Below are positions 1-64,000 of a stretch of DNA of 64,000 nt, in pieces (the first letter of the stretch is position 1; each line of letters begins with the position of its first letter). The DNA comes from an uncultured Maricaulis sp. (GTDB lineage: Bacteria; Pseudomonadota; Alphaproteobacteria; Caulobacterales; Maricaulaceae), in assembly GCF_947259345.1 (NCBI RefSeq), contig NZ_CAMYLS010000019.1, positions 1 through 64,000 on the forward strand, written 5' to 3'. The position numbers and the translations under genes were made by a program. The notes below the pieces were generated by a model. That model was given only the letters and a program-made list of their open reading frames with translations, was not told the DNA's origin and did no database searches.

Positions 1-358
1 GCGTGCGACCGGGTCGCGGGGCACTAAACGACCGACCCCATCTACCTGGCGCATTGGAATCGGGGTGGAGACAGCCCGGGAAAACTCCGCAAGCGGGATG
101 CCGAGGACACCACGGACACCGCAGACCAGCCACACGGACACCCCGGTGTCCGCCGGCATCCCGCTTCCTCCCACCTCCGCCGCAATCGCGTGCGGAGCCG
201 GGCGCGTTCCGGTTTCGCGATCACAAACCGGATTCCCTCTTGCCAAAAACGGGAATATGACTCACGTTTGTGTTGTGAACATTGTTCACCAAAGCGCTGT
301 ATGCGATAAACGCACACGCACGAGACACGTTTGGTCGCTCCTGGGGAGGTAACGCGCC
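1..358. other. Intergenic/left edge without a convincing gene
   Basis: No reading frame here has a recognisable protein, a good ribosome-binding site or family-like residues; the short frames on both strands look like GC-driven chance openings. The last 90 bases are more AT-rich and hold a 15-nt inverted repeat (275-289) and the leader of the diiron-protein gene. Any gene ending left of the window edge cannot be judged. Confidence 0.5.
275..289. promoter_or_regulatory. Inverted repeat, possible operator
   Basis: GTGAACATTGTTCAC is a perfect 7+1+7 inverted repeat about 70 bases upstream of the diiron-protein start, in the AT-richer part of the leader. Its size and position suit a dimeric repressor site (GntR or TetR type). 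No regulator gene is adjacent, so the binding protein is unknown. Confidence 0.4.
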
Positions 359-1450
359 ATGGCATCGCTTCGCGAGCTCTATCCGATGCCGGATATCGAC
401 AAGCACTGGTCGGTTCCGGAACAGTTCAACGCCACCTTCGATTTCGAGTATGACGACGGTCGCTCGACGCTCATGCACCTTTACCAGAAGGGCAAGGACA
501 TGCAGTGGGATGCGGTCAATCGCATCGACTGGAGCCTCGAGCTCGACCCGGAAAACCCGATGCAATTGCCCGATGAAGGCATTGCGCTGCACGGCTCTCC
601 GATGTGGGAGAAGATGACGAAGAAGGAACGCATCGAGTTCCGCCGTCACGCCCAGGCCTGGAATATCTCGCAATTCATGCAGGGCGAGCAGGCTGCACTG
701 ATCTGTGCTGCGAAGATTGTGGAATCCGTGCCGGATCTCGACGCGAAATTCTACGCCGCGACCCAGGTCATGGACGAGGCCCGCCATGTCGAGGCCTACA
801 AGAATCTGATGAAGAAATTCGGCGTCGCCTATCCGATGACCGAACCCCTGCGCCAGCTGGTCGACCAGGCCCTGCGCGACAGTCGCTGGGACTTCACCTA
901 TCTGGCCATGCAGGTCGTTATCGAGGGGCTGGCCCTGGCCGCCTTCGGCACGATCCGTGATCTCGCCCAGAACCCGCTGGCCAAGATGGTCAATGCCTAT
1001 GTGATGGAAGACGAGGCGCGCCATGTTGCCTTTGGTCGCCTGTCACTGCGCGATTTCTACCCGCACCTGACCCAGGCCGAGCGCGATGAGCGCGAGGAAT
1101 TCCTGGTCGAGGCCTGCTATCACATGCGTGATCGTTTCCAGGCGCGGGAAGTCTATGAAGTCATGGGCTTGCCGGTCGAGGAATGCGTCGCCTGGGCCGA
1201 GCAGTCCGAAATGAACAAGCTTTTCCGCACGCTTCTCTTCCAGCGTATCGTGCCTGTGGTGAAGGATATCGGCCTGTGGGGTCCGAAGATCCAGGCCGCC
1301 TATGCGGATATGGGCGTCCTGCATTATGCCGACCAGGATCTCGATGCTCTGGCCAAGCAGGACGAGGAAATCGCCCGCGAATTGGACACAGTGAAGCACC
1401 AGGATGTGCGCACGGCCTATGTCAACGCCGTCGCCGGCGCGGCCGAGTAG
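359..1450 (+). CDS. Ferritin-like diiron protein (R2/AurF-like helical oxygenase family)
   Basis: A 363-residue soluble protein with the two-part diiron pattern of ferritin-like oxygenases: Glu110, then DEARH (Glu140, His143), then Glu189, then EDEARH (Glu219, His222). This E...ExxH...E...ExxH set is what a carboxylate-bridged di-iron centre needs, as in ribonucleotide reductase R2, AurF-type N-oxygenases and related proteins. There is no signal peptide or membrane segment, so it should be cytosolic. The start is supported by a GGGGAGGT sequence 8 to 9 bases upstream. It stands alone, followed by a terminator hairpin, and its substrate cannot be read from the context. The family call is firm; oxygenase versus oxidase versus ligand-binding role is open. 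Confidence 0.8.
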   Translation: MASLRELYPMPDIDKHWSVPEQFNATFDFEYDDGRSTLMHLYQKGKDMQWDAVNRIDWSLELDPENPMQLPDEGIALHGSPMWEKMTKKERIEFRRHAQAWNISQFMQGEQAALICAAKIVESVPDLDAKFYAATQVMDEARHVEAYKNLMKKFGVAYPMTEPLRQLVDQALRDSRWDFTYLAMQVVIEGLALAAFGTIRDLAQNPLAKMVNAYVMEDEARHVAFGRLSLRDFYPHLTQAERDEREEFLVEACYHMRDRFQAREVYEVMGLPVEECVAWAEQSEMNKLFRTLLFQRIVPVVKDIGLWGPKIQAAYADMGVLHYADQDLDALAKQDEEIARELDTVKHQDVRTAYVNAVAGAAE

Positions 1451-1481
1451 AAGCGGTCACCTCACACGTTATCCCGGACTG

Positions 1482-1508
1482 GGGCTCCGCATCCTGCGGG
1501 GCCCTTTT
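1482..1508 (+). terminator. Rho-independent terminator after the diiron gene
   Basis: GGGCTCCGCA (1482-1491), a TCC loop and TGCGGGGCCC (1495-1504) form a 10-bp stem with one G-U pair, followed by TTTT. It lies 30 bases past the diiron gene and before the end of the convergent regulator gene. Confidence 0.7.
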
Positions 1509-1525
1509 CTATTGGGGTGTCTCCC

Positions 1526-2956
1526 TCAACTCTCCCCGAACGCATAAGGCGAAGCCCTCAGCTGGTGCGGGTCCATGGTCAGTTTGCGGTTCAGCGGCGG
1601 GAAGGCACGCTGGGCGCAGTCCTCACGGTCGCAGAGGCGGCAGGCCAAGCCGATCGGCGCAGGCGAGGCTTCTGCCATGCCGTCGGCGTGCATCACCTTG
1701 CCGGCATTGTCCCAATCACAGCCCAGGGCGATGGCATGCAGGACCGGCGGCTGGCCGGTCGGACCGGGTGTCGACTGGCCTCGGGCGAGGGAGAGCATGC
1801 GGGTGCCATCGGGCAGTTCGAAGGCCTGCGTCAGGATGCGCTCGGGCAGGCGCAGCGCGTCGTAGAGATTCCATTTCGGGCAACCGCCACCGGCGCGGGC
1901 AAAGGGCATGATGCCGCCGCCGAAGCGTTTGGAGACATTGCCCGCCGCATCGACGCGGATCATGAAGAAGGGCAGGCCGCGCGCGCCTGGCCGCTGCAGC
2001 GTGGTCAGGCGGTGGCAAACCTGTTCATAGCTCGCCTCGAAGCGGCGTTGCAGCAGGTCAAGATCATAGCGATGCGTCTCGGCGGCCTTGTGAAAGGCGG
2101 CATAGGGCATCTGGACCGCACCGGCGAAATAATTGGCCAGCCCGATGCGCAGGAGGCGGCGGCCCTCCGGACTGGGCAGGTCGATCTGGTCACAGAGCCG
2201 GTCCAGCGTCTCGGCCTGTTCCAGCGAGGCCAGAACCACCGCGATATGAAAGCCGCGCGAAGCGGGGGCGATGGTTTCCGACAGGAGGAGGCGGCGCCCG
2301 TGAAAGTCGAGGCGCCGACGGGCGCCGGCCATCACATCCTCGTCCAGGACCCGCACCGTGAAGCCGTGCTGGTCCTGCAGATAGGTCGCCAGCGCCTGAT
2401 CGCGATTGCGGCTGCGCAGGCCGGCCCTTTCGCACAGGGCTTCGGCGGCCTCCTCAAGCTCCGGGAAGTGATTGTGGTGCGCGTCGATCGCATTGCGCAC
2501 CGATTCCAGCACCGCGCCGGGACCACCCGTCGTCGCGCCGGGACCCGAGACCCGGGTCGCCAGATCGGCCGTCGCCGTCGCCATTTCGCGATAGGACTGG
2601 AAAAGGCGTGTCAGAGCCTCGGCGGCGCGCGGCTGGCTGTCGGCCAACTCGTTGAGTTCCATCCGGTCCAGTTCGAGGCCGGAGAGGACCGGGTCGGCAG
2701 CGGCCTCGGTGAGGTCGGCGATCAATTGCCGGTCGCTCTCATTGGCAAAGCTGCGGACATCGACATCGAAGGCGTCGGCCAAGGCCAGAAGGACACGGGC
2801 GGTGACCGGGCGTTGATTGCGTTCGAGCAGGTTGAGATAGCTGGCCGACAGGCCCAGCGCCTCGGCCGCCTCGGCCTGGGTCATGCCGCGTTCGCGTCGT
2901 AGACGGCGCAGGCGGGCGCCGGCAAAGATTTTCTCAAAGGCCTGGTTGTCGCTCAT
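1526..2956 (-). CDS. XRE-family regulator of the ScfR/RamB type (short-chain acyl / glyoxylate-shunt regulator)
   Basis: A 476-residue regulator with an N-terminal helix-turn-helix (about residues 10-65, containing GMTQAEAAEALGLSASYLN), a middle IrrE-like region and a C-terminal Cys-bearing domain (ACRLCDREDC) typical of the DUF2083/ScfR group. In actinobacteria the relative RamB controls aceA and aceB; here the gene is divergent from aceA, so the same role is likely. I take the ATG at 2956; a TTG four codons earlier is possible but has no better ribosome-binding site. The 159-base shared promoter region contains short dyads (2960-2977 and 2998-3008). Family confident; the effector, perhaps an acyl-CoA, is inferred. 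Confidence 0.8.
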   Translation of the reverse strand: MSDNQAFEKIFAGARLRRLRRERGMTQAEAAEALGLSASYLNLLERNQRPVTARVLLALADAFDVDVRSFANESDRQLIADLTEAAADPVLSGLELDRMELNELADSQPRAAEALTRLFQSYREMATATADLATRVSGPGATTGGPGAVLESVRNAIDAHHNHFPELEEAAEALCERAGLRSRNRDQALATYLQDQHGFTVRVLDEDVMAGARRRLDFHGRRLLLSETIAPASRGFHIAVVLASLEQAETLDRLCDQIDLPSPEGRRLLRIGLANYFAGAVQMPYAAFHKAAETHRYDLDLLQRRFEASYEQVCHRLTTLQRPGARGLPFFMIRVDAAGNVSKRFGGGIMPFARAGGGCPKWNLYDALRLPERILTQAFELPDGTRMLSLARGQSTPGPTGQPPVLHAIALGCDWDNAGKVMHADGMAEASPAPIGLACRLCDREDCAQRAFPPLNRKLTMDPHQLRASPYAFGES

Positions 2957-2959
2957 GAC

Positions 2960-2977
2960 TTGTACCAAAATTTACAA
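2960..2977. promoter_or_regulatory. Dyad TTGTA-N8-TACAA next to the regulator start
   Basis: TTGTA (2960-2964) and TACAA (2973-2977) form an inverted repeat directly in front of the ScfR-like gene, where a bound protein would block its expression. A candidate autoregulatory site, unproven. Confidence 0.35.
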
Positions 2978-2997
2978 ACTGACAATCACACAATGTA

Positions 2998-3008
2998 TGT
3001 AACTTACA
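2998..3008. promoter_or_regulatory. Dyad TGTAACTTACA in the aceA promoter region
   Basis: A perfect 5+1+5 inverted repeat lies just upstream of a TTTATA/TATAGG stretch (3019-3026) that could be the aceA -10 region, so the dyad would sit at about -35. Its half-site is a close relative of the TTGTA/TACAA repeat 20 bases away, suggesting one regulator for both. Confidence 0.35.
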
Positions 3009-3115
3009 CTGAAACCTCTTTATAGGAAAAGCCATATCGACACTCTCCGTTCCGTTTGACAGCTTGGGGTCAATCCTGATCACCCAGAACCGGCTGAGCC
3101 GGAACGGAGATAAAA

Positions 3116-4402
<1,287 letters not shown>

Positions 4403-4423
4403 CGCCTTACTCACTGCTCCTTG

Positions 4424-4453
4424 CCGGGGTGCGGTTCTCCGAACGCACCCCGG
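4424..4453 (+). other. Intercistronic hairpin between aceA and aceB
   Basis: An arm at 4424-4437 pairs with 4441-4453 over 13 bp with one bulged G and a three-base loop. It is followed by TCTTGTC, not a clean T-run, so full termination is doubtful; an mRNA end protecting aceA or partial attenuation before aceB is more plausible. Confidence 0.6.
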
Positions 4454-4480
4454 TCTTGTCTCCCGCATCAGGAGAATGAC

Positions 4481-6124
4481 ATGACCCTCATTGCCCCTTC
4501 CGGCGTCGAAGTCCTCGGCCATCTCGAGCCCGGCTATCGCGATATTCTCAGCCACGAAGCGCTCGGCTTCCTGGCCGGCCTGCACCGCCGTTTCGAAAAG
4601 CGCCGCCAGTCCCTGCTGCGCTATCGCAAGGAACGCCAGGCCGAGCTCGACCAGGGAGCCTTGCTGATGTTCCCGCACGAGACCGTCGATATTCGCTCCG
4701 GCGAGTGGAAGGTCCGTCCGGCGCCTGCGGATTTGCAGGACCGCCGTGTCGAGATCACCGGTCCGGTGGATCGCAAAATGGTCGTGAATGCGCTCAATTC
4801 CGGCGCCAAATGTTTCATGGCCGATTTCGAGGACGCCACATCGCCGCTCTGGTCAAACCTCGTTGAAGGCCAGATCAATCTGCGCGACGCCAATCGGCGT
4901 GAGATCGATTTCACCGATCCGAAGAATAACAAGCGCTACCAGGTCAAGGATGATGCGGCGGTCCTGATCGTCCGTCCGCGCGGATGGCATCTCGATGAGC
5001 GTCATGTGCAGGTCAATGGCCAGGCCATTTCCGGCTCGCTGTTCGATTTCGGCCTCTATGTCTTCCACAATCACGCCGCCCTGAAGGAACGCGGCACCGC
5101 GCCCTACTTCTACCTGCCCAAGCTGGAAAGCCGGCTGGAAGCGCGCTTGTGGAGCCTGGTCCTCCAGCATGCCGAGGACGAGCTGGGTTTGGAGCGTGGC
5201 ACGCTGCGCGCCACGGTCCTGATCGAGACGCTTCCGGCTGCCTTCGAGCTGGACGAGATTCTCTACGAGCTGAAAGACCATATCGTCGGCCTCAATTGCG
5301 GCCGTTGGGACTACATCTTCAGCTATATCAAGCGTCTGAAGTCACGCCCGGATCATGTCCTGCCAGATCGCTCCGCGGTCACGATGAGCGTGCCGTTCAT
5401 GGCAGCCTATTCGCGCCGTGTGGTCGCAGTCTGTCACCGCCGCGGCGCCCATGCGATGGGCGGCATGTCGGCCTTCATCCCGGTCAAGAATGATCCCGAA
5501 GCCAATGCCGCCGCGACCGAAAAGGTTCGCGAGGACAAGCTGCGCGAAGTGAAAAACGGCCATGACGGCACCTGGGTCGCCCATCCGGACCTGGTTCCCG
5601 TCGCGATGGAGATCTTCGACAAGCACATGAAGGGGCCCAACCAGCTCGATCGGCCTGCTGATCCACATGAGCGGCCGGTGACCACACAGCAATTGCTGGA
5701 AGCGCCGGAAGGCGAGATCACCGATGCCGGCGTGAACGACAATATCGATGTCGCCATCCGCTATATCGCCGCCTGGCTGGGTGGTCGTGGCGCGGTCCCG
5801 ATCCGTAATCTGATGGAAGATGCGGCCACCGCCGAGATTGCCCGGGCGCAGCTCTGGCAGTGGCGGACCTATGACCGCTCGACGGTCGAAGGCATGGCGC
5901 TGACCGGCCCGATGCTGGAAAACAAGATCGAGGATATCTGTGCGGCGATCCAGGACGAGGTGCCGGACCAGACCGAGCTGTGCGACCGCATCCGTGACGC
6001 TGCCGACATCCTCACCGAGCTGGTCCTGTCGGCGGAATTCGCCGAATTCCTCACTCTGCCGGCCTATGATCGCCTCACCGCAGAACTCAAGGCGCCCATG
6101 AAGCTGATGGAGTTCGAGGACTAG
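4481..6124 (+). CDS. aceB: Malate synthase A
   Basis: A 547-residue malate synthase that condenses glyoxylate with acetyl-CoA. Length and motifs are those of isoform A: RPRGWHLDE, NHAALKERGTAPYFYLPKLE, and the family signature around LNCGRWDYIFSYIK. Isoform G would be about 720 residues. The ATG at 4481 follows AGGAGA at good spacing; an upstream in-frame start would run through the intergenic hairpin and is rejected. It lies downstream of aceA, giving a complete glyoxylate shunt, with acetyl-CoA synthetase encoded 760 bases away on the other strand. Cytosolic. Confidence 0.96.
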   Translation: MTLIAPSGVEVLGHLEPGYRDILSHEALGFLAGLHRRFEKRRQSLLRYRKERQAELDQGALLMFPHETVDIRSGEWKVRPAPADLQDRRVEITGPVDRKMVVNALNSGAKCFMADFEDATSPLWSNLVEGQINLRDANRREIDFTDPKNNKRYQVKDDAAVLIVRPRGWHLDERHVQVNGQAISGSLFDFGLYVFHNHAALKERGTAPYFYLPKLESRLEARLWSLVLQHAEDELGLERGTLRATVLIETLPAAFELDEILYELKDHIVGLNCGRWDYIFSYIKRLKSRPDHVLPDRSAVTMSVPFMAAYSRRVVAVCHRRGAHAMGGMSAFIPVKNDPEANAAATEKVREDKLREVKNGHDGTWVAHPDLVPVAMEIFDKHMKGPNQLDRPADPHERPVTTQQLLEAPEGEITDAGVNDNIDVAIRYIAAWLGGRGAVPIRNLMEDAATAEIARAQLWQWRTYDRSTVEGMALTGPMLENKIEDICAAIQDEVPDQTELCDRIRDAADILTELVLSAEFAEFLTLPAYDRLTAELKAPMKLMEFED

Positions 6125-6221
6125 CAAACAACGAGCTGATGACGGTTGGTCGTCTCAGGCGCGGGGTTCGGGCGAGGTCGAAAAGACCGGCCCGGACCCC
6201 GCATTGGTTTGGGGGCTTGGT

Positions 6222-6345
6222 ACCTTGTCATCCCTGATGGACGCCTCGCGCAAGCGGGGCGAAGGTCATGGACCTATGTGATTGCAAAGAGTTGGGTCCC
6301 CGCTCTGCGTCCGGCCTTCGCCGGACGTCCGGCGGGGATGACAAG
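6222..6345. repeat. Dispersed repeat pair, inverted halves
   Basis: Between convergent aceB and the lipoprotein gene, ACCTTGTCATCCC (6222-6234) and GGGATGACAAG (6335-6345) are inverted ends of the same repeat family. The right half (6294-6345), with GGGTCCCCGCTCTGCG and the hairpin CGTCCGGC-CTTC-GCCGGACG, is alike to 26847-26920. It resembles short intergenic palindromic elements; no coding sequence is seen. Confidence 0.6.
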
Positions 6346-6369
6346 CCAACGGAAAGTCCGTCGTCTGGT

Positions 6370-6884
6370 CTAACCCGTAACGCCCGCACCCGGCATCCGG
6401 TACCCGCACAGATCGGCCAGCTTCCAGCCGGTCGCGGTCTGTTCGAAACGGCAGGTCATGTAGTCGCCGCGATAAATGCCCCAGGGCAGGGGGGCGTCGA
6501 GCAGCGGGGTTTCCGCAGGCGGGGCGACCCGGTCATGGGCGCGCTGCGGATAGACCAGAATCTGGCGCGAGGCTTCGGTCGCGGTAAAATTCGGATCGTC
6601 AAGAATACACAGGGGCGGCTGGCTGAGCATGCCGGTCACCGTGCCGCGTGTATTGCCTTCGGCACCCCAGACATGACTGCGCACCATCGGGTCGCGTGAG
6701 ATGAAGGCGTTTTGCAGCAAGCCCGGCGCCATCGCGTCAGCGACGGCGGTCTCGTTATGGCTGATGATCGCCGAGAATGCCGCCATTTCGTAGGCGATGG
6801 GCGCGCGGCACATCGGAACGGTCTCTGTCGCACAGGCCGACAAGCCCAGCATAGCGGTGGCGGAGACGAGAGCGAGGGCACGTT

Positions 6885-6888
<4 letters not shown>
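6370..6888 (-). CDS. Small predicted lipoprotein, function unknown
   Basis: A 172-residue protein with a lipoprotein signal, [19 protein letters not shown], whose lipobox LSAC would be cut before Cys19. The mature part has several cysteines (MCRAP, LCILDD, MTCRFE, LCGYR), which could form disulfides in the envelope. Its ATG overlaps the acs stop codon (ATGA), so it is translated from the acs transcript. I do not recognise the family. Longer in-frame starts lie inside acs and are rejected in favour of the start with the lipobox. Confidence 0.75.
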
Positions 6889-8840
<1,952 letters not shown>

Positions 8841-8936
8841 GGGTCAGGCTCCGCACTGGGTCTGCGATTTCGTCGGGTGAACGATAACGATTCAGTCCTG
8901 ACAGGCAATCGGACCATTTCGGCGGGTGCAGCTGAC

Positions 8937-10709
8937 CTAGTCGTCTGCAATCCCTTCGGCTCGCAGCGTTGTCTGCGGGTCGAGGGTGCGCATCGCGGCG
9001 TAGTGGGACAGGAAGACTTCACCGGACAGCTCGTCGAAGAAACCGGCCTCTATCAACTTGTCCGCCACAGGCCCCTTGACCTCGGACAGGTGCAGGCGGA
9101 CGCCGCCATCCAGCAGCCGCGAGTTGATCGCGCGCAAGCTGCTAAGCGCGCTGGCATCAACGAAATTGACGGCCGGGAACAAGAGAACCAGGTCGGTGGG
9201 CCGGCTCTCGCGGGCCAGGATGTCACCGGCCAGAGCTTCGAGGAATCGGGCATTGGCGAAATAGAGCGCCTCATCGATCCGAAGCGCGACCACATGCGGC
9301 GAGCAGATCACGTCATGCCGGTTGATATTGCGGAAATGGTGGGTCCGCGGGACCTGACCGACTTCCGCCCAATGCGGCCTCATCGTGCGCTGCAGGACGA
9401 GACCCACTGACAGGGCTACGCCCATCGTCAGGCCGATCTCGACGCCCAGGAACAGCACGCCAACCAGGGTCAGGAAGGCCGCGGCGCCATCGGCGTGGGA
9501 GTATTTCCAGGCGTGCCAGGCATCCTTGAAATTGGCCATACGCCAGATCGCGGCGAGGATGGTCGCGGCGAGGGCGGCCTTTGGCAGATGGTAGAAAAGA
9601 GGTGTCAGGAAAGCGGCGACCAGCAGGATGATCACGGCCGTGAAGACGCCGGCCAGCGGCGTCTCTGCGCCCGCCGATTCATTGACCACGGAGCGAGCAA
9701 AGCCGCCGGTCACCGGATAGCCCCCGGTGAAGGCCGCGGCGGCATTGGCCGCACCGAGGCCGAGGAGCTCGCGGTTCGGTTCAATGGTCTCGCGGCGTCG
9801 GGCGGCGAGGGACTGGCCGACAGAGACGCTCTCCACGAAGCCCACCAGCGAGATCAGGGCCGCCGGTCCGATCAGGGCGCGCCAGGTCTCCAACGGTACC
9901 AGCGGAAAGGCGAAGGGCGGCAGGCCGGAGGGCAGTTCGCCGACAATGGCCAGTCCGGTATTGGCGTTCAGGCCCATCAGCCAGGCGCTCAGGGCTGTGG
10001 CGGCCACGAGAACGGCGGGCGCCGCGCGGGTGATCCCGCTAATCAGGCTTTCGGAGACGTTCAGGCGTTCGAGCAGTCTTGGCAGACCGGAGCGCGCGGC
10101 CAGCAGGAAGGCGAGACTGGTGACGCCGACGATCAGGGCTGTCAGGTTAAAATCAACCAGCGGATTGCCGGATTGAAACAGGGAGACCGCCAGCTCAGGC
10201 AAGGTCGCGCCATGCATGTCGACGCCCAGAAAATGGCGCAGCTGGCTGGCGATGATCAGGACCGTCGAGGCGGTGATGAAGGCTTCCACGACAGGTCGGG
10301 ACAGGAAATTGGCGACACTGCCGAGGCGAAAAATCCCGAACAGGACCAGCAACAGGCTGGACAGCAGGGCGAGGGCGCCCGCGGCGGCCATGATCTCCGC
10401 CGGGTCAGTGAGGCCGAGCGATCCAATCGCGGCCGCGGTCATCAGGGACACAACCGCGACCGGTCCTACAGCGAGGACGCGGCTCGATCCGAACAGCGCA
10501 TAGGCGACGAGAGGTGCGATGGAGGCGTAAAGCCCCGCCTGCGCGGGCAATCCGGCCAACAGGGCGTAGGCGAGGCTTTGCGGGATAAGCAGGACAGCCG
10601 TGACCAGGCTGGCCAGCCCGTCCTGCGTCAGCGTGCTGCCATTGTAACCCTTCAACCAGGCCAGGCCGGGCAGGAAACGGGTCAGCGTGTTCACCGGCCT
10701 AGACCGCAT
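8937..10709 (-). CDS. SulP-family anion permease with STAS domain
   Basis: A 590-residue integral membrane protein: about 10-12 hydrophobic segments in residues 20-440 and a C-terminal cytosolic STAS domain (about 450-570, with LLFPAVNFVDASALSSLRAI). SulP proteins carry sulfate, bicarbonate or other oxyanions, usually as symporters or exchangers. The ATG overlaps the end of the persulfide-dioxygenase-like gene by 11 bases; a GTG five codons later is an alternative start. Co-transcription with that gene and a persulfide-sensing repressor nearby suggests movement of a sulfur oxyanion (sulfite, sulfate or thiosulfate); direction and substrate are inferred. Confidence 0.88.
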   Translation of the reverse strand: MRSRPVNTLTRFLPGLAWLKGYNGSTLTQDGLASLVTAVLLIPQSLAYALLAGLPAQAGLYASIAPLVAYALFGSSRVLAVGPVAVVSLMTAAAIGSLGLTDPAEIMAAAGALALLSSLLLVLFGIFRLGSVANFLSRPVVEAFITASTVLIIASQLRHFLGVDMHGATLPELAVSLFQSGNPLVDFNLTALIVGVTSLAFLLAARSGLPRLLERLNVSESLISGITRAAPAVLVAATALSAWLMGLNANTGLAIVGELPSGLPPFAFPLVPLETWRALIGPAALISLVGFVESVSVGQSLAARRRETIEPNRELLGLGAANAAAAFTGGYPVTGGFARSVVNESAGAETPLAGVFTAVIILLVAAFLTPLFYHLPKAALAATILAAIWRMANFKDAWHAWKYSHADGAAAFLTLVGVLFLGVEIGLTMGVALSVGLVLQRTMRPHWAEVGQVPRTHHFRNINRHDVICSPHVVALRIDEALYFANARFLEALAGDILARESRPTDLVLLFPAVNFVDASALSSLRAINSRLLDGGVRLHLSEVKGPVADKLIEAGFFDELSGEVFLSHYAAMRTLDPQTTLRAEGIADD

Positions 10710-11568
10710 TCAGGGGAAGTTTGAGATAGCGCGTGCCATTGTCCGCCGGCGGCGGCAGATTGCCCGCCCGCATATTGACCTGGACCGAGGGCAGGATCAG
10801 GCGCGGCATGGCCAGTTCGGCATCGCGCTTGGTGCGCATGGCGACGAATTCGTCCTCGCTTATGCCGGTATGGACGTGGATGTTCTTGGCCTTCTGCTCG
10901 GCGACGCTTGTTTCCCATTCGAAATGATCGCGGCCCGGTGCCTTGTAGTCATGACACATGAAAAGACGGGTCTCGTCCGGGAGTGCGAAAATGCGCTGGA
11001 TTGAGGCGTAGAGCGCGCTCGCATCACCGCCGGGGAAGTCGCAGCGTGCGGTCCCGAAATCGGGCATGAAGAGCGTGTCGCCGACGAAGGCCGCGTCGCC
11101 GACATGGTAGACCATGCAGGCCGGCGTGTGGCCAGGCGTGTAGATTGCTTCGGCGTCGATCGAACCGATTTTGAACCGCTCGCCATCCTTGAACAAATGG
11201 CCGAATTGCGAGCCGTCACGGGCAAATTCGGGCTCAGCGTCGAACAGGTCGCCGAACACGGCCTGGACATGGGTGACATGCGACCCAATACCGATCTGGC
11301 CGCCGGTTTCGCGCGCCAGATACGGCGCGGCCGAGAGGTGGTCGGCATGGACATGGGTTTCCAGCACCCAGTCGATCGTCAGGCCCTCGCGGCGGACATG
11401 CTCGAGCAGGATATCGGCCGAGCGGGTCGCGGTGCGTCCGGAGGCGGGGTCGAAGTCCAGCACGGAATCGATGATCGCCGCGCGCTTGGTCGCGGGATCG
11501 GATACCACATAGCTGACGGTGAAAGTGTCTTCATCGAAGAAGGCTTGTACGTGCGGTGTCTGTGTCAT
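10699..11568 (-). CDS. Metallo-beta-lactamase-fold persulfide dioxygenase-like hydrolase (Blh/ETHE1 type)
   Basis: A 289-residue MBL-fold protein with the metal motif THVHADHLSA, a second histidine in TPGHTPACM, VGDTLFMPDFGTARCDFPGG, and a later MCHDY. The DxGTxRxDF motif is typical of the ETHE1/Blh group, which oxidises glutathione persulfide to sulfite with mononuclear iron. The ATG at 11568 is preferred over an upstream in-frame start because the earlier stretch covers the promoter. Neighbours (rhodanese, BigR-type sensor, SulP permease) strongly support sulfide detoxification. Soluble, no signal peptide. Confidence 0.9.
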   Translation of the reverse strand: MTQTPHVQAFFDEDTFTVSYVVSDPATKRAAIIDSVLDFDPASGRTATRSADILLEHVRREGLTIDWVLETHVHADHLSAAPYLARETGGQIGIGSHVTHVQAVFGDLFDAEPEFARDGSQFGHLFKDGERFKIGSIDAEAIYTPGHTPACMVYHVGDAAFVGDTLFMPDFGTARCDFPGGDASALYASIQRIFALPDETRLFMCHDYKAPGRDHFEWETSVAEQKAKNIHVHTGISEDEFVAMRTKRDAELAMPRLILPSVQVNMRAGNLPPPADNGTRYLKLPLNAV

Positions 11569-11614
11569 GGCTCGGCCTTTCCGTCTGCCGATCAAATTCA
11601 TTCTGTGGTCTACA

Positions 11615-11651
11615 TATAATATATTTGCAAAACTATGCAAGTACGATTATA
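11615..11651. promoter_or_regulatory. Face-to-face promoters around an ArsR-type operator
   Basis: A plus-strand TATAAT (11615-11620) and a minus-strand TATAAT (11651-11646) flank the inverted repeat TTGCA-AAACTA-TGCAA (11625-11640) by 4 and 5 bases. The plus box would serve the rhodanese gene, the minus box the dioxygenase-sulP pair. The -35 regions are weak. The repeat followed by GTA recurs at 12555-12573 before the ArsR-type gene, marking it as the likely operator. Confidence 0.7.
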
Positions 11652-11700
11652 TCAGGATCAACAGCCCGAAGCCGGGCCACGCAATGATTGGAATTCTACT

Positions 11701-12228
11701 ATGACAGACCACAAGGATTTTGAACCGCAGGACGTGCAGGCCGGCCTGGAAGCCGGGCGTTATCTCCTGATTGATGTCCGCGAGCCGGGCGAGTTTGCCG
11801 ATGAGCGCATTCCCGGCGCCATCCTGGCGCCGCTGTCCGGTTTCAATCCGAAGACCCTGCCGCGCGGCGAGGATCGCGAGATCATCCTGCACTGCAAGTC
11901 CGGCGGACGATCCGGGCGTGCCTTGCAAATGTGCCGTGAGGCAGGGGTTGATGTGGCCGGCCATGTAAAGGGCGGGATTCTCAACTGGAAAACCTGCCAG
12001 CTGGCCACGGAAAGGGCCGAGAATGCCCCGACCGGCATGACCATCCAGCAGGCTGTCATGGCCATGGCGTCCTTCCTGATGCTGGTCTCGGTGGGGCTGG
12101 GTGTCGTGATTTCGCCCTGGTGGCTGCTGCTCGGCGCCGGCGTCAGCGGCATGTTGCTGCAGGCAAGCTTCACGGGTTTTTGCCCGGCCAGTTCGATCTT
12201 CGCCCGTCTTGGCTTCCGCCCGGGTTAG
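11701..12228 (+). CDS. Membrane rhodanese with C-terminal DUF2892 (YgaP-like)
   Basis: A 175-residue protein with an N-terminal rhodanese domain (about residues 5-105; active loop HCKSGGRSG with Cys65) and two hydrophobic helices (about 117-160) of the DUF2892 type, the same layout as E. coli YgaP. Rhodaneses transfer sulfane sulfur between thiols. The ATG at 11701 begins at MTDHKDFE; an upstream in-frame start would cover the operator and is rejected. It is divergent from the persulfide dioxygenase gene through a shared operator and convergent with the ArsR-type gene, with stop codons overlapping by 4 bases. Inner membrane, active site likely cytosolic. Confidence 0.9.
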   Translation: MTDHKDFEPQDVQAGLEAGRYLLIDVREPGEFADERIPGAILAPLSGFNPKTLPRGEDREIILHCKSGGRSGRALQMCREAGVDVAGHVKGGILNWKTCQLATERAENAPTGMTIQQAVMAMASFLMLVSVGLGVVISPWWLLLGAGVSGMLLQASFTGFCPASSIFARLGFRPG

Positions 12229-12551
12229 ATGGACGGTGTCTCGTCCGGGTCGCAATAGGTCGCGTACAAGGCGGACATCACGGCGGTAATACGGGCATCG
12301 GCCAGGCCATAATAAATGGTCTGGCCGTCCCGCCGTGTGCTGACCAGGCCCTTGTTTCTCAAGATCGCCAATTGCTGCGACATGGCCTGGTCGCGCATGC
12401 CCAATGCTTCGGCGAGCTCGCCGACCGAGCGCTCCTTCTCCATCATCGCGCAGAGGGCGAGAAGGCGATTGGGGTGGGCCAGGGTCTTCATGAGATCGGC
12501 CACCGTCTCAGCCATCGGCTTCATGTCATCATACTGCATGGCGGAACTCAT
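12225..12551 (-). CDS. ArsR-family persulfide sensor (BigR/SqrR type)
   Basis: A 108-residue winged-helix repressor with MRDQAMSQQLAILRNKGLVS as the recognition part. It carries exactly two cysteines, Cys34 and Cys100, 66 residues apart, the spacing of the SqrR pair (Cys41/Cys107) that forms a polysulfide bridge and releases DNA. No metal-site cysteine pair (CVC) is present, which argues against ArsR/SmtB metal sensing. A copy of the operator repeat lies 4 to 19 bases upstream of the ATG, abutting a TATACT -10 box, so autorepression is likely. An internal ATG four codons in (12539) is an alternative start. Confidence 0.9.
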   Translation of the reverse strand: MSSAMQYDDMKPMAETVADLMKTLAHPNRLLALCAMMEKERSVGELAEALGMRDQAMSQQLAILRNKGLVSTRRDGQTIYYGLADARITAVMSALYATYCDPDETPSI

Positions 12552-12554
12552 TAG

Positions 12555-12577
12555 TTGCGTAGCTTCGCAAGTATATA
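12555..12577 (-). promoter_or_regulatory. Operator and -10 box of the ArsR-type gene
   Basis: TTGCG-TAGCTT-CGCAA (12555-12570) followed by GTA matches the repeat at 11625-11643 at 14 of 19 positions, including TTGC, the central CT and GCAAGTA. On the minus strand TATACT (12575-12570) abuts it, so a bound repressor would cover the start of transcription. Confidence 0.65.
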
Positions 12578-12637
12578 AGCGGTGGCTGGCGCGACGCCAA
12601 GCAAGCCCCGGACTGCATCCCGGCTGAATTTGCTATT

Positions 12638-12655
12638 GTGTTAGCGCGCTAACAC
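12638..12655. promoter_or_regulatory. Perfect palindrome upstream of the his operon
   Basis: GTGTTAGCGCGCTAACAC is an 18-bp perfect palindrome ending 28 bases before the TrpR-like gene that opens the his operon. It is in the right place for an operator at the start of transcription, and TrpR-family dimers bind palindromes of this size. It is the natural candidate site for that protein. Confidence 0.6.
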
Positions 12656-12683
12656 GCTATATCGACGGTCAAGGAGCCCACCC

Positions 12684-13001
12684 ATGACCGATACGAGCCA
12701 GTCTTCCAGTGCTGCTGGCACTGATTTGCAGCCTCTCAGCGAGGCGATCCTTGCCCTGCGTGATGCCGGTGAAGCCGAACGCTTTTTGCGCGATCTCCTC
12801 ACGCCGGGCGAAATGAAAACGCTGACAGAACGCTGGCGAGTTGCCGGCCTGCTCAATGAAGGTGGGCATTCCTATCGTGAAATTTCCGAGATGACCGGCG
12901 CCAGCACCACCACCGTGACACGGGTCGCCCGCTTTCTCAGCCAGGAGCCCTGGCAGGGCTATCGCACCATTCTCAACCGTCTCAAGGAGAGCCAATCGTG
13001 A
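12684..13001 (+). CDS. TrpR-like (YerC/YecD family) regulator, probable his-operon repressor
   Basis: A 105-residue protein of the TrpR superfamily: LLTPGEMKTLTERWRVAGLL followed by the helix-turn-helix YREISEMTGASTTTVTRVARF. YerC/YecD-type proteins often precede hisG and have been proposed as histidine-responsive repressors. Its stop overlaps the hisG start (GTGA), so it is the first gene of the his operon, and a perfect palindrome sits just upstream. Cytosolic, likely dimer. Family clear; the ligand (histidine) is inferred from position only. Confidence 0.85.
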   Translation: MTDTSQSSSAAGTDLQPLSEAILALRDAGEAERFLRDLLTPGEMKTLTERWRVAGLLNEGGHSYREISEMTGASTTTVTRVARFLSQEPWQGYRTILNRLKESQS

Positions 13002-13882
13002 CCTCCCGTCTGCGTATTGCCGTACAAAGCAAGGGCCGTCTGGCAGAAGGAGGCATGGACCTCCTCAAGCGCTGTGGCCTGCGTTTCGCCTATGGGCGTG
13101 ACAAGCTCCACCAGCGAGCCGAGAACATGCCGGTCGATCTGATGCTGGTGCGCGATGACGACATCCCCAACTTCGTCGGCAGCGGCGCCTGCGACTACGG
13201 CATTGTCGGTGAAAATGTGCTGGCCGAGGAGCAGGCCGCCGGCGGTCGCGCCCGCGAACTGGAAGTGGCCCTGCGTCTCGGCTTTGCCGGTTGTACGCTG
13301 AAACTGGCGGCGCCTCAGGACGGCGATATCCGCTCGGTCGAGGATCTGGCCGGCAAGGCGATTGCGACCTCCTATCCGGCTCTCACCGCGAAATATCTGA
13401 AGGATCGTGGCATTGAGGCGGAAATCGTCGAGATGCGCGGTTCGGTGGAAGTGGCACCGCGCCTGCGCATTGCCGATGCGATCTGTGACCTGGTGTCTTC
13501 AGGCGCGACTCTGCAGGCGAATGGTCTCAAAGCCTTTGAGACCGTGCTCAAGAGTGAAGCCGTGATGATCCGTCGGAAGGCAGACCGCGCTGCGGACACG
13601 GATGCCATCGCCAACGTCCTGATGCGTCGCGCCGATGGCGTCATTGCCTCCTCGCAGACCAAATACATCATGCTAAACGCGCCGACCGACCGGCTTGATG
13701 CCATCCGCGCTCTCTTGCCAGGCGCCGATGCACCCACCATCGCCAAGGTCGCTGGACGCGAGGATGTCGTCGCGGTCCATGCCGTGTGCCGCGAGCGGGT
13801 CTTCTGGGAAACGCTGGAAGCCCTCGAAAAGGAAGGCGCGCGCGCCATCCTCGTCCTGCCGATCGAAAAAATGCTCGCCTGA
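12998..13882 (+). CDS. hisG: ATP phosphoribosyltransferase, long form
   Basis: A 294-residue HisG catalysing the first step of histidine synthesis from ATP and PRPP. It has IAVQSKGRL at the N-terminus, the DYGIVGENVL and ADAICDLVSSGATLQANGL signatures, and a C-terminal PII-like regulatory domain (about residues 215-294), so it is the long, hexameric, histidine-inhibited form that needs no HisZ. Translation starts at GTG 12998, overlapping the TrpR-like stop by 4 bases. Many alphaproteobacteria have the short HisG plus HisZ, so the long form adds to the impression of a gammaproteobacterial-style operon. Confidence 0.96.
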   Translation: MTSRLRIAVQSKGRLAEGGMDLLKRCGLRFAYGRDKLHQRAENMPVDLMLVRDDDIPNFVGSGACDYGIVGENVLAEEQAAGGRARELEVALRLGFAGCTLKLAAPQDGDIRSVEDLAGKAIATSYPALTAKYLKDRGIEAEIVEMRGSVEVAPRLRIADAICDLVSSGATLQANGLKAFETVLKSEAVMIRRKADRAADTDAIANVLMRRADGVIASSQTKYIMLNAPTDRLDAIRALLPGADAPTIAKVAGREDVVAVHAVCRERVFWETLEALEKEGARAILVLPIEKMLA

Positions 13883-13905
13883 GCAGTGCACTCGGGATCA
13901 AGACC

Positions 13906-15801
13906 ATGATGGATATTCTGAACTGGACAGATGCCTCCGAAGAGGCTCGCGCTGCGGCGCTCGCCCGCCCGATCGGCATCGATACCGCCGACGCCGCGGC
14001 GCGTGATATCGTCGATGCCATTCGCGACAAGGGCGAGGCGGGCGTGCGCGCCTATGCCCAGCGCCTCGACGGCTATGCACCAGAGAGATTCCGGGTGTCG
14101 CCGGAAGCCATTCGTGCGGCGCGCGCGGCGATGGATCCGGCTGATGCCGAGGCGATCAAGGCCGCCGCGGATGCCGTGCGGCGTTTCCACATCCGCCAAG
14201 GCTATCGCAATTACTCGGTCGAAACCTGGCCGGGCGTGACCGCCTCGCGCCGGGCCACGCCGATCGACACCGCTGCGCTCTATGTGCCGGCCGGGTCGGC
14301 GCCGCTGGTCTCGACCCTGGTCATGCTGGCCGTGCCGGCTCAGCTCGCTGGCGTGCCCCGGATTGTTGTCGTTGCGCCGCCGAGCGGTGAGGGCGGTGTC
14401 AATCCGGCGCTTCTGGCTGCGGCGGACCTGCTCGGTCTGGACGAGGTCTACGCGCTGGGCGGCGCCCAGGCTGTCGCCGCGCTGGCGGGCGGGGTTGCCG
14501 GCCTGCCGCGCGCCGACAAGATTTTCGGCCCGGGCAATGCCTATGTCGCGGCTGCCAAGGCCTATGTCAGCAGTCTCCCGGGTGGACCGGCGGTCGACCT
14601 GCCGGCCGGGCCAAGTGAGGTCATGGTAATCGCCGATGACCAGGCCGATCCGGACCTGGTCGCCAGTGACCTTCTCAGCCAGGCCGAGCACGACCCCTCG
14701 GCCCAGGTCATGCTGGTCTGTTTCGATGACGCGACCGCGGCGCGTGTCATGGAGTCCGTCGACCGCCTGCTGGCCGGCCTGTCGCGGGCTGATATTGCCC
14801 GCAAGGCGCTTTCGGCCTCCCGGGCGTTGATCTGCAATACCGTCGAGGATGCGATCGAGATCGCCAATCTCTACGCGCCCGAACACCTTATCCTGCAGGC
14901 CGAGGCGAGCGAACGCCTGCTGGCCGGCGTGCGTCATGCCGGCTCGATCTTTGTCGGGGCTTGGACCCCGGAGGCAGCCGGTGACTATGCCGCCGGACCC
15001 AATCACACCCTGCCGACAGCGGGTGCCGCGAAGGCCTATGGCGGTGTCAGCGTGGAAAGCTTCCAGAAGACCACCACCATCCTGCGCGCCAGCCGCGAAG
15101 GCGCTGCGTCCATGGCGCCGACCGTGGAGCGACTGGCCGCGCTGGAACAGCTTGATGCCCATGCCCTGGCCATGCGCTTGCGGTGCGAGAAGGCTGGCTC
15201 GCTCGTCCCGGAGACGGGCGATCAACCGCGCGCCGGCACCAAGCGACGCAAGACCAAGGAGACCGATGTCACCGTCACGGTCGATCTCGATCGCGACGGT
15301 CCGATCCGGATCTCCACCGGGATCGGCTATTTCGACCACATGCTCGACCAGATTGCGCGCCATGGCGGCTTCTCGCTGGACGTCGCGGTGGAAGGCGATC
15401 TGGAGATTGATGGTCACCACACGATCGAGGATGTGTGCCTGACCTTCGGTGAGGCGCTGCGCGATGCGCTCGGCGACAAGCGTGGTCTAGGTCGGTTCGG
15501 CTTTGAGCTGCCCATGGATGAAAGCCGTGCCGCGGTCTGGATCGACCTCTCCGGGCGACCTTTTGCGCGCTTTGAAGGCGAGATCCCCGGTGAGAGTGTT
15601 GGCGAGTTTCCGGTCGAGATGACGGCGCATTGTTTCCGCTCGATCGCCGAAAGCCTCGGTGCCGCCATCCATATGAAGGTGGAGGGCGAGAATGCCCACC
15701 ACATGGTGGAAAGCTGCTTCAAGGCCTTTGGCCGGGCCCTGCGACAGGCCTTGCGTGTCGAGGGCGATGCCTTGCCATCGACCAAGGGCATGCTGGCATG
15801 A
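13906..15801 (+). CDS. hisDB: HisD-HisB fusion: histidinol dehydrogenase + imidazoleglycerol-phosphate dehydratase
   Basis: One open frame of 631 residues joins two enzymes. Residues 1-430 are HisD: the four zinc ligands fall at E. coli numbering (Gln259 and His262 in SQAEHD, Asp360 in AGDYAAG, His419 in DAHAL), and LYAPEHLIL is intact. After a polar linker (about 431-445), residues 446-631 are HisB-type dehydratase: KRRKTKETDVTV, STGIGYFDHMLDQ, GHHTIED (about 503-509) and AHHMVES (His598, His599), the Mn-binding histidines. There is no stop or good ribosome-binding site between them. HisB has no N-terminal phosphatase domain. Two adjacent ATGs (13906, 13909) could start it. The stop overlaps hisH. 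The enzymes catalyse non-consecutive steps, so tethering is not simple channelling. Confidence 0.93.
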   Translation: MMDILNWTDASEEARAAALARPIGIDTADAAARDIVDAIRDKGEAGVRAYAQRLDGYAPERFRVSPEAIRAARAAMDPADAEAIKAAADAVRRFHIRQGYRNYSVETWPGVTASRRATPIDTAALYVPAGSAPLVSTLVMLAVPAQLAGVPRIVVVAPPSGEGGVNPALLAAADLLGLDEVYALGGAQAVAALAGGVAGLPRADKIFGPGNAYVAAAKAYVSSLPGGPAVDLPAGPSEVMVIADDQADPDLVASDLLSQAEHDPSAQVMLVCFDDATAARVMESVDRLLAGLSRADIARKALSASRALICNTVEDAIEIANLYAPEHLILQAEASERLLAGVRHAGSIFVGAWTPEAAGDYAAGPNHTLPTAGAAKAYGGVSVESFQKTTTILRASREGAASMAPTVERLAALEQLDAHALAMRLRCEKAGSLVPETGDQPRAGTKRRKTKETDVTVTVDLDRDGPIRISTGIGYFDHMLDQIARHGGFSLDVAVEGDLEIDGHHTIEDVCLTFGEALRDALGDKRGLGRFGFELPMDESRAAVWIDLSGRPFARFEGEIPGESVGEFPVEMTAHCFRSIAESLGAAIHMKVEGENAHHMVESCFKAFGRALRQALRVEGDALPSTKGMLA

Positions 15802-16397
15802 TGATCGGTCTGATCGATACCGGCTGCGCCAATCTCGCCTCGGTCCGCTTTGCCCTGGAACGAGCCGGCTTGGACTACCGTGTGATAGCGACGCCTGCCG
15901 AGATGGCAGGCTGCGACCGCTTCATCCTGCCCGGCGTGGGGGCGGCTGGCCCGGCCATGGCGCGTCTGCGCGAGGCGGGTTGGGATGCGGCACTGAAGGC
16001 GGACCGTCGTCCCCTGCTGGGGATTTGCCTGGGCATGCAGATGCTGTTCGAGCGCTCGGCCGAGGGCGATGTTGAGTGCCTGGGGCTTCTTCCGGGCACG
16101 ATCGAGAAACTGCCCGCTCCGGAAGACGGTGTCTGGCCGCAAATGGGCTGGAATGCCCTGGAGGATCTTGATCCCGACGAGCCTCTGCTGGCGGGTGTCG
16201 AGGCCGGGGATCACGTCTATTTCGTGCATGGTTTCTACGCGCCGGTCGGTCCGGTCACGGCCGCGACCTGCGTCTATGGCCGTCCGGTCTCGGCGCTGGT
16301 GCGCCAGGACCATGTCGCGGGATGCCAGTTTCACCCGGAGCGGTCTGCCGTCGTGGGTGCGCGAATTTTGGCAAATTTTGCAACGAGTTCGGTATGA
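15798..16397 (+). CDS. hisH: Imidazole glycerol phosphate synthase, glutamine amidotransferase subunit
   Basis: A 199-residue class I amidotransferase that supplies ammonia to HisF. The nucleophile lies in LLGICLGMQ (Cys77), the His/Glu of the triad in FHPERS, and the oxyanion-loop region is PGVGA. The start ATG overlaps the hisDB stop (ATGATG; the second ATG at 15801 is equally possible), and its own stop overlaps hisA. Length and order hisH-hisA-hisF match standard his operons. Confidence 0.95.
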   Translation: MMIGLIDTGCANLASVRFALERAGLDYRVIATPAEMAGCDRFILPGVGAAGPAMARLREAGWDAALKADRRPLLGICLGMQMLFERSAEGDVECLGLLPGTIEKLPAPEDGVWPQMGWNALEDLDPDEPLLAGVEAGDHVYFVHGFYAPVGPVTAATCVYGRPVSALVRQDHVAGCQFHPERSAVVGARILANFATSSV

Positions 16398-17128
16398 TTC
16401 TTTATCCGGCAATTGACCTTCTGGACGGGCGTGTCGTGCGTCTGCACAAGGGCGAATTTGACGCCGTCACCGATTATGGCGGGGATCCGCGTGCGGTCGC
16501 CGAGCAATTCGGGGAGGCTGGCGCGACCTGGATTCATGTGGTCGATTTGAGCGGTGCCCGCGACGGGGCCCGCCGGCAGGGCGAGATCATTCGCACGATT
16601 TGCGAGACCGGCCTTCGCGTGCAGACCGGTGGCGGTGTGCGCACATCGGAAGACATTGAAGACCTGCTCGCAGCGGGCGTCGAGCGCGTCATCATCGGTT
16701 CATTGGCCGTGACCGATCCGGTGCGTGTGCGGGACTGGTTGCAGCGCTATGGCGGCGATCACATCACCCTGGCGCTCGATGTGCGCCGGATTGCAGGCCA
16801 GTACCGGCCAGCGCTCAAGGGCTGGACGGACACAACGGACACCACGCTGGAGGATGTCGTCGCGGCTTATAATGGCAGCGGCCTAGCTCATGCCCTGGTC
16901 ACGGATATCGGCCGCGATGGCGATCTCTCCGGCCCGAATATCGCCCTCTATGAACGTTTGGCGCGGGACTATCCCGGCATCGCCTGGCAGGCATCCGGCG
17001 GCGTGGCCTCGCTTGATGATCTGCGCGCGGCGAAGGCGGCAGGCGCGGCCGGCGCGATTTCCGGCAAGGCGCTCTACGAAGGCCGGTTCACGATTGCGGA
17101 GGCCCTGGCATGCTTGCGCGACGCATAA
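16394..17128 (+). CDS. hisA: ProFAR isomerase (phosphoribosylformimino-AICAR-P isomerase)
   Basis: A 244-residue (beta-alpha)8 barrel for the Amadori rearrangement of ProFAR. Catalytic Asp8 lies in YPAIDLLDG, the second acid in VTDIGRDGD, and the phosphate loops in TGGGVR and SGGVAS. Start ATG overlaps the hisH stop (ATGA); an in-frame upstream start lies inside hisH and is rejected. The end overlaps hisF by 19 bases, so hisF translation is coupled. Confidence 0.96.
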
Positions 17129-17877
17129 TTCCCTGCCTCGACGTGCGTGATGGGCGTGTGGTGAAAGGCGTTCGCTTCCGCGACCACGAGGATGTCGGTG
17201 ACATTGTCGACCTCGCCCGGCGCTATGCACAGGAAGGCGCGGATGAGCTGGTCTTTTATGACATCGCCGCCAGCGCCCGGGGCCGGACGGTGGAGCCGGA
17301 ATGGGTCAGCGCCGTTGCGCGTGAACTCGATATTCCCTTCTGTGTGGCAGGTGGGATCCGCTCCGTCGATGACGCCCGCGCGCGTCTGTTCGCCGGGGCC
17401 GACAAGATTTCCGTCAACACGCCGGCGCTCGAGGACCCCGTAATCATCAACCGGCTCGCCGCGGAGTTTGGCAGTCAGTGTGTGGTGCTTGGTGTCGACA
17501 GCCGGGTGATTGAAGGCGCCTGGCGGGTCCATCAATATACCGGCGATCCGGACAAGACCGTGGTCGGGCATCGTCGCACGCTGGACTGGATTGTCGAGGC
17601 CGTGGATCGCGGGGCTGGTGAGGTTGTGCTCAATTGCATGGACCAGGATGGCGTTCGCGACGGATATGATATCGAGCAATTGCAGGCGGCGAGGGCGGTG
17701 TGTACCACACCTTTGATCGCGTCCGGCGGGGCAGGACAAAAAGAGCACTTCAAATCCGTGTTCGAACTTGCCAAGGTCGATGGTGCGCTGGCCGCCAGCG
17801 TGTTTCACAAGGGGGTCATCGAGATCGGGCAGTTGAAGGCCTGGCTTGGTGGTGAGGGAATCAGGGTCAGACCATGA
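17110..17877 (+). CDS. hisF: Imidazole glycerol phosphate synthase, cyclase subunit
   Basis: A 255-residue barrel that takes ammonia from HisH and closes the imidazole ring, releasing AICAR. Asp11 ([13 protein letters not shown]) and the second catalytic aspartate in LNCMDQDG are present; phosphate loops AGGIRS and ASGGAG are intact. It begins inside the last 19 bases of hisA and ends overlapping hisIE by 4 bases. Confidence 0.96.
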
Positions 17878-18500
17878 TTGATGCGAATTCGCTCGACTGG
17901 AAAAAGGGCGACGGCCTGATTCCGGCGATCATCCAGGACGTGGCGACCCGCCAGGTTCTCATGCTGGGTTACATGAATGCCGAGGCGCTTGCGGCCACGC
18001 TCGAGAGCGGCAAGGTGCATTTCTTCTCGCGCTCGAAACAGAGGCTGTGGAAGAAGGGCGAGACCTCGGGCAACACGTTCAAACTGGTCGATCTGTCAGC
18101 CGACTGCGACAGCGATACGCTGCTCGTCGAGGTCAAGCCCAAGGGCCCGGCCTGCCATACCGGGACGGTGACCTGTTTCGGCGACGACCCGGGACCGGGT
18201 CTCGGTTTTCTTGCTCATTTGCGGGGCATCATCCGCAAGCGCAAGAAGGACAAGCCGAAGAATTCCTATGTTGGCGGGCTGATGGCGAAGGCGCCCAAGC
18301 GCCCGGCCCAGAAGGTCGGCGAGGAGGGCGTGGAAGTCGCGATGGCGGCAGTCTCGGAAAGCCGCGAGGAACTGGCCGGCGAAGCCGCCGACCTGCTTTT
18401 CCACCTCATGGTCCTGCTCGAGTCACGCGATCTCAGCCTGGAAGACGTGGTCGACATCCTGCGCAAGCGTCACGCCGTCCGGGCTTCCCGGCCGTCCTGA
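17874..18500 (+). CDS. hisIE: Bifunctional HisI-HisE (PR-AMP cyclohydrolase / PR-ATP pyrophosphatase)
   Basis: A 208-residue fusion covering steps 2 and 3 of histidine synthesis. The N-terminal cyclohydrolase (about 1-110) has [29 protein letters not shown] and zinc ligands including Cys in DCDSDTLL and ACHTG; the C-terminal pyrophosphohydrolase (about 118-205) has [10 protein letters not shown] and [13 protein letters not shown]. Fused HisIE is usual in gammaproteobacteria, whereas alphaproteobacteria mostly keep hisI and hisE apart. Last gene of the operon; a 7-bp stem without T-run (18502-18528) lies at its end. hisC is not in the operon. Confidence 0.95.
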
Positions 18501-18508
18501 GGCGTCCG

Positions 18509-19003
18509 TCAGTCGATAGGCCGGACGCAGCGGATCGTTGCGGCAATCCGCTCACCGGTTGGTCCGATGGACAGGTAGATGGCGTTGACGCCATCGCCGT
18601 CGATCGGATTGCCACCATTGTCATACGCGTCGCCGGCGTCGAGTGAGGCGCCGGCTGCGTCCATGGCGGCGTCGAAGCCGTTCCAGTCGCTGATCGGGCA
18701 GCTGACAAAACGGTCCAGCTGTCCGAACACCTGTCGCAATCGCATGATGTTCTGGGCATCTGCGCGCGCATCCATGGTCAGCGTGACCTCACGCTCGCTG
18801 CAATAGTCAGCGCTGAGCGTCACCACAGTGCCGTCCGGATATTCACCGCGCTCGGACCGGCCATCGGGTTCATCGCGAAGAATTTCGACATTGCGAAGGC
18901 GGCTGTCGGCAAAGCCGAACGTATAGCTGGTATGGTCGAGACAGGTCTCGGTCGACAGGGCGGCCGTGGCCGCCAAGGCAAGTGCAGTCATCATGGATGT
19001 CAT
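18509..19003 (-). CDS. Hypothetical exported protein
   Basis: A 164-residue protein with a short hydrophobic N-terminus (MMTALALAATAALST) that looks like a signal peptide. Four further cysteines (ETCLDH, DYCSER, VSCPIS, IRCVRP) suggest two disulfides in the periplasm. I do not recognise the family. It is convergent with the his operon, 8 bases from the hisIE stop, and stands alone on its strand in front of the hut genes. Start among three close Met codons is uncertain. Confidence 0.6.
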   Translation of the reverse strand: MTSMMTALALAATAALSTETCLDHTSYTFGFADSRLRNVEILRDEPDGRSERGEYPDGTVVTLSADYCSEREVTLTMDARADAQNIMRLRQVFGQLDRFVSCPISDWNGFDAAMDAAGASLDAGDAYDNGGNPIDGDGVNAIYLSIGPTGERIAATIRCVRPID

Positions 19004-19077
19004 AAATCCGGATTGGCCGGCCCCCGCGAATCGCTGGGCCTGTCAGACATGTGACCGACAGGCGGGGCTCTTGTCAT

Positions 19078-19830
19078 TCACTCTCGGCCATGGCGGCGCG
19101 GTCCGAACCGCTCGCTCATGACATGGCGGTCGCCGGGATGGGTCAGGCGCGCAAGCGTGACCACGTCTTCGCCCTGGAAGGTCCGCCGCTCGAGAACGAG
19201 GCAGGCCGCACCTGGCGCGACGCCCAGCGCGTTCGCCAGGCCGTCACTCGCATTGATGGCCGAGATCGTGTGCTCGGCCTCCGTCCAGGGCGTTTTGCGC
19301 AAGAGCCAGCCGCCGGGCCCCTCCTTGTCGAAATCGGCCTGGGCGGCTTCCGGCAGAAGGGCGAGATTGATCCAGCGCTCCTCATACTCGACGACCGCGT
19401 CATCGGCTGTATGCAGACAGCGCACATGCTGGACACGGGCGCCGTGCAGCAGCCGCATCTGGCGCGCGACATCCTCGTCGGCGGGCACGGTCTCGCTGGC
19501 CAGGCAGCGATAGCCGTAGCGCTGCCCGCGCGCCGGGATGGCGCTCGCCATGTCGACGATTTCCAGCATGGCAGCAGGGGCATCGGGCTGGGCCACAAAA
19601 CTGCCGGCGCGGCGCTTGCGGACCACCAGCCCGTCCTCGGTCAGGGCGCGCAGCGCCCGATTGACGGTCATCCGCGCCGTGCCGAAATGATCGCACAGAT
19701 CCGCCTCTGACGGCAGGCGATAGCCCGGCGCCCAGTCTCCTGTTCGGATCTGGTCGAGGATGGCCCGGCGGATCTGGTCATAAACCGGCCCGTCATCATC
19801 CAGAGTGATCTGATCGCGCCAATCCGTCAT
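19078..19830 (-). CDS. hutC: GntR/HutC-family histidine-utilisation repressor
   Basis: A 250-residue GntR-family protein: winged helix at residues about 10-75 (YRLPSEADLCDHFGTARMTV, VVRKRRAGSFV) and a C-terminal UTRA ligand domain (about 95-240). HutC proteins repress hut genes and are released by urocanate. Its ATG overlaps the hutF stop (ATGA), so repressor and HutF are co-transcribed, and a HutC-like operator lies in the hutF/hutI intergenic region. An upstream start inside hutF is rejected. Confidence 0.93.
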   Translation of the reverse strand: MTDWRDQITLDDDGPVYDQIRRAILDQIRTGDWAPGYRLPSEADLCDHFGTARMTVNRALRALTEDGLVVRKRRAGSFVAQPDAPAAMLEIVDMASAIPARGQRYGYRCLASETVPADEDVARQMRLLHGARVQHVRCLHTADDAVVEYEERWINLALLPEAAQADFDKEGPGGWLLRKTPWTEAEHTISAINASDGLANALGVAPGAACLVLERRTFQGEDVVTLARLTHPGDRHVMSERFGPRRHGRE

Positions 19831-21200
19831 GCGGTCTCGTCTGCCAGAATGGAGTGAAGGGCCGATCGGTAGGCGTTTTCGACTTCCGGGCGGACGAGGG
19901 ATTGCCCGGCATGGACCCGGCACCGGCCCCCGACATGGACGCTGCGAACCTGCCGTGCATCTCCCGCGAAGAGCCAGCTGTCCAGCAGCGTGTCGCCGCT
20001 GCGTCCGGCCAGGACGGGATGGTCAGTCTCAAGCTCGACCAAGTCGGCCCGCTGCGCCGGGGCCAGACGGCCCGTGGGTTGCGCCAGGGCCTGGGCGCCG
20101 CCGCTCAGGCACGCCTCGAAAAGCGTCCGCCCCGTGCTGGCTCCCGTGCCAGCCAGGACATTGCGCGCGCGGCGGGAGAGTCGCTGGCCATATTCCAGCA
20201 GGCGGATCTCCTCGGCCAGATCGATCCGGATATGGCTGTCCGAGCCAATGCCGATACGTCCCTTGGCGGCGAGATAGTCGACGGCCGGAAACAGGCCATC
20301 GCCGAGGCTGGCCTCTGTGAGCGGGCAAAGCCCGGCCACGGCGCTCGAGGCGGCGAGGGCGATTGTCTCGTCTGTGTCCATATGCGTGGCATGAACGAGG
20401 CACCAGCGCTCATCGACGGGCTGATGATCCAGGAGATAGCGGACCGGGCGCTGGCCGGTCGCCGCGAGACAGGCTTCGACCTCTCCCGTCTGCTCGGCAA
20501 TGTGGATATGGACCGGACCGCCGTCCGCGAGCGGAAGAATGGCCGAGATATCATTCATGGACGCCGCGCGCAGGGAGTGCGGCGCGATCCCGATCCGGGC
20601 ATGGGACAGCGCTGACACATGCTTGCGGGCCGCTTCAACCAGCGCAGCAAAACTGTCCGCATCATTGAGGAAACGGCGCTGGCCGTGGCTCGCGGGCGCG
20701 TCATTGAAACCGGCATGGCGATAGAAGACGGGCAGGAGTGTGAGGGCTATGCCGGTCCGCCCGGCAGCGGCACAAATCCGCGCCCCCATCTCCCCCGGAT
20801 CGTCATAGGCTGCACCGGTCTGGTCATGATGGAGATAGTGGAACTCGCCAACAGCGGTATAGCCCGCCTCCAGCATTTCGATCTGGACCAGCGCGGCGAT
20901 CGCCTCAACGGCCTCGGGCGTCAGGCGGTCGATAAAGCGGTACATGACGTCGCGCCAGGACCAGAAGCTGTCCGCGCCCGGTCCGCGTCGCTCGGACAGG
21001 CCGGCCATGGCCCGCTGGAAGGCGTGGGAATGCAGATTGGCCATGCCAGGAACAACCGTTCCGAGACGGATCGCGTCTGGGCCGGGTGACTGATTGGCCT
21101 CAATGGATTTAATCAACCCGGTCGGATCAACCTGGATACGGACCTGGTCGGTCCAACCGTCAGGGAGCAGGGCCTGCGCGCAATGAAATTCAGTGGACAC
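19827..21200 (-). CDS. hutF: Formimidoylglutamate deiminase
   Basis: A 457-residue amidohydrolase-superfamily enzyme converting N-formimino-L-glutamate to N-formyl-L-glutamate and ammonia. Metal ligands are visible in NLHSHAFQR, HIHIAEQ, LVHATHMD and GIGSDSHIRID. HutF presence together with HutG means formimidoylglutamate is degraded via formylglutamate to glutamate and formate. First gene of the leftward hutF-hutC unit, divergent from hutIHGU. Confidence 0.95.
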   Translation of the reverse strand: MSTEFHCAQALLPDGWTDQVRIQVDPTGLIKSIEANQSPGPDAIRLGTVVPGMANLHSHAFQRAMAGLSERRGPGADSFWSWRDVMYRFIDRLTPEAVEAIAALVQIEMLEAGYTAVGEFHYLHHDQTGAAYDDPGEMGARICAAAGRTGIALTLLPVFYRHAGFNDAPASHGQRRFLNDADSFAALVEAARKHVSALSHARIGIAPHSLRAASMNDISAILPLADGGPVHIHIAEQTGEVEACLAATGQRPVRYLLDHQPVDERWCLVHATHMDTDETIALAASSAVAGLCPLTEASLGDGLFPAVDYLAAKGRIGIGSDSHIRIDLAEEIRLLEYGQRLSRRARNVLAGTGASTGRTLFEACLSGGAQALAQPTGRLAPAQRADLVELETDHPVLAGRSGDTLLDSWLFAGDARQVRSVHVGGRCRVHAGQSLVRPEVENAYRSALHSILADETA

Positions 21201-21238
21201 GGTGTCTCCCGGCTGGACAGACTCGAAAACGCGTCTTT

Positions 21239-21252
21239 ATTGTATAGACAAT
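21239..21252. promoter_or_regulatory. HutC-type operator between hutF and hutI
   Basis: ATTGTATAGACAAT is a near-perfect inverted repeat (ATTGT-N4-ACAAT) in the 89-base divergent region. It closely resembles the TTGTATA-type operators described for HutC repressors, so it probably controls both hut transcripts. Confidence 0.75.
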
Positions 21253-21289
21253 TAGCCGCTTGCAAAGACCCTGACCGGAGATCGCCCGC

Positions 21290-22498
21290 ATGCATTTCGA
21301 CCGATTGCTCACGGAAGCCCGCCTCGCGACCCTAGTCGCCGGTGATGATGGCTATGGCGTGATCGAGAAAGCGGCGCTCGGGATCAAGGACGGGCGCATC
21401 GCCTGGATCGGTCCAATGGATCAGGTGCCGGGCGAGGCCGATCAGGTCGACCGCCTGGCCAGCCGCTGGGTTACGCCGGCGCTGATTGATTGCCACACCC
21501 ATCTCGTCTTTGCCGGGGATCGGTCTGACGAGTTCGAGCGCCGCCTGGGCGGTGAGAGCTATGAGAGTATATCCCGCTCGGGCGGCGGCATCGCCCGAAC
21601 TGTCGCGGAAACGCGGCAGGCGGGTGCGGCGGAACTGGCTGGCAGCGCCCTGTCTCGTCTCGATGCCCTGGCCCAGGAAGGTGTCGGCACGGTCGAGATC
21701 AAATCCGGCTACGGCCTGACGCTAGAGAGCGAACGCACCATGTTGCGCGCCGCGCGCGGCGTCCAGCGCGCGTCTGGTATGCGGGTCTCAGCGACGCTGC
21801 TTGCGGCCCATGCCGTGCCCCCGGAATACAAGGGCGAGAGCGGCCGCTATATCGACGAAATCTGTATTCCGCTCATCCGCGAAGCCGCCCGCGACGGTCT
21901 CGCCGATGCGGTCGATGCCTATTGCGAAGGGATTGGTTTCTCACCCGAGGAGACCCGGCGCCTCTTCATCGCGGCCAAGGCGGTGGGTCTGCCGGTCAAA
22001 CTGCATGCGGACCAGTTGTCCGACACGGGCGGCGCCAAGCTGGTAGCCGAGTTTGGCGGCCTGTCCGCCGACCATATCGAATACACCAATGCGGACGGTG
22101 TCGCCGCCATGGCCAAGGCGGGTACGGTCGGCGTGCTGCTGCCCGGCGCTTTCTACGCCCTTGGCGAAACCAGATTGCCGCCGGTCGCTGCGATGCGGGC
22201 TGCCGGCGTGCCGATGGCCGTTGCGACCGACGCCAATCCGGGCACCTCGCCGCTGGTCTCCCTGCTTACCGCCGCCAACATGGCCTGCATCCTGTTCGGC
22301 CTGACCCTGCCGGAAGCCTTTGCCGGCATGACCCGGCATGCGGCGCGCGCGCTGGGTCTGCAGGACGAGATCGGAACGCTGGAAGTCGGCAAGGCCGCGG
22401 ATATCGCCATCTGGGACGTCGAACGTCCCGCAGAAATCATTCAATGGATCGGACGCCGGCCGCTGCACGGCCGCATCCTCGCAGGAGAGTGGCAGTGA
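21290..22498 (+). CDS. hutI: Imidazolonepropionase
   Basis: A 402-residue amidohydrolase that opens the imidazolone ring to give formimidoylglutamate. Metal motif [12 protein letters not shown], the loop [18 protein letters not shown] and [10 protein letters not shown] are all present, and length matches HutI (about 400). First gene of hutI-hutH-hutG-hutU; its stop overlaps the GTG start of hutH. Confidence 0.96.
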
Positions 22499-24018
22499 CA
22501 GCTGTGACCATCAAACCGGGCGCCATGGCGCTGGCCGATTGGGCTGAAATCTGGCGTGGCGCCGAAATCCGCATCGATCCCGCAGCCAAGTCCGATGTCG
22601 ATGCGGCTGCCGCGACGGTCGACCGGCTGATCGCCTCGGGCCGGGCCGTCTACGGTCTCAATACCGGTTTCGGCAAGCTGGCCCAGACACGGATCGCCGA
22701 TGACGAGCTGGCGACTTTGCAGGAACGTCTTGTCCTGTCGCACGCGGCGGGGATTGGTGATCCGCTCGATGCGCGCATGGTCCGCCTGATCATGGCGCTG
22801 AAACTGGCCAGCCTGGGGCGCGGCGCGTCCGGTATTCGCTGGACCACGATCGAAGCCATCCAGGCGATGCTGGATGCCGATGTCCTGCCGGTCATCCCGT
22901 CCCAGGGATCGGTCGGCGCCTCGGGCGATCTGGCCCCGCTGGCGCATATGTCGGCCGCACTGATCGGGGCCGGCGATGTCACGTTAAAGGGCGAGCGCAT
23001 GCCGGCGCGGGACGGTCTGGCGAAGGCAGGTCTGGCACCGGTCCAGCTCGGTCCGAAGGAAGGGTTGGCCCTCCTGAACGGCACCCAGACTTCGACCGCG
23101 TTGGCCCTGGCTGGCCTGTTTGAGGTTGAAGCCGGCTTCCGCGCGGCCCTGGTCTCCGGGGCGCTCAGCGTCGATGCCGCGAAGGGTTCGGTCGCGCCCT
23201 TTGATCCGCGCATTCACAGCCTGCGCGGCCATCCTGGCCAAATCGATGTCGCGGCCTCCCTGCGGACGCTTCTGGAAGGCTCGAACATTCTCAAAAGCCA
23301 TGAAGGCTGCGAGAAAATCCAGGACCCGTACTGCCTGCGCTGCCAGCCGCAAGTCATGGGCGCTGTGCTCGACCTCCTACGCCAGGCCGGTGCCGTGCTG
23401 GAGCGCGAGGCCAATGCGGTCACGGATAACCCGCTCATCTTCACCGATACCGATGAAGCCATCTCCGGCGGCAATTTCCACGCCGAGCCGGTCGCCTTCG
23501 CCGCTGACCAGATCGCCATGGCCGCCTGCGAAATCGGCTCGATCTGCGAGCGCCGGATTGCGCTGCTGACCGACCCCGCCGTCTCCGGACTGCCAGCCTT
23601 CCTGACGCCCAATCCGGGTATCAATTCCGGCTTCATGATCGCCCATGTCACGGCCGCGGCCCTGGTCTCGGAGAACAAGCAGAAAGCCTATCCGGCCTCG
23701 GTCGACAGCATTCCGACCTCGGCCAATCAGGAAGACCATGTTTCGATGGCGACCCATGGCGCCTTTCGCCTTTTGAAAATGGCGGAAAACCTCCATGCGG
23801 TGGTCGGAATCGAGCTGCTCTGCGCTGCCCAGGGCACGGATTTCCATGACGGGTTGACCTCCTCGCCAGTGCTGGAAGCCGCCAAGGCGCACTTGCGCTT
23901 GACGGTTCCCGCCTATGGCGATGACCGTTATTTTGCCGACGACATCGCCAGTGCGCGCGATCTCGTGACGGGCAGGGGGCTTGTCGCGGATGCGGGCACG
24001 CTTCCCGGGATTGCCTGA
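22495..24018 (+). CDS. hutH: Histidine ammonia-lyase
   Basis: A 507-residue enzyme that removes ammonia from histidine to form urocanate. The ASG triplet forming the MIO electrophile is at residues 142-144 ([14 protein letters not shown]), matching the known numbering, and GSNILKSH and NPGINSGFM are family signatures. I choose GTG 22495, which overlaps the hutI stop (GTGA) and gives the normal length; longer in-frame openings run antisense-like through hutI. Its stop shares one base with the hutG start. Confidence 0.96.
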
Positions 24019-24830
24019 TGGACGTCTTCACACTCAAGCGCGGTTCCTCGCCGCTCGTTGTTTCCATGCCGCATTCCGGCACGGCCCTGGCGCCGGGACT
24101 GGCAGAGCGCTTGAGCGAGCCGGCGGGCGGCCTGCCGGATACGGACTGGCACATTCCGGAACTCTACGACTTTCTTGACGGGCTGGGCGCGACGATCATC
24201 CGCGCCAATTATTCGCGCTATGTCATCGATCTCAATCGCGACCCGACGGGCTCCTCGCTCTATCCCGGCCAGGCGACGACGGATCTGGTGCCGACAACCC
24301 TGTTTGACGGCACACCGATCTACAAGGACGGCGAGGCGCCCGATGATGACGAGGTCGAGCAGCGCCGCACCGACTACTATGACCCCTACCACCGTGCCCT
24401 GACCGAAACGCTGATGGCGACCCGTATGGAGCATGGCTATGCCTTGCTCTGGGACGCGCATTCCATTGCATCCGAAGTGCCGCGCCTGTTCGAGGGCGTA
24501 CTGCCCGACCTCAATCTGGGCACGAATGGCGGCGAGAGCTGTGACCGCATGATCGAGCGCTGGGCGGTCAAGGCGATGATGGATCACGAGGAATACGCCT
24601 CCATCGTCAATGGCCGTTTCAAGGGTGGCTTCATCACCCGCGCCTTTGGCCGTCCGAGCCAGAATATCCATGCCCTGCAAATGGAACTCGCCCAGTCCGC
24701 CTATATGAGCGAGGCGCCGCCCTGGACGCTGGAGACGGCCAAGGCCGACCAGCTCCGCGCCGCGCTCAAGGATGTCATGAAAGCCGCCCTGGACGCGGCC
24801 AAAAGTCTCTATTCCGGAGAAGTGAAGTAA
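24018..24830 (+). CDS. hutG: N-formylglutamate deformylase
   Basis: A 270-residue amidohydrolase of the FGase family, producing glutamate and formate from N-formylglutamate. Motifs include SMPHSGTAL, the DLNRDP segment and LLWDAHSI, with the histidines and acids expected for a metal site. Start ATG overlaps the hutH TGA (TGATG). The pairing with hutF confirms the formate-releasing branch rather than the formamide-releasing one. Confidence 0.95.
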   Translation: MDVFTLKRGSSPLVVSMPHSGTALAPGLAERLSEPAGGLPDTDWHIPELYDFLDGLGATIIRANYSRYVIDLNRDPTGSSLYPGQATTDLVPTTLFDGTPIYKDGEAPDDDEVEQRRTDYYDPYHRALTETLMATRMEHGYALLWDAHSIASEVPRLFEGVLPDLNLGTNGGESCDRMIERWAVKAMMDHEEYASIVNGRFKGGFITRAFGRPSQNIHALQMELAQSAYMSEAPPWTLETAKADQLRAALKDVMKAALDAAKSLYSGEVK

Positions 24831-26501
24831 ATGTCCCAGACCCGCCGCGACAATTCCCGCATCATCCGCGCCAAGCATGGCAGCGAACTGGACGCCATGC
24901 ATTGGGCCGCCGAGGCGCCCTTGCGGATGCTGATGAATAATCTCGACCCCGAAGTGGCCGAGAAGCCGGAAGAACTGGTCGTCTATGGCGGGATCGGCCG
25001 GGCGGCGCGCGACTGGGAGAGCTATGACCGCATCGTCGCGACCCTGAAACGCCTCAAGGAAGACGAGACCCTGCTGGTCCAGTCCGGCAAGCCGGTCGGC
25101 GTGTTCCGCACGCACAAGGATGCGCCGCGCGTCCTGATCGCCAATTCCAATCTCGTGCCCAACTGGGCCAATTGGGATCATTTTCGCGAGCTCGATAAGA
25201 AGGGTCTGATGATGTACGGCCAGATGACGGCCGGTTCCTGGATCTATATCGGCTCGCAGGGCATCGTTCAGGGCACGTATGAGACTTTCGTCGAAGCCGG
25301 TCGCCAGCATTACAATGGCGATCTCACTGGCAAGTGGATCCTGACCGGTGGCCTGGGTGGCATGGGCGGCGCCCAGCCGCTCGCCGCGACCATGGCCGGT
25401 GCCTCGATGCTGGCGGTGGAATGCCAGCCCAGCCGGATCGAGATGCGTTTGAAGACCGGCTATCTCGACAAGAGCACGGACAATCTCGACGACGCCCTGG
25501 CCATGATCAACGCGGCCTGCGCCAAGGGCGAGGCGGTCTCGGTCGGCCTCCTGGGCAATGCGGCGGAAGTCTTCCCGGAACTGGTGCGTCGCAGCGTCAA
25601 GCCAGACATGGTCACCGACCAGACCTCGGCCCACGATCCGGCCAATGGCTATCTCCCCGCCGGCTGGACGCTGGCCGAATGGGACGACAAGCGCGCGAGC
25701 GATCCCGCCGCCGTCGAGGCTGCTGCCAAGGCCTCCATGGCGGAACAGGTCAAAGCCATGCTGGCCTTCTGGGAGCAGGGTATTCCGACGCTCGATTATG
25801 GCAATAATATCCGCCAGATGGCGCATGATGAGGGCGTCTCGAACGCCTTCGATTTCCCCGGCTTCGTGCCGGCCTATATCCGTCCGCTGTTTTGCCGCGG
25901 CATCGGTCCCTTCCGCTGGGCGGCGCTGTCGGGTGATCCGGAGGATATCTACAAGACCGACGCCAAGGTGAAGGAACTCATCCCGGACAATCCGCATCTT
26001 CACCGCTGGCTCGAGATGGCGCGCGAGCGCATCCACTTCCAGGGCCTGCCGGCGCGCATCTGCTGGGTCGGCCTGGGCGAACGCCACAAGCTGGGTCTCG
26101 CCTTCAATGAAATGGTCCGCACGGGCGAGCTCTCTGCCCCGGTCGTGATCGGCCGCGATCACCTCGATTCAGGCTCGGTCGCCAGCCCGAACCGTGAAAC
26201 CGAAGCCATGATGGACGGCTCCGACGCCGTCGCCGACTGGCCGCTCCTCAACGCCCTCCTCAACACCGCCTCGGGCGCAACCTGGGTCTCGCTGCATCAT
26301 GGCGGCGGGGTCGGCATGGGCTATTCCATGCATTCCGGCCAGGTCGTCCTCGCCGACGGTACCGAAGACGCCGCCGCCCGCGTTGGCCGCGTGCTCTGGA
26401 ATGATCCGGGGACCGGCGTGATGCGCCATGCGGATGCGGGCTATGAGATTGCGAAGGATTGCGCCCGCGAGCAGGGGCTGGATTTGCCGAGCGTGGAGTA
26501 G
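24831..26501 (+). CDS. hutU: Urocanate hydratase
   Basis: A 556-residue NAD-dependent urocanase, step 2 of the pathway. The NAD-binding stretch [22 protein letters not shown], the conserved [15 protein letters not shown] and [12 protein letters not shown] motifs are present, and the length is typical. Begins directly after the hutG stop. Last gene of the operon; no clear terminator follows. Confidence 0.97.
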
Positions 26502-26515
26502 GGGCGGTAGCGGCC

Positions 26516-26761
26516 ATGATCAGACTGCTTGCCAAGGCGTGGGCTTTGATTTTTGCCGGGATGGCGGTCTGGTTTGGTTGGCTGTTTGCGGTGGTCTACT
26601 GGAGCAATCGCGCGTGTTTCGACGAGAACGGCCGGTGTCTCGTGGACGGCGTGGTGCATCACGACTCGACCTTCGTCTATTTCTGGATCGTATTGCTTTC
26701 GCTTGTTTCTGCGTTGGCCGGGGCGGTCTGTGATAGCCGTTTGCGACGGCCTGATAGCTGA
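26516..26761 (+). CDS. Small membrane protein, function unknown
   Basis: An 81-residue protein with two hydrophobic helices (about residues 4-27 and 51-73) separated by a loop with two cysteines (ACFDENGRC). It starts 14 bases after hutU, so it may ride on the hut transcript. I see no family resemblance and no enzymatic motif; the ribosome-binding site is ordinary. Confidence 0.55.
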
Positions 26762-26846
26762 TGGTGTCGTTTGTGCAATCACCATTGTCCCGCAAACACA
26801 TTGGGACCCCTATGCGGTACCTTCTCCGGCGAACTTCCCGACATCT

Positions 26847-26920
26847 GGGTCCCGGCTCTGCGCCCCGCCTTCGCGGGGCAGGAGCCTGCGCCCGCGAATG
26901 CGGGTGGCCGGGATGACAAG
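26847..26920. repeat. Dispersed intergenic repeat, second copy
   Basis: GGGTCCCGGCTCTGCGCCC, a hairpin CCCCGC-CTT-CGCGGGG and a distal GGGATGACAAG (26910-26920) match the element at 6294-6345. It also has an additional GC hairpin (CCCGCGAATGCGGG). It lies between the small membrane protein and kbl, with no gene in the 214-base gap. Confidence 0.6.
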
Positions 26921-26975
26921 GCAAGGGCAGGGCAATAGAAGGTGGGCAACACAGACTCACCCTTGGGAGCCCTTC

Positions 26976-28178
26976 ATGTCCGACGCCTTTTTTGCCGACC
27001 TCAAAGCCGAACTCGCCCAGATCGACGCTGACGGGCTGTACAAGCGCGAGCGGATCATCACCTCGCAACAATTCTCCGAGATCGATGTGTCGGCGGACGG
27101 GGCGTCGAGCCATGTCATCAATTTCTGCGCCAACAACTATCTCGGCCTGGCCAATAGACCCGAGCTGATCGAGGCCGCCAAGAAGACGCTCGACAGCCAT
27201 GGTTTCGGCGTCGCCTCGGTGCGTTTCATCTGCGGCACTCAGGACCTGCACAAGCAGCTGGAAGCCAGGATCGCGGCCTTCACCGGCTGCGAGGATGCCA
27301 TCCTCTATGCCGCCGCCTTTGACGCCAATGGCGGTGTGTTCGAACCGCTTCTGGGGCCGGAGGATGCGATCATCTCCGATGCGCTCAACCATGCCTCCAT
27401 CATTGATGGCGTGCGCCTGTGCAAGGCGAAACGCTATCGCTATGCCAATTCCGACATGGCGGACCTCGAGGCCCAGCTGAAACAGGCCCGGGCCGATGGC
27501 GCGCGCCATATCCTGATCGTCACCGATGGCGTCTTCTCGATGGATGGCTATATCGCCGACCTCAAATCCATCGTCCGCCTGGCCAAACAGTATGACGCGC
27601 TGACCATGGTCGATGACTGCCATGCCCATGGTTTCATGGGCGCAAAGGGTCGCGGTACGCCGGAACATTGCGGTGTCCTCGGCGAGATCGACATCATCAC
27701 CGGCACGCTGGGCAAGGCGCTGGGCGGAGCGATGGGCGGTTTCACCGCCGCGCGCCAGGAAATCATCGACATGCTGCGCCAGCGCTCGCGGCCCTATCTG
27801 TTCTCGAACTCGCTGGCACCGGCCATTGTCGGCGCCTCGCTGAAAGCGCTCGACATGGTCGCCGAGGGCGATGATCTGCGCGCCCGCCTGTTCGATAATG
27901 CCAAACGCTTCCGCACCGGCATGAGCGAGGCCGGTTTCGACCTCCTGCCCGGCGAGCATCCGATCATCCCGGTCATGCTGGGCGATGCCAAGCTGGCCCA
28001 GGACATGGCCACCAGGCTGATGGGCGAGGGCGTCTATGTGATCGGCTTCTTCTTCCCCGTCGTGCCCAAGGGCAAGGCCCGCATCCGCACTCAGATGTCC
28101 GCGGCCCACACGCCGGAGCAGATCGACCGCGCCGTGGCGGCGTTCAGCAAGGTAGGCAAGGAGCTCGGGGTTATCTAG
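26976..28178 (+). CDS. kbl: Glycine C-acetyltransferase (2-amino-3-ketobutyrate CoA ligase)
   Basis: A 400-residue PLP enzyme of the alpha-oxoamine synthase family that cleaves 2-amino-3-ketobutyrate with CoA to glycine and acetyl-CoA. The PLP lysine lies in [10 protein letters not shown] (Lys247), with [10 protein letters not shown] for cofactor stacking and NNYLGLAN near the N-terminus. ATG 26976 follows GGGAG. It is the partner of threonine dehydrogenase; tdh is on the same strand but 3.9 kb downstream, not adjacent as usual. Confidence 0.95.
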
Positions 28179-28218
28179 ACTTCTTGCCCTCCAAGCGTGT
28201 GATGATTATGGTTGCACC

Positions 28219-28641
28219 ATGGAGATGGTTTTGCCTCATCTGTTCAGCCTTCAAGGGCGTGTGAACCGCGTCGAATATGTGACCGGGCTGTTGGCCGCGA
28301 TTCCAGTTGGGCTTGCTGTTGGTATCTTGTTCATTGGATTGGCCTTTCTCGGGGGGCGTCTGACGGGACAGAACTGGATCGACGCGTACCCGATATGGAT
28401 CTCGATACCTGGGTTTCTTGTCGTATTTGCTTCGTGGGGGAGTTTTTTCGTCCGACGCTGGCATGACTTTGGAATGGCGATATGGGTGTCGGTTCCCTTG
28501 TTTGGTTTGATGTTGTTCACACAGATTGCCTGGCTTGATGGTCTTGTCCTCGTGTTCTCCGGGCTGGTGCCGAGTGTCCCGACGACAAACCGTTTTGGCG
28601 AGACGCCTGGCGCGGTCGCCGGTGCGAGAGAATTGGCGTGA
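28219..28641 (+). CDS. DUF805 (YhaH-like) membrane protein
   Basis: A 140-residue protein with the DUF805 pattern: GRVNRVEYVTG at the N-terminus, three to four hydrophobic segments, the RRWHDFGMAIW motif between helices and a C-terminal NRFGETP. Function of the family is unknown. It follows kbl by 40 bases on the same strand. Two nearby ATGs (28219, 28225) are possible starts. Confidence 0.8.
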   Translation: MEMVLPHLFSLQGRVNRVEYVTGLLAAIPVGLAVGILFIGLAFLGGRLTGQNWIDAYPIWISIPGFLVVFASWGSFFVRRWHDFGMAIWVSVPLFGLMLFTQIAWLDGLVLVFSGLVPSVPTTNRFGETPGAVAGARELA

Positions 28642-28747
28642 GCCGCATGCGGTTGCGTCTTTCGTTGGAATTGACCGGAGCGGGCGGGGACGGGCTCGTT
28701 CCTTTTCCCCCTCACGCTTTCCCCAAACACGCGTAGTGTGCCCCGCA

Positions 28748-28772
28748 CAAATTCGCCTCATCGGCGAATTTG
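28748..28772. other. Hairpin in the intergenic region
   Basis: CAAATTCGCC (28748-28757) pairs with GGCGAATTTG (28763-28772) over 10 bp with a five-base loop. No T-run follows on either strand, so it may be a protein site or a weak terminator after the DUF805 gene. Confidence 0.4.
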
Positions 28773-28826
28773 CATCCGAATGATCGCCGGGGGGCATCAC
28801 ACGGGTAACGTGAACAGGGGACTGAC

Positions 28827-30005
28827 ATGACGGATACCAGCGAAGTGACTGCAAGCAGCGCCCGTCCATCGGACGAGATGCTGCCTTTCCTGAACAATTT
28901 CCACGACATCTTCACCACGATCGGTGTGCTCATCCTGCTGGCGGGCCTTGGTGCCGGTGCCGGCCAGGTGATGGCGGGGCTTGGCCTCGATGAGGGCGAA
29001 CAGGCCTGGCAGAACGCGCTCATGGCGCTGATCGGCGGGATCGGGATCTTTGCCTGGCTGCTCTCTGCCCTCCTGGTCGGCAAACAGCGCCGCATCCTGC
29101 CGGGCATCGTCCTGTCGGGCGTGTTCGGTGTGGCGACCATGATCGTGCTGGTCTGGGGTTATGCCCAATTCCTGATCCATGGCGCCGGGATTTCCGAGGA
29201 CAGTTTTTCTATCACCGATGATGCGGTCGAGAATATGGAATTCGGCCGCGAGGCGGTGAACATGGTTCTGGCGCAGCTGCCAGCCTCGATCCGCTTCATG
29301 CCGATCGTCTTCGGTCTCGCCTTCCTGCTGCCGGTCACGGCCTATTATGTCAGCTATCGCCTGCCCTTTGCGGGTGGCCTGATGGGCGTTGGCGTTGTTC
29401 TGACGGCGGTCATGACCTTGCTGGCAATCGATCCCTATACAGTGATCGTCTGGTCCCCGACCATTAATGTCGCCGCCGGTGGTGCCCTGTTGCTGGCCGG
29501 TATCCTCTTCGACGCCCGGGACCCGGGCCGCGAGACTCGGCTGTCCGGTACGGCGTTCTGGCTGCACTTCTTCGCGGCCCCCATCTTGCTGGGCGCAGTG
29601 CTGAACATCACCCAGACCGGCTGGACCTTTCAGGAGAGTGATTTCGCCAATCCGGAAAATCTCAACCTGTTCGCCGCCCTGGCAACCGACAGTGCCGAGT
29701 CGATGCGTCTGGCCGTCACCGCACTGACCGTGATTGGTCTTTTCGCCCTGGTCTCGCTGCTGATCAATCGCCGTGCCCTGATCGTCTCGGGTCTTGTCAC
29801 CGCGGGTGTTTCGATCGGGGTGATCGTCAATGGGTCCGATCTGGGAGCCGGCGCGGTCGTGGCTGTGACCTTGCTGGTCCTGGGCGCCGTCGTGGTGCTG
29901 CTGGGGGCCGCCTGGAACCCGGTCCGCCGGATCTTGCTGGCCCCGATCCCGCAGGCCGGCCCGCTTGGGCGCATCTTTCCGCCGGTCAGTGCCGCTGAAG
30001 GCTAG
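28827..30005 (+). CDS. Polytopic membrane protein, function unknown
   Basis: A 392-residue protein with about ten hydrophobic helices starting near residue 28, few charged residues within them and no catalytic motif I recognise. It has small loops (SEDSFSITDD, QESDFANPEN) between helices. A family resembling uncharacterised alphaproteobacterial membrane proteins is likely, but I cannot name it. It is a single-gene unit ended by a strong terminator (30031-30065). Confidence 0.7.
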   Translation: MTDTSEVTASSARPSDEMLPFLNNFHDIFTTIGVLILLAGLGAGAGQVMAGLGLDEGEQAWQNALMALIGGIGIFAWLLSALLVGKQRRILPGIVLSGVFGVATMIVLVWGYAQFLIHGAGISEDSFSITDDAVENMEFGREAVNMVLAQLPASIRFMPIVFGLAFLLPVTAYYVSYRLPFAGGLMGVGVVLTAVMTLLAIDPYTVIVWSPTINVAAGGALLLAGILFDARDPGRETRLSGTAFWLHFFAAPILLGAVLNITQTGWTFQESDFANPENLNLFAALATDSAESMRLAVTALTVIGLFALVSLLINRRALIVSGLVTAGVSIGVIVNGSDLGAGAVVAVTLLVLGAVVVLLGAAWNPVRRILLAPIPQAGPLGRIFPPVSAAEG

Positions 30006-30030
30006 CGAGCCATTGAACGACTGAAAGCTG

Positions 30031-30065
30031 AACCGCCCGGTGGTCCTCATCGGGCGGTTTTTTTT
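30031..30065 (+). terminator. Rho-independent terminator
   Basis: AACCGCCCG (30031-30039) pairs with CGGGCGGTT (30051-30059), with an 11-base loop and a run of eight T. It closes the membrane-protein gene ending at 30005. Confidence 0.9.
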
Positions 30066-30131
30066 GGTGCCGCATTTACCCGCCGCACGCGAGCACCGAT
30101 CATGGGGTCGAGTCGCAGGGGCGTGATCGTC

Positions 30132-31241
30132 ATGGCGTTTGAAACGGATGTGATCATTGTGGGCGCGGGGGCGGTCGGGCTTGCCACGGCGCGGGCCTTT
30201 GCCCGGCGCGGGCATGAGACCATCGTGCTGGAGGCCCAATCAAAGATTGGCCAGGGCATCTCCTCACGCAATTCGGAAGTCATTCATGGCGGGCTCTACT
30301 ATCCGTCCGGCTCGCTCAAGGCGCGGCTCTGCGTGGCGGGCCGGCTGATGCTCTATGCCTTTCTGGAACACCATCATCTGCCGCACGAGAAATGCGGCAA
30401 GCTGGTCGTCGCCACCGAGCCGCACGAAATCGAGCGACTGGACGCCATCCTCGATCAAGCCCATGCCAATCAGGTCGGCGGCATGCGGCGGCTGAGCGGT
30501 GCCGAGGCGCGGGCGCTGGAACCGGAGCTGCGGGCCGAAGCGGCGCTGTTGTCGGAAGAAAGCGGCGTCATGAATGCCCATGCCTATATGGACGCACTGG
30601 CCGGCGAGATTGCCGGGCATGGCGGGGCGATTGCGGTCAATACGCCCTTCGCCGGCGCGACTCCGCTGGACGGCGGTGGATTTCTGGTCCGGACCGGCGG
30701 CGAGCATGCGACCGAGGTCACGACCCGCTATCTGGTGATCGCGGCCGGACTCGGCGCCCAGTCAGCGGCCGGTCGGATCGACGCATTTCCGGCCCCGTCC
30801 ATCCCGCCGCTGCACTATGGCAAGGGCGTCTATTTCACCCTGTCGGGCAAGGCGCCGTTTTCGCATCTGGTCTATCCACTGCCCATTCCGGGTGCGCTGG
30901 GCACGCATTACCGCCGCGATCTGGGCGGACAGGCGCGTTTCGGACCGGACCTCGCTTTCGTCGAGACCGAGGATTACACCGTCGACCCGGATCGGGCCGA
31001 GGCCTTCTATGCGACGGCCCGGCGCTTCTGGCCGGACCTGCCGGACGGTGCGCTGATGCCTGATTATGCCGGTATCCGCCCCAAACTGCATGGTCCGGGT
31101 GAAGCGCAGCCTGATTTTCGCATCGACGGTGCGGACACGCATGGCCTGGCCGGGTTGGTCACGCTGTTTGGCATAGAGAGTCCGGGACTGACCTCGTCGC
31201 TGGCGATCGGCGAGACCGTGGCCGAGCGATTGACCGCTTGA
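30132..31241 (+). CDS. FAD-dependent oxidoreductase, L-2-hydroxyglutarate dehydrogenase-like
   Basis: A 369-residue member of the DAO family: the FAD-binding Rossmann motif VIIVGAGAVGLATARAFARR at the N-terminus, then SSRNSEVIHGGLYYPSGSLK, which is characteristic of L2HGDH/LhgO proteins, and IRPKLHGPGE and FGIESPGLTSSLAIG near the C-terminus. Such enzymes oxidise L-2-hydroxyglutarate or related hydroxy acids. ATG 30132 is chosen over an earlier one because family proteins begin just before the Rossmann strand. No export signal. Confidence 0.85.
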   Translation: MAFETDVIIVGAGAVGLATARAFARRGHETIVLEAQSKIGQGISSRNSEVIHGGLYYPSGSLKARLCVAGRLMLYAFLEHHHLPHEKCGKLVVATEPHEIERLDAILDQAHANQVGGMRRLSGAEARALEPELRAEAALLSEESGVMNAHAYMDALAGEIAGHGGAIAVNTPFAGATPLDGGGFLVRTGGEHATEVTTRYLVIAAGLGAQSAAGRIDAFPAPSIPPLHYGKGVYFTLSGKAPFSHLVYPLPIPGALGTHYRRDLGGQARFGPDLAFVETEDYTVDPDRAEAFYATARRFWPDLPDGALMPDYAGIRPKLHGPGEAQPDFRIDGADTHGLAGLVTLFGIESPGLTSSLAIGETVAERLTA

Positions 31242-31285
31242 TCGCGCCGGGCGACGCTTCACAATGCGGGTGATCGGGGGATGAG

Positions 31286-32125
31286 ATGACACCTGCACGC
31301 TGGGCCTTTGTGGCCACACTGGTCTTGACCATAGCCACGCTTGCCTTCCCGCTCGCCCTGTTCGGATCGCCGCCGAATCTGGGCAGCGCGCCCATGGCGG
31401 ACGGGTTCAAGACCCCCATTCTGGCGCTGGAATTCGCTGAAGACGTTGAAGACATAGCCTTCCTTCAGGGCGAGGAGGCGGCGGATCTGCGGGCCTGGCT
31501 GGTCGAGGTGCAATTTCTCGACTGGTTCTTCCCGCTGGCCTATGCCGGCATGGCGGCTGTCTTCTTTCTGGGCATGGCGCTGCGCGGGCGCTTTCTCGCT
31601 GTGGTCGGGGTCGGACTGGCGCTCGCCACCATCCCCGCCGACTGGCAGGAGAATGCCACCATCAATGGCATTCTTGCCGAGATCGAGAACCCGGTCTGCG
31701 GCCCCGATATCGAGCCGCCGGATGGCCGCGATAATGTCGTGTTGCGCGACTGCCTCCCGGACGGCTATTTCGATGAGGCGAGCAGTGAGGCCGAGCTGGT
31801 CTCCTATGCCTTTGACAGCTTCCTGCCGGTGCGCATCGAAATGCTGCGTATCGACACTTGGATCAAATGGGGGCTGCTCGGCGCCTATGCGGCCTGGATG
31901 GCGGCCATGTTGTGGATGGACCGGCGTCGGATCCTGGCGGTTCCGGCGGGTGTCGGGGCGTTGTCGGTGCTGGCGACTTTTGTCAGCGGATCAAACGGCC
32001 ATGTCGCCGAGCTGATGTCGATACTGCTCATTCCCATGATGCTCACTTTCCCCATCGCCGCTGTGATGTATCTTCGCGACAAACCCGCCAAGACGGGGAC
32101 GCCACAAGGTGAGGGAAGCGCATGA
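31286..32125 (+). CDS. Membrane protein, function unknown
   Basis: A 279-residue protein with an N-terminal hydrophobic segment, an acidic extracytoplasmic stretch (about 28-65), then roughly five more helices and a second soluble loop (about 120-170) with two cysteines (VCGPDI, RDCLPD) that may pair. No motif identifies it. Its TGA overlaps the tdh ATG (ATGA), so tdh is translated from the same transcript. It lies between the FAD oxidoreductase and tdh. Confidence 0.7.
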
Positions 32126-33150
32126 AAGCCCTGGTGAAAGCCAAGCCGGAAGAAGGCATCTGGATGGAGGATGTGCCCGAGCCGACAATCGGCCCGGATG
32201 ACGTCCTCATCAAGGTCAGGCGGACCGCGATCTGCGGGACGGATATCCATATCTATAACTGGGATGACTGGGCCGCCAAGAATGTGCCCACCCCCATGGT
32301 TGTCGGCCACGAATATGCCGGCGAGATTGTCGATATCGGTGCCAATGTGACCCGCGTGAAAGTCGGCCAGCGCGTTTCCGGTGAAGGACATGTTGTTGGC
32401 GTGACCAGCCGGGCTGCCCGCGCCGGGCGTTTCCATCTCGATCCGGAAACCCGCGGCGTCGGGGTGAATATCCCGGGCGCTTTCGCCGAATACATGAAGC
32501 TGCCGGCCTTCAATGTCGTGCCGCTGCCCGAAGACGTGCCCGACGAGATCGGCGCCATACTCGACCCGCTCGGTAATGCCGTGCACACCGCGCTGCAATT
32601 CGACATGATCGGCGAGGATGTGCTGATCACCGGCGCCGGCCCGATCGGCATCATGGCGGCCGCGATTGCCCGCCATGTCGGCGCCCGCCATGTCGTGCTG
32701 ACCGATATCAATACCCACCGCCTCCACCTGGCCAGCCAGGTCGCGCCGAATATCCGCACGGTCGATGTCTCGAAGGAGAAGATCGAGGATGTGGCGAAAG
32801 AGCTCGGCATGACCGAGGGCTTTGATGTCGGGCTGGAAATGTCCGGCGCGCCGCAGGCCTTCGGCTCCATGCTCCAGAACATGGTGATGGGCGGCAAGGT
32901 TGCCATGCTGGGCCTGCCGTCCAAGCCGATCGAGGTCGATTTCGGGCAGCTCGTGCTCAAGGCGATCACGCTGAAGGGAATCTATGGCCGCGAGATGTTC
33001 GAGACCTGGTACAAGATGATCGCCATGCTCGAGAGCGGTCTCGACGTTTCGCGCATCATTACCCACCGCTACAAGGCCGACGAATTCCAGAAGGGCTTCG
33101 ACGCCATGCGCGCCGGCAAGTCCGGCAAGGTCGTGCTGGACTGGGATTGA
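32122..33150 (+). CDS. tdh: L-threonine 3-dehydrogenase (no structural zinc site)
   Basis: A 342-residue zinc-type alcohol-dehydrogenase family enzyme oxidising threonine to 2-amino-3-ketobutyrate, the substrate of Kbl. Catalytic zinc ligands Cys38 (TAICGTD), His63 and Glu64 (VGHEYAG) are present, as is the NAD fold [12 protein letters not shown], and length equals E. coli Tdh. Remarkably, the four structural-zinc cysteines of E. coli Tdh (93, 96, 99, 107) are Gly, Ser, Ala and Asp here, in a lobe of unchanged length ([15 protein letters not shown]). Start overlaps the preceding membrane-protein stop. Confidence 0.94.
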
Positions 33151-33184
33151 TGGTTTCACCTCACTTGGACCGGGGAGGGTCCTG

Positions 33185-33859
33185 ATGGGCATGGAAAAAC
33201 GCGTACCGCTTGAAAACTATATCGAATATCCTGAGGCCGAGATGCGCGAGCGGGTCAGCCGCTTCACGCAGAACCTGCTGCGCCGTCGCACGGTTCGGGA
33301 TTATTCTGAACGGCCGGTCGAACGGGCGGTGATCGAGCAGGCCATCATCGCGGCCGGATCGGCTCCGTCGGGTGCCAATCACCAGCCCTGGCATTTCGTG
33401 GTGCTCAGCGATCCGGCCAAGCGCAAGGCCCTGCGCGAGGCGGCCGAAGCAGAGGAGGCGGCTTTCTACAACGGCAAGGCGCCACAGGAATGGCTCGACG
33501 CCCTGGCCCCGCTCGGGACCGATGCCAGCAAGCCTTTCCTTGAACACGCCCCCGTCCTGATCGCCGTCTTCGCCCAGAAACGCGGCGGCGAGGAAATCGG
33601 TCAGGACAAGAAGAATTACTACATCCATGAAAGCGTCGGCATTGCCTGCGGCTTCCTCCTGGCCGCCCTGCACGAGGCCGGCCTGGTCACGCTGACCCAC
33701 ACCCCCAATCCGATGCGTTTCCTCAACGAGGTCTGCGAGCGCCCGGTCGAGGAAAAGCCCTACATGCTGATCGTCGGAGGCTATCCGGCCGAAGATGCCA
33801 CCGTGCCGGAACACGCCCTGGTCAAGAAAAGCCTCAATGAGATCACGACCTGGCTTTGA
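33185..33859 (+). CDS. Nitroreductase-family FMN oxidoreductase
   Basis: A 224-residue member of the nitroreductase superfamily: RRRTVRDYSERPV for FMN phosphate, GSAPSGANHQPWHFVV, a central hydrophobic helix (ESVGIACGFLLAALHEAGL) and the C-terminal VGGYPAED. Such proteins reduce nitro or quinone compounds or halogenated tyrosine-like substrates using FMN. It follows tdh by 34 bases with a GGGGAGGG ribosome-binding site. Substrate not deducible. Confidence 0.88.
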   Translation: MGMEKRVPLENYIEYPEAEMRERVSRFTQNLLRRRTVRDYSERPVERAVIEQAIIAAGSAPSGANHQPWHFVVLSDPAKRKALREAAEAEEAAFYNGKAPQEWLDALAPLGTDASKPFLEHAPVLIAVFAQKRGGEEIGQDKKNYYIHESVGIACGFLLAALHEAGLVTLTHTPNPMRFLNEVCERPVEEKPYMLIVGGYPAEDATVPEHALVKKSLNEITTWL

Positions 33860-33875
33860 GGTCAGCGATGAGCGA

Positions 33876-33918
33876 GGGACAGGTAGAATTAACGCCAAGC
33901 GCTAATTCTACCTGTCCC
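33876..33918. repeat. Long perfect hairpin, REP-like
   Basis: GGGACAGGTAGAATTA (33876-33891) pairs perfectly with 33903-33918 (16 bp); within the loop CGC-CAA-GCG forms three more pairs. It lies between convergent genes (stops at 33859 and 33932). It is too long and regular for an ordinary terminator, lacks a T-run, and resembles the REP-type palindromes mobilised by REP-associated tyrosine transposases. It may also insulate the two transcripts. Confidence 0.75.
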
Positions 33919-33931
33919 CCTATCGCCGCGC

Positions 33932-35674
33932 TCAATCGACAAAGCGCTCCGCGATCCAGTCCGAGATCAGCTCCAGCGCGTGCGGGGCGAAGGTTTCCTC
34001 GATCTCGGCGTATTCGGCGATCGTGCCTGTCTGCGCCCTCTGGAACATGTGGTTGAGACCCTCCAGCTCGACCACCGTGGTGTCGGGATTGCCGGACAGG
34101 CCAGCTTCCAGCCCGGCGAGATTGGCATCGGGGAGAACCTGCAGGTCCAGCGAGCCATTCAGGGCCAGCACAGGCTGATCGACACGCGGCAGAAAGTCTG
34201 CCGGATCGTGGCGCAGGAAGTTGCGGTGCCAGGCGCGGACATTCTGGCTGATCAGCAATTCACGCTGTGCCGGCGCGGCGCCGAGCAGGGCTAGCCTCGC
34301 ATCGGTCAGAAGGGCTGTCAGGGCAGTTCGGGCTTCGGCCTCATCCGCTGCCGCGCTCACCGTGCCGGTGATTTGCGGGATCAGCTGTGCCAGCACGTCC
34401 AGGTCTTCTTCGCTCCGCCCACCGGCGCGGGCGGCTGCCAGCGACTGGTCCAGAATGATCTGCTCGCCGGTCGTACCCGGACCGGCCAGCAGCACCAGGA
34501 AGGCGACCGCGTCATTGTCGGCGGCGACAACCGGGGCAATCAGTCCGCCCTCGCTATGGCCGATCAAGCCGATTGCGGATGTGTCGATCTCCGGCCGACC
34601 CCGCAGCCAGGCCAGCGCGGCCTCGGTATCAGAGGCGAAATCCATCGAGGTCGAGGACGCAAAATCGCCGGTCGACTCGGCGAAGCCGCGATCATCATAG
34701 CGCAGCACGACGATGCCATGGCGCGTGAGGTGATCGGCCAGCACGGCGAAGGGGCGATGGGTCCACACGGTCTCGTCGCGATCCTGCGGACCGGAGCCGG
34801 AGATCAGGATGGCGGCCGGGAAGGGGCCGTCGCCGGCCGGTATGGTCAGCGTGCCGGCAAGGGTGACGCCGGCGGCCTCGGGATTGTCGAAGCGGACGTC
34901 CTCGACGCTGTAGGGGAAAGGACCAACCGGCTCCTGTGGACGATTGGGACCCGTGACGATCTCGGCCGTGCGTTGAAAGCTGACCTCGGCTTCGGGAAAG
35001 CCAGGGCGGGTCCATTGGCCGGTCAGCGTGTCGCCCTCGGTATTCAGGGCGCCGCGATAGGTCACACTGGCTGCCGGGACACGAAAGCCGATCGAATCAC
35101 CTTCACGGGTGAAATCAGATACGGGAATGTCATAAGCCGCCTGTGTGACGGAATCGAGCGTGACCTGTGTGCCGTCCTCGCCGGTCTCGACATTGAGGGT
35201 GAAAGCCAATTCGGTCTCGCCGCGTACCAGCAGGCCCTCCCAGACGCCATCCATACCTTCGATGACGGTCACCTCGACAGCCGCGGGCCGGGCGAAAGCC
35301 AGGGGAAAGCTCATGCCCTGGCTGAACTCGCCTTCATAGCATTCGGTTTGATCGTTCCAAACGCCGTTATAGGAAGCGCCCATGGCGGCAATGGAAAAGC
35401 GCATTGTCTCGGCATCAATGGCGAATTCGCTCATCGGGATTTTTTGCCCGGGGGCCTGGTCGAGACTTTCCAGCTGGCCCCGAAAACTGCCATCCGCTTG
35501 CTCGGTCGCCGTGACCAGCAAGCGCAATTCGCCGCTCGGTGTCGCCAGCACGCCCAGCCAGTCGCCGGCCGGCGGGGTATTGGGGCTGTCCTGGGCGAAA
35601 GCCGGGGCGAGTGTCAGCAAGAGCGCGACCAGAAGGCCTGTCAGCAAGGGCGAAGCAATTCGGATGATCGGCAT
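33932..35674 (-). CDS. Exported alpha/beta hydrolase
   Basis: A 580-residue protein with a signal peptide (MPIIRIASPLL to AFAQDS), an N-terminal beta-rich region of two related lipocalin-like halves (about 30-250, both with QVTL/ELRLLV strands) and a C-terminal alpha/beta hydrolase domain (about 270-570). The nucleophile elbow is GHSEGG (Ser374), with ISGSGPQDRDE as oxyanion-side motif and a late GLNHMF histidine. The layout fits prolyl-oligopeptidase-like/YitV-like esterases acting in the periplasm. ATG 35674 places the signal peptide at the N-terminus. A 22-bp palindrome lies about 113 bases upstream. Confidence 0.85.
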   Translation of the reverse strand: MPIIRIASPLLTGLLVALLLTLAPAFAQDSPNTPPAGDWLGVLATPSGELRLLVTATEQADGSFRGQLESLDQAPGQKIPMSEFAIDAETMRFSIAAMGASYNGVWNDQTECYEGEFSQGMSFPLAFARPAAVEVTVIEGMDGVWEGLLVRGETELAFTLNVETGEDGTQVTLDSVTQAAYDIPVSDFTREGDSIGFRVPAASVTYRGALNTEGDTLTGQWTRPGFPEAEVSFQRTAEIVTGPNRPQEPVGPFPYSVEDVRFDNPEAAGVTLAGTLTIPAGDGPFPAAILISGSGPQDRDETVWTHRPFAVLADHLTRHGIVVLRYDDRGFAESTGDFASSTSMDFASDTEAALAWLRGRPEIDTSAIGLIGHSEGGLIAPVVAADNDAVAFLVLLAGPGTTGEQIILDQSLAAARAGGRSEEDLDVLAQLIPQITGTVSAAADEAEARTALTALLTDARLALLGAAPAQRELLISQNVRAWHRNFLRHDPADFLPRVDQPVLALNGSLDLQVLPDANLAGLEAGLSGNPDTTVVELEGLNHMFQRAQTGTIAEYAEIEETFAPHALELISDWIAERFVD

Positions 35675-35786
35675 ATTGTCCTCCGGTGTTTGGCCAGCCG
35701 GGTGCATTCGCCCGTGACGGTGCGGTGAGCTGGCGGTGATGATGGTGGGGCCGGGAAGTCGGGGGACGGTTTGGCCCGCGTTCAGC

Positions 35787-35808
35787 TCGATAATTAGCTA
35801 ATGATCGA
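35787..35808. promoter_or_regulatory. 22-bp palindrome upstream of the exported hydrolase
   Basis: A core ATTAGCTAAT (35793-35802) is flanked by TCGAT and ATCGA, giving a 22-bp inverted repeat with one mismatched pair. Its AT-rich core in a GC-rich genome and its place upstream of the hydrolase gene suggest a MarR- or TetR-type operator. No regulator gene is adjacent. Confidence 0.45.
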
Positions 35809-35860
35809 AATGAGGTCAAGCCGTATTTTGATGAATATCTAAATGAGAATGGTCCCCAAC

Positions 35861-35896
35861 AAAAAGCGCCCGGATCGTTGGGGGCGATCCGGGCGC
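35861..35896 (-). terminator. Strong rho-independent terminator (minus strand)
   Basis: A 12-bp perfect stem (GCGCCCGGATCG at 35866-35877 with 35885-35896) and a seven-base loop, followed on the minus strand by TTTTT (35865-35861). It closes the small superinfection-immunity-like gene. Confidence 0.9.
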
Positions 35897-35999
35897 AGCA
35901 TTGTCCGGTTTGGGGCCGGTTGGGGTGGCGCGTTTGCCTGGCTGACCGTTGAGGTGTGAGGCTTGGGCGGTCAGCCCGTGAGTAGGGTCTGGGGAACCC

Positions 36000-36203
36000 C
36001 TAGGCCCGCACGCGCCGGCGGATTGCCGTGAAAGACCAGATGAAGGCCACGATCCAGCCGATGAAAGTCCAGCCCAACAAGAGGTTGGTGAGGAAGATCG
36101 CAAATGTATTGTCGTGGCCGCGCAGGAGGCCGATCAGGGTCGGCAGGAAGTAGGCAAGCAGACCAATCACCGCGACTTCACCACCCATGACGTAAACCTC
36201 CAT
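36000..36203 (-). CDS. Superinfection-immunity-family small membrane protein
   Basis: A 67-residue protein with two hydrophobic helices: AVIGLLAYFLPTLIGLLRG and LTNLLLGWTFIGWIVAFIW, ending in a basic tail (RRRVRA). The FLPT...R..N...I...N...GWT.IGW pattern matches the family named after the phage T4 Imm superinfection-immunity protein, which is widespread in bacterial chromosomes with unknown role. A GGAGA ribosome-binding site precedes ATG 36203. It is a single-gene unit ended by a strong terminator. A link to phage exclusion here is only a family name, not evidence. Confidence 0.75.
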   Translation of the reverse strand: MEVYVMGGEVAVIGLLAYFLPTLIGLLRGHDNTFAIFLTNLLLGWTFIGWIVAFIWSFTAIRRRVRA

Positions 36204-36334
36204 TGTCCTGTCTCCTTCGCCCTCAGGAGGGCTTATCGAATTTCGATATGAATGTAGGAGGGGTTGCGAAAGCGCACAAGGGAGATCGAGGGGGGATTGA
36301 ACCGATTCAAGTCCCGCGTCAGACACCCGACAAG

Positions 36335-36363
36335 AAAAAGCCCCGGCCAGCCGACCGGGGCTT
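36335..36363 (-). terminator. Rho-independent terminator of the acyl-CoA ligase gene
   Basis: AAGCCCCGG (36338-36346) pairs with CCGGGGCTT (36355-36363); on the minus strand the stem is followed by TTT, giving five T with the stem end. It lies 26 bases past the ligase stop. Confidence 0.75.
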
Positions 36364-36388
36364 GATCTTGTCGGCCTTGATCGGACGC

Positions 36389-38032
36389 TTACGCGTCGAC
36401 CGTGGGGAATTCGTAGTCCTTGTAGATTTCCCGTAACTTGGTCTTGAGTATCTTGCCGGTGGCACCGATCGGCATCTCGTCGATGAACTCGACGGCATCG
36501 GGCAGCCACCATTTCGGCACTTCACCGCGCAGATACTCTATGATCGAGGCGGCATTCGGCTCGGCGCCTTCCTTGAGCTGGACCACCATGAGCGGGCGTT
36601 CCTGCCATTTCGGGTGCGGCATGCCGACGGCGGCGGCCATGGCGACCGAGGGATGACCCATGGCAGCGTTTTCCAGGTCGATCGAGGAAATCCACTCGCC
36701 ACCGGTCTTGATGACGTCCTTCGAGCGGTCGGTGATGGTCATGAAGCCATTGCCGTCGAGATGGGCGACATCGCCGGTCTCGAACCAGCCATCCTCGGTG
36801 AAGCTCTCGGCACCGGCGCCGCGATAATAGCCCGAGGCGATCCAGGGGCCGCGCACCTGCACATGGCCGGAGGACTTGCCGTCCCAGGGCAATTCCTTGC
36901 CTTCATCATCGACAATCCGCATGCCGACACCGAAGACGAGGCGGCCCTGTTTCAACTTGATCTTGATGACCTCTTCGCGATCCAGCCCGTCATGCTTGGG
37001 CAGGAGGGAGTTGACGGTGCCCAGCGGGCTCATCTCGGTCATGCCCCAGCCTTGCTGCATGACCACGCCATACTTGTCCTCATAGGCGCGCAGCAGGGCC
37101 TCCGGCAGGGCCGAACCGCCGATCAGGACACGATCGACCGTATCAATCCGCTTGCCTTCGGTCTCGAGATAGTTGAGCAGGCCCAGCCAGACGGTCGGCA
37201 CGCCGGCGACATAGCTGACATTCTCGCTCTCGATGAGCTCGTGAATGCTGGGCCCATCCATCTGGGCGCCCGGCATGACCAGCTTGGCACCATTCATCGG
37301 TGCCGCGTAGGGAATGCCCCAGGCATTGACGTGGAACATGGGCACGACTGGCAGTAGCGTGCCACGGGCCCCGACGCCGATAACGTCCGCCGAGGCGCTC
37401 GCCATGGCGTGCAGAACGTTCGAGCGGTGCGAGTAGAGCACGCCCTTTGGGTCACCCGTCGTGCCCGACGTGTAGCAAAGTCCGGCCGCGGCAAACTCGT
37501 CGAAGACCGGCCAGTCGAAATCGGACGGGTAGTCGGCGATCAGTTCCTCATAGCTCTTGCACTTGGTCTGGACGCTGTCGAGATGGGTCTTGTCCGTCAT
37601 CAAAACCCAGTTCTTGACCGATTTGCAGGCCTTGGAGATTGCATCGATGAGCGGCGCGAACTGCTTGTCAAAGAAGACCGTCTTGGACTGGGCGTGATCG
37701 AGCATCCAGATCAACTGTTTGGGGTCGAGCCGCGGATTGACTGTGTGCACGACCGCGCCGACCCCGGAAATGGCATAATAGAGCTCGAAATGGCGATGCG
37801 AGTTCCAGGCGATCGTGGCCACCCGGTCTCCCTCGCGGACCTTGAGCTTCTTTTGCAGGGCATTGGCCAGCTGCTTGGTGCGCTCGTGGGTCTGGGCGTA
37901 ATTTTGCCGATGAATCTGACCGCTTTCCGGCAGACGCGTTACGATCTCCTGATCGCCATGGCAATTTGCCGCGTGGACCAGAATGTCCGAAATCATCAAC
38001 GGACAGTCCATCATGTGTGCGCGCAAAGTCAT
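36389..38032 (-). CDS. Medium/long-chain acyl-CoA ligase (AlkK-like)
   Basis: A 547-residue AMP-forming ligase: A3 motif [22 protein letters not shown], the [22 protein letters not shown] stretch (hinge Asp-Arg) and the C-terminal catalytic lysine in GATGKILK. Overall length and N-terminus ([12 protein letters not shown]) recall Pseudomonas AlkK, a medium-chain fatty-acid ligase. ATG 38032 has a clear AGGGGAAG site 5 to 6 bases upstream, so an earlier in-frame start is rejected. Divergent from the threonine-dehydratase gene across 158 bases. Feeds beta-oxidation; acyl-chain range is inferred. Confidence 0.9.
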
Positions 38033-38190
38033 GTTCTTCCCCTGAATATCAACCGTTGCTTCGTGTTTGTGTTTTGCCAATCAAACGGTCTATCGCTCGA
38101 CGGCGCAATCCCTTTGCTCAATCGATTTGAATTGCTTATGCGTTTTTTCAAGATGCGGCGTCGGATCGTGTCCCGTCCAGTTGAGGAGTG

Positions 38191-39186
38191 ATGCCCGTGA
38201 CCCAGCCCGTCTCCCTGCCGTCCCATGCGGACATTCTGGATGCGGCCAAGCGGCTGGAGGGGCATGCGGTGCGCACGCCACTCCTGCGCAATGACCAGCT
38301 CGATGCACGCACGGGCGCACGGATTTTCGTGAAGGCCGAATGCCTTCAGCGCACGGGGTCGTTCAAGTTTCGCGGGGCTTTCAACCGCATTTCGCGGCTG
38401 GATGATGCTGAAAAGGAGCGGGGTATTCTCGCTTATTCCTCCGGCAATCATGCCCAGGGGGTTGCTGCGGCGGCCCGGATCAACGGCACAACGGCCAAGA
38501 TCCTGATGCCGGCCGATGCGCCGCGCTCCAAGGTCGAGGGCGTTGTCTTCTGGGGAGGCGAGGTCGTCACTTATGATCGCGGCACGGAAAGTCGCGAAAA
38601 GATCGGGCAGGCGATCGCGGCCGCGGAGGGACGTGTCCTGGTCCCGCCCTATGAGGACCCGTTTGTTATTGCCGGTCAGGGCACAGCCGGTTTGGAGGCC
38701 GCACAACAGCTGCGGGCGCGCGGTGAAAGCCCTGACATTGTCGTGTGTTGTGCCGGCGGCGGCGGACTGATAGCCGGCGTCGGGCTCGCCATGCGCGACG
38801 CTTTCCCCGGTGTCGAAATCTGGGCCGCCGAGCCGGAAGGTTTTGATGATCACCGGCGATCGCTCGCCAGCGGGAAGCGGGAGACGAATGAGCGCCTGAC
38901 CGGTTCAATCTGCGACGCCATCATAACGCCAACGCCAGGTGTGATGACCTGGGCGCTCAATGCGTCCCAGCTGACCGGCGGCGCGGCGATCAGTGATGAC
39001 AACGCGCTCGACGCCGTTGCGACAGCCTGGCGCCATCTCAAAATCGTGGTCGAGCCGGGCGGAGCGGCCGCGCTGGCGGCGGTCTTGTCCCACAAGCTCG
39101 ATATCGCCGATAAGACGGTCTGTGTGCTCGCAACTGGCGGCAATGTCGACCCGGCCGTCTTCCAGCAGGCGCTGCAGCGGGTCTGA
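38191..39186 (+). CDS. Threonine/serine dehydratase, PLP type
   Basis: A 331-residue fold-type II PLP enzyme with the cofactor lysine in RTGSFKFRGA (Lys59), SSGNHAQGVA, and the phosphate-binding glycine loop CCAGGGGLIAG. There is no C-terminal ACT domain, so it is the short catabolic/serine-racemase-like class rather than biosynthetic IlvA. It deaminates threonine to 2-oxobutyrate or serine to pyruvate. A GAGGAG lies close upstream; GTG 38188 and GTG 38197 are alternative starts. With kbl/tdh 5-10 kb away, two routes of threonine breakdown are encoded in the window. Confidence 0.9.
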   Translation: MPVTQPVSLPSHADILDAAKRLEGHAVRTPLLRNDQLDARTGARIFVKAECLQRTGSFKFRGAFNRISRLDDAEKERGILAYSSGNHAQGVAAAARINGTTAKILMPADAPRSKVEGVVFWGGEVVTYDRGTESREKIGQAIAAAEGRVLVPPYEDPFVIAGQGTAGLEAAQQLRARGESPDIVVCCAGGGGLIAGVGLAMRDAFPGVEIWAAEPEGFDDHRRSLASGKRETNERLTGSICDAIITPTPGVMTWALNASQLTGGAAISDDNALDAVATAWRHLKIVVEPGGAAALAAVLSHKLDIADKTVCVLATGGNVDPAVFQQALQRV

Positions 39187-39187
39187 T

Positions 39188-39206
39188 CGCCCTGCAGGCC
39201 AGGGCG
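39188..39206 (+). terminator. Weak hairpin after the dehydratase gene
   Basis: CGCCCTG and CAGGGCG form a 7-bp stem with a five-base loop right after the stop codon. Only TTCGG follows, so termination strength is doubtful. Confidence 0.35.
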
Positions 39207-39375
39207 TTCGGACCGCGGGCCGGTCGGTAGTGGCGGCCAGCTGGCGGGGTGTTGGCGTGCCTGTGGCGGGCGTCTGGCGTGGCGCGACGAGCGCAGAAGA
39301 GCTGTTTGGACGCGGACGGCAGGCCGGCCCGTGAGGGGGTGGCCACCGACCGGACCCAACAGGCAGGAGAAGAAG

Positions 39376-39822
39376 ATGAGCTTCAAGGTCGACGCCCCGA
39401 AAATCAAACGCTGGCGCGAGGAACGTCAGTGGTCGCAGGAACACCTTGCAGACCTGGCCGGTATCGGCTTGCGCACGATCCAGCGCATCGAGAATGGCGA
39501 AGCCGGATCACGCGAAACGCTGATGGCCCTGGCGGCCGCCTTCAATGTCGACACCATGGCACTGTGCATCGATCCGGAAACCGAAGTGAGCGACCGGCTC
39601 CGGGCAAAAAACCGGCGTGCCCGGGCCGGCATCCTCCTGTCCTTCTGGATCCACCTGGCCAGCTATGTGCTCGGCATGGTGGTGTTCATCGGCATCGGTC
39701 TGGGCATCGGCAATGTCGGCGAAATGGCATGGCCCGCGATCTGGTGGACAGTCGGCATCGTCGCCCACGCCGCCACCGTCGTGATCATCCATGTGGTCAC
39801 GCATTATTCCGAGCAGTTCTAG
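39376..39822 (+). CDS. XRE-type HTH protein with 2TM domain
   Basis: A 148-residue protein: an N-terminal Cro/C1-type helix-turn-helix (about residues 8-62, WSQEHLADLAGIGLRTIQRI) joined to two hydrophobic helices (about 84-110 and 116-143) of the 2TM type with histidines in WIHLAS and IIHVVTH. This makes a membrane-tethered DNA-binding protein, a known but uncharacterised arrangement. AGGAGAAG precedes ATG 39376. It is convergent with the serine hydrolase gene, stop to stop in 4 bases. Target genes unknown. Confidence 0.85.
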   Translation: MSFKVDAPKIKRWREERQWSQEHLADLAGIGLRTIQRIENGEAGSRETLMALAAAFNVDTMALCIDPETEVSDRLRAKNRRARAGILLSFWIHLASYVLGMVVFIGIGLGIGNVGEMAWPAIWWTVGIVAHAATVVIIHVVTHYSEQF

Positions 39823-39826
39823 ACAG

Positions 39827-41266
39827 TCATTGCGGCGCGGCTGACAGCGTCAGCGCTCGTGCCCCCCATGACGCTGTCAGTCGTGGGCCGGTTTCCATCA
39901 TCTCCATATGGATGTCCGCTAGTCCGACCGGGGTCGCCAGCAGCCAGACCGAATGACCGGCCTGAGACGATAACGCAAAAAGCGGGTAGGGACGGCTCGC
40001 CGGGTTAAAACCGGCGAGCCAGACTTCCAGCCCGCCATCCAGCTCGAGCGTACCCAGGCACAGTCCGTCGCGCTCATTCAGGATCAGCCTGGCGGTCATC
40101 GCTTGACCATCAAAGTAACCCGCCAATGGCAGGTCCGTCTCCGGACAGCCTGCGCGGCTGTCGAGCGGGCGTGTTTCAAGGACGGGCGCAGCGAGCAGGG
40201 CGGCTGTCCGGTCGATCTGGGCGACCCAGCCCGAATTCGCCAGAAGCGCAACAGCAATGGACTCCTCGGGATAGACAAGGAGGGCGGAGCGCCCTCCGAC
40301 AATTACGCCTGTGTGGAAGGCGACTTCGCGGGACAGCGGGTCGGTCATGCGCCGCCAGCCCAGGCCCACTCTGTAGCCGCGATCACTGACGACTTGTCCG
40401 TCCACAAGCCGGGTCGTCGCCTGCAGCGTGTCCCAGGTCTCCGGTGGGGTCAGCGCCGGATCGAGATGGCCGAGCCCGAAGCGGGCGACATCACCTGCGC
40501 TCGCCCGCATCCCGGCACCGCCCCAGCTATAGCTGTAATCGCGAACCGGGGCCGGGCGCGCGACTCCATCCGTCAATGTGTGAAGCGTGGTCATGCTCTC
40601 AGGCCGGTGCGCCAAATCATCGGGACCGGTTTCCGGCAGGCCAAAGGGCTGCAGGATCTCGGTGGCGAGCAGGTCCGGATAGACCCGGCCCGTGGCGGCT
40701 TCGATCACCGCCGTCAACAAGGTGTAGCCGAAACTTGAATAGTGATAGCGCGTCCCCGGCTCGGCGAGCAGGGGGCGATCCGCGAAGATGGCCAGCGCCT
40801 CGATCGCAGTATCATAGTGCCGGGTGTAGAGATCCGGCCAGCGATCCGCCTCGGTATAGTGACCCACCCCGGAGATATGCGCGGCCAGCTGGCGGCCCGT
40901 GACGCGGCCCAGTCGGGGCGACAGGTCAGGCAGAAAGTCAGATGCCGGTGCGTCGAGATCGAAACGCCCCTCCTGGTGCAGGCGCGCGGCAAGGGAGGCG
41001 AGATAGAGTTTCGATACACTCGCCAGCCGGAACTGGGTGGCCGGTGTGACGGGGCGGGCTTGCGCGATGTCAGACAGGCCACTGGTCAGAGTGAGACCCT
41101 GGTCCGGCGCTATCGCGATGGCCAGGGACAGGCCGGGCACACCGCTGACCTCCCGAACGGCATCAAGGGCGGCCTGCGCGGTTTGTTCCGACCATGCGGT
41201 CTGTTCGGGGGCCAGACTGGCGGCTTGCAGGCTGGCAAGGGCGAGAGCGGCTGTCAGGGCGGTCAT
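39827..41266 (-). CDS. Exported serine hydrolase of the class C beta-lactamase family
   Basis: A 479-residue penicillin-binding-protein-like hydrolase with a short signal peptide (MTALTAALALASLQAAS). The SxxK motif is SVSK (Ser83, Lys86); the second motif is YSS (176-178) where YxN is usual, as in many esterase-like members; HTGVIVGG may serve as the third motif. A C-terminal beta-rich region (about 370-479) follows. Such proteins are esterases or D-amino peptidases more often than lactamases. Its ATG overlaps the stop of the upstream YD-like gene (4 bases), so the two are one operon. Confidence 0.85.
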   Translation of the reverse strand: MTALTAALALASLQAASLAPEQTAWSEQTAQAALDAVREVSGVPGLSLAIAIAPDQGLTLTSGLSDIAQARPVTPATQFRLASVSKLYLASLAARLHQEGRFDLDAPASDFLPDLSPRLGRVTGRQLAAHISGVGHYTEADRWPDLYTRHYDTAIEALAIFADRPLLAEPGTRYHYSSFGYTLLTAVIEAATGRVYPDLLATEILQPFGLPETGPDDLAHRPESMTTLHTLTDGVARPAPVRDYSYSWGGAGMRASAGDVARFGLGHLDPALTPPETWDTLQATTRLVDGQVVSDRGYRVGLGWRRMTDPLSREVAFHTGVIVGGRSALLVYPEESIAVALLANSGWVAQIDRTAALLAAPVLETRPLDSRAGCPETDLPLAGYFDGQAMTARLILNERDGLCLGTLELDGGLEVWLAGFNPASRPYPLFALSSQAGHSVWLLATPVGLADIHMEMMETGPRLTASWGARALTLSAAPQ

Positions 41267-42660
41267 GGCTGGCGTCCTTCCATGTCGACACCCTCGTCGG
41301 TCACCCGGTCCACCACGCCGCTCAGGCCGTGATAGCTGAAATGGCGCGCATGCCACCCGTCGCTTCGATGCGCGACAGGTGAGCCGGCGGCGTCGAAGAG
41401 GCGCGTTACGACCCGTCGACCTCGAGCATCATAGGCGTGCTCGATACGGTGCGCCCCGCTGTCGCTCCGATCAGTGGGCAGGCCGTCGGGGTCAAAGAAG
41501 CGCTCTTCAATCAACCGGCCGTAGGCATCATGGTCGCGGCGCCGCTCTGCAAAGCCACCACGCGGGTGCAGGGCCGGGCGCCCATCTGCGTGAAAGAGCG
41601 CAAGGCCCGTTTGGTGGAGCCCGTTCTCGGACCATTGATAGGTGTAATAGCTGTAGCCATTTCGGGGATTGTCGAGCGGTGTGGCACCATCGAGGGCAAA
41701 GTTGCTGCGCCGGATCACATTGCCGAAGCGGTCATGCTCACTCCGTGTCACGCCCCAGCCATAGTCGGAGACCATGGGCCGACCAGCGGCGTCCTGGTGA
41801 TGCTGGGAGATTTGTAGGCCGTTTGCATCATAACCGATCTGCCCGCGGGCGACGCCGGGTCCATTGCCGACAGCGCGAGCGCCGGTCTCATCAAGCACGT
41901 TCCAGGCGCGCATATCGCCATTGGCAGCAAATTCAAGGCGGTCCTGAGCGGCATTGAGTTCATTCAGGGTCAGGCGATCGCCATCGCCGTAATTCTCCAT
42001 CAAGGCGAGATAACCGCCCGGTCCGTAATGAAGCCGGATGTCGTGGAAGGGGAAGCCGCGCCGGAGAGGCGCCGGTTGACCATCCAGACCTTCGCGGTGT
42101 TCGTGCACTGTGCCGTCTGGCGCTATCGTCCATTCATAGAGGCCGACACCCCAATGGGTCTCGGTCGGCGCGTCGTCGATCGCGCGAAAGCGCAGACTCT
42201 GGCGGTAGCCGCGGCTGTCGAGGCTGAAAACGGCTTCAAAGACACTGCCATTGACGGCGATGCGGTTGCCGTGGCGATCAAAATAATGGCGGGTTTCCCG
42301 TCCGTCTGCGTAGTCGATATCGATCCTGGGCGCCTCGAAATAGTAGTTCGCCGTTGTGTTGAGATCACGGATCCGCTCACCGAGCCGGAAGCTGACCCGG
42401 ACCGGGCGGCCTTCGGCATCGTATTCAAATCGGTAATGATTGCGCTCGCGGGCGGCTTCGGCTGTCATCGGGTGGAGGCCGACGAGATCAGCAAAGGGTG
42501 TTTCCCGAAAGGGCAGGGTGCTGAACCATGCGAGATGGACTGCATCCGGGTGCCGGTCGCTTACGCTTTGACCACGGGCCGGAACGGTCGCGACGAGGCA
42601 GAGCAAGAGCAGGATGAAGGTCGCTTCAGCGACCCGGCATCCCCATTTGGTAGAAGACAT
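41263..42660 (-). CDS. Exported YD/RHS-repeat-like protein
   Basis: A 465-residue protein with a signal peptide (about 1-30, ending VPARGQS) and many short repeats with the YD/RHS-type pattern of Tyr/Asp, Gly and Arg: YDAEGRPVRVSF, FDRHGNRIA, YDANGLQIS, HDRFGNVIR, YDARGRRVV. There is no toxin-like C-terminal domain and it is much shorter than RHS toxins, so it is probably a carbohydrate-binding or structural surface protein. First gene of a two-gene unit with the serine hydrolase, divergent from the CadC-like regulator gene (78-base gap). Confidence 0.7.
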   Translation of the reverse strand: MSSTKWGCRVAEATFILLLLCLVATVPARGQSVSDRHPDAVHLAWFSTLPFRETPFADLVGLHPMTAEAARERNHYRFEYDAEGRPVRVSFRLGERIRDLNTTANYYFEAPRIDIDYADGRETRHYFDRHGNRIAVNGSVFEAVFSLDSRGYRQSLRFRAIDDAPTETHWGVGLYEWTIAPDGTVHEHREGLDGQPAPLRRGFPFHDIRLHYGPGGYLALMENYGDGDRLTLNELNAAQDRLEFAANGDMRAWNVLDETGARAVGNGPGVARGQIGYDANGLQISQHHQDAAGRPMVSDYGWGVTRSEHDRFGNVIRRSNFALDGATPLDNPRNGYSYYTYQWSENGLHQTGLALFHADGRPALHPRGGFAERRRDHDAYGRLIEERFFDPDGLPTDRSDSGAHRIEHAYDARGRRVVTRLFDAAGSPVAHRSDGWHARHFSYHGLSGVVDRVTDEGVDMEGRQP

Positions 42661-42738
42661 GTCAAAACTCCGGGATGGCTAGGTCGGCTCAGGCTAGGCT
42701 TGGCATGTCGCGATGCACGTGAAGTGGAGTGAAGATCG

Positions 42739-43929
42739 GTGAAGACAGGGCGAGAGGCTGTCCAGGAACTGCGGATTGACCGCGCGCGACGACAGGTCAG
42801 CCTGTCAGGTCAGGCACTCGAATTGTCGGATCTCAGCTATCGATTCCTCGTGACCCTGGCCGCGGCTGCGCCGGATAGTGTGGCTGTCGACAGACTGCAT
42901 GCTGAGGTTTGGGGCGAGGTTCAGATTGGACCGGATACCATCAAACAGCGCGCGCGCCTGCTTCGTGAGAGTCTGCGACAGGCCGGCCTTGCCGGCGATC
43001 CTGTGCCCTCTGACCGGCATCGCGGGTACCGACTTGATGTGCCGGTCCTGTTTGCGTCAGCGGATGAACAGTCGCGGCCGGATTACCGGCGACTGGGTCT
43101 GGTTCTGGGCGCAACGGTGATGGTGTTCGTTGTGGCGCTCCTGATGCTTTGGCCGCGCTCGGCGCCTGCAGCGCTGATCGTCAGCTATGCGGCAGGCGAG
43201 CCGGCGACCGAGGTGCTGGCGGAGAGTGTGGCCGCCCAATTCGCCGCGCTCCAGGGGATTGATGTTGTCGAAGCGGCGCCGTCTGCCGGGCGCGTGCGCC
43301 TGGATCTGACCCTTGAAGGGCACGGTGAGACGCGCCGGATACGTCTGCGCCTGACCGACCGCCGCGACGGTCGCCTGATCGCTTCCGAGCTCTATGATTT
43401 CCCGTCCACTGCAGATCTGGATGTCAGTGACCGTATTGCAGCGCATTTCGTCGTGCGCATGCAAGACCGTCTGGCCGCCGCCTATCCTGACCAGATTCTC
43501 GCCGGAATGGCGCTGTCCGAAGACGCGCGAGAACTGTATCTTGAGGCGCTCAGTGCCATGGCCTTCGGGCACGAAGCGGGCCTCCTGGTCGCCTGGGAGA
43601 AACTGGACTTGGCGATCGCGGCGGAACCGGACTTCGCGGCGGCGCATGCGCGCCTGGCGCTGGTGCTGGCCCGGTTGAGCCGGATGGGCGAGGGGGATGG
43701 CGCCCTCGCGGATCAGGCTCGGCGTCATGCCGAAACAGCCTTTCGCCTTGCGCCGTTGGATGCGGGGTCTGAGCGCGCCATGGGTATGGCGCTCTGGGTC
43801 GGTGGGGAGCTGGACCAGGCGCGTGAACACCTTCTGAGGGCTGAGCAGTCACTTGCATTTCTGGCCCGCGACCTGGCCGCGCTGGAGAGGGAGCGCGAGG
43901 TTGCATCGCAAGGCGCAGACCGACCCTGA
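42739..43929 (+). CDS. CadC-like transmembrane winged-helix regulator
   Basis: A 396-residue one-component regulator: OmpR-type winged helix at residues about 8-100 (DRLHAEVWGEVQIGPDTIKQ, RHRGYRLD), one transmembrane helix at about 119-138 and a periplasmic part (140-396) with an antiparallel region and TPR-like repeats (AEPDFAAAHARLALVLARL, EHLLRAEQSLAFLAR). Starts at GTG 42739. Divergent from the exported YD-like/serine-hydrolase unit and directly upstream of the exported and vWA genes, so either set may be its target. The signal sensed is unknown. Confidence 0.85.
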   Translation: MKTGREAVQELRIDRARRQVSLSGQALELSDLSYRFLVTLAAAAPDSVAVDRLHAEVWGEVQIGPDTIKQRARLLRESLRQAGLAGDPVPSDRHRGYRLDVPVLFASADEQSRPDYRRLGLVLGATVMVFVVALLMLWPRSAPAALIVSYAAGEPATEVLAESVAAQFAALQGIDVVEAAPSAGRVRLDLTLEGHGETRRIRLRLTDRRDGRLIASELYDFPSTADLDVSDRIAAHFVVRMQDRLAAAYPDQILAGMALSEDARELYLEALSAMAFGHEAGLLVAWEKLDLAIAAEPDFAAAHARLALVLARLSRMGEGDGALADQARRHAETAFRLAPLDAGSERAMGMALWVGGELDQAREHLLRAEQSLAFLARDLAALEREREVASQGADRP

Positions 43930-43993
43930 TCGTCGGATTGATTGCCGGAACCGGTCCCGCGCGTTAACCTTTGAGCCGAAATGGGGAGGTTGC

Positions 43994-44749
43994 ATGCCGG
44001 GTTCCAGACCATGCTATGCCTTGTGGTTCGCGGTCGCACTGGTCATTCAGGGCGCCGTCCCGGCCGTATCTGCCCAGCCGCCCGAGGAAGCGACCGAGCC
44101 GGATGCGCGCTCAGACGAGGCCGCCAATCCTGCCATCGACGAGCCCGAAGGCGCTTCGCTGACCGACGCCGAGTTGGCCCTGCTGGCCGCGATCCGGGCT
44201 GCCGGCCCGATCGAGCCCGCCACGGAACGTCCCTGTCCCTTCGGAACCTATGGACCACCGCTGAACGTCCGCGACCCGGATGTCGGTGAGTCCGGCATAG
44301 AGATCTTCGACCCCTGCGGATTGCGCTTCACGGACCTGTCGGGGCGATGGGAAATGTCGGGCAGCTTCCAGCTGATTGCTTATCATGAACAGCGCGGCGG
44401 CGCGCTCGAGATGCGCTTTACCCATGTCGACCCGGAGAATGATTACTACGCGGTCTGGGGCTATATGTTCGGTGATGAGTGGCTGATCGGACAGGTCTCG
44501 CCAGATCGCGTCGACCTGCTTGCGATCATTCGGTATCCAGAACGCATGAGAGACACTTGCCCGGACCAATGGGAGGCGCCGTTTCCGGTGCACTCGGTTC
44601 ATTTTGGCTTCAGCGAAAGCGGGCAGGTCCGGATCGACGGAGCCCGCATCCGCAACAATCTCTCCACCCGTTGCGAGACGAGCTACATCAACACCGTGAC
44701 GGACAGCTATGTCCGCGAAACTGCGGGCGTTCGATCATGGATGGATTGA
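43994..44749 (+). CDS. Exported protein, function unknown
   Basis: A 251-residue protein with a signal peptide (CYALWFAVALVIQGAVPAVSA), a Pro/Glu/Asp-rich low-complexity stretch (about 35-75) and a folded part with four cysteines (RPCPFG, DPCGLR, DTCPDQ, TRCETS), consistent with two periplasmic disulfides. I do not recognise it. GGGGAGG precedes ATG 43994. It overlaps the vWA-protein gene by 13 bases, so the products are made together and may interact. Confidence 0.7.
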   Translation: MPGSRPCYALWFAVALVIQGAVPAVSAQPPEEATEPDARSDEAANPAIDEPEGASLTDAELALLAAIRAAGPIEPATERPCPFGTYGPPLNVRDPDVGESGIEIFDPCGLRFTDLSGRWEMSGSFQLIAYHEQRGGALEMRFTHVDPENDYYAVWGYMFGDEWLIGQVSPDRVDLLAIIRYPERMRDTCPDQWEAPFPVHSVHFGFSESGQVRIDGARIRNNLSTRCETSYINTVTDSYVRETAGVRSWMD

Positions 44750-47724
44750 CCCGACACGTCACATCCTTGCGCGCCGGTATCGCGGCCTTGGTACTGCTCG
44801 CCGTGCTCCTCTGGATTTTGATGGGCAATGATGGCGCGCGCGACCGGCAGCTCGACTTGCTGGGACTCCTGCAGGCCGCCGAAGCGGATTATGCCGCGCC
44901 GGGGTTGAGCGTGGCCGAGGCGGCTCCTGTCCTGGCCACGCCGGAGGCCAGTCTGGCTTTTGTGCGCGACCGGGTCTGGCTGCAACAGTATGAGGGCCGC
45001 GGACTTTCACCGGATGATGTAATGATTCTGCGCGGCGCGAACGCGGCCGATCAGGCCGTGTTGTTGGCAGCTCTGCTGGAATCGCAGGGATTGCCTGTGC
45101 GTATGCGCGGCGCTGGTTGGCCCGATGCAGACCCGGTCATTGGCACGGTCGAGACAGATCGACGCGACAGTCTGACCGCGCTCTATGAAGCGCTTGGTGT
45201 TGATGAGGCGGCCGCCCGCCAGGCTGTGCTCGCTCAGGCCAGTGCGGTCCCGGCGGAATTGCGCGCGGCGTTTGAGCGGTCGGAAGAGCGCCTCGCCGGC
45301 CATCTCCGCCTTGATCCGTCCGACACATGGCAGGGGCCAGGCCAGGCCTGGGTCTGGGTGGAGTTTTTGCAAGACGGCGCCTGGCAGGTTGCCGATCCTG
45401 TTTTTCCGGGTCTCGACCGTCCGGATGACGCCTCGGCCTGGCGGGATCCTGGATTGACCGCGACAGAGATTGCCGTGGACCTCGTGACACCCGGTGGCGG
45501 GCGTGAGCGTGTGCTTGACTGGCGCGGAAGCATGTCGGAGGAGCCGGTTCTGCGTTTTCTGCCGGCCGCTCAGCTGCAGGCCTTCCTGACCAGCGCGCCG
45601 GGTGAGCTGGACGTCCCGGCCTGGCGGCCGGTGATCGCTGGCGCGGGCGATCCGGTTGCCGGGCGCGCTTTCAGCTCTGGCGGGAATATCCTGCCGCTGG
45701 CCGCCGATGGGCCAACGAGTCTCGCGTCGGGCTTGCCGCCGGCGCCCGCGGTCACGCAGGTTACGCTGGCGGGGATCGATACCGCGGACTGGCCGGAGGT
45801 CGGTCTGACCCTTCAGACCGATACGCCGGCGGGTGCGCGGTGGTATGCTCCTCATCTTGGCCTTGAAGTTGAGGGCCAAGCCCTCACTCCCCGCATCACG
45901 GCGCAGCCACAAAGCTCGCCGCGCATCGTCTTCATCACCGATGTTTCTCCGTCCATGATCGACGAGGGAAATCTTTTCTCAGCCGGTCTGCTCGGGCGAG
46001 GCCTGGTGGAGGCCATGGGGCGCATGGATCGGTTTGTCGCAATTTCCGCAGCCGGAGAGCCGCAGCTCGCAGCCGGTGATCAACTCTATTTCCAGCGTCG
46101 GGATGCGGTACTGGCCTATAATTCCGGCCTGATTGTTCGCGAAGGCGACAATCTCGCCGCGGCGCTGGAAATGGCTGCCGAAGTGGCGCGTGGGGATTCT
46201 GTTTTCCTCGTCATGACCGATGGCGAGCTGGGCGCCGACTTCGCCGCCGTTCAGTCTGCCATTGCGACCCTTCCGGGCCGCGTCTTCGGCGTAGTGCCGG
46301 AGACGCAGACCGCACGTTTCCAGGGCGTGTTTGATCGGGTCTGGGCCTTGCCCGAGGACAGCCATCCCGATGCGACCATTGCTTCGATCCGCCGGGCCCT
46401 CGGGACCCAGCTGGAGATCCGCTACACCGCTCCCTTCGCCACCGCCGGGGACACGCAAAGCATGACGCTCGCCCTCGGTGAAGGTGATCTGGCGGTCAGC
46501 GGCGAGTACGCGGTTCCGGAAACCGGCGCGGCGTCAGCGGCGCGGTTGGAATTGCAGGTCAGACGGGGCGCGCAGTCCCTCGGCGGGCGGCGCACCCTGA
46601 TTGAACTGGGGCGCGATGGAAGCCAGGACGAGCTACTGGGCAGTCGCGCGATCTTCCTCGCGGGAGGCCAGTTCGCGCCCGAAGCGCTCTATCGCCGCTA
46701 TTTCGCGGAGTGGCGGCTCGAGCTCGAAACCCGCCTTGCGCGCGAGTCAGGCACGGCGGAGACCCTGCCGAGCCCGGTCGGGCCAAGCCTCGACGGTCTG
46801 GCCACCAGCAATGGTCTGATCGGGCAGGTGGATTATCTGTTGGGTGAGCGCGCCGTGCGGCGTGAGCCGCTCGTCACGCTGCGCGCTGCGGTCGTGGATA
46901 TCATTGACGCGGAGACGGCAGATCTCGTGCGCAGGCTCGATGTTCTACACGACGGGCATGCGCGTCATGCGGATGGCCGGATCTCGCCGCGTCTCGGTCT
47001 GGCCCTGGCCGTTGCGGAGGCGGAGGTGTTGGACGGCGACGGCGTTAATGCATTGATGGAAAGTGCGGCAGATCTGGTGATGATTGACCCGGATACAGCC
47101 CTGCCGGCCGAATGGCCGGCCAATATTGCGCGCGTCCTGTCAGAGCGCGGGGGCAGCCTGCTGGCGACACCGGACGGACAGGCCGGCTGGTTGATCGATC
47201 GAAATGGCGCGCTTGAGGCCCGCTTTTTCGCGCCTGAAGTGAAGGGCGCGCGAGCGCGGCAGGCAATCGATGAATTCGCGCGTATCCGGCGCATGCTGAC
47301 GGTGCTGGGGATAACAGCCAGTGGTGTCGGGTCTCCGCTGGGCGTGAGTGGGGCCCAGTTGGGTGGTATTGTGGGGATTCTCGACACCAATCTGCGGCTT
47401 TGGTGCTACTCGACGGTCATGCTTGGCTTTGTCACGGACGCGATGGAGACCGGTGAGCTGGACGCGAATGCCGAGGCCGCGGCGGCGGAAGGGTGTCAGA
47501 TCGATCCGAGCGATATTTATGCCGAGTATTTTGCCGCCTTCGGCAAGGGCTATGTCACGGGTGCGATGGGGGATCGCGCGACAGATGCGGTCAAGGGAAT
47601 TGCCGGCGGTACGCTGCCGGCGTTTACCGAAACCCTCGTCAATACGGAGGCTGGGGTCCTGATTGAACTCAGCGGAATTGGCGATCCGATCAGCGACGCG
47701 CTCAAGCACGTCATTTACGACTGA
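44737..47724 (+). CDS. Large membrane-anchored protein with degenerate transglutaminase-like and vWA domains
   Basis: A 995-residue protein with one N-terminal transmembrane helix (about 12-29). Residues about 60-250 look transglutaminase-like: ANAADQAVLLAALLESQGLP sits where the G-x-C/D-x-A-x-LL-xx-LL motif usually is, and AWVWVEF...WQVADPVFPG resembles the His and Asp strands, but the Cys and His are missing, so it is probably inactive. A vWA domain (about 395-565) has the MIDAS motif DVSPS (Asp402, Ser404, Ser406) and FLVMTDGE. The C-terminal 400 residues are unassigned. Located in the periplasm or at the surface. Co-transcribed with the preceding exported-protein gene. A role in envelope assembly or adhesion is a guess. 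Confidence 0.75.
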   Translation: MDGLTRHVTSLRAGIAALVLLAVLLWILMGNDGARDRQLDLLGLLQAAEADYAAPGLSVAEAAPVLATPEASLAFVRDRVWLQQYEGRGLSPDDVMILRGANAADQAVLLAALLESQGLPVRMRGAGWPDADPVIGTVETDRRDSLTALYEALGVDEAAARQAVLAQASAVPAELRAAFERSEERLAGHLRLDPSDTWQGPGQAWVWVEFLQDGAWQVADPVFPGLDRPDDASAWRDPGLTATEIAVDLVTPGGGRERVLDWRGSMSEEPVLRFLPAAQLQAFLTSAPGELDVPAWRPVIAGAGDPVAGRAFSSGGNILPLAADGPTSLASGLPPAPAVTQVTLAGIDTADWPEVGLTLQTDTPAGARWYAPHLGLEVEGQALTPRITAQPQSSPRIVFITDVSPSMIDEGNLFSAGLLGRGLVEAMGRMDRFVAISAAGEPQLAAGDQLYFQRRDAVLAYNSGLIVREGDNLAAALEMAAEVARGDSVFLVMTDGELGADFAAVQSAIATLPGRVFGVVPETQTARFQGVFDRVWALPEDSHPDATIASIRRALGTQLEIRYTAPFATAGDTQSMTLALGEGDLAVSGEYAVPETGAASAARLELQVRRGAQSLGGRRTLIELGRDGSQDELLGSRAIFLAGGQFAPEALYRRYFAEWRLELETRLARESGTAETLPSPVGPSLDGLATSNGLIGQVDYLLGERAVRREPLVTLRAAVVDIIDAETADLVRRLDVLHDGHARHADGRISPRLGLALAVAEAEVLDGDGVNALMESAADLVMIDPDTALPAEWPANIARVLSERGGSLLATPDGQAGWLIDRNGALEARFFAPEVKGARARQAIDEFARIRRMLTVLGITASGVGSPLGVSGAQLGGIVGILDTNLRLWCYSTVMLGFVTDAMETGELDANAEAAAAEGCQIDPSDIYAEYFAAFGKGYVTGAMGDRATDAVKGIAGGTLPAFTETLVNTEAGVLIELSGIGDPISDALKHVIYD

Positions 47725-47739
47725 CTGGCGGGATGAAAC

Positions 47740-49800
47740 TTACTGCTGCGGATCGACGACGACGCGCACCGGCGCCGTGCCCCGCAGCATATCGTCCTCG
47801 ATGAGAAGCGGTACGGCCGCATCGTCATTCAGGCGCGAGCGGTAGACCTGCAGATTCTCCATCACCCGCTGGACGTAATTGCGGGTCTCCGAGAAGGGAA
47901 TGCTTTCCACCCAGTCGACCGGATCGACGTCCGGGTCACGCGGGTCGCCATAATCCCGGATCCACCGATTGGCGCGATGGGCGCCGGCATTGTAGGCCGC
48001 CAGCGCAATCACATAAGAGCCGTCATAGTCGTCCACAACTTCGGCCAGATGGTGCATGGCCAGAAGAAGGTTGTAGTCGAGATCATCGGTCAGCCAGTTG
48101 AAACGGTATGGCTCGCCCAGATCACGGGCGGTCGCACGGGCCGTGGCGGGCATCAACTGCATCATGCCGCGAGCGCCGGCGCCGGAGACGGCGTGCTGTC
48201 CGAACTCGGTTTCCTGGCGGATGATGGAGTGCACGAGGGCATCTTCGGGACGCTGGGCGCGGACATTGGTCTGCGGTGGCAGGGTGATCGTCGGATAGGC
48301 GCTTTGCGGCAGGATGATACCGCGCAGGCGAGCCGCCTTGGCGGCGCGCACGGATTGACGCAGGAAGAGGTAATTGCTGGCCAGGCGCGACAGCAGGACC
48401 GCTTCCTGCGGATCGGTCAGCTGATCGTCGAGCCGGTAGCTGAACAGGCGGAAGTAATATTCCTCGTCCTGCTCGGCAAGCAGGCGCATGGCGCGGACGA
48501 GCGGGCGGGCCTCGAAACGGACAATGACCTCTTCGGTCGGCTCGGGATCGCGCTCCAGGGCAAGTTGACCGGACGCACCCGGCAGCTGGGTGAGGGCGAG
48601 CTGGCCATAATAGGCCGTGGAGTGCTGACCCGCCTCTGCATAGCTGACGGCGGCTTCTTCCGGGCGCCCCAGAGCGTCCAGCGCGCGCGCCATCCAATAG
48701 GCTCCCCGAGACTGGCTCACCGGCGTCGAAACGTTCTGGTGCAGGCGCGTAAAATGGGCGAGCGCCTCTTCAGCTCGATCAAGATGGACCAGGGCGAGCC
48801 AGCCAGCCATGAATTCCGCATCCGCGAAATCAGCTCCGCGGGACATGCCGTGGGCGCGGGCGAGCTGGTAGGCGGTGTCATACTCCTGGTCCCGGATCAG
48901 GGTCAGGATCATCAGCTTGCGTTCGGTCCACATCAATTCCAGCGCCGTCACATCCGTGTGGCTGTCCGGCAATTGCAGCAGCAAGGGCAGGGTGCTGTCA
49001 CGCAATCCGGACCGGCGGCGCCAGCGCGCCCTTTCGAAGACAAGACCTGGATCATTGGAGAGGCTGGCGGGAATGCGGTTGACCGCCCGGTCGACGCCGC
49101 TCTGGCGGCCGGCAAGGCGCAGGCGGGCATCGGCGAGATTGCGATTATTGCCGCTCAGGAGTGGCAGGACGCGGCGCGCGAGGGAGCGCTGATTGGACCA
49201 GATCAGGTAATCGATCCGGGCCATGTGGTCGTCTTCGGTGAAAAGGTCACTGTGGCGCTGATAGGTGTCACTCTGAACCGAGGAGGCGAGGCGGCCGGAG
49301 CGCCAGGTCTCGCGCAGCAATTCCTCGCCTTCAGTGGTCCGGCCGACAGCGATGAGCGCTTCGCCAAAGCTGACCCGTCCGCGCCCGGTGGTCGGCGGGT
49401 TTTCCTCGAACCAATTGACAATAAAGGGCGCTGTCAGTCCGGAGCTGTCAATCTTCGACTCTGCTTCCGAGCGGATGAAGCTGTCGCGTGGCCAATTATC
49501 CAGCTCGCTCAGGGCAAGGTCGAGCTCGAGGAAAGTGGCCCGGGCATCATTGAGAGCAATCCGCCACAACAGGATGTCGCGCGCGGCAGTATCGGTTAGC
49601 TCGAGGCGGAGCGCGCGCACGCGGTCCCATTCCTCATCATCCGCGGCATCGAGTCCCTCGCGGAAGCGCTGGAAATCGGCGTCGGAGAGGTATTGGGAAA
49701 AATTGAGCGGTTCCGGTCGGATGCGCGGTGTCGGAACCTGCGCGTCCGCGGGAACGGAAACAGCAAGGAACACAAGTGCGGCGAGGCAGCGTGCGATCAT
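47740..49800 (-). CDS. Soluble lytic murein transglycosylase (Slt70-like)
   Basis: A 686-residue periplasmic enzyme cleaving peptidoglycan with anhydro-muropeptide formation. Signal peptide MIARCLAALVFLAVSVPADA, then a long alpha-helical superhelix (about 30-500) and a C-terminal SLT domain with the catalytic Glu530 in IIRQETEFG, then GARGMMQLMPATA and ALAAYNAGAHRANRW. Length is close to Slt70. ATG 49800 gives the signal peptide; longer in-frame openings overlap dapA and are rejected. Convergent with the vWA-protein gene, divergent from dapA. Confidence 0.93.
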   Translation of the reverse strand: MIARCLAALVFLAVSVPADAQVPTPRIRPEPLNFSQYLSDADFQRFREGLDAADDEEWDRVRALRLELTDTAARDILLWRIALNDARATFLELDLALSELDNWPRDSFIRSEAESKIDSSGLTAPFIVNWFEENPPTTGRGRVSFGEALIAVGRTTEGEELLRETWRSGRLASSVQSDTYQRHSDLFTEDDHMARIDYLIWSNQRSLARRVLPLLSGNNRNLADARLRLAGRQSGVDRAVNRIPASLSNDPGLVFERARWRRRSGLRDSTLPLLLQLPDSHTDVTALELMWTERKLMILTLIRDQEYDTAYQLARAHGMSRGADFADAEFMAGWLALVHLDRAEEALAHFTRLHQNVSTPVSQSRGAYWMARALDALGRPEEAAVSYAEAGQHSTAYYGQLALTQLPGASGQLALERDPEPTEEVIVRFEARPLVRAMRLLAEQDEEYYFRLFSYRLDDQLTDPQEAVLLSRLASNYLFLRQSVRAAKAARLRGIILPQSAYPTITLPPQTNVRAQRPEDALVHSIIRQETEFGQHAVSGAGARGMMQLMPATARATARDLGEPYRFNWLTDDLDYNLLLAMHHLAEVVDDYDGSYVIALAAYNAGAHRANRWIRDYGDPRDPDVDPVDWVESIPFSETRNYVQRVMENLQVYRSRLNDDAAVPLLIEDDMLRGTAPVRVVVDPQQ

Positions 49801-49945
49801 GGCAAACGGGACACTCTTGGATCGACTGGGACGCCCATCATCACAGCAAATCCGCGGGCCTGTCCAGACTTGACAAGAACACTTGGCCGTGACCGGCGCG
49901 GTCGATATGGTCGCGCGCTGATTTGGCCGTATCCGGGAATGAAAC

Positions 49946-50827
49946 ATGTTCAAAGGGTCCATCACTGCACTCGTCACCCCATTCAAGAACGGGGCCGTTG
50001 ACGAAGAGGCTGTCATCGCCCTGACCGAGCGTCAGATTGCGGCCGGTACGCATGGACTCGTGCCGTGCGGAACGACGGGCGAAAGCGCGACCCTGACCTT
50101 TGCCGAACATATGCGCGTGGTCGAGATCGTCGCCGATACCGCGAAGGGGCGCGTGCCGGTCATTGCTGGCACCGGTTCGAACAATACGGCTGTCGCGATC
50201 GAGAACCAGCAGCGCGCCCTGGAATTGGGCGTTGATGCCGGGCTTGTGGTTGCCCCCTATTACAACAAGCCGAACCCGGAAGGTCTCTACCGGCATTTCA
50301 AGGCCATTCATGACGCGGTCGAATTGCCGATCATTGTCTATAACGTGCCGGGCCGGACCGTCGTCGATATCGATGCCGAGACAGTCGCGCGGATCGCGAT
50401 GCTGGAGCGTGTTGTGGGCATCAAGGACGCGACCGGCGATATGGCGCGTGTTTCCCGGCACCGTCTCCTGATCGACGGTGAATTCGTGCAATTGTCCGGT
50501 GATGACCCCTCGGCGCTCGGCTTCAACGCGACGGGCGGTGTCGGCGCGATCTCGGTGACGTCAAATGTCGCACCGGCCTTGTGCGCACAATTCCAGGACG
50601 CCACATTGTCCGGGGACTGGGATACGGCGCGGGCGCTGAATGATCGTCTGATGCCACTGCACAACGCCCTGTTCACCTCGTCCAGCCCCGGGCCGACCAA
50701 GTATGCGATGTCGGTTCTGGGTGTCATGAACACCGAATTGCGTCTGCCGCTGACCGAGCCGAATGAAGCGTCGAATGCTGCGGTGCGAGCGGCACTCGTC
50801 CATGCCGGCCTGCTGGATCAGGCCTGA
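49946..50827 (+). CDS. dapA: 4-hydroxy-tetrahydrodipicolinate synthase
   Basis: A 293-residue class I aldolase condensing pyruvate with aspartate semialdehyde, first step of the lysine/diaminopimelate branch. Schiff-base lysine Lys160 in [10 protein letters not shown], Tyr132 in IVYNVPGRT and the GTTGE motif are all in place. It is followed after 11 bases by smpB on the same strand, a pairing common in alphaproteobacteria. Cytosolic. Confidence 0.96.
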
Positions 50828-50838
50828 TAGAAAGCGCC

Positions 50839-51309
50839 ATGAGCAAACCCAAGACCGAATTCGGAGCCGTCGCGGTCAATCGGCGCGCCCGTTATGACTA
50901 CGAGATCGAGGAGACGTTCGAAGCCGGCCTGATGCTGATGGGCTCGGAAGTCAAATCCCTGCGCGAAGGCCGCGCCAATATTGCCGAGAGCTATGTCAGC
51001 CCGGAACGTGAGGGCTTGTGGCTGATCAATGCCGATATTCCGCCCTATGGCCCGGCCAATCGCTTCAATCACGAGCCGCGGCGTCACCGCAAACTCCTGT
51101 TGAAGAAGAAGGAAATTGCCAAGCTCTCCGGCGCCGCGACACAGCAGGGGCGGACGATTGTCGCCCTGCGCCTTTATTTCAACGGACGTGGTCTAGCCAA
51201 GCTCCAGATCGGCCTGGCGACGGGCAAGAAGAACATCGACAAGCGCCAGACGATCAAGGACCGCGAGTGGAACAAGCAGAAATCGCGCCTGATGAAGAAT
51301 TACGGCTAG
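50839..51309 (+). CDS. smpB: SsrA-binding protein
   Basis: A 156-residue tmRNA partner in ribosome rescue. [38 protein letters not shown] and the basic C-terminal tail [10 protein letters not shown]-like segment ([15 protein letters not shown]) are standard. Its RNA partner ssrA is not within the window. Co-transcribed with dapA and convergent with the GlxA-type regulator gene. Confidence 0.97.
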
Positions 51310-51313
51310 GCGG

Positions 51314-52333
51314 TCAGAGGCTGTCAGCCATTTCGACGGCAAAACGCTCGCGATAGGCTTGCGGCGTCACGCCCAGCAGGCGTGCGAAGGAGCGCCGCAT
51401 GCGCTCGTCATTGCCGAAACCGGTCTGGCCCGCGACGGTCTTGATCGAGACATTGGGGTTTTCCAGCATGGCGCGGGCGGCATCGACCCGAAATTGCTCG
51501 ACGGCACGGGCCGGTGTCATGCCAGTGTCCTCGGTGTAGATTCGGGCAAAATTGCGTGGGCTCATGCCGGACCGTTCGGCCAGGGCCTCGACTTTAAGGT
51601 CAGCGGTGAGATTCTCCTTCATCCAGAAATGCAGGGCGTCGAAACGACCAGTGGCCGAGCGCTTTTGCTGTCGCAGGGCTTCGGAGAATTGTGACTGTCC
51701 GCCCGGGCGTTTGACGTAGACCAGGAGCGAACGGGCCAGATCAAGCGCCAGGTCGCGCCCGTGATCGCGCTCGACCATGGCCAGGGCGAGGTCAATTCCA
51801 GCCGTCACGCCGGCAGAGGTCCAGATGCGCCCATCCTCGATGAAAATCGGATCCGCATCCACTTCGGTTTCCGGACAGTCTTCCGCGAGCTGGTCGCAAT
51901 AACGCCAATGGGTGACGGCACGCCTCCCGGACAACAGACCGGTCGCTCCGAGCAGGAAGGCGCCGGTGCAGGTGGAAGATATGCGCCCGGCTTTCTCCGC
52001 AGCTTTCTGGATCGCCTGGACCAGGCGCAAATCACGGCAGGCGGGAAAGACTCCGTTGCCGCCGGCGATCATCAGCGTGTCCTCTTCGTCGAGGCCGATC
52101 CCGGCCAGGCGGCGCGTATTCAGCAGCACGCCGGCATCGGTCTCGATTGGACCGCCATAGTAAGACGCGATTGGCGTCGAATAGGCGGTGCGTCCGAGAA
52201 AATTATTGGCATCCTCGAACACCTGGAGCGGGCCGGTAATGTCGAGCAGCTTCACACCCGGATAGGTGACAAAGGCGACACAGCGTTCGGTTTGATCGGG
52301 CTTGGCAGAAAAAGGGAGCATGTGGTTATTCAT
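51314..52333 (-). CDS. GlxA-family regulator (DJ-1/PfpI domain + AraC helix-turn-helix)
   Basis: A 339-residue fusion of an N-terminal DJ-1/PfpI-like domain (about 15-200; Cys122 in SSTCTGAFLLGATGLL, AGGNGVFPACRD) and a C-terminal AraC DNA-binding domain (about 230-330, two HTH, GMSPRNFARIY and TPQAYRERF). Members regulate amine, choline or amidase genes. It is a lone gene, convergent with smpB. The cysteine nucleophile position is conserved but activity is not expected in regulators. A second Met at residue 5 is an alternative start. Confidence 0.9.
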   Translation of the reverse strand: MNNHMLPFSAKPDQTERCVAFVTYPGVKLLDITGPLQVFEDANNFLGRTAYSTPIASYYGGPIETDAGVLLNTRRLAGIGLDEEDTLMIAGGNGVFPACRDLRLVQAIQKAAEKAGRISSTCTGAFLLGATGLLSGRRAVTHWRYCDQLAEDCPETEVDADPIFIEDGRIWTSAGVTAGIDLALAMVERDHGRDLALDLARSLLVYVKRPGGQSQFSEALRQQKRSATGRFDALHFWMKENLTADLKVEALAERSGMSPRNFARIYTEDTGMTPARAVEQFRVDAARAMLENPNVSIKTVAGQTGFGNDERMRRSFARLLGVTPQAYRERFAVEMADSL

Positions 52334-52395
52334 GCCATTGATCAGGCGAGATATCCAGCGGGAACCCGCAAGAACGCAGAAACAGGGTTAATGCC

Positions 52396-52602
52396 ATGAC
52401 GCTAGCGCTGGATAATGTCCTCAAAGAGACCTGCCCCGCCTCGGGCAGGCCAGTCGCGGCGGATTCCCTGACACGATACCGTGGAGCGGTGGGCGGATTC
52501 TGCATTCCTGCTTGCCGCTTCTCCGGCGAGGCGGCGATGCGTGTCTTCGAGTCCTGTCGGGCCTGTTCGCCCAGAAATCCTGCCAGCAAGTGGCAACTCT
52601 GA
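52396..52602 (+). CDS. Small Cys-rich protein, possibly degenerate at its C-terminus
   Basis: A 68-residue frame beginning LDNVLKETCPASGRPVAADS and continuing SLTRYRGAVGGFCIPACRF. The CPxSG...GFCxPxC layout resembles small zinc-ribbon-like proteins of 60-70 residues seen in alphaproteobacteria, where FCNPGCRDKF would be expected. Here the Asp-Lys is absent and the rest departs from the family, so the C-terminus may have drifted or frame-shifted. Function unknown. It lies alone between two minus-strand genes, 62 bases past the GlxA-type start. Confidence 0.5.
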   Translation: MTLALDNVLKETCPASGRPVAADSLTRYRGAVGGFCIPACRFSGEAAMRVFESCRACSPRNPASKWQL

Positions 52603-52670
52603 TGCGTGCAGAGTGCCGGATATTCGCCTGTCAGGCGCCTTCCCATTAACTATAAACAGTCGGCAGGATT

Positions 52671-53333
52671 TCAGGGGTTGGTAGCAAGCCAGTCGCGGAT
52701 GTCGGCGAAGACGGCGTCGAACATGGCTTCGGTCAGGCGGCCCGTATTCGTGTTGTAGCGCGAGCAGTGATAGCTGTCGAAAAGCCGGATGGGGCCGTTC
52801 GGTCCGGCGAGGTCCGCGGTTGCAGCATGCCCGAACTTGGCGGTCTTCAGCGGCAGGCCCAATGCGCGCAATGTATTGTCGTGCGAAATCTTGCCGAGGC
52901 AGAGGACGGCTCGCAGCCTAGGCATGGCGGCGATCCGGCTGGTCAGGAAGGGCCGACAGGTATTGGCCTCGGCCCCGACCGGCTTGTTCTCCGGCGGAAC
53001 GCACCGCACGGCATTTGTGATCATGGCATCAACGAGCTCGACGCCGTCATCGGCATGGCTGCCATAGCGGCCGCGTGAGAAACCGAAGCGGTCGAGCGTC
53101 GCGTAGAGGAGATCACCCGCCCAGTCGCCGGTAAAGGGACGACCGGTCCGGTTGGCACCGCGCAGGCCGGGCGCCAGCCCGATGATCAACAGACGGGCCT
53201 GATCGGAGCCGAAGGAGTCCACCGGCGCATTGTGCCAGTCGGGATGATCCGCGGCGATCGCCTCGCGAAAGGCGACCAGGCGCGGGCAGAGCGGACAGTC
53301 CAGCGGTGCTTCGGGCGGGTAGGCCTGGCTCAC
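52671..53333 (-). CDS. Uracil-DNA glycosylase, family 5 (UDGb)
   Basis: A 220-residue iron-sulfur uracil-DNA glycosylase. Motif A GLAPGLRGANRTGRPF and the late motif SYHCSRYNTNTGRLT are the family 5 pattern; cysteines CPLC (13, 16) and others (VRCVPP, NTCRPF) can hold the 4Fe-4S cluster. Family 5 enzymes remove uracil and other deaminated bases. The common HPS of motif B is HCS here. Its start overlaps the NYN-protein stop (ATGA), so the two are one unit, repair and nucleic-acid processing together. Confidence 0.92.
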   Translation of the reverse strand: MSQAYPPEAPLDCPLCPRLVAFREAIAADHPDWHNAPVDSFGSDQARLLIIGLAPGLRGANRTGRPFTGDWAGDLLYATLDRFGFSRGRYGSHADDGVELVDAMITNAVRCVPPENKPVGAEANTCRPFLTSRIAAMPRLRAVLCLGKISHDNTLRALGLPLKTAKFGHAATADLAGPNGPIRLFDSYHCSRYNTNTGRLTEAMFDAVFADIRDWLATNP

Positions 53334-53869
53334 GCACCGCCCCCATTGCGGCCGATCATGGCCTTGAGGTCGTCCAGTTCGATGAACGCGTCCGCCTCGC
53401 GGCGCAGATCGTCGGAGATCATGGACGGGTTGGTCTTGAGCGATGAGACGACCGAGATGCGGGCCCCCTTGGCGCGGGCCGCAGCGAGTGCGTAGCGGAA
53501 ATCGCCATCGCCGGAAAAGAGGATGATGTGATCGAGATAGGTCGCGGCTTCGAGCAGGTCGACAGCGAGCTCGATATCCATGTCGCCCTTGATCCGGCGG
53601 CGCCCATGCTCGTCGGTATATTCCTTGGCCGGCTTCGTGATCACCGAGAAGCCGTTATAGTCGAGCCAGTCGACCAGCGGACGCAAGGGATTATAGTCTT
53701 CATGCTCGAGCAGGGCGGTGTAGTAATTGGCCCGGATCAGCTTGCCCCGCTTGCGGAATTCCTCGAGAAGGCGTCTGAAGTCGATGTCGAAATCGAGCGC
53801 CTTGGTGGTGGAAAAGAGATTGGCCCCGTCGATGAAGAGTCCGATCCGTTCATCCGGATAAAAAGCCAT
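53330..53869 (-). CDS. NYN-domain (LabA/DUF88) protein
   Basis: A 179-residue PIN-like nuclease-fold protein. Acidic residues typical of NYN domains are visible: FIDGANLF, KGDMDIELAVDLLEAA and LFSGDGDFRYAL, giving the metal-binding cluster. LabA/DUF88 proteins are often single-strand RNA nucleases. ATG 53869 at MAFYPDERIG is chosen over an upstream in-frame start in the 30-base gap to folK. Coupled with the family 5 glycosylase gene downstream. Confidence 0.88.
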   Translation of the reverse strand: MAFYPDERIGLFIDGANLFSTTKALDFDIDFRRLLEEFRKRGKLIRANYYTALLEHEDYNPLRPLVDWLDYNGFSVITKPAKEYTDEHGRRRIKGDMDIELAVDLLEAATYLDHIILFSGDGDFRYALAAARAKGARISVVSSLKTNPSMISDDLRREADAFIELDDLKAMIGRNGGGA

Positions 53870-53899
53870 GGCAATAACCTTCAAATAGCGATGTGGAAT

Positions 53900-54466
53900 A
53901 TGTCGATTCAATCTGGTCCAATCTATATCGCGCTCGGCGCCAACCTTCCACAGGGCTCTTCCGGTCCACGCGAGACGCTGGCCAGGGCCCGTACCGCGAT
54001 GGACAAGGCCGGGCTAACGGTGCTTGCGGCGTCATCGGACTGGCACAGCCCGGCCTGGCCCGATCCGTCCGATCCGCCTTACGTGAATGCCGTTGTGGCC
54101 GTGAAATCCGACCAGACCGCGCGCGCCATCCTCGACGTCCTGCACACGCTCGAAGCGCGCTTCGGCCGCGAACGCAGTGAGCGCAATGCCCCGCGGCCGC
54201 TGGACCTCGATCTGATCGATTGTCGCGGCGAACAGCTCGACGGGGAGGACGGCGTCGTCATTCCGCATCCCAGAGCGACCGGACGGGCCTTTGTCCTGCT
54301 GCCGCTGGCCGAGATCGCGCCGGATTGGCACGACCCGGTGAGCGGGCGCGGCATCGACGATTTGATCGCCGCGCTGCCGCAGGCGGATCGCAGCGCAACA
54401 TATGCACTGCAAGAGGGCGGGAAACTCTCACCCGACAGCCTTGCTTTTGCAGGGCGAGGGGATTAG
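53900..54466 (+). CDS. folK: 2-amino-4-hydroxy-6-hydroxymethyldihydropteridine diphosphokinase
   Basis: A 188-residue HPPK transferring pyrophosphate from ATP to the pterin in folate synthesis. PIYIALGANLP at the N-terminus and NAPRPLDLDLIDC with the metal aspartates are diagnostic; length is somewhat above the 160 typical. folB/folP are not in the window. Divergent from the NYN gene with a 30-base gap; ATG 53891 three codons earlier is an alternative start. Confidence 0.94.
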   Translation: MSIQSGPIYIALGANLPQGSSGPRETLARARTAMDKAGLTVLAASSDWHSPAWPDPSDPPYVNAVVAVKSDQTARAILDVLHTLEARFGRERSERNAPRPLDLDLIDCRGEQLDGEDGVVIPHPRATGRAFVLLPLAEIAPDWHDPVSGRGIDDLIAALPQADRSATYALQEGGKLSPDSLAFAGRGD

Positions 54467-54514
54467 GTAACGCGGTTCCAAAACCTCTAGCGCTGGTTCA
54501 AGGAGATCGCGCGC

Positions 54515-54886
54515 ATGGCTCGCGTCACCGTCGAAGATTGCATTGAAAAAATTCCCAATCGTTTCCGTCTGGTTCTGATGGCGGCGCATCGCGCCCGCAA
54601 CATTTCGGCCGGTTCCGAGCTGACGATTGATCGGGACAACGACAAGAACCCGGTCGTTGCCCTGCGCGAAATCGCCGACGAGACGCTCGACATGGACGCG
54701 CTCAAGGACAGCCTCGTGAACGGTCTGCAGCGCGTGCTGCCGAGCGAAGACGAGGAAGATGCCGCCCGGGAAGAGCGCTCTCCGCAGCTGGAAGCCCTGC
54801 CGGCCCCGCCGGTCGAGCTGGACGAGGCGGAAATGCTCAAGGCTCTGCAGAATGACCGGGACGGCGCGCCTGACGGCCGCCTCTAA
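54515..54886 (+). CDS. rpoZ: RNA polymerase omega subunit
   Basis: A 123-residue omega: [29 protein letters not shown], and [13 protein letters not shown] are conserved. The C-terminal 45 residues are an acidic, low-complexity extension ([20 protein letters not shown]). Six bases and an in-frame stop separate it from rel, in the same frame, and it heads the rel-pyrE-pdxJ-acpS-rnc-era series. Omega binds ppGpp in many bacteria, so the pairing with rel is functional as well as positional. Confidence 0.95.
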
Positions 54887-54892
54887 CGCGTC

Positions 54893-57124
54893 TTGACCCC
54901 CGGCGCGACGTCACCAGAACTGGCATCGCCGCCGCCCGCCATACCAAGTGCGGACGAGCTGATAGCGCGTATTCGACGCTATTTTCCCAAGGTCGATGCC
55001 GACTTTGTTCGGCGTGCCTATGACTTTGCGGAAGAAGCGCACCGGCCGCAGCGCCGCCAGTCGGGTGAACCCTATTTCGCACATGTCGCCCAGGTCGCGA
55101 TGATCCTGGCCGAGCTGCGCATGGATGTGGCGACGGTTTGTACTGGCCTGCTCCATGACACGGTCGAAGACACGCCCGCCACGTTGGAAGACCTCACGAG
55201 CGCCTTCTCCGAGGAGGTCGCGGGCCTGGTCGATGGTGTCACCAAGCTCGGCCAGATGGAATTGCGCTCCAAGCGCACCAAACAGGCTGAAAATCTTCAA
55301 AAGCTGGTGGTCGCCATCTCGGCCGATGTCCGCGTCCTGATCGTCAAGCTGTGCGACCGCCTGCACAATATGCGCACGCTCGACGCCATCTCGCGCCAGG
55401 ACAAGCGCGAGCGGATCGCGCTCGAGACTTTGGAAATCTACGCGCCGCTGGCCCGCCGGATCGGGATCAACCGGGTCTGTGTCGAGCTGGAAGACCTGGC
55501 CTTCGAGCATCTCAATTCCGCCGCCCATGAATCGATCAATACCCGCCTGAAACGGCTCCGCGAGCAGCACGCCCAGGAAGTCTCCTCGGTCTCTGCGGCG
55601 ATGACCGACAGTCTCGCCCAAGCCGGTATTGATGGCCGGATATTCGGTCGCGAGAAGCGGCCCTATTCGATCTGGCGCAAGCTGGAGCGCAAGGGGCTGA
55701 CTTTCGAGGAAATCGCCGACATCTATGCCTTCCGCCTGATCGTCAACACGCCGGATGATTGCTATCGGGCGCTGGGCGTCATTCACCAGGCCTGGCGCTG
55801 TGTGCCGGAACGCTTTCGCGATTTCATTTCCCTGCCCAAGCCGAATAATTATCGCTCCCTGCACACCACGGTGATGGGACCGAAGAATGTGCGGGTCGAG
55901 CTGCAAATCCGCACTGAAGAGATGGAATCGGTCGCCGAGAGCGGCGTGGCGGCGCATTGGCGTTACAAGAATTCAACCTACACCTATGATCCGGCCGCGG
56001 CCGAGGCCGCCGGTGGCGATCCGCTGGAACGCCTGCGTCCTTTCGTGGAAATCCTCAATCAGGGCGGCGATCCGGAAGAATTCCTCGAGCATGCCAAGCT
56101 CGAGATGTTTGCTGACCAGGTTTACTGCTTCACGCCCAAGGGCGATCTTATCTCCCTGCCGGTCGGAGCAACGCCGCTGGACTTTGCCTATGCCGTCCAT
56201 ACCGAGCTCGGCCACACCACGGTGGCGGCCAAGATCAATGGTCGGGAGCGACCGCTGCGGACCCGTCTGCATAATGGTGATGTCGTCGCCATCGTGAAGG
56301 GCGGGGTGCGTCAGCCGCCGGCGGGCTGGGAGAATCTCGCCGTGACCGGTCGGGCGCGGGCTGCGATCCGCCGCCTGATCCGCGAAAGCGAGCGCGACGA
56401 ATTCCACCGTATTGGCAAGATCATGGCCGAGCACGCCTTCCGCCGCGAGGGTCGGACCCTGATCGAGGATGATCTCAAGGACGCTCTGTCGCGGTTGGAG
56501 GTCAAGGATATCCACGAGATGTATGAGACGCTCGGACGCGGCCGGATCACGTCGGGTGACCTGCTCAATGCGGCTTTCCCGGGGCGGCTCGACGAGCGCG
56601 AGGACACCACCAGCCGCGACTTGATCCAGGACTCAAAGGCGCGTCTCTATGTGCGGGGCCGAGGTTTGACCCAGGGCGTGACCCTGCACTTCGCCGAATG
56701 CTGCTCACCTTTGCCCGGCGACCGGATTATCGGCCTCCTGCGCAAGGACAAGGGCATCGAGATCCACACCATTGATTGCGAACGCCTGGCCCAATTCGAG
56801 GAAGGGTCGATGGATGACTGGCTCGATCTCGCCTGGACGGCAGAGGCCGAGGGCAATGCCGTCTCGATCGCCCGCATCAATGCCGTCATGCACAATGAGC
56901 CTGGCGCTCTGGCCGAAATCGCCATGACCGTATCGGAAAATCGCGGCAATATCGCCAGCGTGACCACCCGAAACCGGGCCGCCGACTTCTTCGACATGGA
57001 ATTTGATGTCGAAGTGTTCGATACCCGCCATCTGGCAAATATTCTGGCCGCTGTGCGCATGTGCGAGACTGTTGTCTCCGCCGAACGGGCGCGCGCGGAA
57101 GTCGAGGAGATCAAGGAAGAATGA
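54893..57124 (+). CDS. rel: Bifunctional (p)ppGpp synthetase/hydrolase
   Basis: A 743-residue RelA/SpoT homologue: HD hydrolase (about 30-190; His64, LLHDTVED with His88-Asp89), synthetase (about 240-380; [32 protein letters not shown]), TGS (about 405-465; [20 protein letters not shown]), and a C-terminal ACT region (about 665-735). An intact HD motif means it can also hydrolyse ppGpp. The only usable start in the frame is TTG 54893, with a weak ribosome-binding site, suggesting translation is coupled to rpoZ, which ends 6 bases earlier in the same frame. Its stop overlaps pyrE. Confidence 0.94.
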
Positions 57125-57705
57125 CCCGCGAAGAAGTCCTGGCCGAGTTTCGTGCCGCCGGTGCCCTGCTCGAGGGCCATTTCATCCTCTCCTCCGGCCT
57201 GCGCAGCGCCGTCTTTCTGCAGAAGGCGCGTGTCTTCTCCGAGCCGGAACGAACCGAGCGCCTGTGCAAGGCCCTGGCCGAAAAAGTGCGCGCCGAGCTG
57301 GGCGACGCCCCGACGGTGATCGTCTCGCCGGCGGTCGGCGGGATTGTGCCGGGCTATGAGATGGCCCGTCAGATGGGCCTCAAGGGCCTTTATGTCGAGC
57401 GCGAGAATGGCGAGTTCACCCTGCGTCGCGGCTTCGAGCTGACCAGTGACGACAAGGTCCTCGTGGTCGAGGACATCGTTTCGACCGGCCTGTCTTCGCG
57501 TGAATGCATCGAGGCCATCAACAAGACCGGCGCCACGGTGATTGCCGAGGCTTGCCTGGTGGACCGCTCGGGCGGTGAGGCTGATGTCGGCGTGCCGCTG
57601 ATCGCGCTGACCGAATACAAGGTGCCGGCCTATCCGGCCGACCAGCTGCCGCCGGAACTGGAAGCCATCCCGGCCATCAAGCCCGGGAGCCGCGGCCTGG
57701 CATGA
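57121..57705 (+). CDS. pyrE: Orotate phosphoribosyltransferase
   Basis: A 194-residue OPRTase converting orotate and PRPP to OMP. PRPP motif [16 protein letters not shown], the [12 protein letters not shown] loop and YVERENG are present. ATG 57121 overlaps the rel stop (ATGA), and an upstream in-frame start inside rel is rejected. Overlaps pdxJ by 4 bases. Cytosolic dimer expected. Confidence 0.95.
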
Positions 57706-58445
57706 GTATTCGTCTCGGCGTCAATATCGACCATGTGGCGACGATCCGGAATGCACGCGGGGGCGAGCATCCTGATCCGGTGCGCGCCGCGCGCCAGGCC
57801 TCCGAGGCCGGTGCCGACGGGATTACCGCGCATCTGCGCGAAGACCGTCGCCATATCACCGATACCGATATCGACCGGCTGATGGCCGAGATCGATCTGC
57901 CGCTCAATCTGGAAATGGCGGCCACGCCGGAAATGCTGGACATCGCCCTGCGCCACAAGCCGCACGCGGTCTGCCTTGTCCCGGAAAAGCGTGAGGAACG
58001 CACCACCGAGGGCGGTCTTGATGTCGCCGCCGGCCACAATGTGATCGCGCCCTATGTTCGCCAGCTCCGCGAAGGCGGCAGCCGCGTCTCGCTCTTCATC
58101 GAGCCCGACCCGGTCCAGATCGCCGTCGCCGAAGCCATGGGGGCTGCCGTGGTGGAGCTCCACACCGGCGCCTATTGCGAGGCTTTCCTCGCAGGCGACA
58201 CGGCCAAGGTCGAGCATCACCTCAAACGTCTGCAGGCGGCATCCACGATTGCCCATGAGCGCGGTCTGGAAGTCCATGCCGGTCACGGGCTGACCTATGA
58301 CACCGTCAAACCCATCGCCGCCATCCCGGAAGTGATCGAACTCAATATCGGCCATTTCCTGATCGGCGAAGCCATCTTCCGCGGCCTGCGCGAGGCGGTG
58401 GGAACGATGCGCGGGCTGATTGAGGAAGCGCGGGCGGGCTCATGA
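57702..58445 (+). CDS. pdxJ: Pyridoxine 5'-phosphate synthase
   Basis: A 247-residue barrel enzyme for the last ring-closing step in vitamin B6 synthesis. [30 protein letters not shown] and HAGHGLTYD are diagnostic. Start and stop overlap pyrE and acpS by 4 bases each. Confidence 0.96.
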
Positions 58446-58870
58446 TCATCGGCCTTGGATCCGACCTGATGGATATCCGGCGTATCGAGAAGTCGATCGA
58501 GCGTTTTGGTGATCGCTTCATCCAGCGTGTCTTCACCGAGATCGAGCAGGCCAAGTCCGACAAGCGGCGGATGCGGGCGGCGAGCTATGCCAAGCGCTTT
58601 GCGGCCAAGGAGGCCGGTGCCAAGGCGCTCGGCACCGGGATTGCGCGCGGAGTTTCCTGGAAGGAGATCGGCGTGGTGAATCTGCCGGGCGGCAAACCGA
58701 CGCTGGAGTTCAAGGGCCGAGCCCTGGAGCGCGCCCTGGCACTGACCCCGCACGGGCATGAGCCTTTTGCCCATATCACCATCACCGATGACCATCCCTG
58801 GGCCCAGGCCTTTGTCGTGCTGGAAGCCCGGCCGCTGGGTCATCATTTTGACGGGCTCGCCCATGGCTGA
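58442..58870 (+). CDS. acpS: Holo-[acyl-carrier-protein] synthase
   Basis: A 142-residue phosphopantetheinyl transferase: [15 protein letters not shown] and [15 protein letters not shown] give the metal and CoA-binding residues. Overlaps pdxJ by 4 and rnc by 8 bases. In many alphaproteobacteria lepB lies between acpS and rnc; here it does not. Confidence 0.95.
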
Positions 58871-59549
58871 CCCGATCGCCCAGCTGGAGCAGCGCATCGG
58901 CTATGTTTTCACCGACAAGAGCCTGATCGAGCGCGCCCTGACCCATGGCAGTTTCGCCGAAGGGCGCCGGACCATTCCGACCTATGAGCGCCTGGAGTTT
59001 CTCGGCGACCGCGTGCTGGGCCTGATGACGGCGGAAGCCCTGTTCAAGGCCTTCGACAAGGCCGATGAAGGCGCGCTGGCGCCGCGGCTCAATTCCATGG
59101 TGCGCAAGGAAACCTGCGCCGATGTCGCCCGCGAGGTCGATCTCGGCGCCGCCCTGCGGATTGGCAAATCCGAGGAAAAAGGCGGCGGTCGAAACAAGAA
59201 TTCCATCCTTGGCGATGCTTGCGAGTCCCTGATGGCAGCGATTTATCTCGATGGTGGACGGGCGGCCGTGCAGGTCTTTTTCGATCATCACTGGGGCCCG
59301 CGGATCGACGCGCTCAAGACCAAGCCGGCCGATGCCAAGTCGGCGCTGCAGGAATGGGCCGCGCGCGTCGGCTTCGGCGCGCCACGCTATACGCTCACCG
59401 AACGCTCCGGACCGGATCACAAGCCGGTCTTTACCGTGGAAGTCACACTTTCATCTCTCACGCCCGCTGTGGGCGAGGGCGGTTCCAAGCAGGCGGCCGA
59501 ACGGGCCGCCGCGGAAGCGCTCCTGAAACGCGAAGGACAGCATGTCTGA
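58863..59549 (+). CDS. rnc: Ribonuclease III
   Basis: A 228-residue RNase III: signature [12 protein letters not shown] in the catalytic domain (about 5-150), [15 protein letters not shown]-like [15 protein letters not shown] for the second acid pair, and a double-stranded-RNA-binding domain (about 155-225). ATG 58863 overlaps acpS by 8 bases; the stop overlaps era by 8 bases. Confidence 0.96.
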
Positions 59550-60486
59550 CACTCCCCAACGCTGCGGTTTTGCCGCGGTCATCGGTTCGCCCAATGCCGG
59601 CAAGTCCACCCTTGTGAACGCGCTGGTCGGCGAGAAGGTCACCATCGTCACCCACAAGGTGCAGACGACGCGTTTCGCCGTGCGCGGCGTGGCGCTGGCC
59701 GGCCAGACCCAGATCGTCCTCGTCGACACGCCCGGCGTTTTTGCGCCCAAGACGCGGCTCGACAAGTCGATGGTCGCGGCGGCCTGGTCCGGCGCCGGTG
59801 AGGCCGATGCTATCATGCATGTCGTCGATGCCGGTGCCCGCGCCCGCATGGTTCATGGCGGTTCCAAGAGCGGTGACAGCCGCATGGTCGAGGATGATGA
59901 CCGCGTCACCGAGGGCCTGAAGAAGACCGAGCAGAAGGCCATCCTTGTCCTCAACAAGGTCGATCTCATGCCGCGCGACCAGCTTCTGGCGATCTCGCAA
60001 GAGCTCTACGAGACCGGGGTTTATTCCGAGGTCTTCATGATCTCGGCCAAGACCGGGTCGGGCGTGCCGCAGCTGCGCGAGTTCATCGCCGGCCTGATGC
60101 CGGAAGGCGTCTGGCACTACCCCGCAGACCAGGTCGCCGATCTGCCGGCCCGCATCCTCGCTGCCGAAATCACGCGCGAGAAAGTCTATCTGCGCCTGCA
60201 CGAGGAATTGCCCTACGCCTCCATGGTCGAGACCGAGGTGTGGAAGAAGCTGCGCGATGGTTCGCTGCGCATCGAGCAATCCATCATCGTCGAGCGCGAA
60301 ACCCAGAAACCCATCGTGCTGGGCAAGGGCGGCAGCGCCGTTAAGGCGATCGGAGAAGCCTCCCGCAAGGAGCTGGAGACCGTGCTGGGCTGCAAGGTTC
60401 ACCTCTTCCTCAATGTGAAGGTCGACGCCAAATGGATGGCCCGTCGCTCGCACTACAAGGATGTGGGTCTGGATTTTGACGTCTAG
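59542..60486 (+). CDS. era: GTPase Era
   Basis: A 314-residue GTPase for 16S rRNA maturation: G1 GSPNAGKSTL, G3 DTPG, G4 NKVD, and a C-terminal KH domain (about 215-300, IIVERETQKPIVLGKGGSAV). Last gene of the operon; recO, often next in alphaproteobacteria, is not here, as a convergent gene follows after 19 bases. Confidence 0.97.
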   Translation: MSDTPQRCGFAAVIGSPNAGKSTLVNALVGEKVTIVTHKVQTTRFAVRGVALAGQTQIVLVDTPGVFAPKTRLDKSMVAAAWSGAGEADAIMHVVDAGARARMVHGGSKSGDSRMVEDDDRVTEGLKKTEQKAILVLNKVDLMPRDQLLAISQELYETGVYSEVFMISAKTGSGVPQLREFIAGLMPEGVWHYPADQVADLPARILAAEITREKVYLRLHEELPYASMVETEVWKKLRDGSLRIEQSIIVERETQKPIVLGKGGSAVKAIGEASRKELETVLGCKVHLFLNVKVDAKWMARRSHYKDVGLDFDV

Positions 60487-60505
60487 GGACGGTTCTGGCC
60501 TCTCC

Positions 60506-63500
60506 CTATTTCGGCGAGCCAGTCGGCCTGACGATCTGCGTACCCGCACCGCGCGGCCCGGCAATCGAAGCCTGGTACGAATCTTCGGACGGCCAGGTGA
60601 GCAGGCTTCGCTGATACCCGTCCGGCGTTTGGAACAGGCCACTCAATGAGCTGAGATATTGGGGTTCAGGTCGAGCGATTCCGCCTGTGAGGGCGTCGAT
60701 CCAGTTGGCTGTCTCGTAGTAACCATCGAGATCAGCGTCATTGCCGTAAACCAGGCAGCCCGGTATATTCATCAGGCTGGTGCAGTCCTCCGGGGTATGC
60801 GCGCTCAGCGATTCATCCAGCAGGCGCTCGGTCTCGTTTTGAAGATGGTTCATCTCATTTCTGAGTTGCGGAATGGCGCTTTGGGTCAGGGAGTGCTGCA
60901 CCTGTGTCCATGTGCGCAGGCCTCTGAGTGTTTCTTCCGCATTTGCCAGCGCGCCGTCACCGAGCATTTCCAGGTCAAGGCCCACGCCAACAAATGACAT
61001 TTGCTGCAAGGCCGCCATGACCTCCCGCGGCATATTGGGAGAGGCTGAGGACGGGCTTGTCGGGCTTGGCTGAAAGCCTTGCTCGAGCACGTCCTGAACG
61101 CTGCCGGACGACCAGATCAAGTCGGAAAGGTCCACATTGCCGCGGGTCAATGGCGGATCGGAAGCCTGAGCCTGCGCCCATGCCTGCACCACCCGGTCAG
61201 TGCCTTCAAGGAATCGGATCGAGCCCTGCAACTGCTCGATATAGGTCGTGTAGAGATCTTGCCACAAATAGGCATCGGTCTGGTCATGGGGCGGAGAATT
61301 GACCATCATCTCAACGCCGAGCGGAGCGTTCAGTCGGGTCAGATAATAGTATTGGCCGCGCCTTGCCTCGATCAGGTCGACCCCCAGATCGGCCCCGTCC
61401 CGCAAGGTCTGGGTGCGCTCGCTGGCGAGTTGTTGCATGCAGACCAGTTGAGCCGCGTAATACCCCCGCACCTGATCGACGTCAGAGGAGAACTCTCCAG
61501 CGAGCTCGGTGAGCGCGTCGGACGTCATTGTGGGATTGATGGATTGCCGCAGATTGACGATCTCGAAGTTCGGTACGGGCGTCATGCACGGCCCGGCCCC
61601 TCCGAGATCCAGCTCAACTGTCTCGATCTCGATCGGTTCACGAACCCGCACATAATAGTCGCTGACCGTCGGACCGCGCGTCCAAAGACTGGTTTCGTAG
61701 GCGGGACGGAGCGTCACGGCGTAGTCATCGCCGGCATCCCAGTCATATTCTGAGACATCCAATACGACCTGGGTATCGCTCCAGCTGATGACAGTCTCCA
61801 GGGGGCGAGCGCGACCGATTCCGGTCGGTTTTGCCATAACCAGGCCCGGCTGATCGCCAAAATCCTGGCCATTCAGGATCAGCTGATCGTCGTCAATCGA
61901 GAGGAGGGCGACGATGTTCTGGTCGCGCAGTTCAGGCTCATCCACCAGGGTGATGACGGGGACCCGAGCACACCAATTGGCAACGGCCGCCTGATCCGTG
62001 AAGCGGGGGCGGTGGCCCGGCCGTGCCGGGTTTGATGGCACATATCCCTGATCGAGCCAGTAGGGATTGTCCGGGTCATCGATCTGGTCTGACTCCACAC
62101 CGACATCTCGGATCTGGCAGATCGAGCGCACGGGGCTGGATTGAAACAAGCGCTCTTGCGTGTTGGGGCCGCCATAGCCGGGGTGCGTCCCCTGATACAT
62201 CCGCCCCGCAATGTCTTCGCATAATTGGCGATTGCGGGTTGTCGGCTCGGCACGCAGGTCCTGCAGCACGTCACGATTCTCGCACCAGTAATCGGATTGT
62301 GCGCCGGTGAATGCGCCGTATAGGGTCTCGATATCCCGGCCGCGCACATCTGTTTCAGGCAGGGTCGCGACGGTTCCGCCAGCACCCTCGGTGACCAGTC
62401 CGACCGGTTCGACATAGCTGGGCAAACCATAGGAACCGCCTTCCTGGAAGTCCCAGATCGTATTGGGATTGGCCAGATTTTCGAAGCCGAAGAGACTCGC
62501 GACGCTGTGGGCGAATGAAATCATCTCGCCGCGCGCGACCTGCGTGCCTTCGGGCTCATCGCGGCCATAAAGCCAAAGCCGGGCCGCATAGGCGACCAGT
62601 TCTGCCCGGTCGCCGACAACCTGGGTGGCACTGGAGAACTGATATTCGGCAAGGGTCGGGCTATCCCCGGGAACAGTGAAGTCCACCGCCGCAATCAAGG
62701 CGATTGATCGTTCGGGGTTGGGGCCCAGCAGACCGGTCATCATCGACTCATTGGTCGCCCACATATTCCAGCAATCATCCCTGTCGATGACAGCAAAGTC
62801 CGGCGCGGAAGCGGAGAGCGGGGCCTGATAAATGCCAAAGCCTCCCGCATCATTCGGGCCCAGCGCACGGATGACCTCGGACCAGCCCGCGCCCGCGCAT
62901 TGTCTCAGGCCCGCCAGCTGGGTCGGGACATGAAGCGCCTGATCGGCAGCGTCAGAGTAATAGCTGCTCAGGCTGAAATTATTGTCCAAGGCGTCCTGGA
63001 AGCGTTCATCCCCGATTGCGGGGGTGGCTGGTCCGGCGCCGTCCGCCCGAACATGGCGATATTCCATCGGGATGGCGACATTGTCCGGCCCGGGCACAGG
63101 AGACGACATCGGGTCGGCCCGGGTCAGGAGAATTTGCATCCAGCGATGTTGATTGATCAGGGATTCCGAGCCGTGGATGAGCCCGGCAAGGCCGCCGATC
63201 AGGATGTGCTGAGGCAGGCTGACCGGCATCTGCTGTGGGTCGGGCGCGTCCCAGCGCTCCCACATATGGCCGATCGCCCACCGGTCCTGAAGGAAATGCT
63301 GGGCGTAGCCTTCATAGGCAAGCGCCAGCAATTCGGCCTCTTTCAATTCGTCCGCATAGAGTTCGCGTTCGGGCTCCGTCATCGCATCGCGCATCTCGCG
63401 GGCGCGACCGGCGAGGGCAAGCGCATTGCGGTGATGATGCGCGTACATCTCGGTCGCCTGCGATCCGAAATGGACCGAGTTCAGGCCTCCCAGCCAGCCG

Positions 63501-63952
63501 AAAAACTCATGGCAGCGCCACGTATAGGCGGAATCCCTAAAAGCTGGACAAGTCGTATTCTTGTTGAGCCAGTCATACATCGCATAGCTATAATCTGGTA
63601 GGCCGGCAAAATGCCCCGGTGGTGGGATGCGGCGTTCTTCGACATCGGTGTCCGGGTCATCTCCCGCACGGGCCGTCTCGGCCATTTCATCGGCCCGGAA
63701 ATGACTGGCGTTCAGATCGACGACATCCAGGGTCGCGCTGCCACCGCGTCCGAACAGCCGACGCAAATCGCCTGAAGGGTCGAGATAATCAAAGGTGTCG
63801 TCGCTGACATGGCTGTGTTCAGGCAGGCTGGCAGATGGTGCCTCCTGATAGATCGACATCCAGGGGTCGCCGGTGATGACGCGGGTATCCCAGGCCGTCA
63901 GCGCCAGTCCGACGGCGACCGGGACGGTCAGGGCGGCAAGCTTGCGGTTCAT
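60506..63952 (-). CDS. Large exported protein with zinc-phospholipase-C-like region and IPT/TIG-like domain
   Basis: A 1148-residue protein with an N-terminal signal/anchor (MNRKLAALTVPVAVGLALTA). Residues about 120-235 carry NSVHFGS (His161), AHHH (172-174) and GYAQHFLQDRWAIGHMW (His219, Asp223, His229), a histidine/aspartate pattern like zinc-dependent phospholipase C/P1-nuclease-type proteins. About residues 680-770 (LILNGQDFGDQPG, ISWSDTQVVLDV) resemble an IPT/TIG immunoglobulin-like domain. The C-terminal 300 residues are largely helical and unassigned. An AGGAGGG site supports ATG 63952. Substrate unknown; lipid or nucleic acid are both possible. Confidence 0.7.
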   Translation of the reverse strand: MNRKLAALTVPVAVGLALTAWDTRVITGDPWMSIYQEAPSASLPEHSHVSDDTFDYLDPSGDLRRLFGRGGSATLDVVDLNASHFRADEMAETARAGDDPDTDVEERRIPPPGHFAGLPDYSYAMYDWLNKNTTCPAFRDSAYTWRCHEFFGWLGGLNSVHFGSQATEMYAHHHRNALALAGRAREMRDAMTEPERELYADELKEAELLALAYEGYAQHFLQDRWAIGHMWERWDAPDPQQMPVSLPQHILIGGLAGLIHGSESLINQHRWMQILLTRADPMSSPVPGPDNVAIPMEYRHVRADGAGPATPAIGDERFQDALDNNFSLSSYYSDAADQALHVPTQLAGLRQCAGAGWSEVIRALGPNDAGGFGIYQAPLSASAPDFAVIDRDDCWNMWATNESMMTGLLGPNPERSIALIAAVDFTVPGDSPTLAEYQFSSATQVVGDRAELVAYAARLWLYGRDEPEGTQVARGEMISFAHSVASLFGFENLANPNTIWDFQEGGSYGLPSYVEPVGLVTEGAGGTVATLPETDVRGRDIETLYGAFTGAQSDYWCENRDVLQDLRAEPTTRNRQLCEDIAGRMYQGTHPGYGGPNTQERLFQSSPVRSICQIRDVGVESDQIDDPDNPYWLDQGYVPSNPARPGHRPRFTDQAAVANWCARVPVITLVDEPELRDQNIVALLSIDDDQLILNGQDFGDQPGLVMAKPTGIGRARPLETVISWSDTQVVLDVSEYDWDAGDDYAVTLRPAYETSLWTRGPTVSDYYVRVREPIEIETVELDLGGAGPCMTPVPNFEIVNLRQSINPTMTSDALTELAGEFSSDVDQVRGYYAAQLVCMQQLASERTQTLRDGADLGVDLIEARRGQYYYLTRLNAPLGVEMMVNSPPHDQTDAYLWQDLYTTYIEQLQGSIRFLEGTDRVVQAWAQAQASDPPLTRGNVDLSDLIWSSGSVQDVLEQGFQPSPTSPSSASPNMPREVMAALQQMSFVGVGLDLEMLGDGALANAEETLRGLRTWTQVQHSLTQSAIPQLRNEMNHLQNETERLLDESLSAHTPEDCTSLMNIPGCLVYGNDADLDGYYETANWIDALTGGIARPEPQYLSSLSGLFQTPDGYQRSLLTWPSEDSYQASIAGPRGAGTQIVRPTGSPK

Positions 63953-64000
63953 GGCTGACCCTCCTGCGGGCGACACGGACTTCCTGCGCTCAGGAATACG

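Follow-up and report, generated by a model that had tools for sequence, protein, structure and literature searches.

Background

Histidine biosynthesis is a textbook model for the origin of gene fusions, and in the usual account neighbouring genes drift together and their joining is rewarded by channelling or co-regulation. Several of the systems described to date bear on the present case: HisB of E. coli (HisNB) is an IGPD domain with another His enzyme at its N-terminus, fungal HIS4 (HisI-HisE-HisD) joins HisD to His enzymes of non-consecutive steps, and in Acanthamoeba HisD sits inside a large multi-domain his protein. An excerpt of Fani et al. 2007 lists five his fusions, i.e., the elongation of hisA/hisF, hisIE, hisHF, hisNB, and HIS4, and places HisIE ahead of HisD in the last of these (PMC1963479). 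For Acanthamoeba, an extract of the report does not have IGPD among the domains of the fusion and describes its amplification as a separate gene (PMC6029752).

Here, we describe a HisD-HisB fusion encoded in the genome of an uncultured Maricaulis sp., within a stretch of 64,000 nucleotides (contig NZ_CAMYLS010000019.1) that was analysed as a whole and is called the window below. The fusion resembles E. coli HisNB in its operon order, and of the HisB models it is NF003937 (bifunctional HisB), in its dehydratase part, that gives the window HisB its best score, yet that model matches at positions 159-355 only (279 bits vs a cut-off of 443), the HAD phosphatase domain is absent, and the N-terminal partner is HisD; HisD and IGPD are the only Pfam domains in the protein. 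Unlike HIS4, it has HisD first and HisB as partner, with no HisI or HisE domain, hisIE being its own gene at 17874-18500. Other Caulobacterales carry a HisC-HisB protein, described below, in which the same HisB domain follows a different His enzyme immediately downstream of hisD, but the partner there is histidinol-phosphate aminotransferase, intact or decayed; it is the apparent direct ancestor of HisD-HisB. The original prediction, made from the sequence alone, had not counted HisD-HisB among the standard forms, and it is indeed absent from the five fusions excerpted from Fani et al. (PMC1963479); nor is HisD-HisB or HisC-HisB named in the hisD/hisB passage of a survey of fusions in archaea from 2024 (PMC11237513). 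Our search, which covered the open-access literature, found no description of HisD-HisB or of a natural HisC-HisB fusion. HisD-HisB is thus a his gene fusion, a known kind, in a pairing that appears new as far as this search found no description of it.

A single gene for HisD and HisB in a compact operon

The hisD::hisB gene (13906..15801, + strand) is one uninterrupted frame of 631 codons plus stop, running from ATG 13906 to TGA 15799-15801 and recognised from the ORF listing, the sequence, and Pfam and NCBIfam matches, and it holds the sole PF00815 and PF00475 matches of the whole 3.25 Mb genome (99.97% complete). The open frame extends 5' of this ATG, and the ORF listing gives GTG 13786 as an alternative start (671 aa); ATG 13906 is favoured, being 23 bases past the hisG stop and matching most congeners, whose matches start at residue 1. 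The fusion of another Maricaulis MAG (L092) is 94% identical to the window protein.

Both enzymes are complete, as had been claimed. The HisD (histidinol dehydrogenase) domain (aa 27-426; 13984..15183, + strand) matches PF00815 with 478.3 bits over profile positions 10-410 of 411 and TIGR00069 with 479.9 bits (cut-off 243.8). The HisB (IGPD) core (aa 471-612; 15316..15741, + strand) matches PF00475 with 187.6 bits over profile positions 1-144 of 144 and NF002111 with 235.6 bits (cut-off 231), and HisB-like sequence starts earlier, near aa 442, with many PDB IGPD chains aligning from ~aa 440-444. The residues Gln259, His262, Asp360, and His419, predicted and here also taken to be the HisD zinc ligands in E. 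coli numbering, bear the same numbers in the alignment to PDB chain 1k75/1kae, presumably E. coli HisD, and are invariant in 12/12 aligned fused proteins. In the HisB half, H478, H504, H505, E508, H575, H598, H599, and E602 are likewise invariant in all 12 and are matched in alignments to Arabidopsis IGPD; their correspondence to the Medicago manganese-binding residues, as given in an excerpt of that structural report, was read by motif and not by alignment to that chain (PMC10978614). Judged by these conserved residues, both halves look functional.

An AlphaFold2 model built from the 12 fused sequences (mean pLDDT 80.8, pTM 0.62; weak at 361-390 and at the C-terminus) ends the final HisD helix at 432 and begins the first HisB strand at 443. 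Between them lies a predicted coil linker (~aa 433-442; 15202..15231, + strand), with a mean pLDDT of 54 for 431-440 and a sequence that is not strongly conserved. In Foldseek, the HisD part of the model matched HisD structures with a TM-score to the target near 0.8 and an rmsd of 17-20 A in most full-chain alignments, perhaps reflecting the domain-swapped dimer of the real enzyme (title of 1k75), and the HisB part matched IGPD structures at an rmsd of 1.6-3.3 A.

The surrounding operon, all on the + strand, is compact and has the E. coli gene order minus hisC. A YerC/HisR-type TrpR-family regulator (12684..13001; TIGR02531, 63.1 bits vs a cut-off of 42.2) overlaps the start of hisG (12998..13882; TIGR00070 and TIGR03455), and the fusion is followed by hisH (15801..16397; TIGR01855), which has one base in common with the fusion's stop codon, hisA (16394..17128; TIGR00007), hisF (17110..17877; TIGR00735), and the hisIE gene (+ strand; NF002747). 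Simple channelling had been discounted in the original prediction, and we rejected it as the main reason for the fusion: the steps are non-consecutive, HisB catalysing step 6 and HisD steps 9-10, and HisC (C5:193481-194536) and two HisN-type phosphatases over cut-off lie on other contigs of the genome.

As to regulation, the perfect palindrome TGTTAGCGCGCTAACA lies at 12639-12654, 29 bases 5' of the yerC/hisR gene, and is on sequence grounds a candidate operator for the TrpR-family regulator; the form TGTTA-N6-TAACA occurs in 29/262 loci (some mutually overlapping), including 13 of the 18 fusion loci from Maricaulis (L003-L020). HisR has been reported in Caulobacterales, according to an extract of that report (PMC9413887). 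A yerC/hisR match is found near the operon in all scanned Caulobacterales and SAR86 operon loci other than two fused loci of genus g31 (L082 and L083, with L095 representing the same place as L083), which have none. The published proteobacterial HisR motif, allowing ≤3 mismatches, matched only at 50245-50264, far from the operon; no Rfam match at gathering scores was obtained in 11500-19500, and no sigma-70-type site was found in 12200-19100.

Distribution of the fusion

The same two-domain order, for which a search of other genomes had been proposed, was found in congeners, in one further family member, in the genus g31 of another family, and in the distantly related SAR86. All 18 other Maricaulis genomes carry the fusion, 17 at full length and one (G013) cut by a contig end. 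In a survey of 299 genomes of the family and order, with matches listed down to about E 3e-104, the fusion was present among the matches listed in 1 of 118 other sampled family members (G077) and in 7 of 162 other sampled order members, all seven belonging to g31; 15 of the 299 genomes (10 family, 5 order), some of them nearly complete, gave no match. A dedicated search of 30 g31 genomes recovered 10 full-length fusions and three partial matches fused across the junction (G300, G302, and G303), while the remainder comprised 10 genomes with separate operon-type genes, four without a match, and two left unclassed (G301 and G307). In one g31 genome (G239), alpha-type HisD and HisB are separate and lie far apart; thus both his systems are present within this genus.

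Among the best 80 of 586 named relatives, seven loci were fused: three of Maricaulis, one of the Hyphomonadaceae MAG bin.91 (L095), itself one of the g31 fusions, and three of SAR86 assemblies, one of which is a complete chromosome. The fusion on that chromosome scores over cut-off in both parts (HisD, 435.5 bits vs 243.8; HisB, 231.8 vs 231) and sits in an identical operon layout (hisG, hisD::hisB, hisH, hisA, hisF, hisIE). With a SAR86 fusion as query against a phylum draw of 398 genomes (matches listed down to near E 2e-70), a stop-free join was seen, among the matches listed, only in the window's own genome. Three MAGs outside Caulobacterales (L102, L103, and L105) have adjacent, in-frame hisD and hisB with one stop between them and no room for hisC, a state that is one mutation short of fusion, and G337:C59 likewise has hisD and hisB close and in frame, with a stop codon (TAA) between and no space for hisC.

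HisC-derived domains in unfused relatives

Thirty-three unfused operon loci were fetched from Caulobacterales genomes with operon-type hits, a choice that covers operon-type loci and not genomes with scattered alpha-type his genes. In all 33, HisB has an extra N-terminal part derived from HisC. The likely start of this part falls between 8 bases upstream and 7 bases downstream of the hisD end, and the part itself comes in three grades. The intact grade (11 loci: L062, L065, L068, L071, L073, L074, and L076-L080) is a complete HisC of ~355 residues (TIGR01141, 300 bits in L074), and by their sequence these loci are HisC-HisB fusion genes that put steps 7 and 6 in one protein. The degenerate grade (seven loci: L064, L066, L067, L069, L070, L072, and L075) has 253-286 residues, shorter by at least a fifth, and still aligns to intact HisC in hhalign at E 7e-44. 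A lysine that we take to be the PLP-binding, catalytic one is present in 11/11 intact domains and absent from 7/7 degenerate ones, and the Asp neighbouring it is found in 11/11 and still kept in 7/7.

The short grade (15 loci) is a remnant of 177-218 residues, which in the three loci scanned matched nothing in Pfam or NCBIfam at E 0.1. Its profile aligned in hhalign to intact HisC (E 1.6e-5, probability 79%) and to the degenerate form (E 1.1e-5, probability 82%), in a match confined to roughly the C-terminal half of the remnant and the final third of HisC, and the control against the fused proteins gave E 0.23. Taken together, the HisC-derived domains look, from their sequences, like a decay series in which the catalytic lysine is gone. 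Elsewhere, Balneolaceae HisB (L149:5136-6083) also has an N-terminal part, of ~110 residues. The N-terminal domain of Balneolota HisB is reported, in an extract of that report, to be unlike HisN (PMC8305728), and it may be another eroded partner domain.

A second HisC gene

A census of HisC, counting TIGR01141 matches over cut-off as full HisC, covered 46 genomes (34 + 12). A separate full HisC gene is present in 32/32 Caulobacterales genomes that have either an eroded HisC domain or HisD-HisB (for G162, the domain class comes from a partial HisC match beside hisD and not from fetched sequence) and in 3/3 SAR86. Nine of the 11 genomes with an intact operon HisC-HisB lack any other HisC, and two have both (G020, whose second HisC is barely over cut-off at 276.8 vs 276.55, and G024). 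With kinship on the tree taken into account, only two independent changes link intact operon HisC to absence of the other HisC, a number too small for testing.

The HisC tree places the separate copies among HisC of alphaproteobacteria and the operon copies among HisC from operons of gammaproteobacteria and Bacteroidota, a split with support 85, not starred. The separate HisC of G020 and G024 is 50-55% identical to that of Maricaulis and 29-30% to an operon HisC, and for the SAR86 copies these values are 36-40% and 25%; once these five rows were added, the alpha side no longer formed one group in the best tree, and its grouping was not rejected (p-AU 0.36). Two HisC genes of different descent therefore seem, by sequence, to have coexisted, with lineages then losing either one. 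In g31, a separate alpha-type hisC lies 2683-2710 bases past hisB in 12/12 genomes checked; in one of them (G223) it follows hisIE directly with overlapping ends (hisC at L083:10329-11408). The separate hisC of g31 has itself joined the his operon.

Number of origins and form of the join

On a tree of HisD plus HisB, the fused rows need three changes. By counting alone these could be one gain and two losses, which is implausible because each loss would mean regaining a HisC-derived domain at the same place. The topology tests reject one clade holding every Caulobacterales fusion (p-AU 2.6e-31) but not one of Maricaulis together with G077 (p-AU 0.234), and G077 may share its fusion origin with Maricaulis; the ten g31 fusions may form one clade (support 18). 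SAR86 falls outside the Caulobacterales clade, whose support is 99, in a 79-row tree that carries long-branch warnings (L107, L021, L078, and L146). The fusion thus arose more than once, at a minimum twice in Caulobacterales and once in SAR86, as follows from the rejected single clade and from the placement of SAR86. For the topology tests, 11 of the 79 rows were dropped (three SAR86, L102, L103, L105, L146, and L096-L099), and all trees were of the 'quick' kind. A transfer of the operon from gammaproteobacteria was also considered and left unadopted: alpha-type and operon-type HisB as one clade was not rejected (p-AU 0.123), and the HisD and HisB trees have no settled root.

The join itself was surveyed in 33 fused loci, of which L026 (cut) and L019 (incomplete interval) were set aside (n = 31). 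From His419, the last conserved His of HisD, to the TxET of HisB there are 28-32 residues in 28 Caulobacterales fusions and 23-25 in the three SAR86 fusions. Unfused HisD tails extend 8-16 residues past that His in 30 of 33 loci (18, 22, and 26 in the others). In stand-alone alpha-type HisB (n = 8), a Met lies 9-12 residues ahead of TxET in three proteins and only at 30-31 in two, and the other three show no Met within the stretch seen. Measured on these sequences, the join would be roughly the two natural ends plus up to ~ten residues, a length that fits a deletion between them.

A proposed origin and its alternatives

We consider it likely that HisD-HisB is a bifunctional enzyme produced by deleting a decayed, redundant HisC from between hisD and the HisB part of HisC-HisB. 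The ancestral operon would have had the order hisG-hisD-hisC-hisB-hisH-hisA-hisF-hisIE, as in E. coli, with HisC already fused to the N-terminus of HisB and the HisC-HisB start lying at or just inside the end of hisD. Where a second HisC gene of alphaproteobacterial type was kept, the operon HisC domain would have become redundant and decayed, and this in frame because HisB was translated through it. A deletion could then have taken the remnant, the hisD stop, and the start downstream of it, so that the natural tails of HisD and HisB, plus a few residues, now connect the two. This route is drawn from Caulobacterales intermediates; SAR86, counted as a separate origin, may have taken it or another.

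In the product, oxidation of histidinol to histidine (steps 9-10) would fall to the N-terminal half and dehydration of imidazoleglycerol phosphate (step 6) to the C-terminal half. The two active sites would be independent, presumably without direct channelling, since the reactions of HisC and the phosphatase lie between these steps. HisB enzymes are 24-mers, and in an extract of the plant IGPD report the N-terminal sheet faces outward (PMC10978614); enterobacterial HisN, in an extract of another, sits at the same HisB N-terminal position as HisD does here (PMC8305728). By analogy with these two, we expect the usual 24-subunit HisB shell, decorated on its outside with HisD through the HisB N-terminus and with independent activities.

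That an assembly or sequencing artefact erased a stop codon is hardly conceivable. Some MAGs do have in-frame, adjacent hisD and hisB with one stop between (L102, L103, and L105), and a TAA lies inside the G337 match, but the same join recurs across many independent assemblies, and its presence in 18/18 congeners, two of them single-contig genomes (G010 and G016), rules out chance and sequencing error; the 17 complete congener genes likewise contradict a stop or frameshift at residues 430-446. The predicted in-frame fusion is in this way confirmed by the single frame, two near-full Pfam domains, and all 18 congeners. If HisD-HisB were ancestral and the unfused relatives had gained HisC afterwards, one early fusion followed by splits would suffice and the number of gene fusions would be smaller, yet we hold this to be highly improbable: operon-type outgroups such as E. 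coli and Vibrio have hisC directly past hisD (HisC matches in L151 and L130) and a hisD-hisB gap of ~1600 bases, the domains resemble a decay series with the catalytic lysine gone, and the fused genes sit in clades with HisC-bearing forms.

Deletion of a decayed HisC would leave one polypeptide, and the working enzymes might still be separate if free HisB were also made from an internal start or if the linker were cut. For the window gene, two in-frame codons in the last helix of HisD, ATG at 423 and TTG at 425, could serve as such a start, the linker is a predicted coil of low confidence, and a start codon with a Shine-Dalgarno-like stretch occurs in 4/31 fused loci. However, the window's own ATG and TTG lack such a stretch, the same Met is present in many unfused HisD tails, and 5/31 loci have no ATG, GTG, or TTG in the interval at all, so that no internal start is conserved; a search for a conserved internal translation start across the 31 fused loci found none, and we regard this alternative as decidedly unlikely. 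Selection for the fusion itself, through a fixed HisD/HisB ratio or a late-pathway complex on which HisC and phosphatase dock, carries more weight, if still rather unlikely, as the separate origins arrived at one domain order with connections of similar length (28-32 residues in Caulobacterales, 23-25 in SAR86) and the fusion is kept in all 19 Maricaulis genomes seen. Against it stand the non-consecutive steps, the location of HisC and HisN on other contigs of the window's genome, and a connection not much longer than the summed natural tails; moreover, deletion of a useless remnant yields the same product without selection. A stronger version, in which HisC loss repeatedly gives rise to a selected HisB 24-mer shell of ~1.6 MDa with HisD dimers on its surface, a scaffold gathering HisC and phosphatase into a metabolon, is an unlikely one. 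The simplest reading is that the fusion is the scar left by deleting a useless remnant.

Conclusions

Living relatives present a graded series, from genomes with both HisC copies, through those with HisC-HisB alone, a lysine-less HisC, and a short remnant, to HisD-HisB. This series suggests another route to gene fusion than the usual account, in which a fusion would be the scar of a redundant middle enzyme, one whose clean loss was barred because translation of the next enzyme ran through it. With such a series at hand, whether a fusion was selected or accidental becomes directly testable, and the lineages that carry HisD-HisB would possess a bifunctional enzyme whose assembly, so far unexplored, may reach megadalton size.
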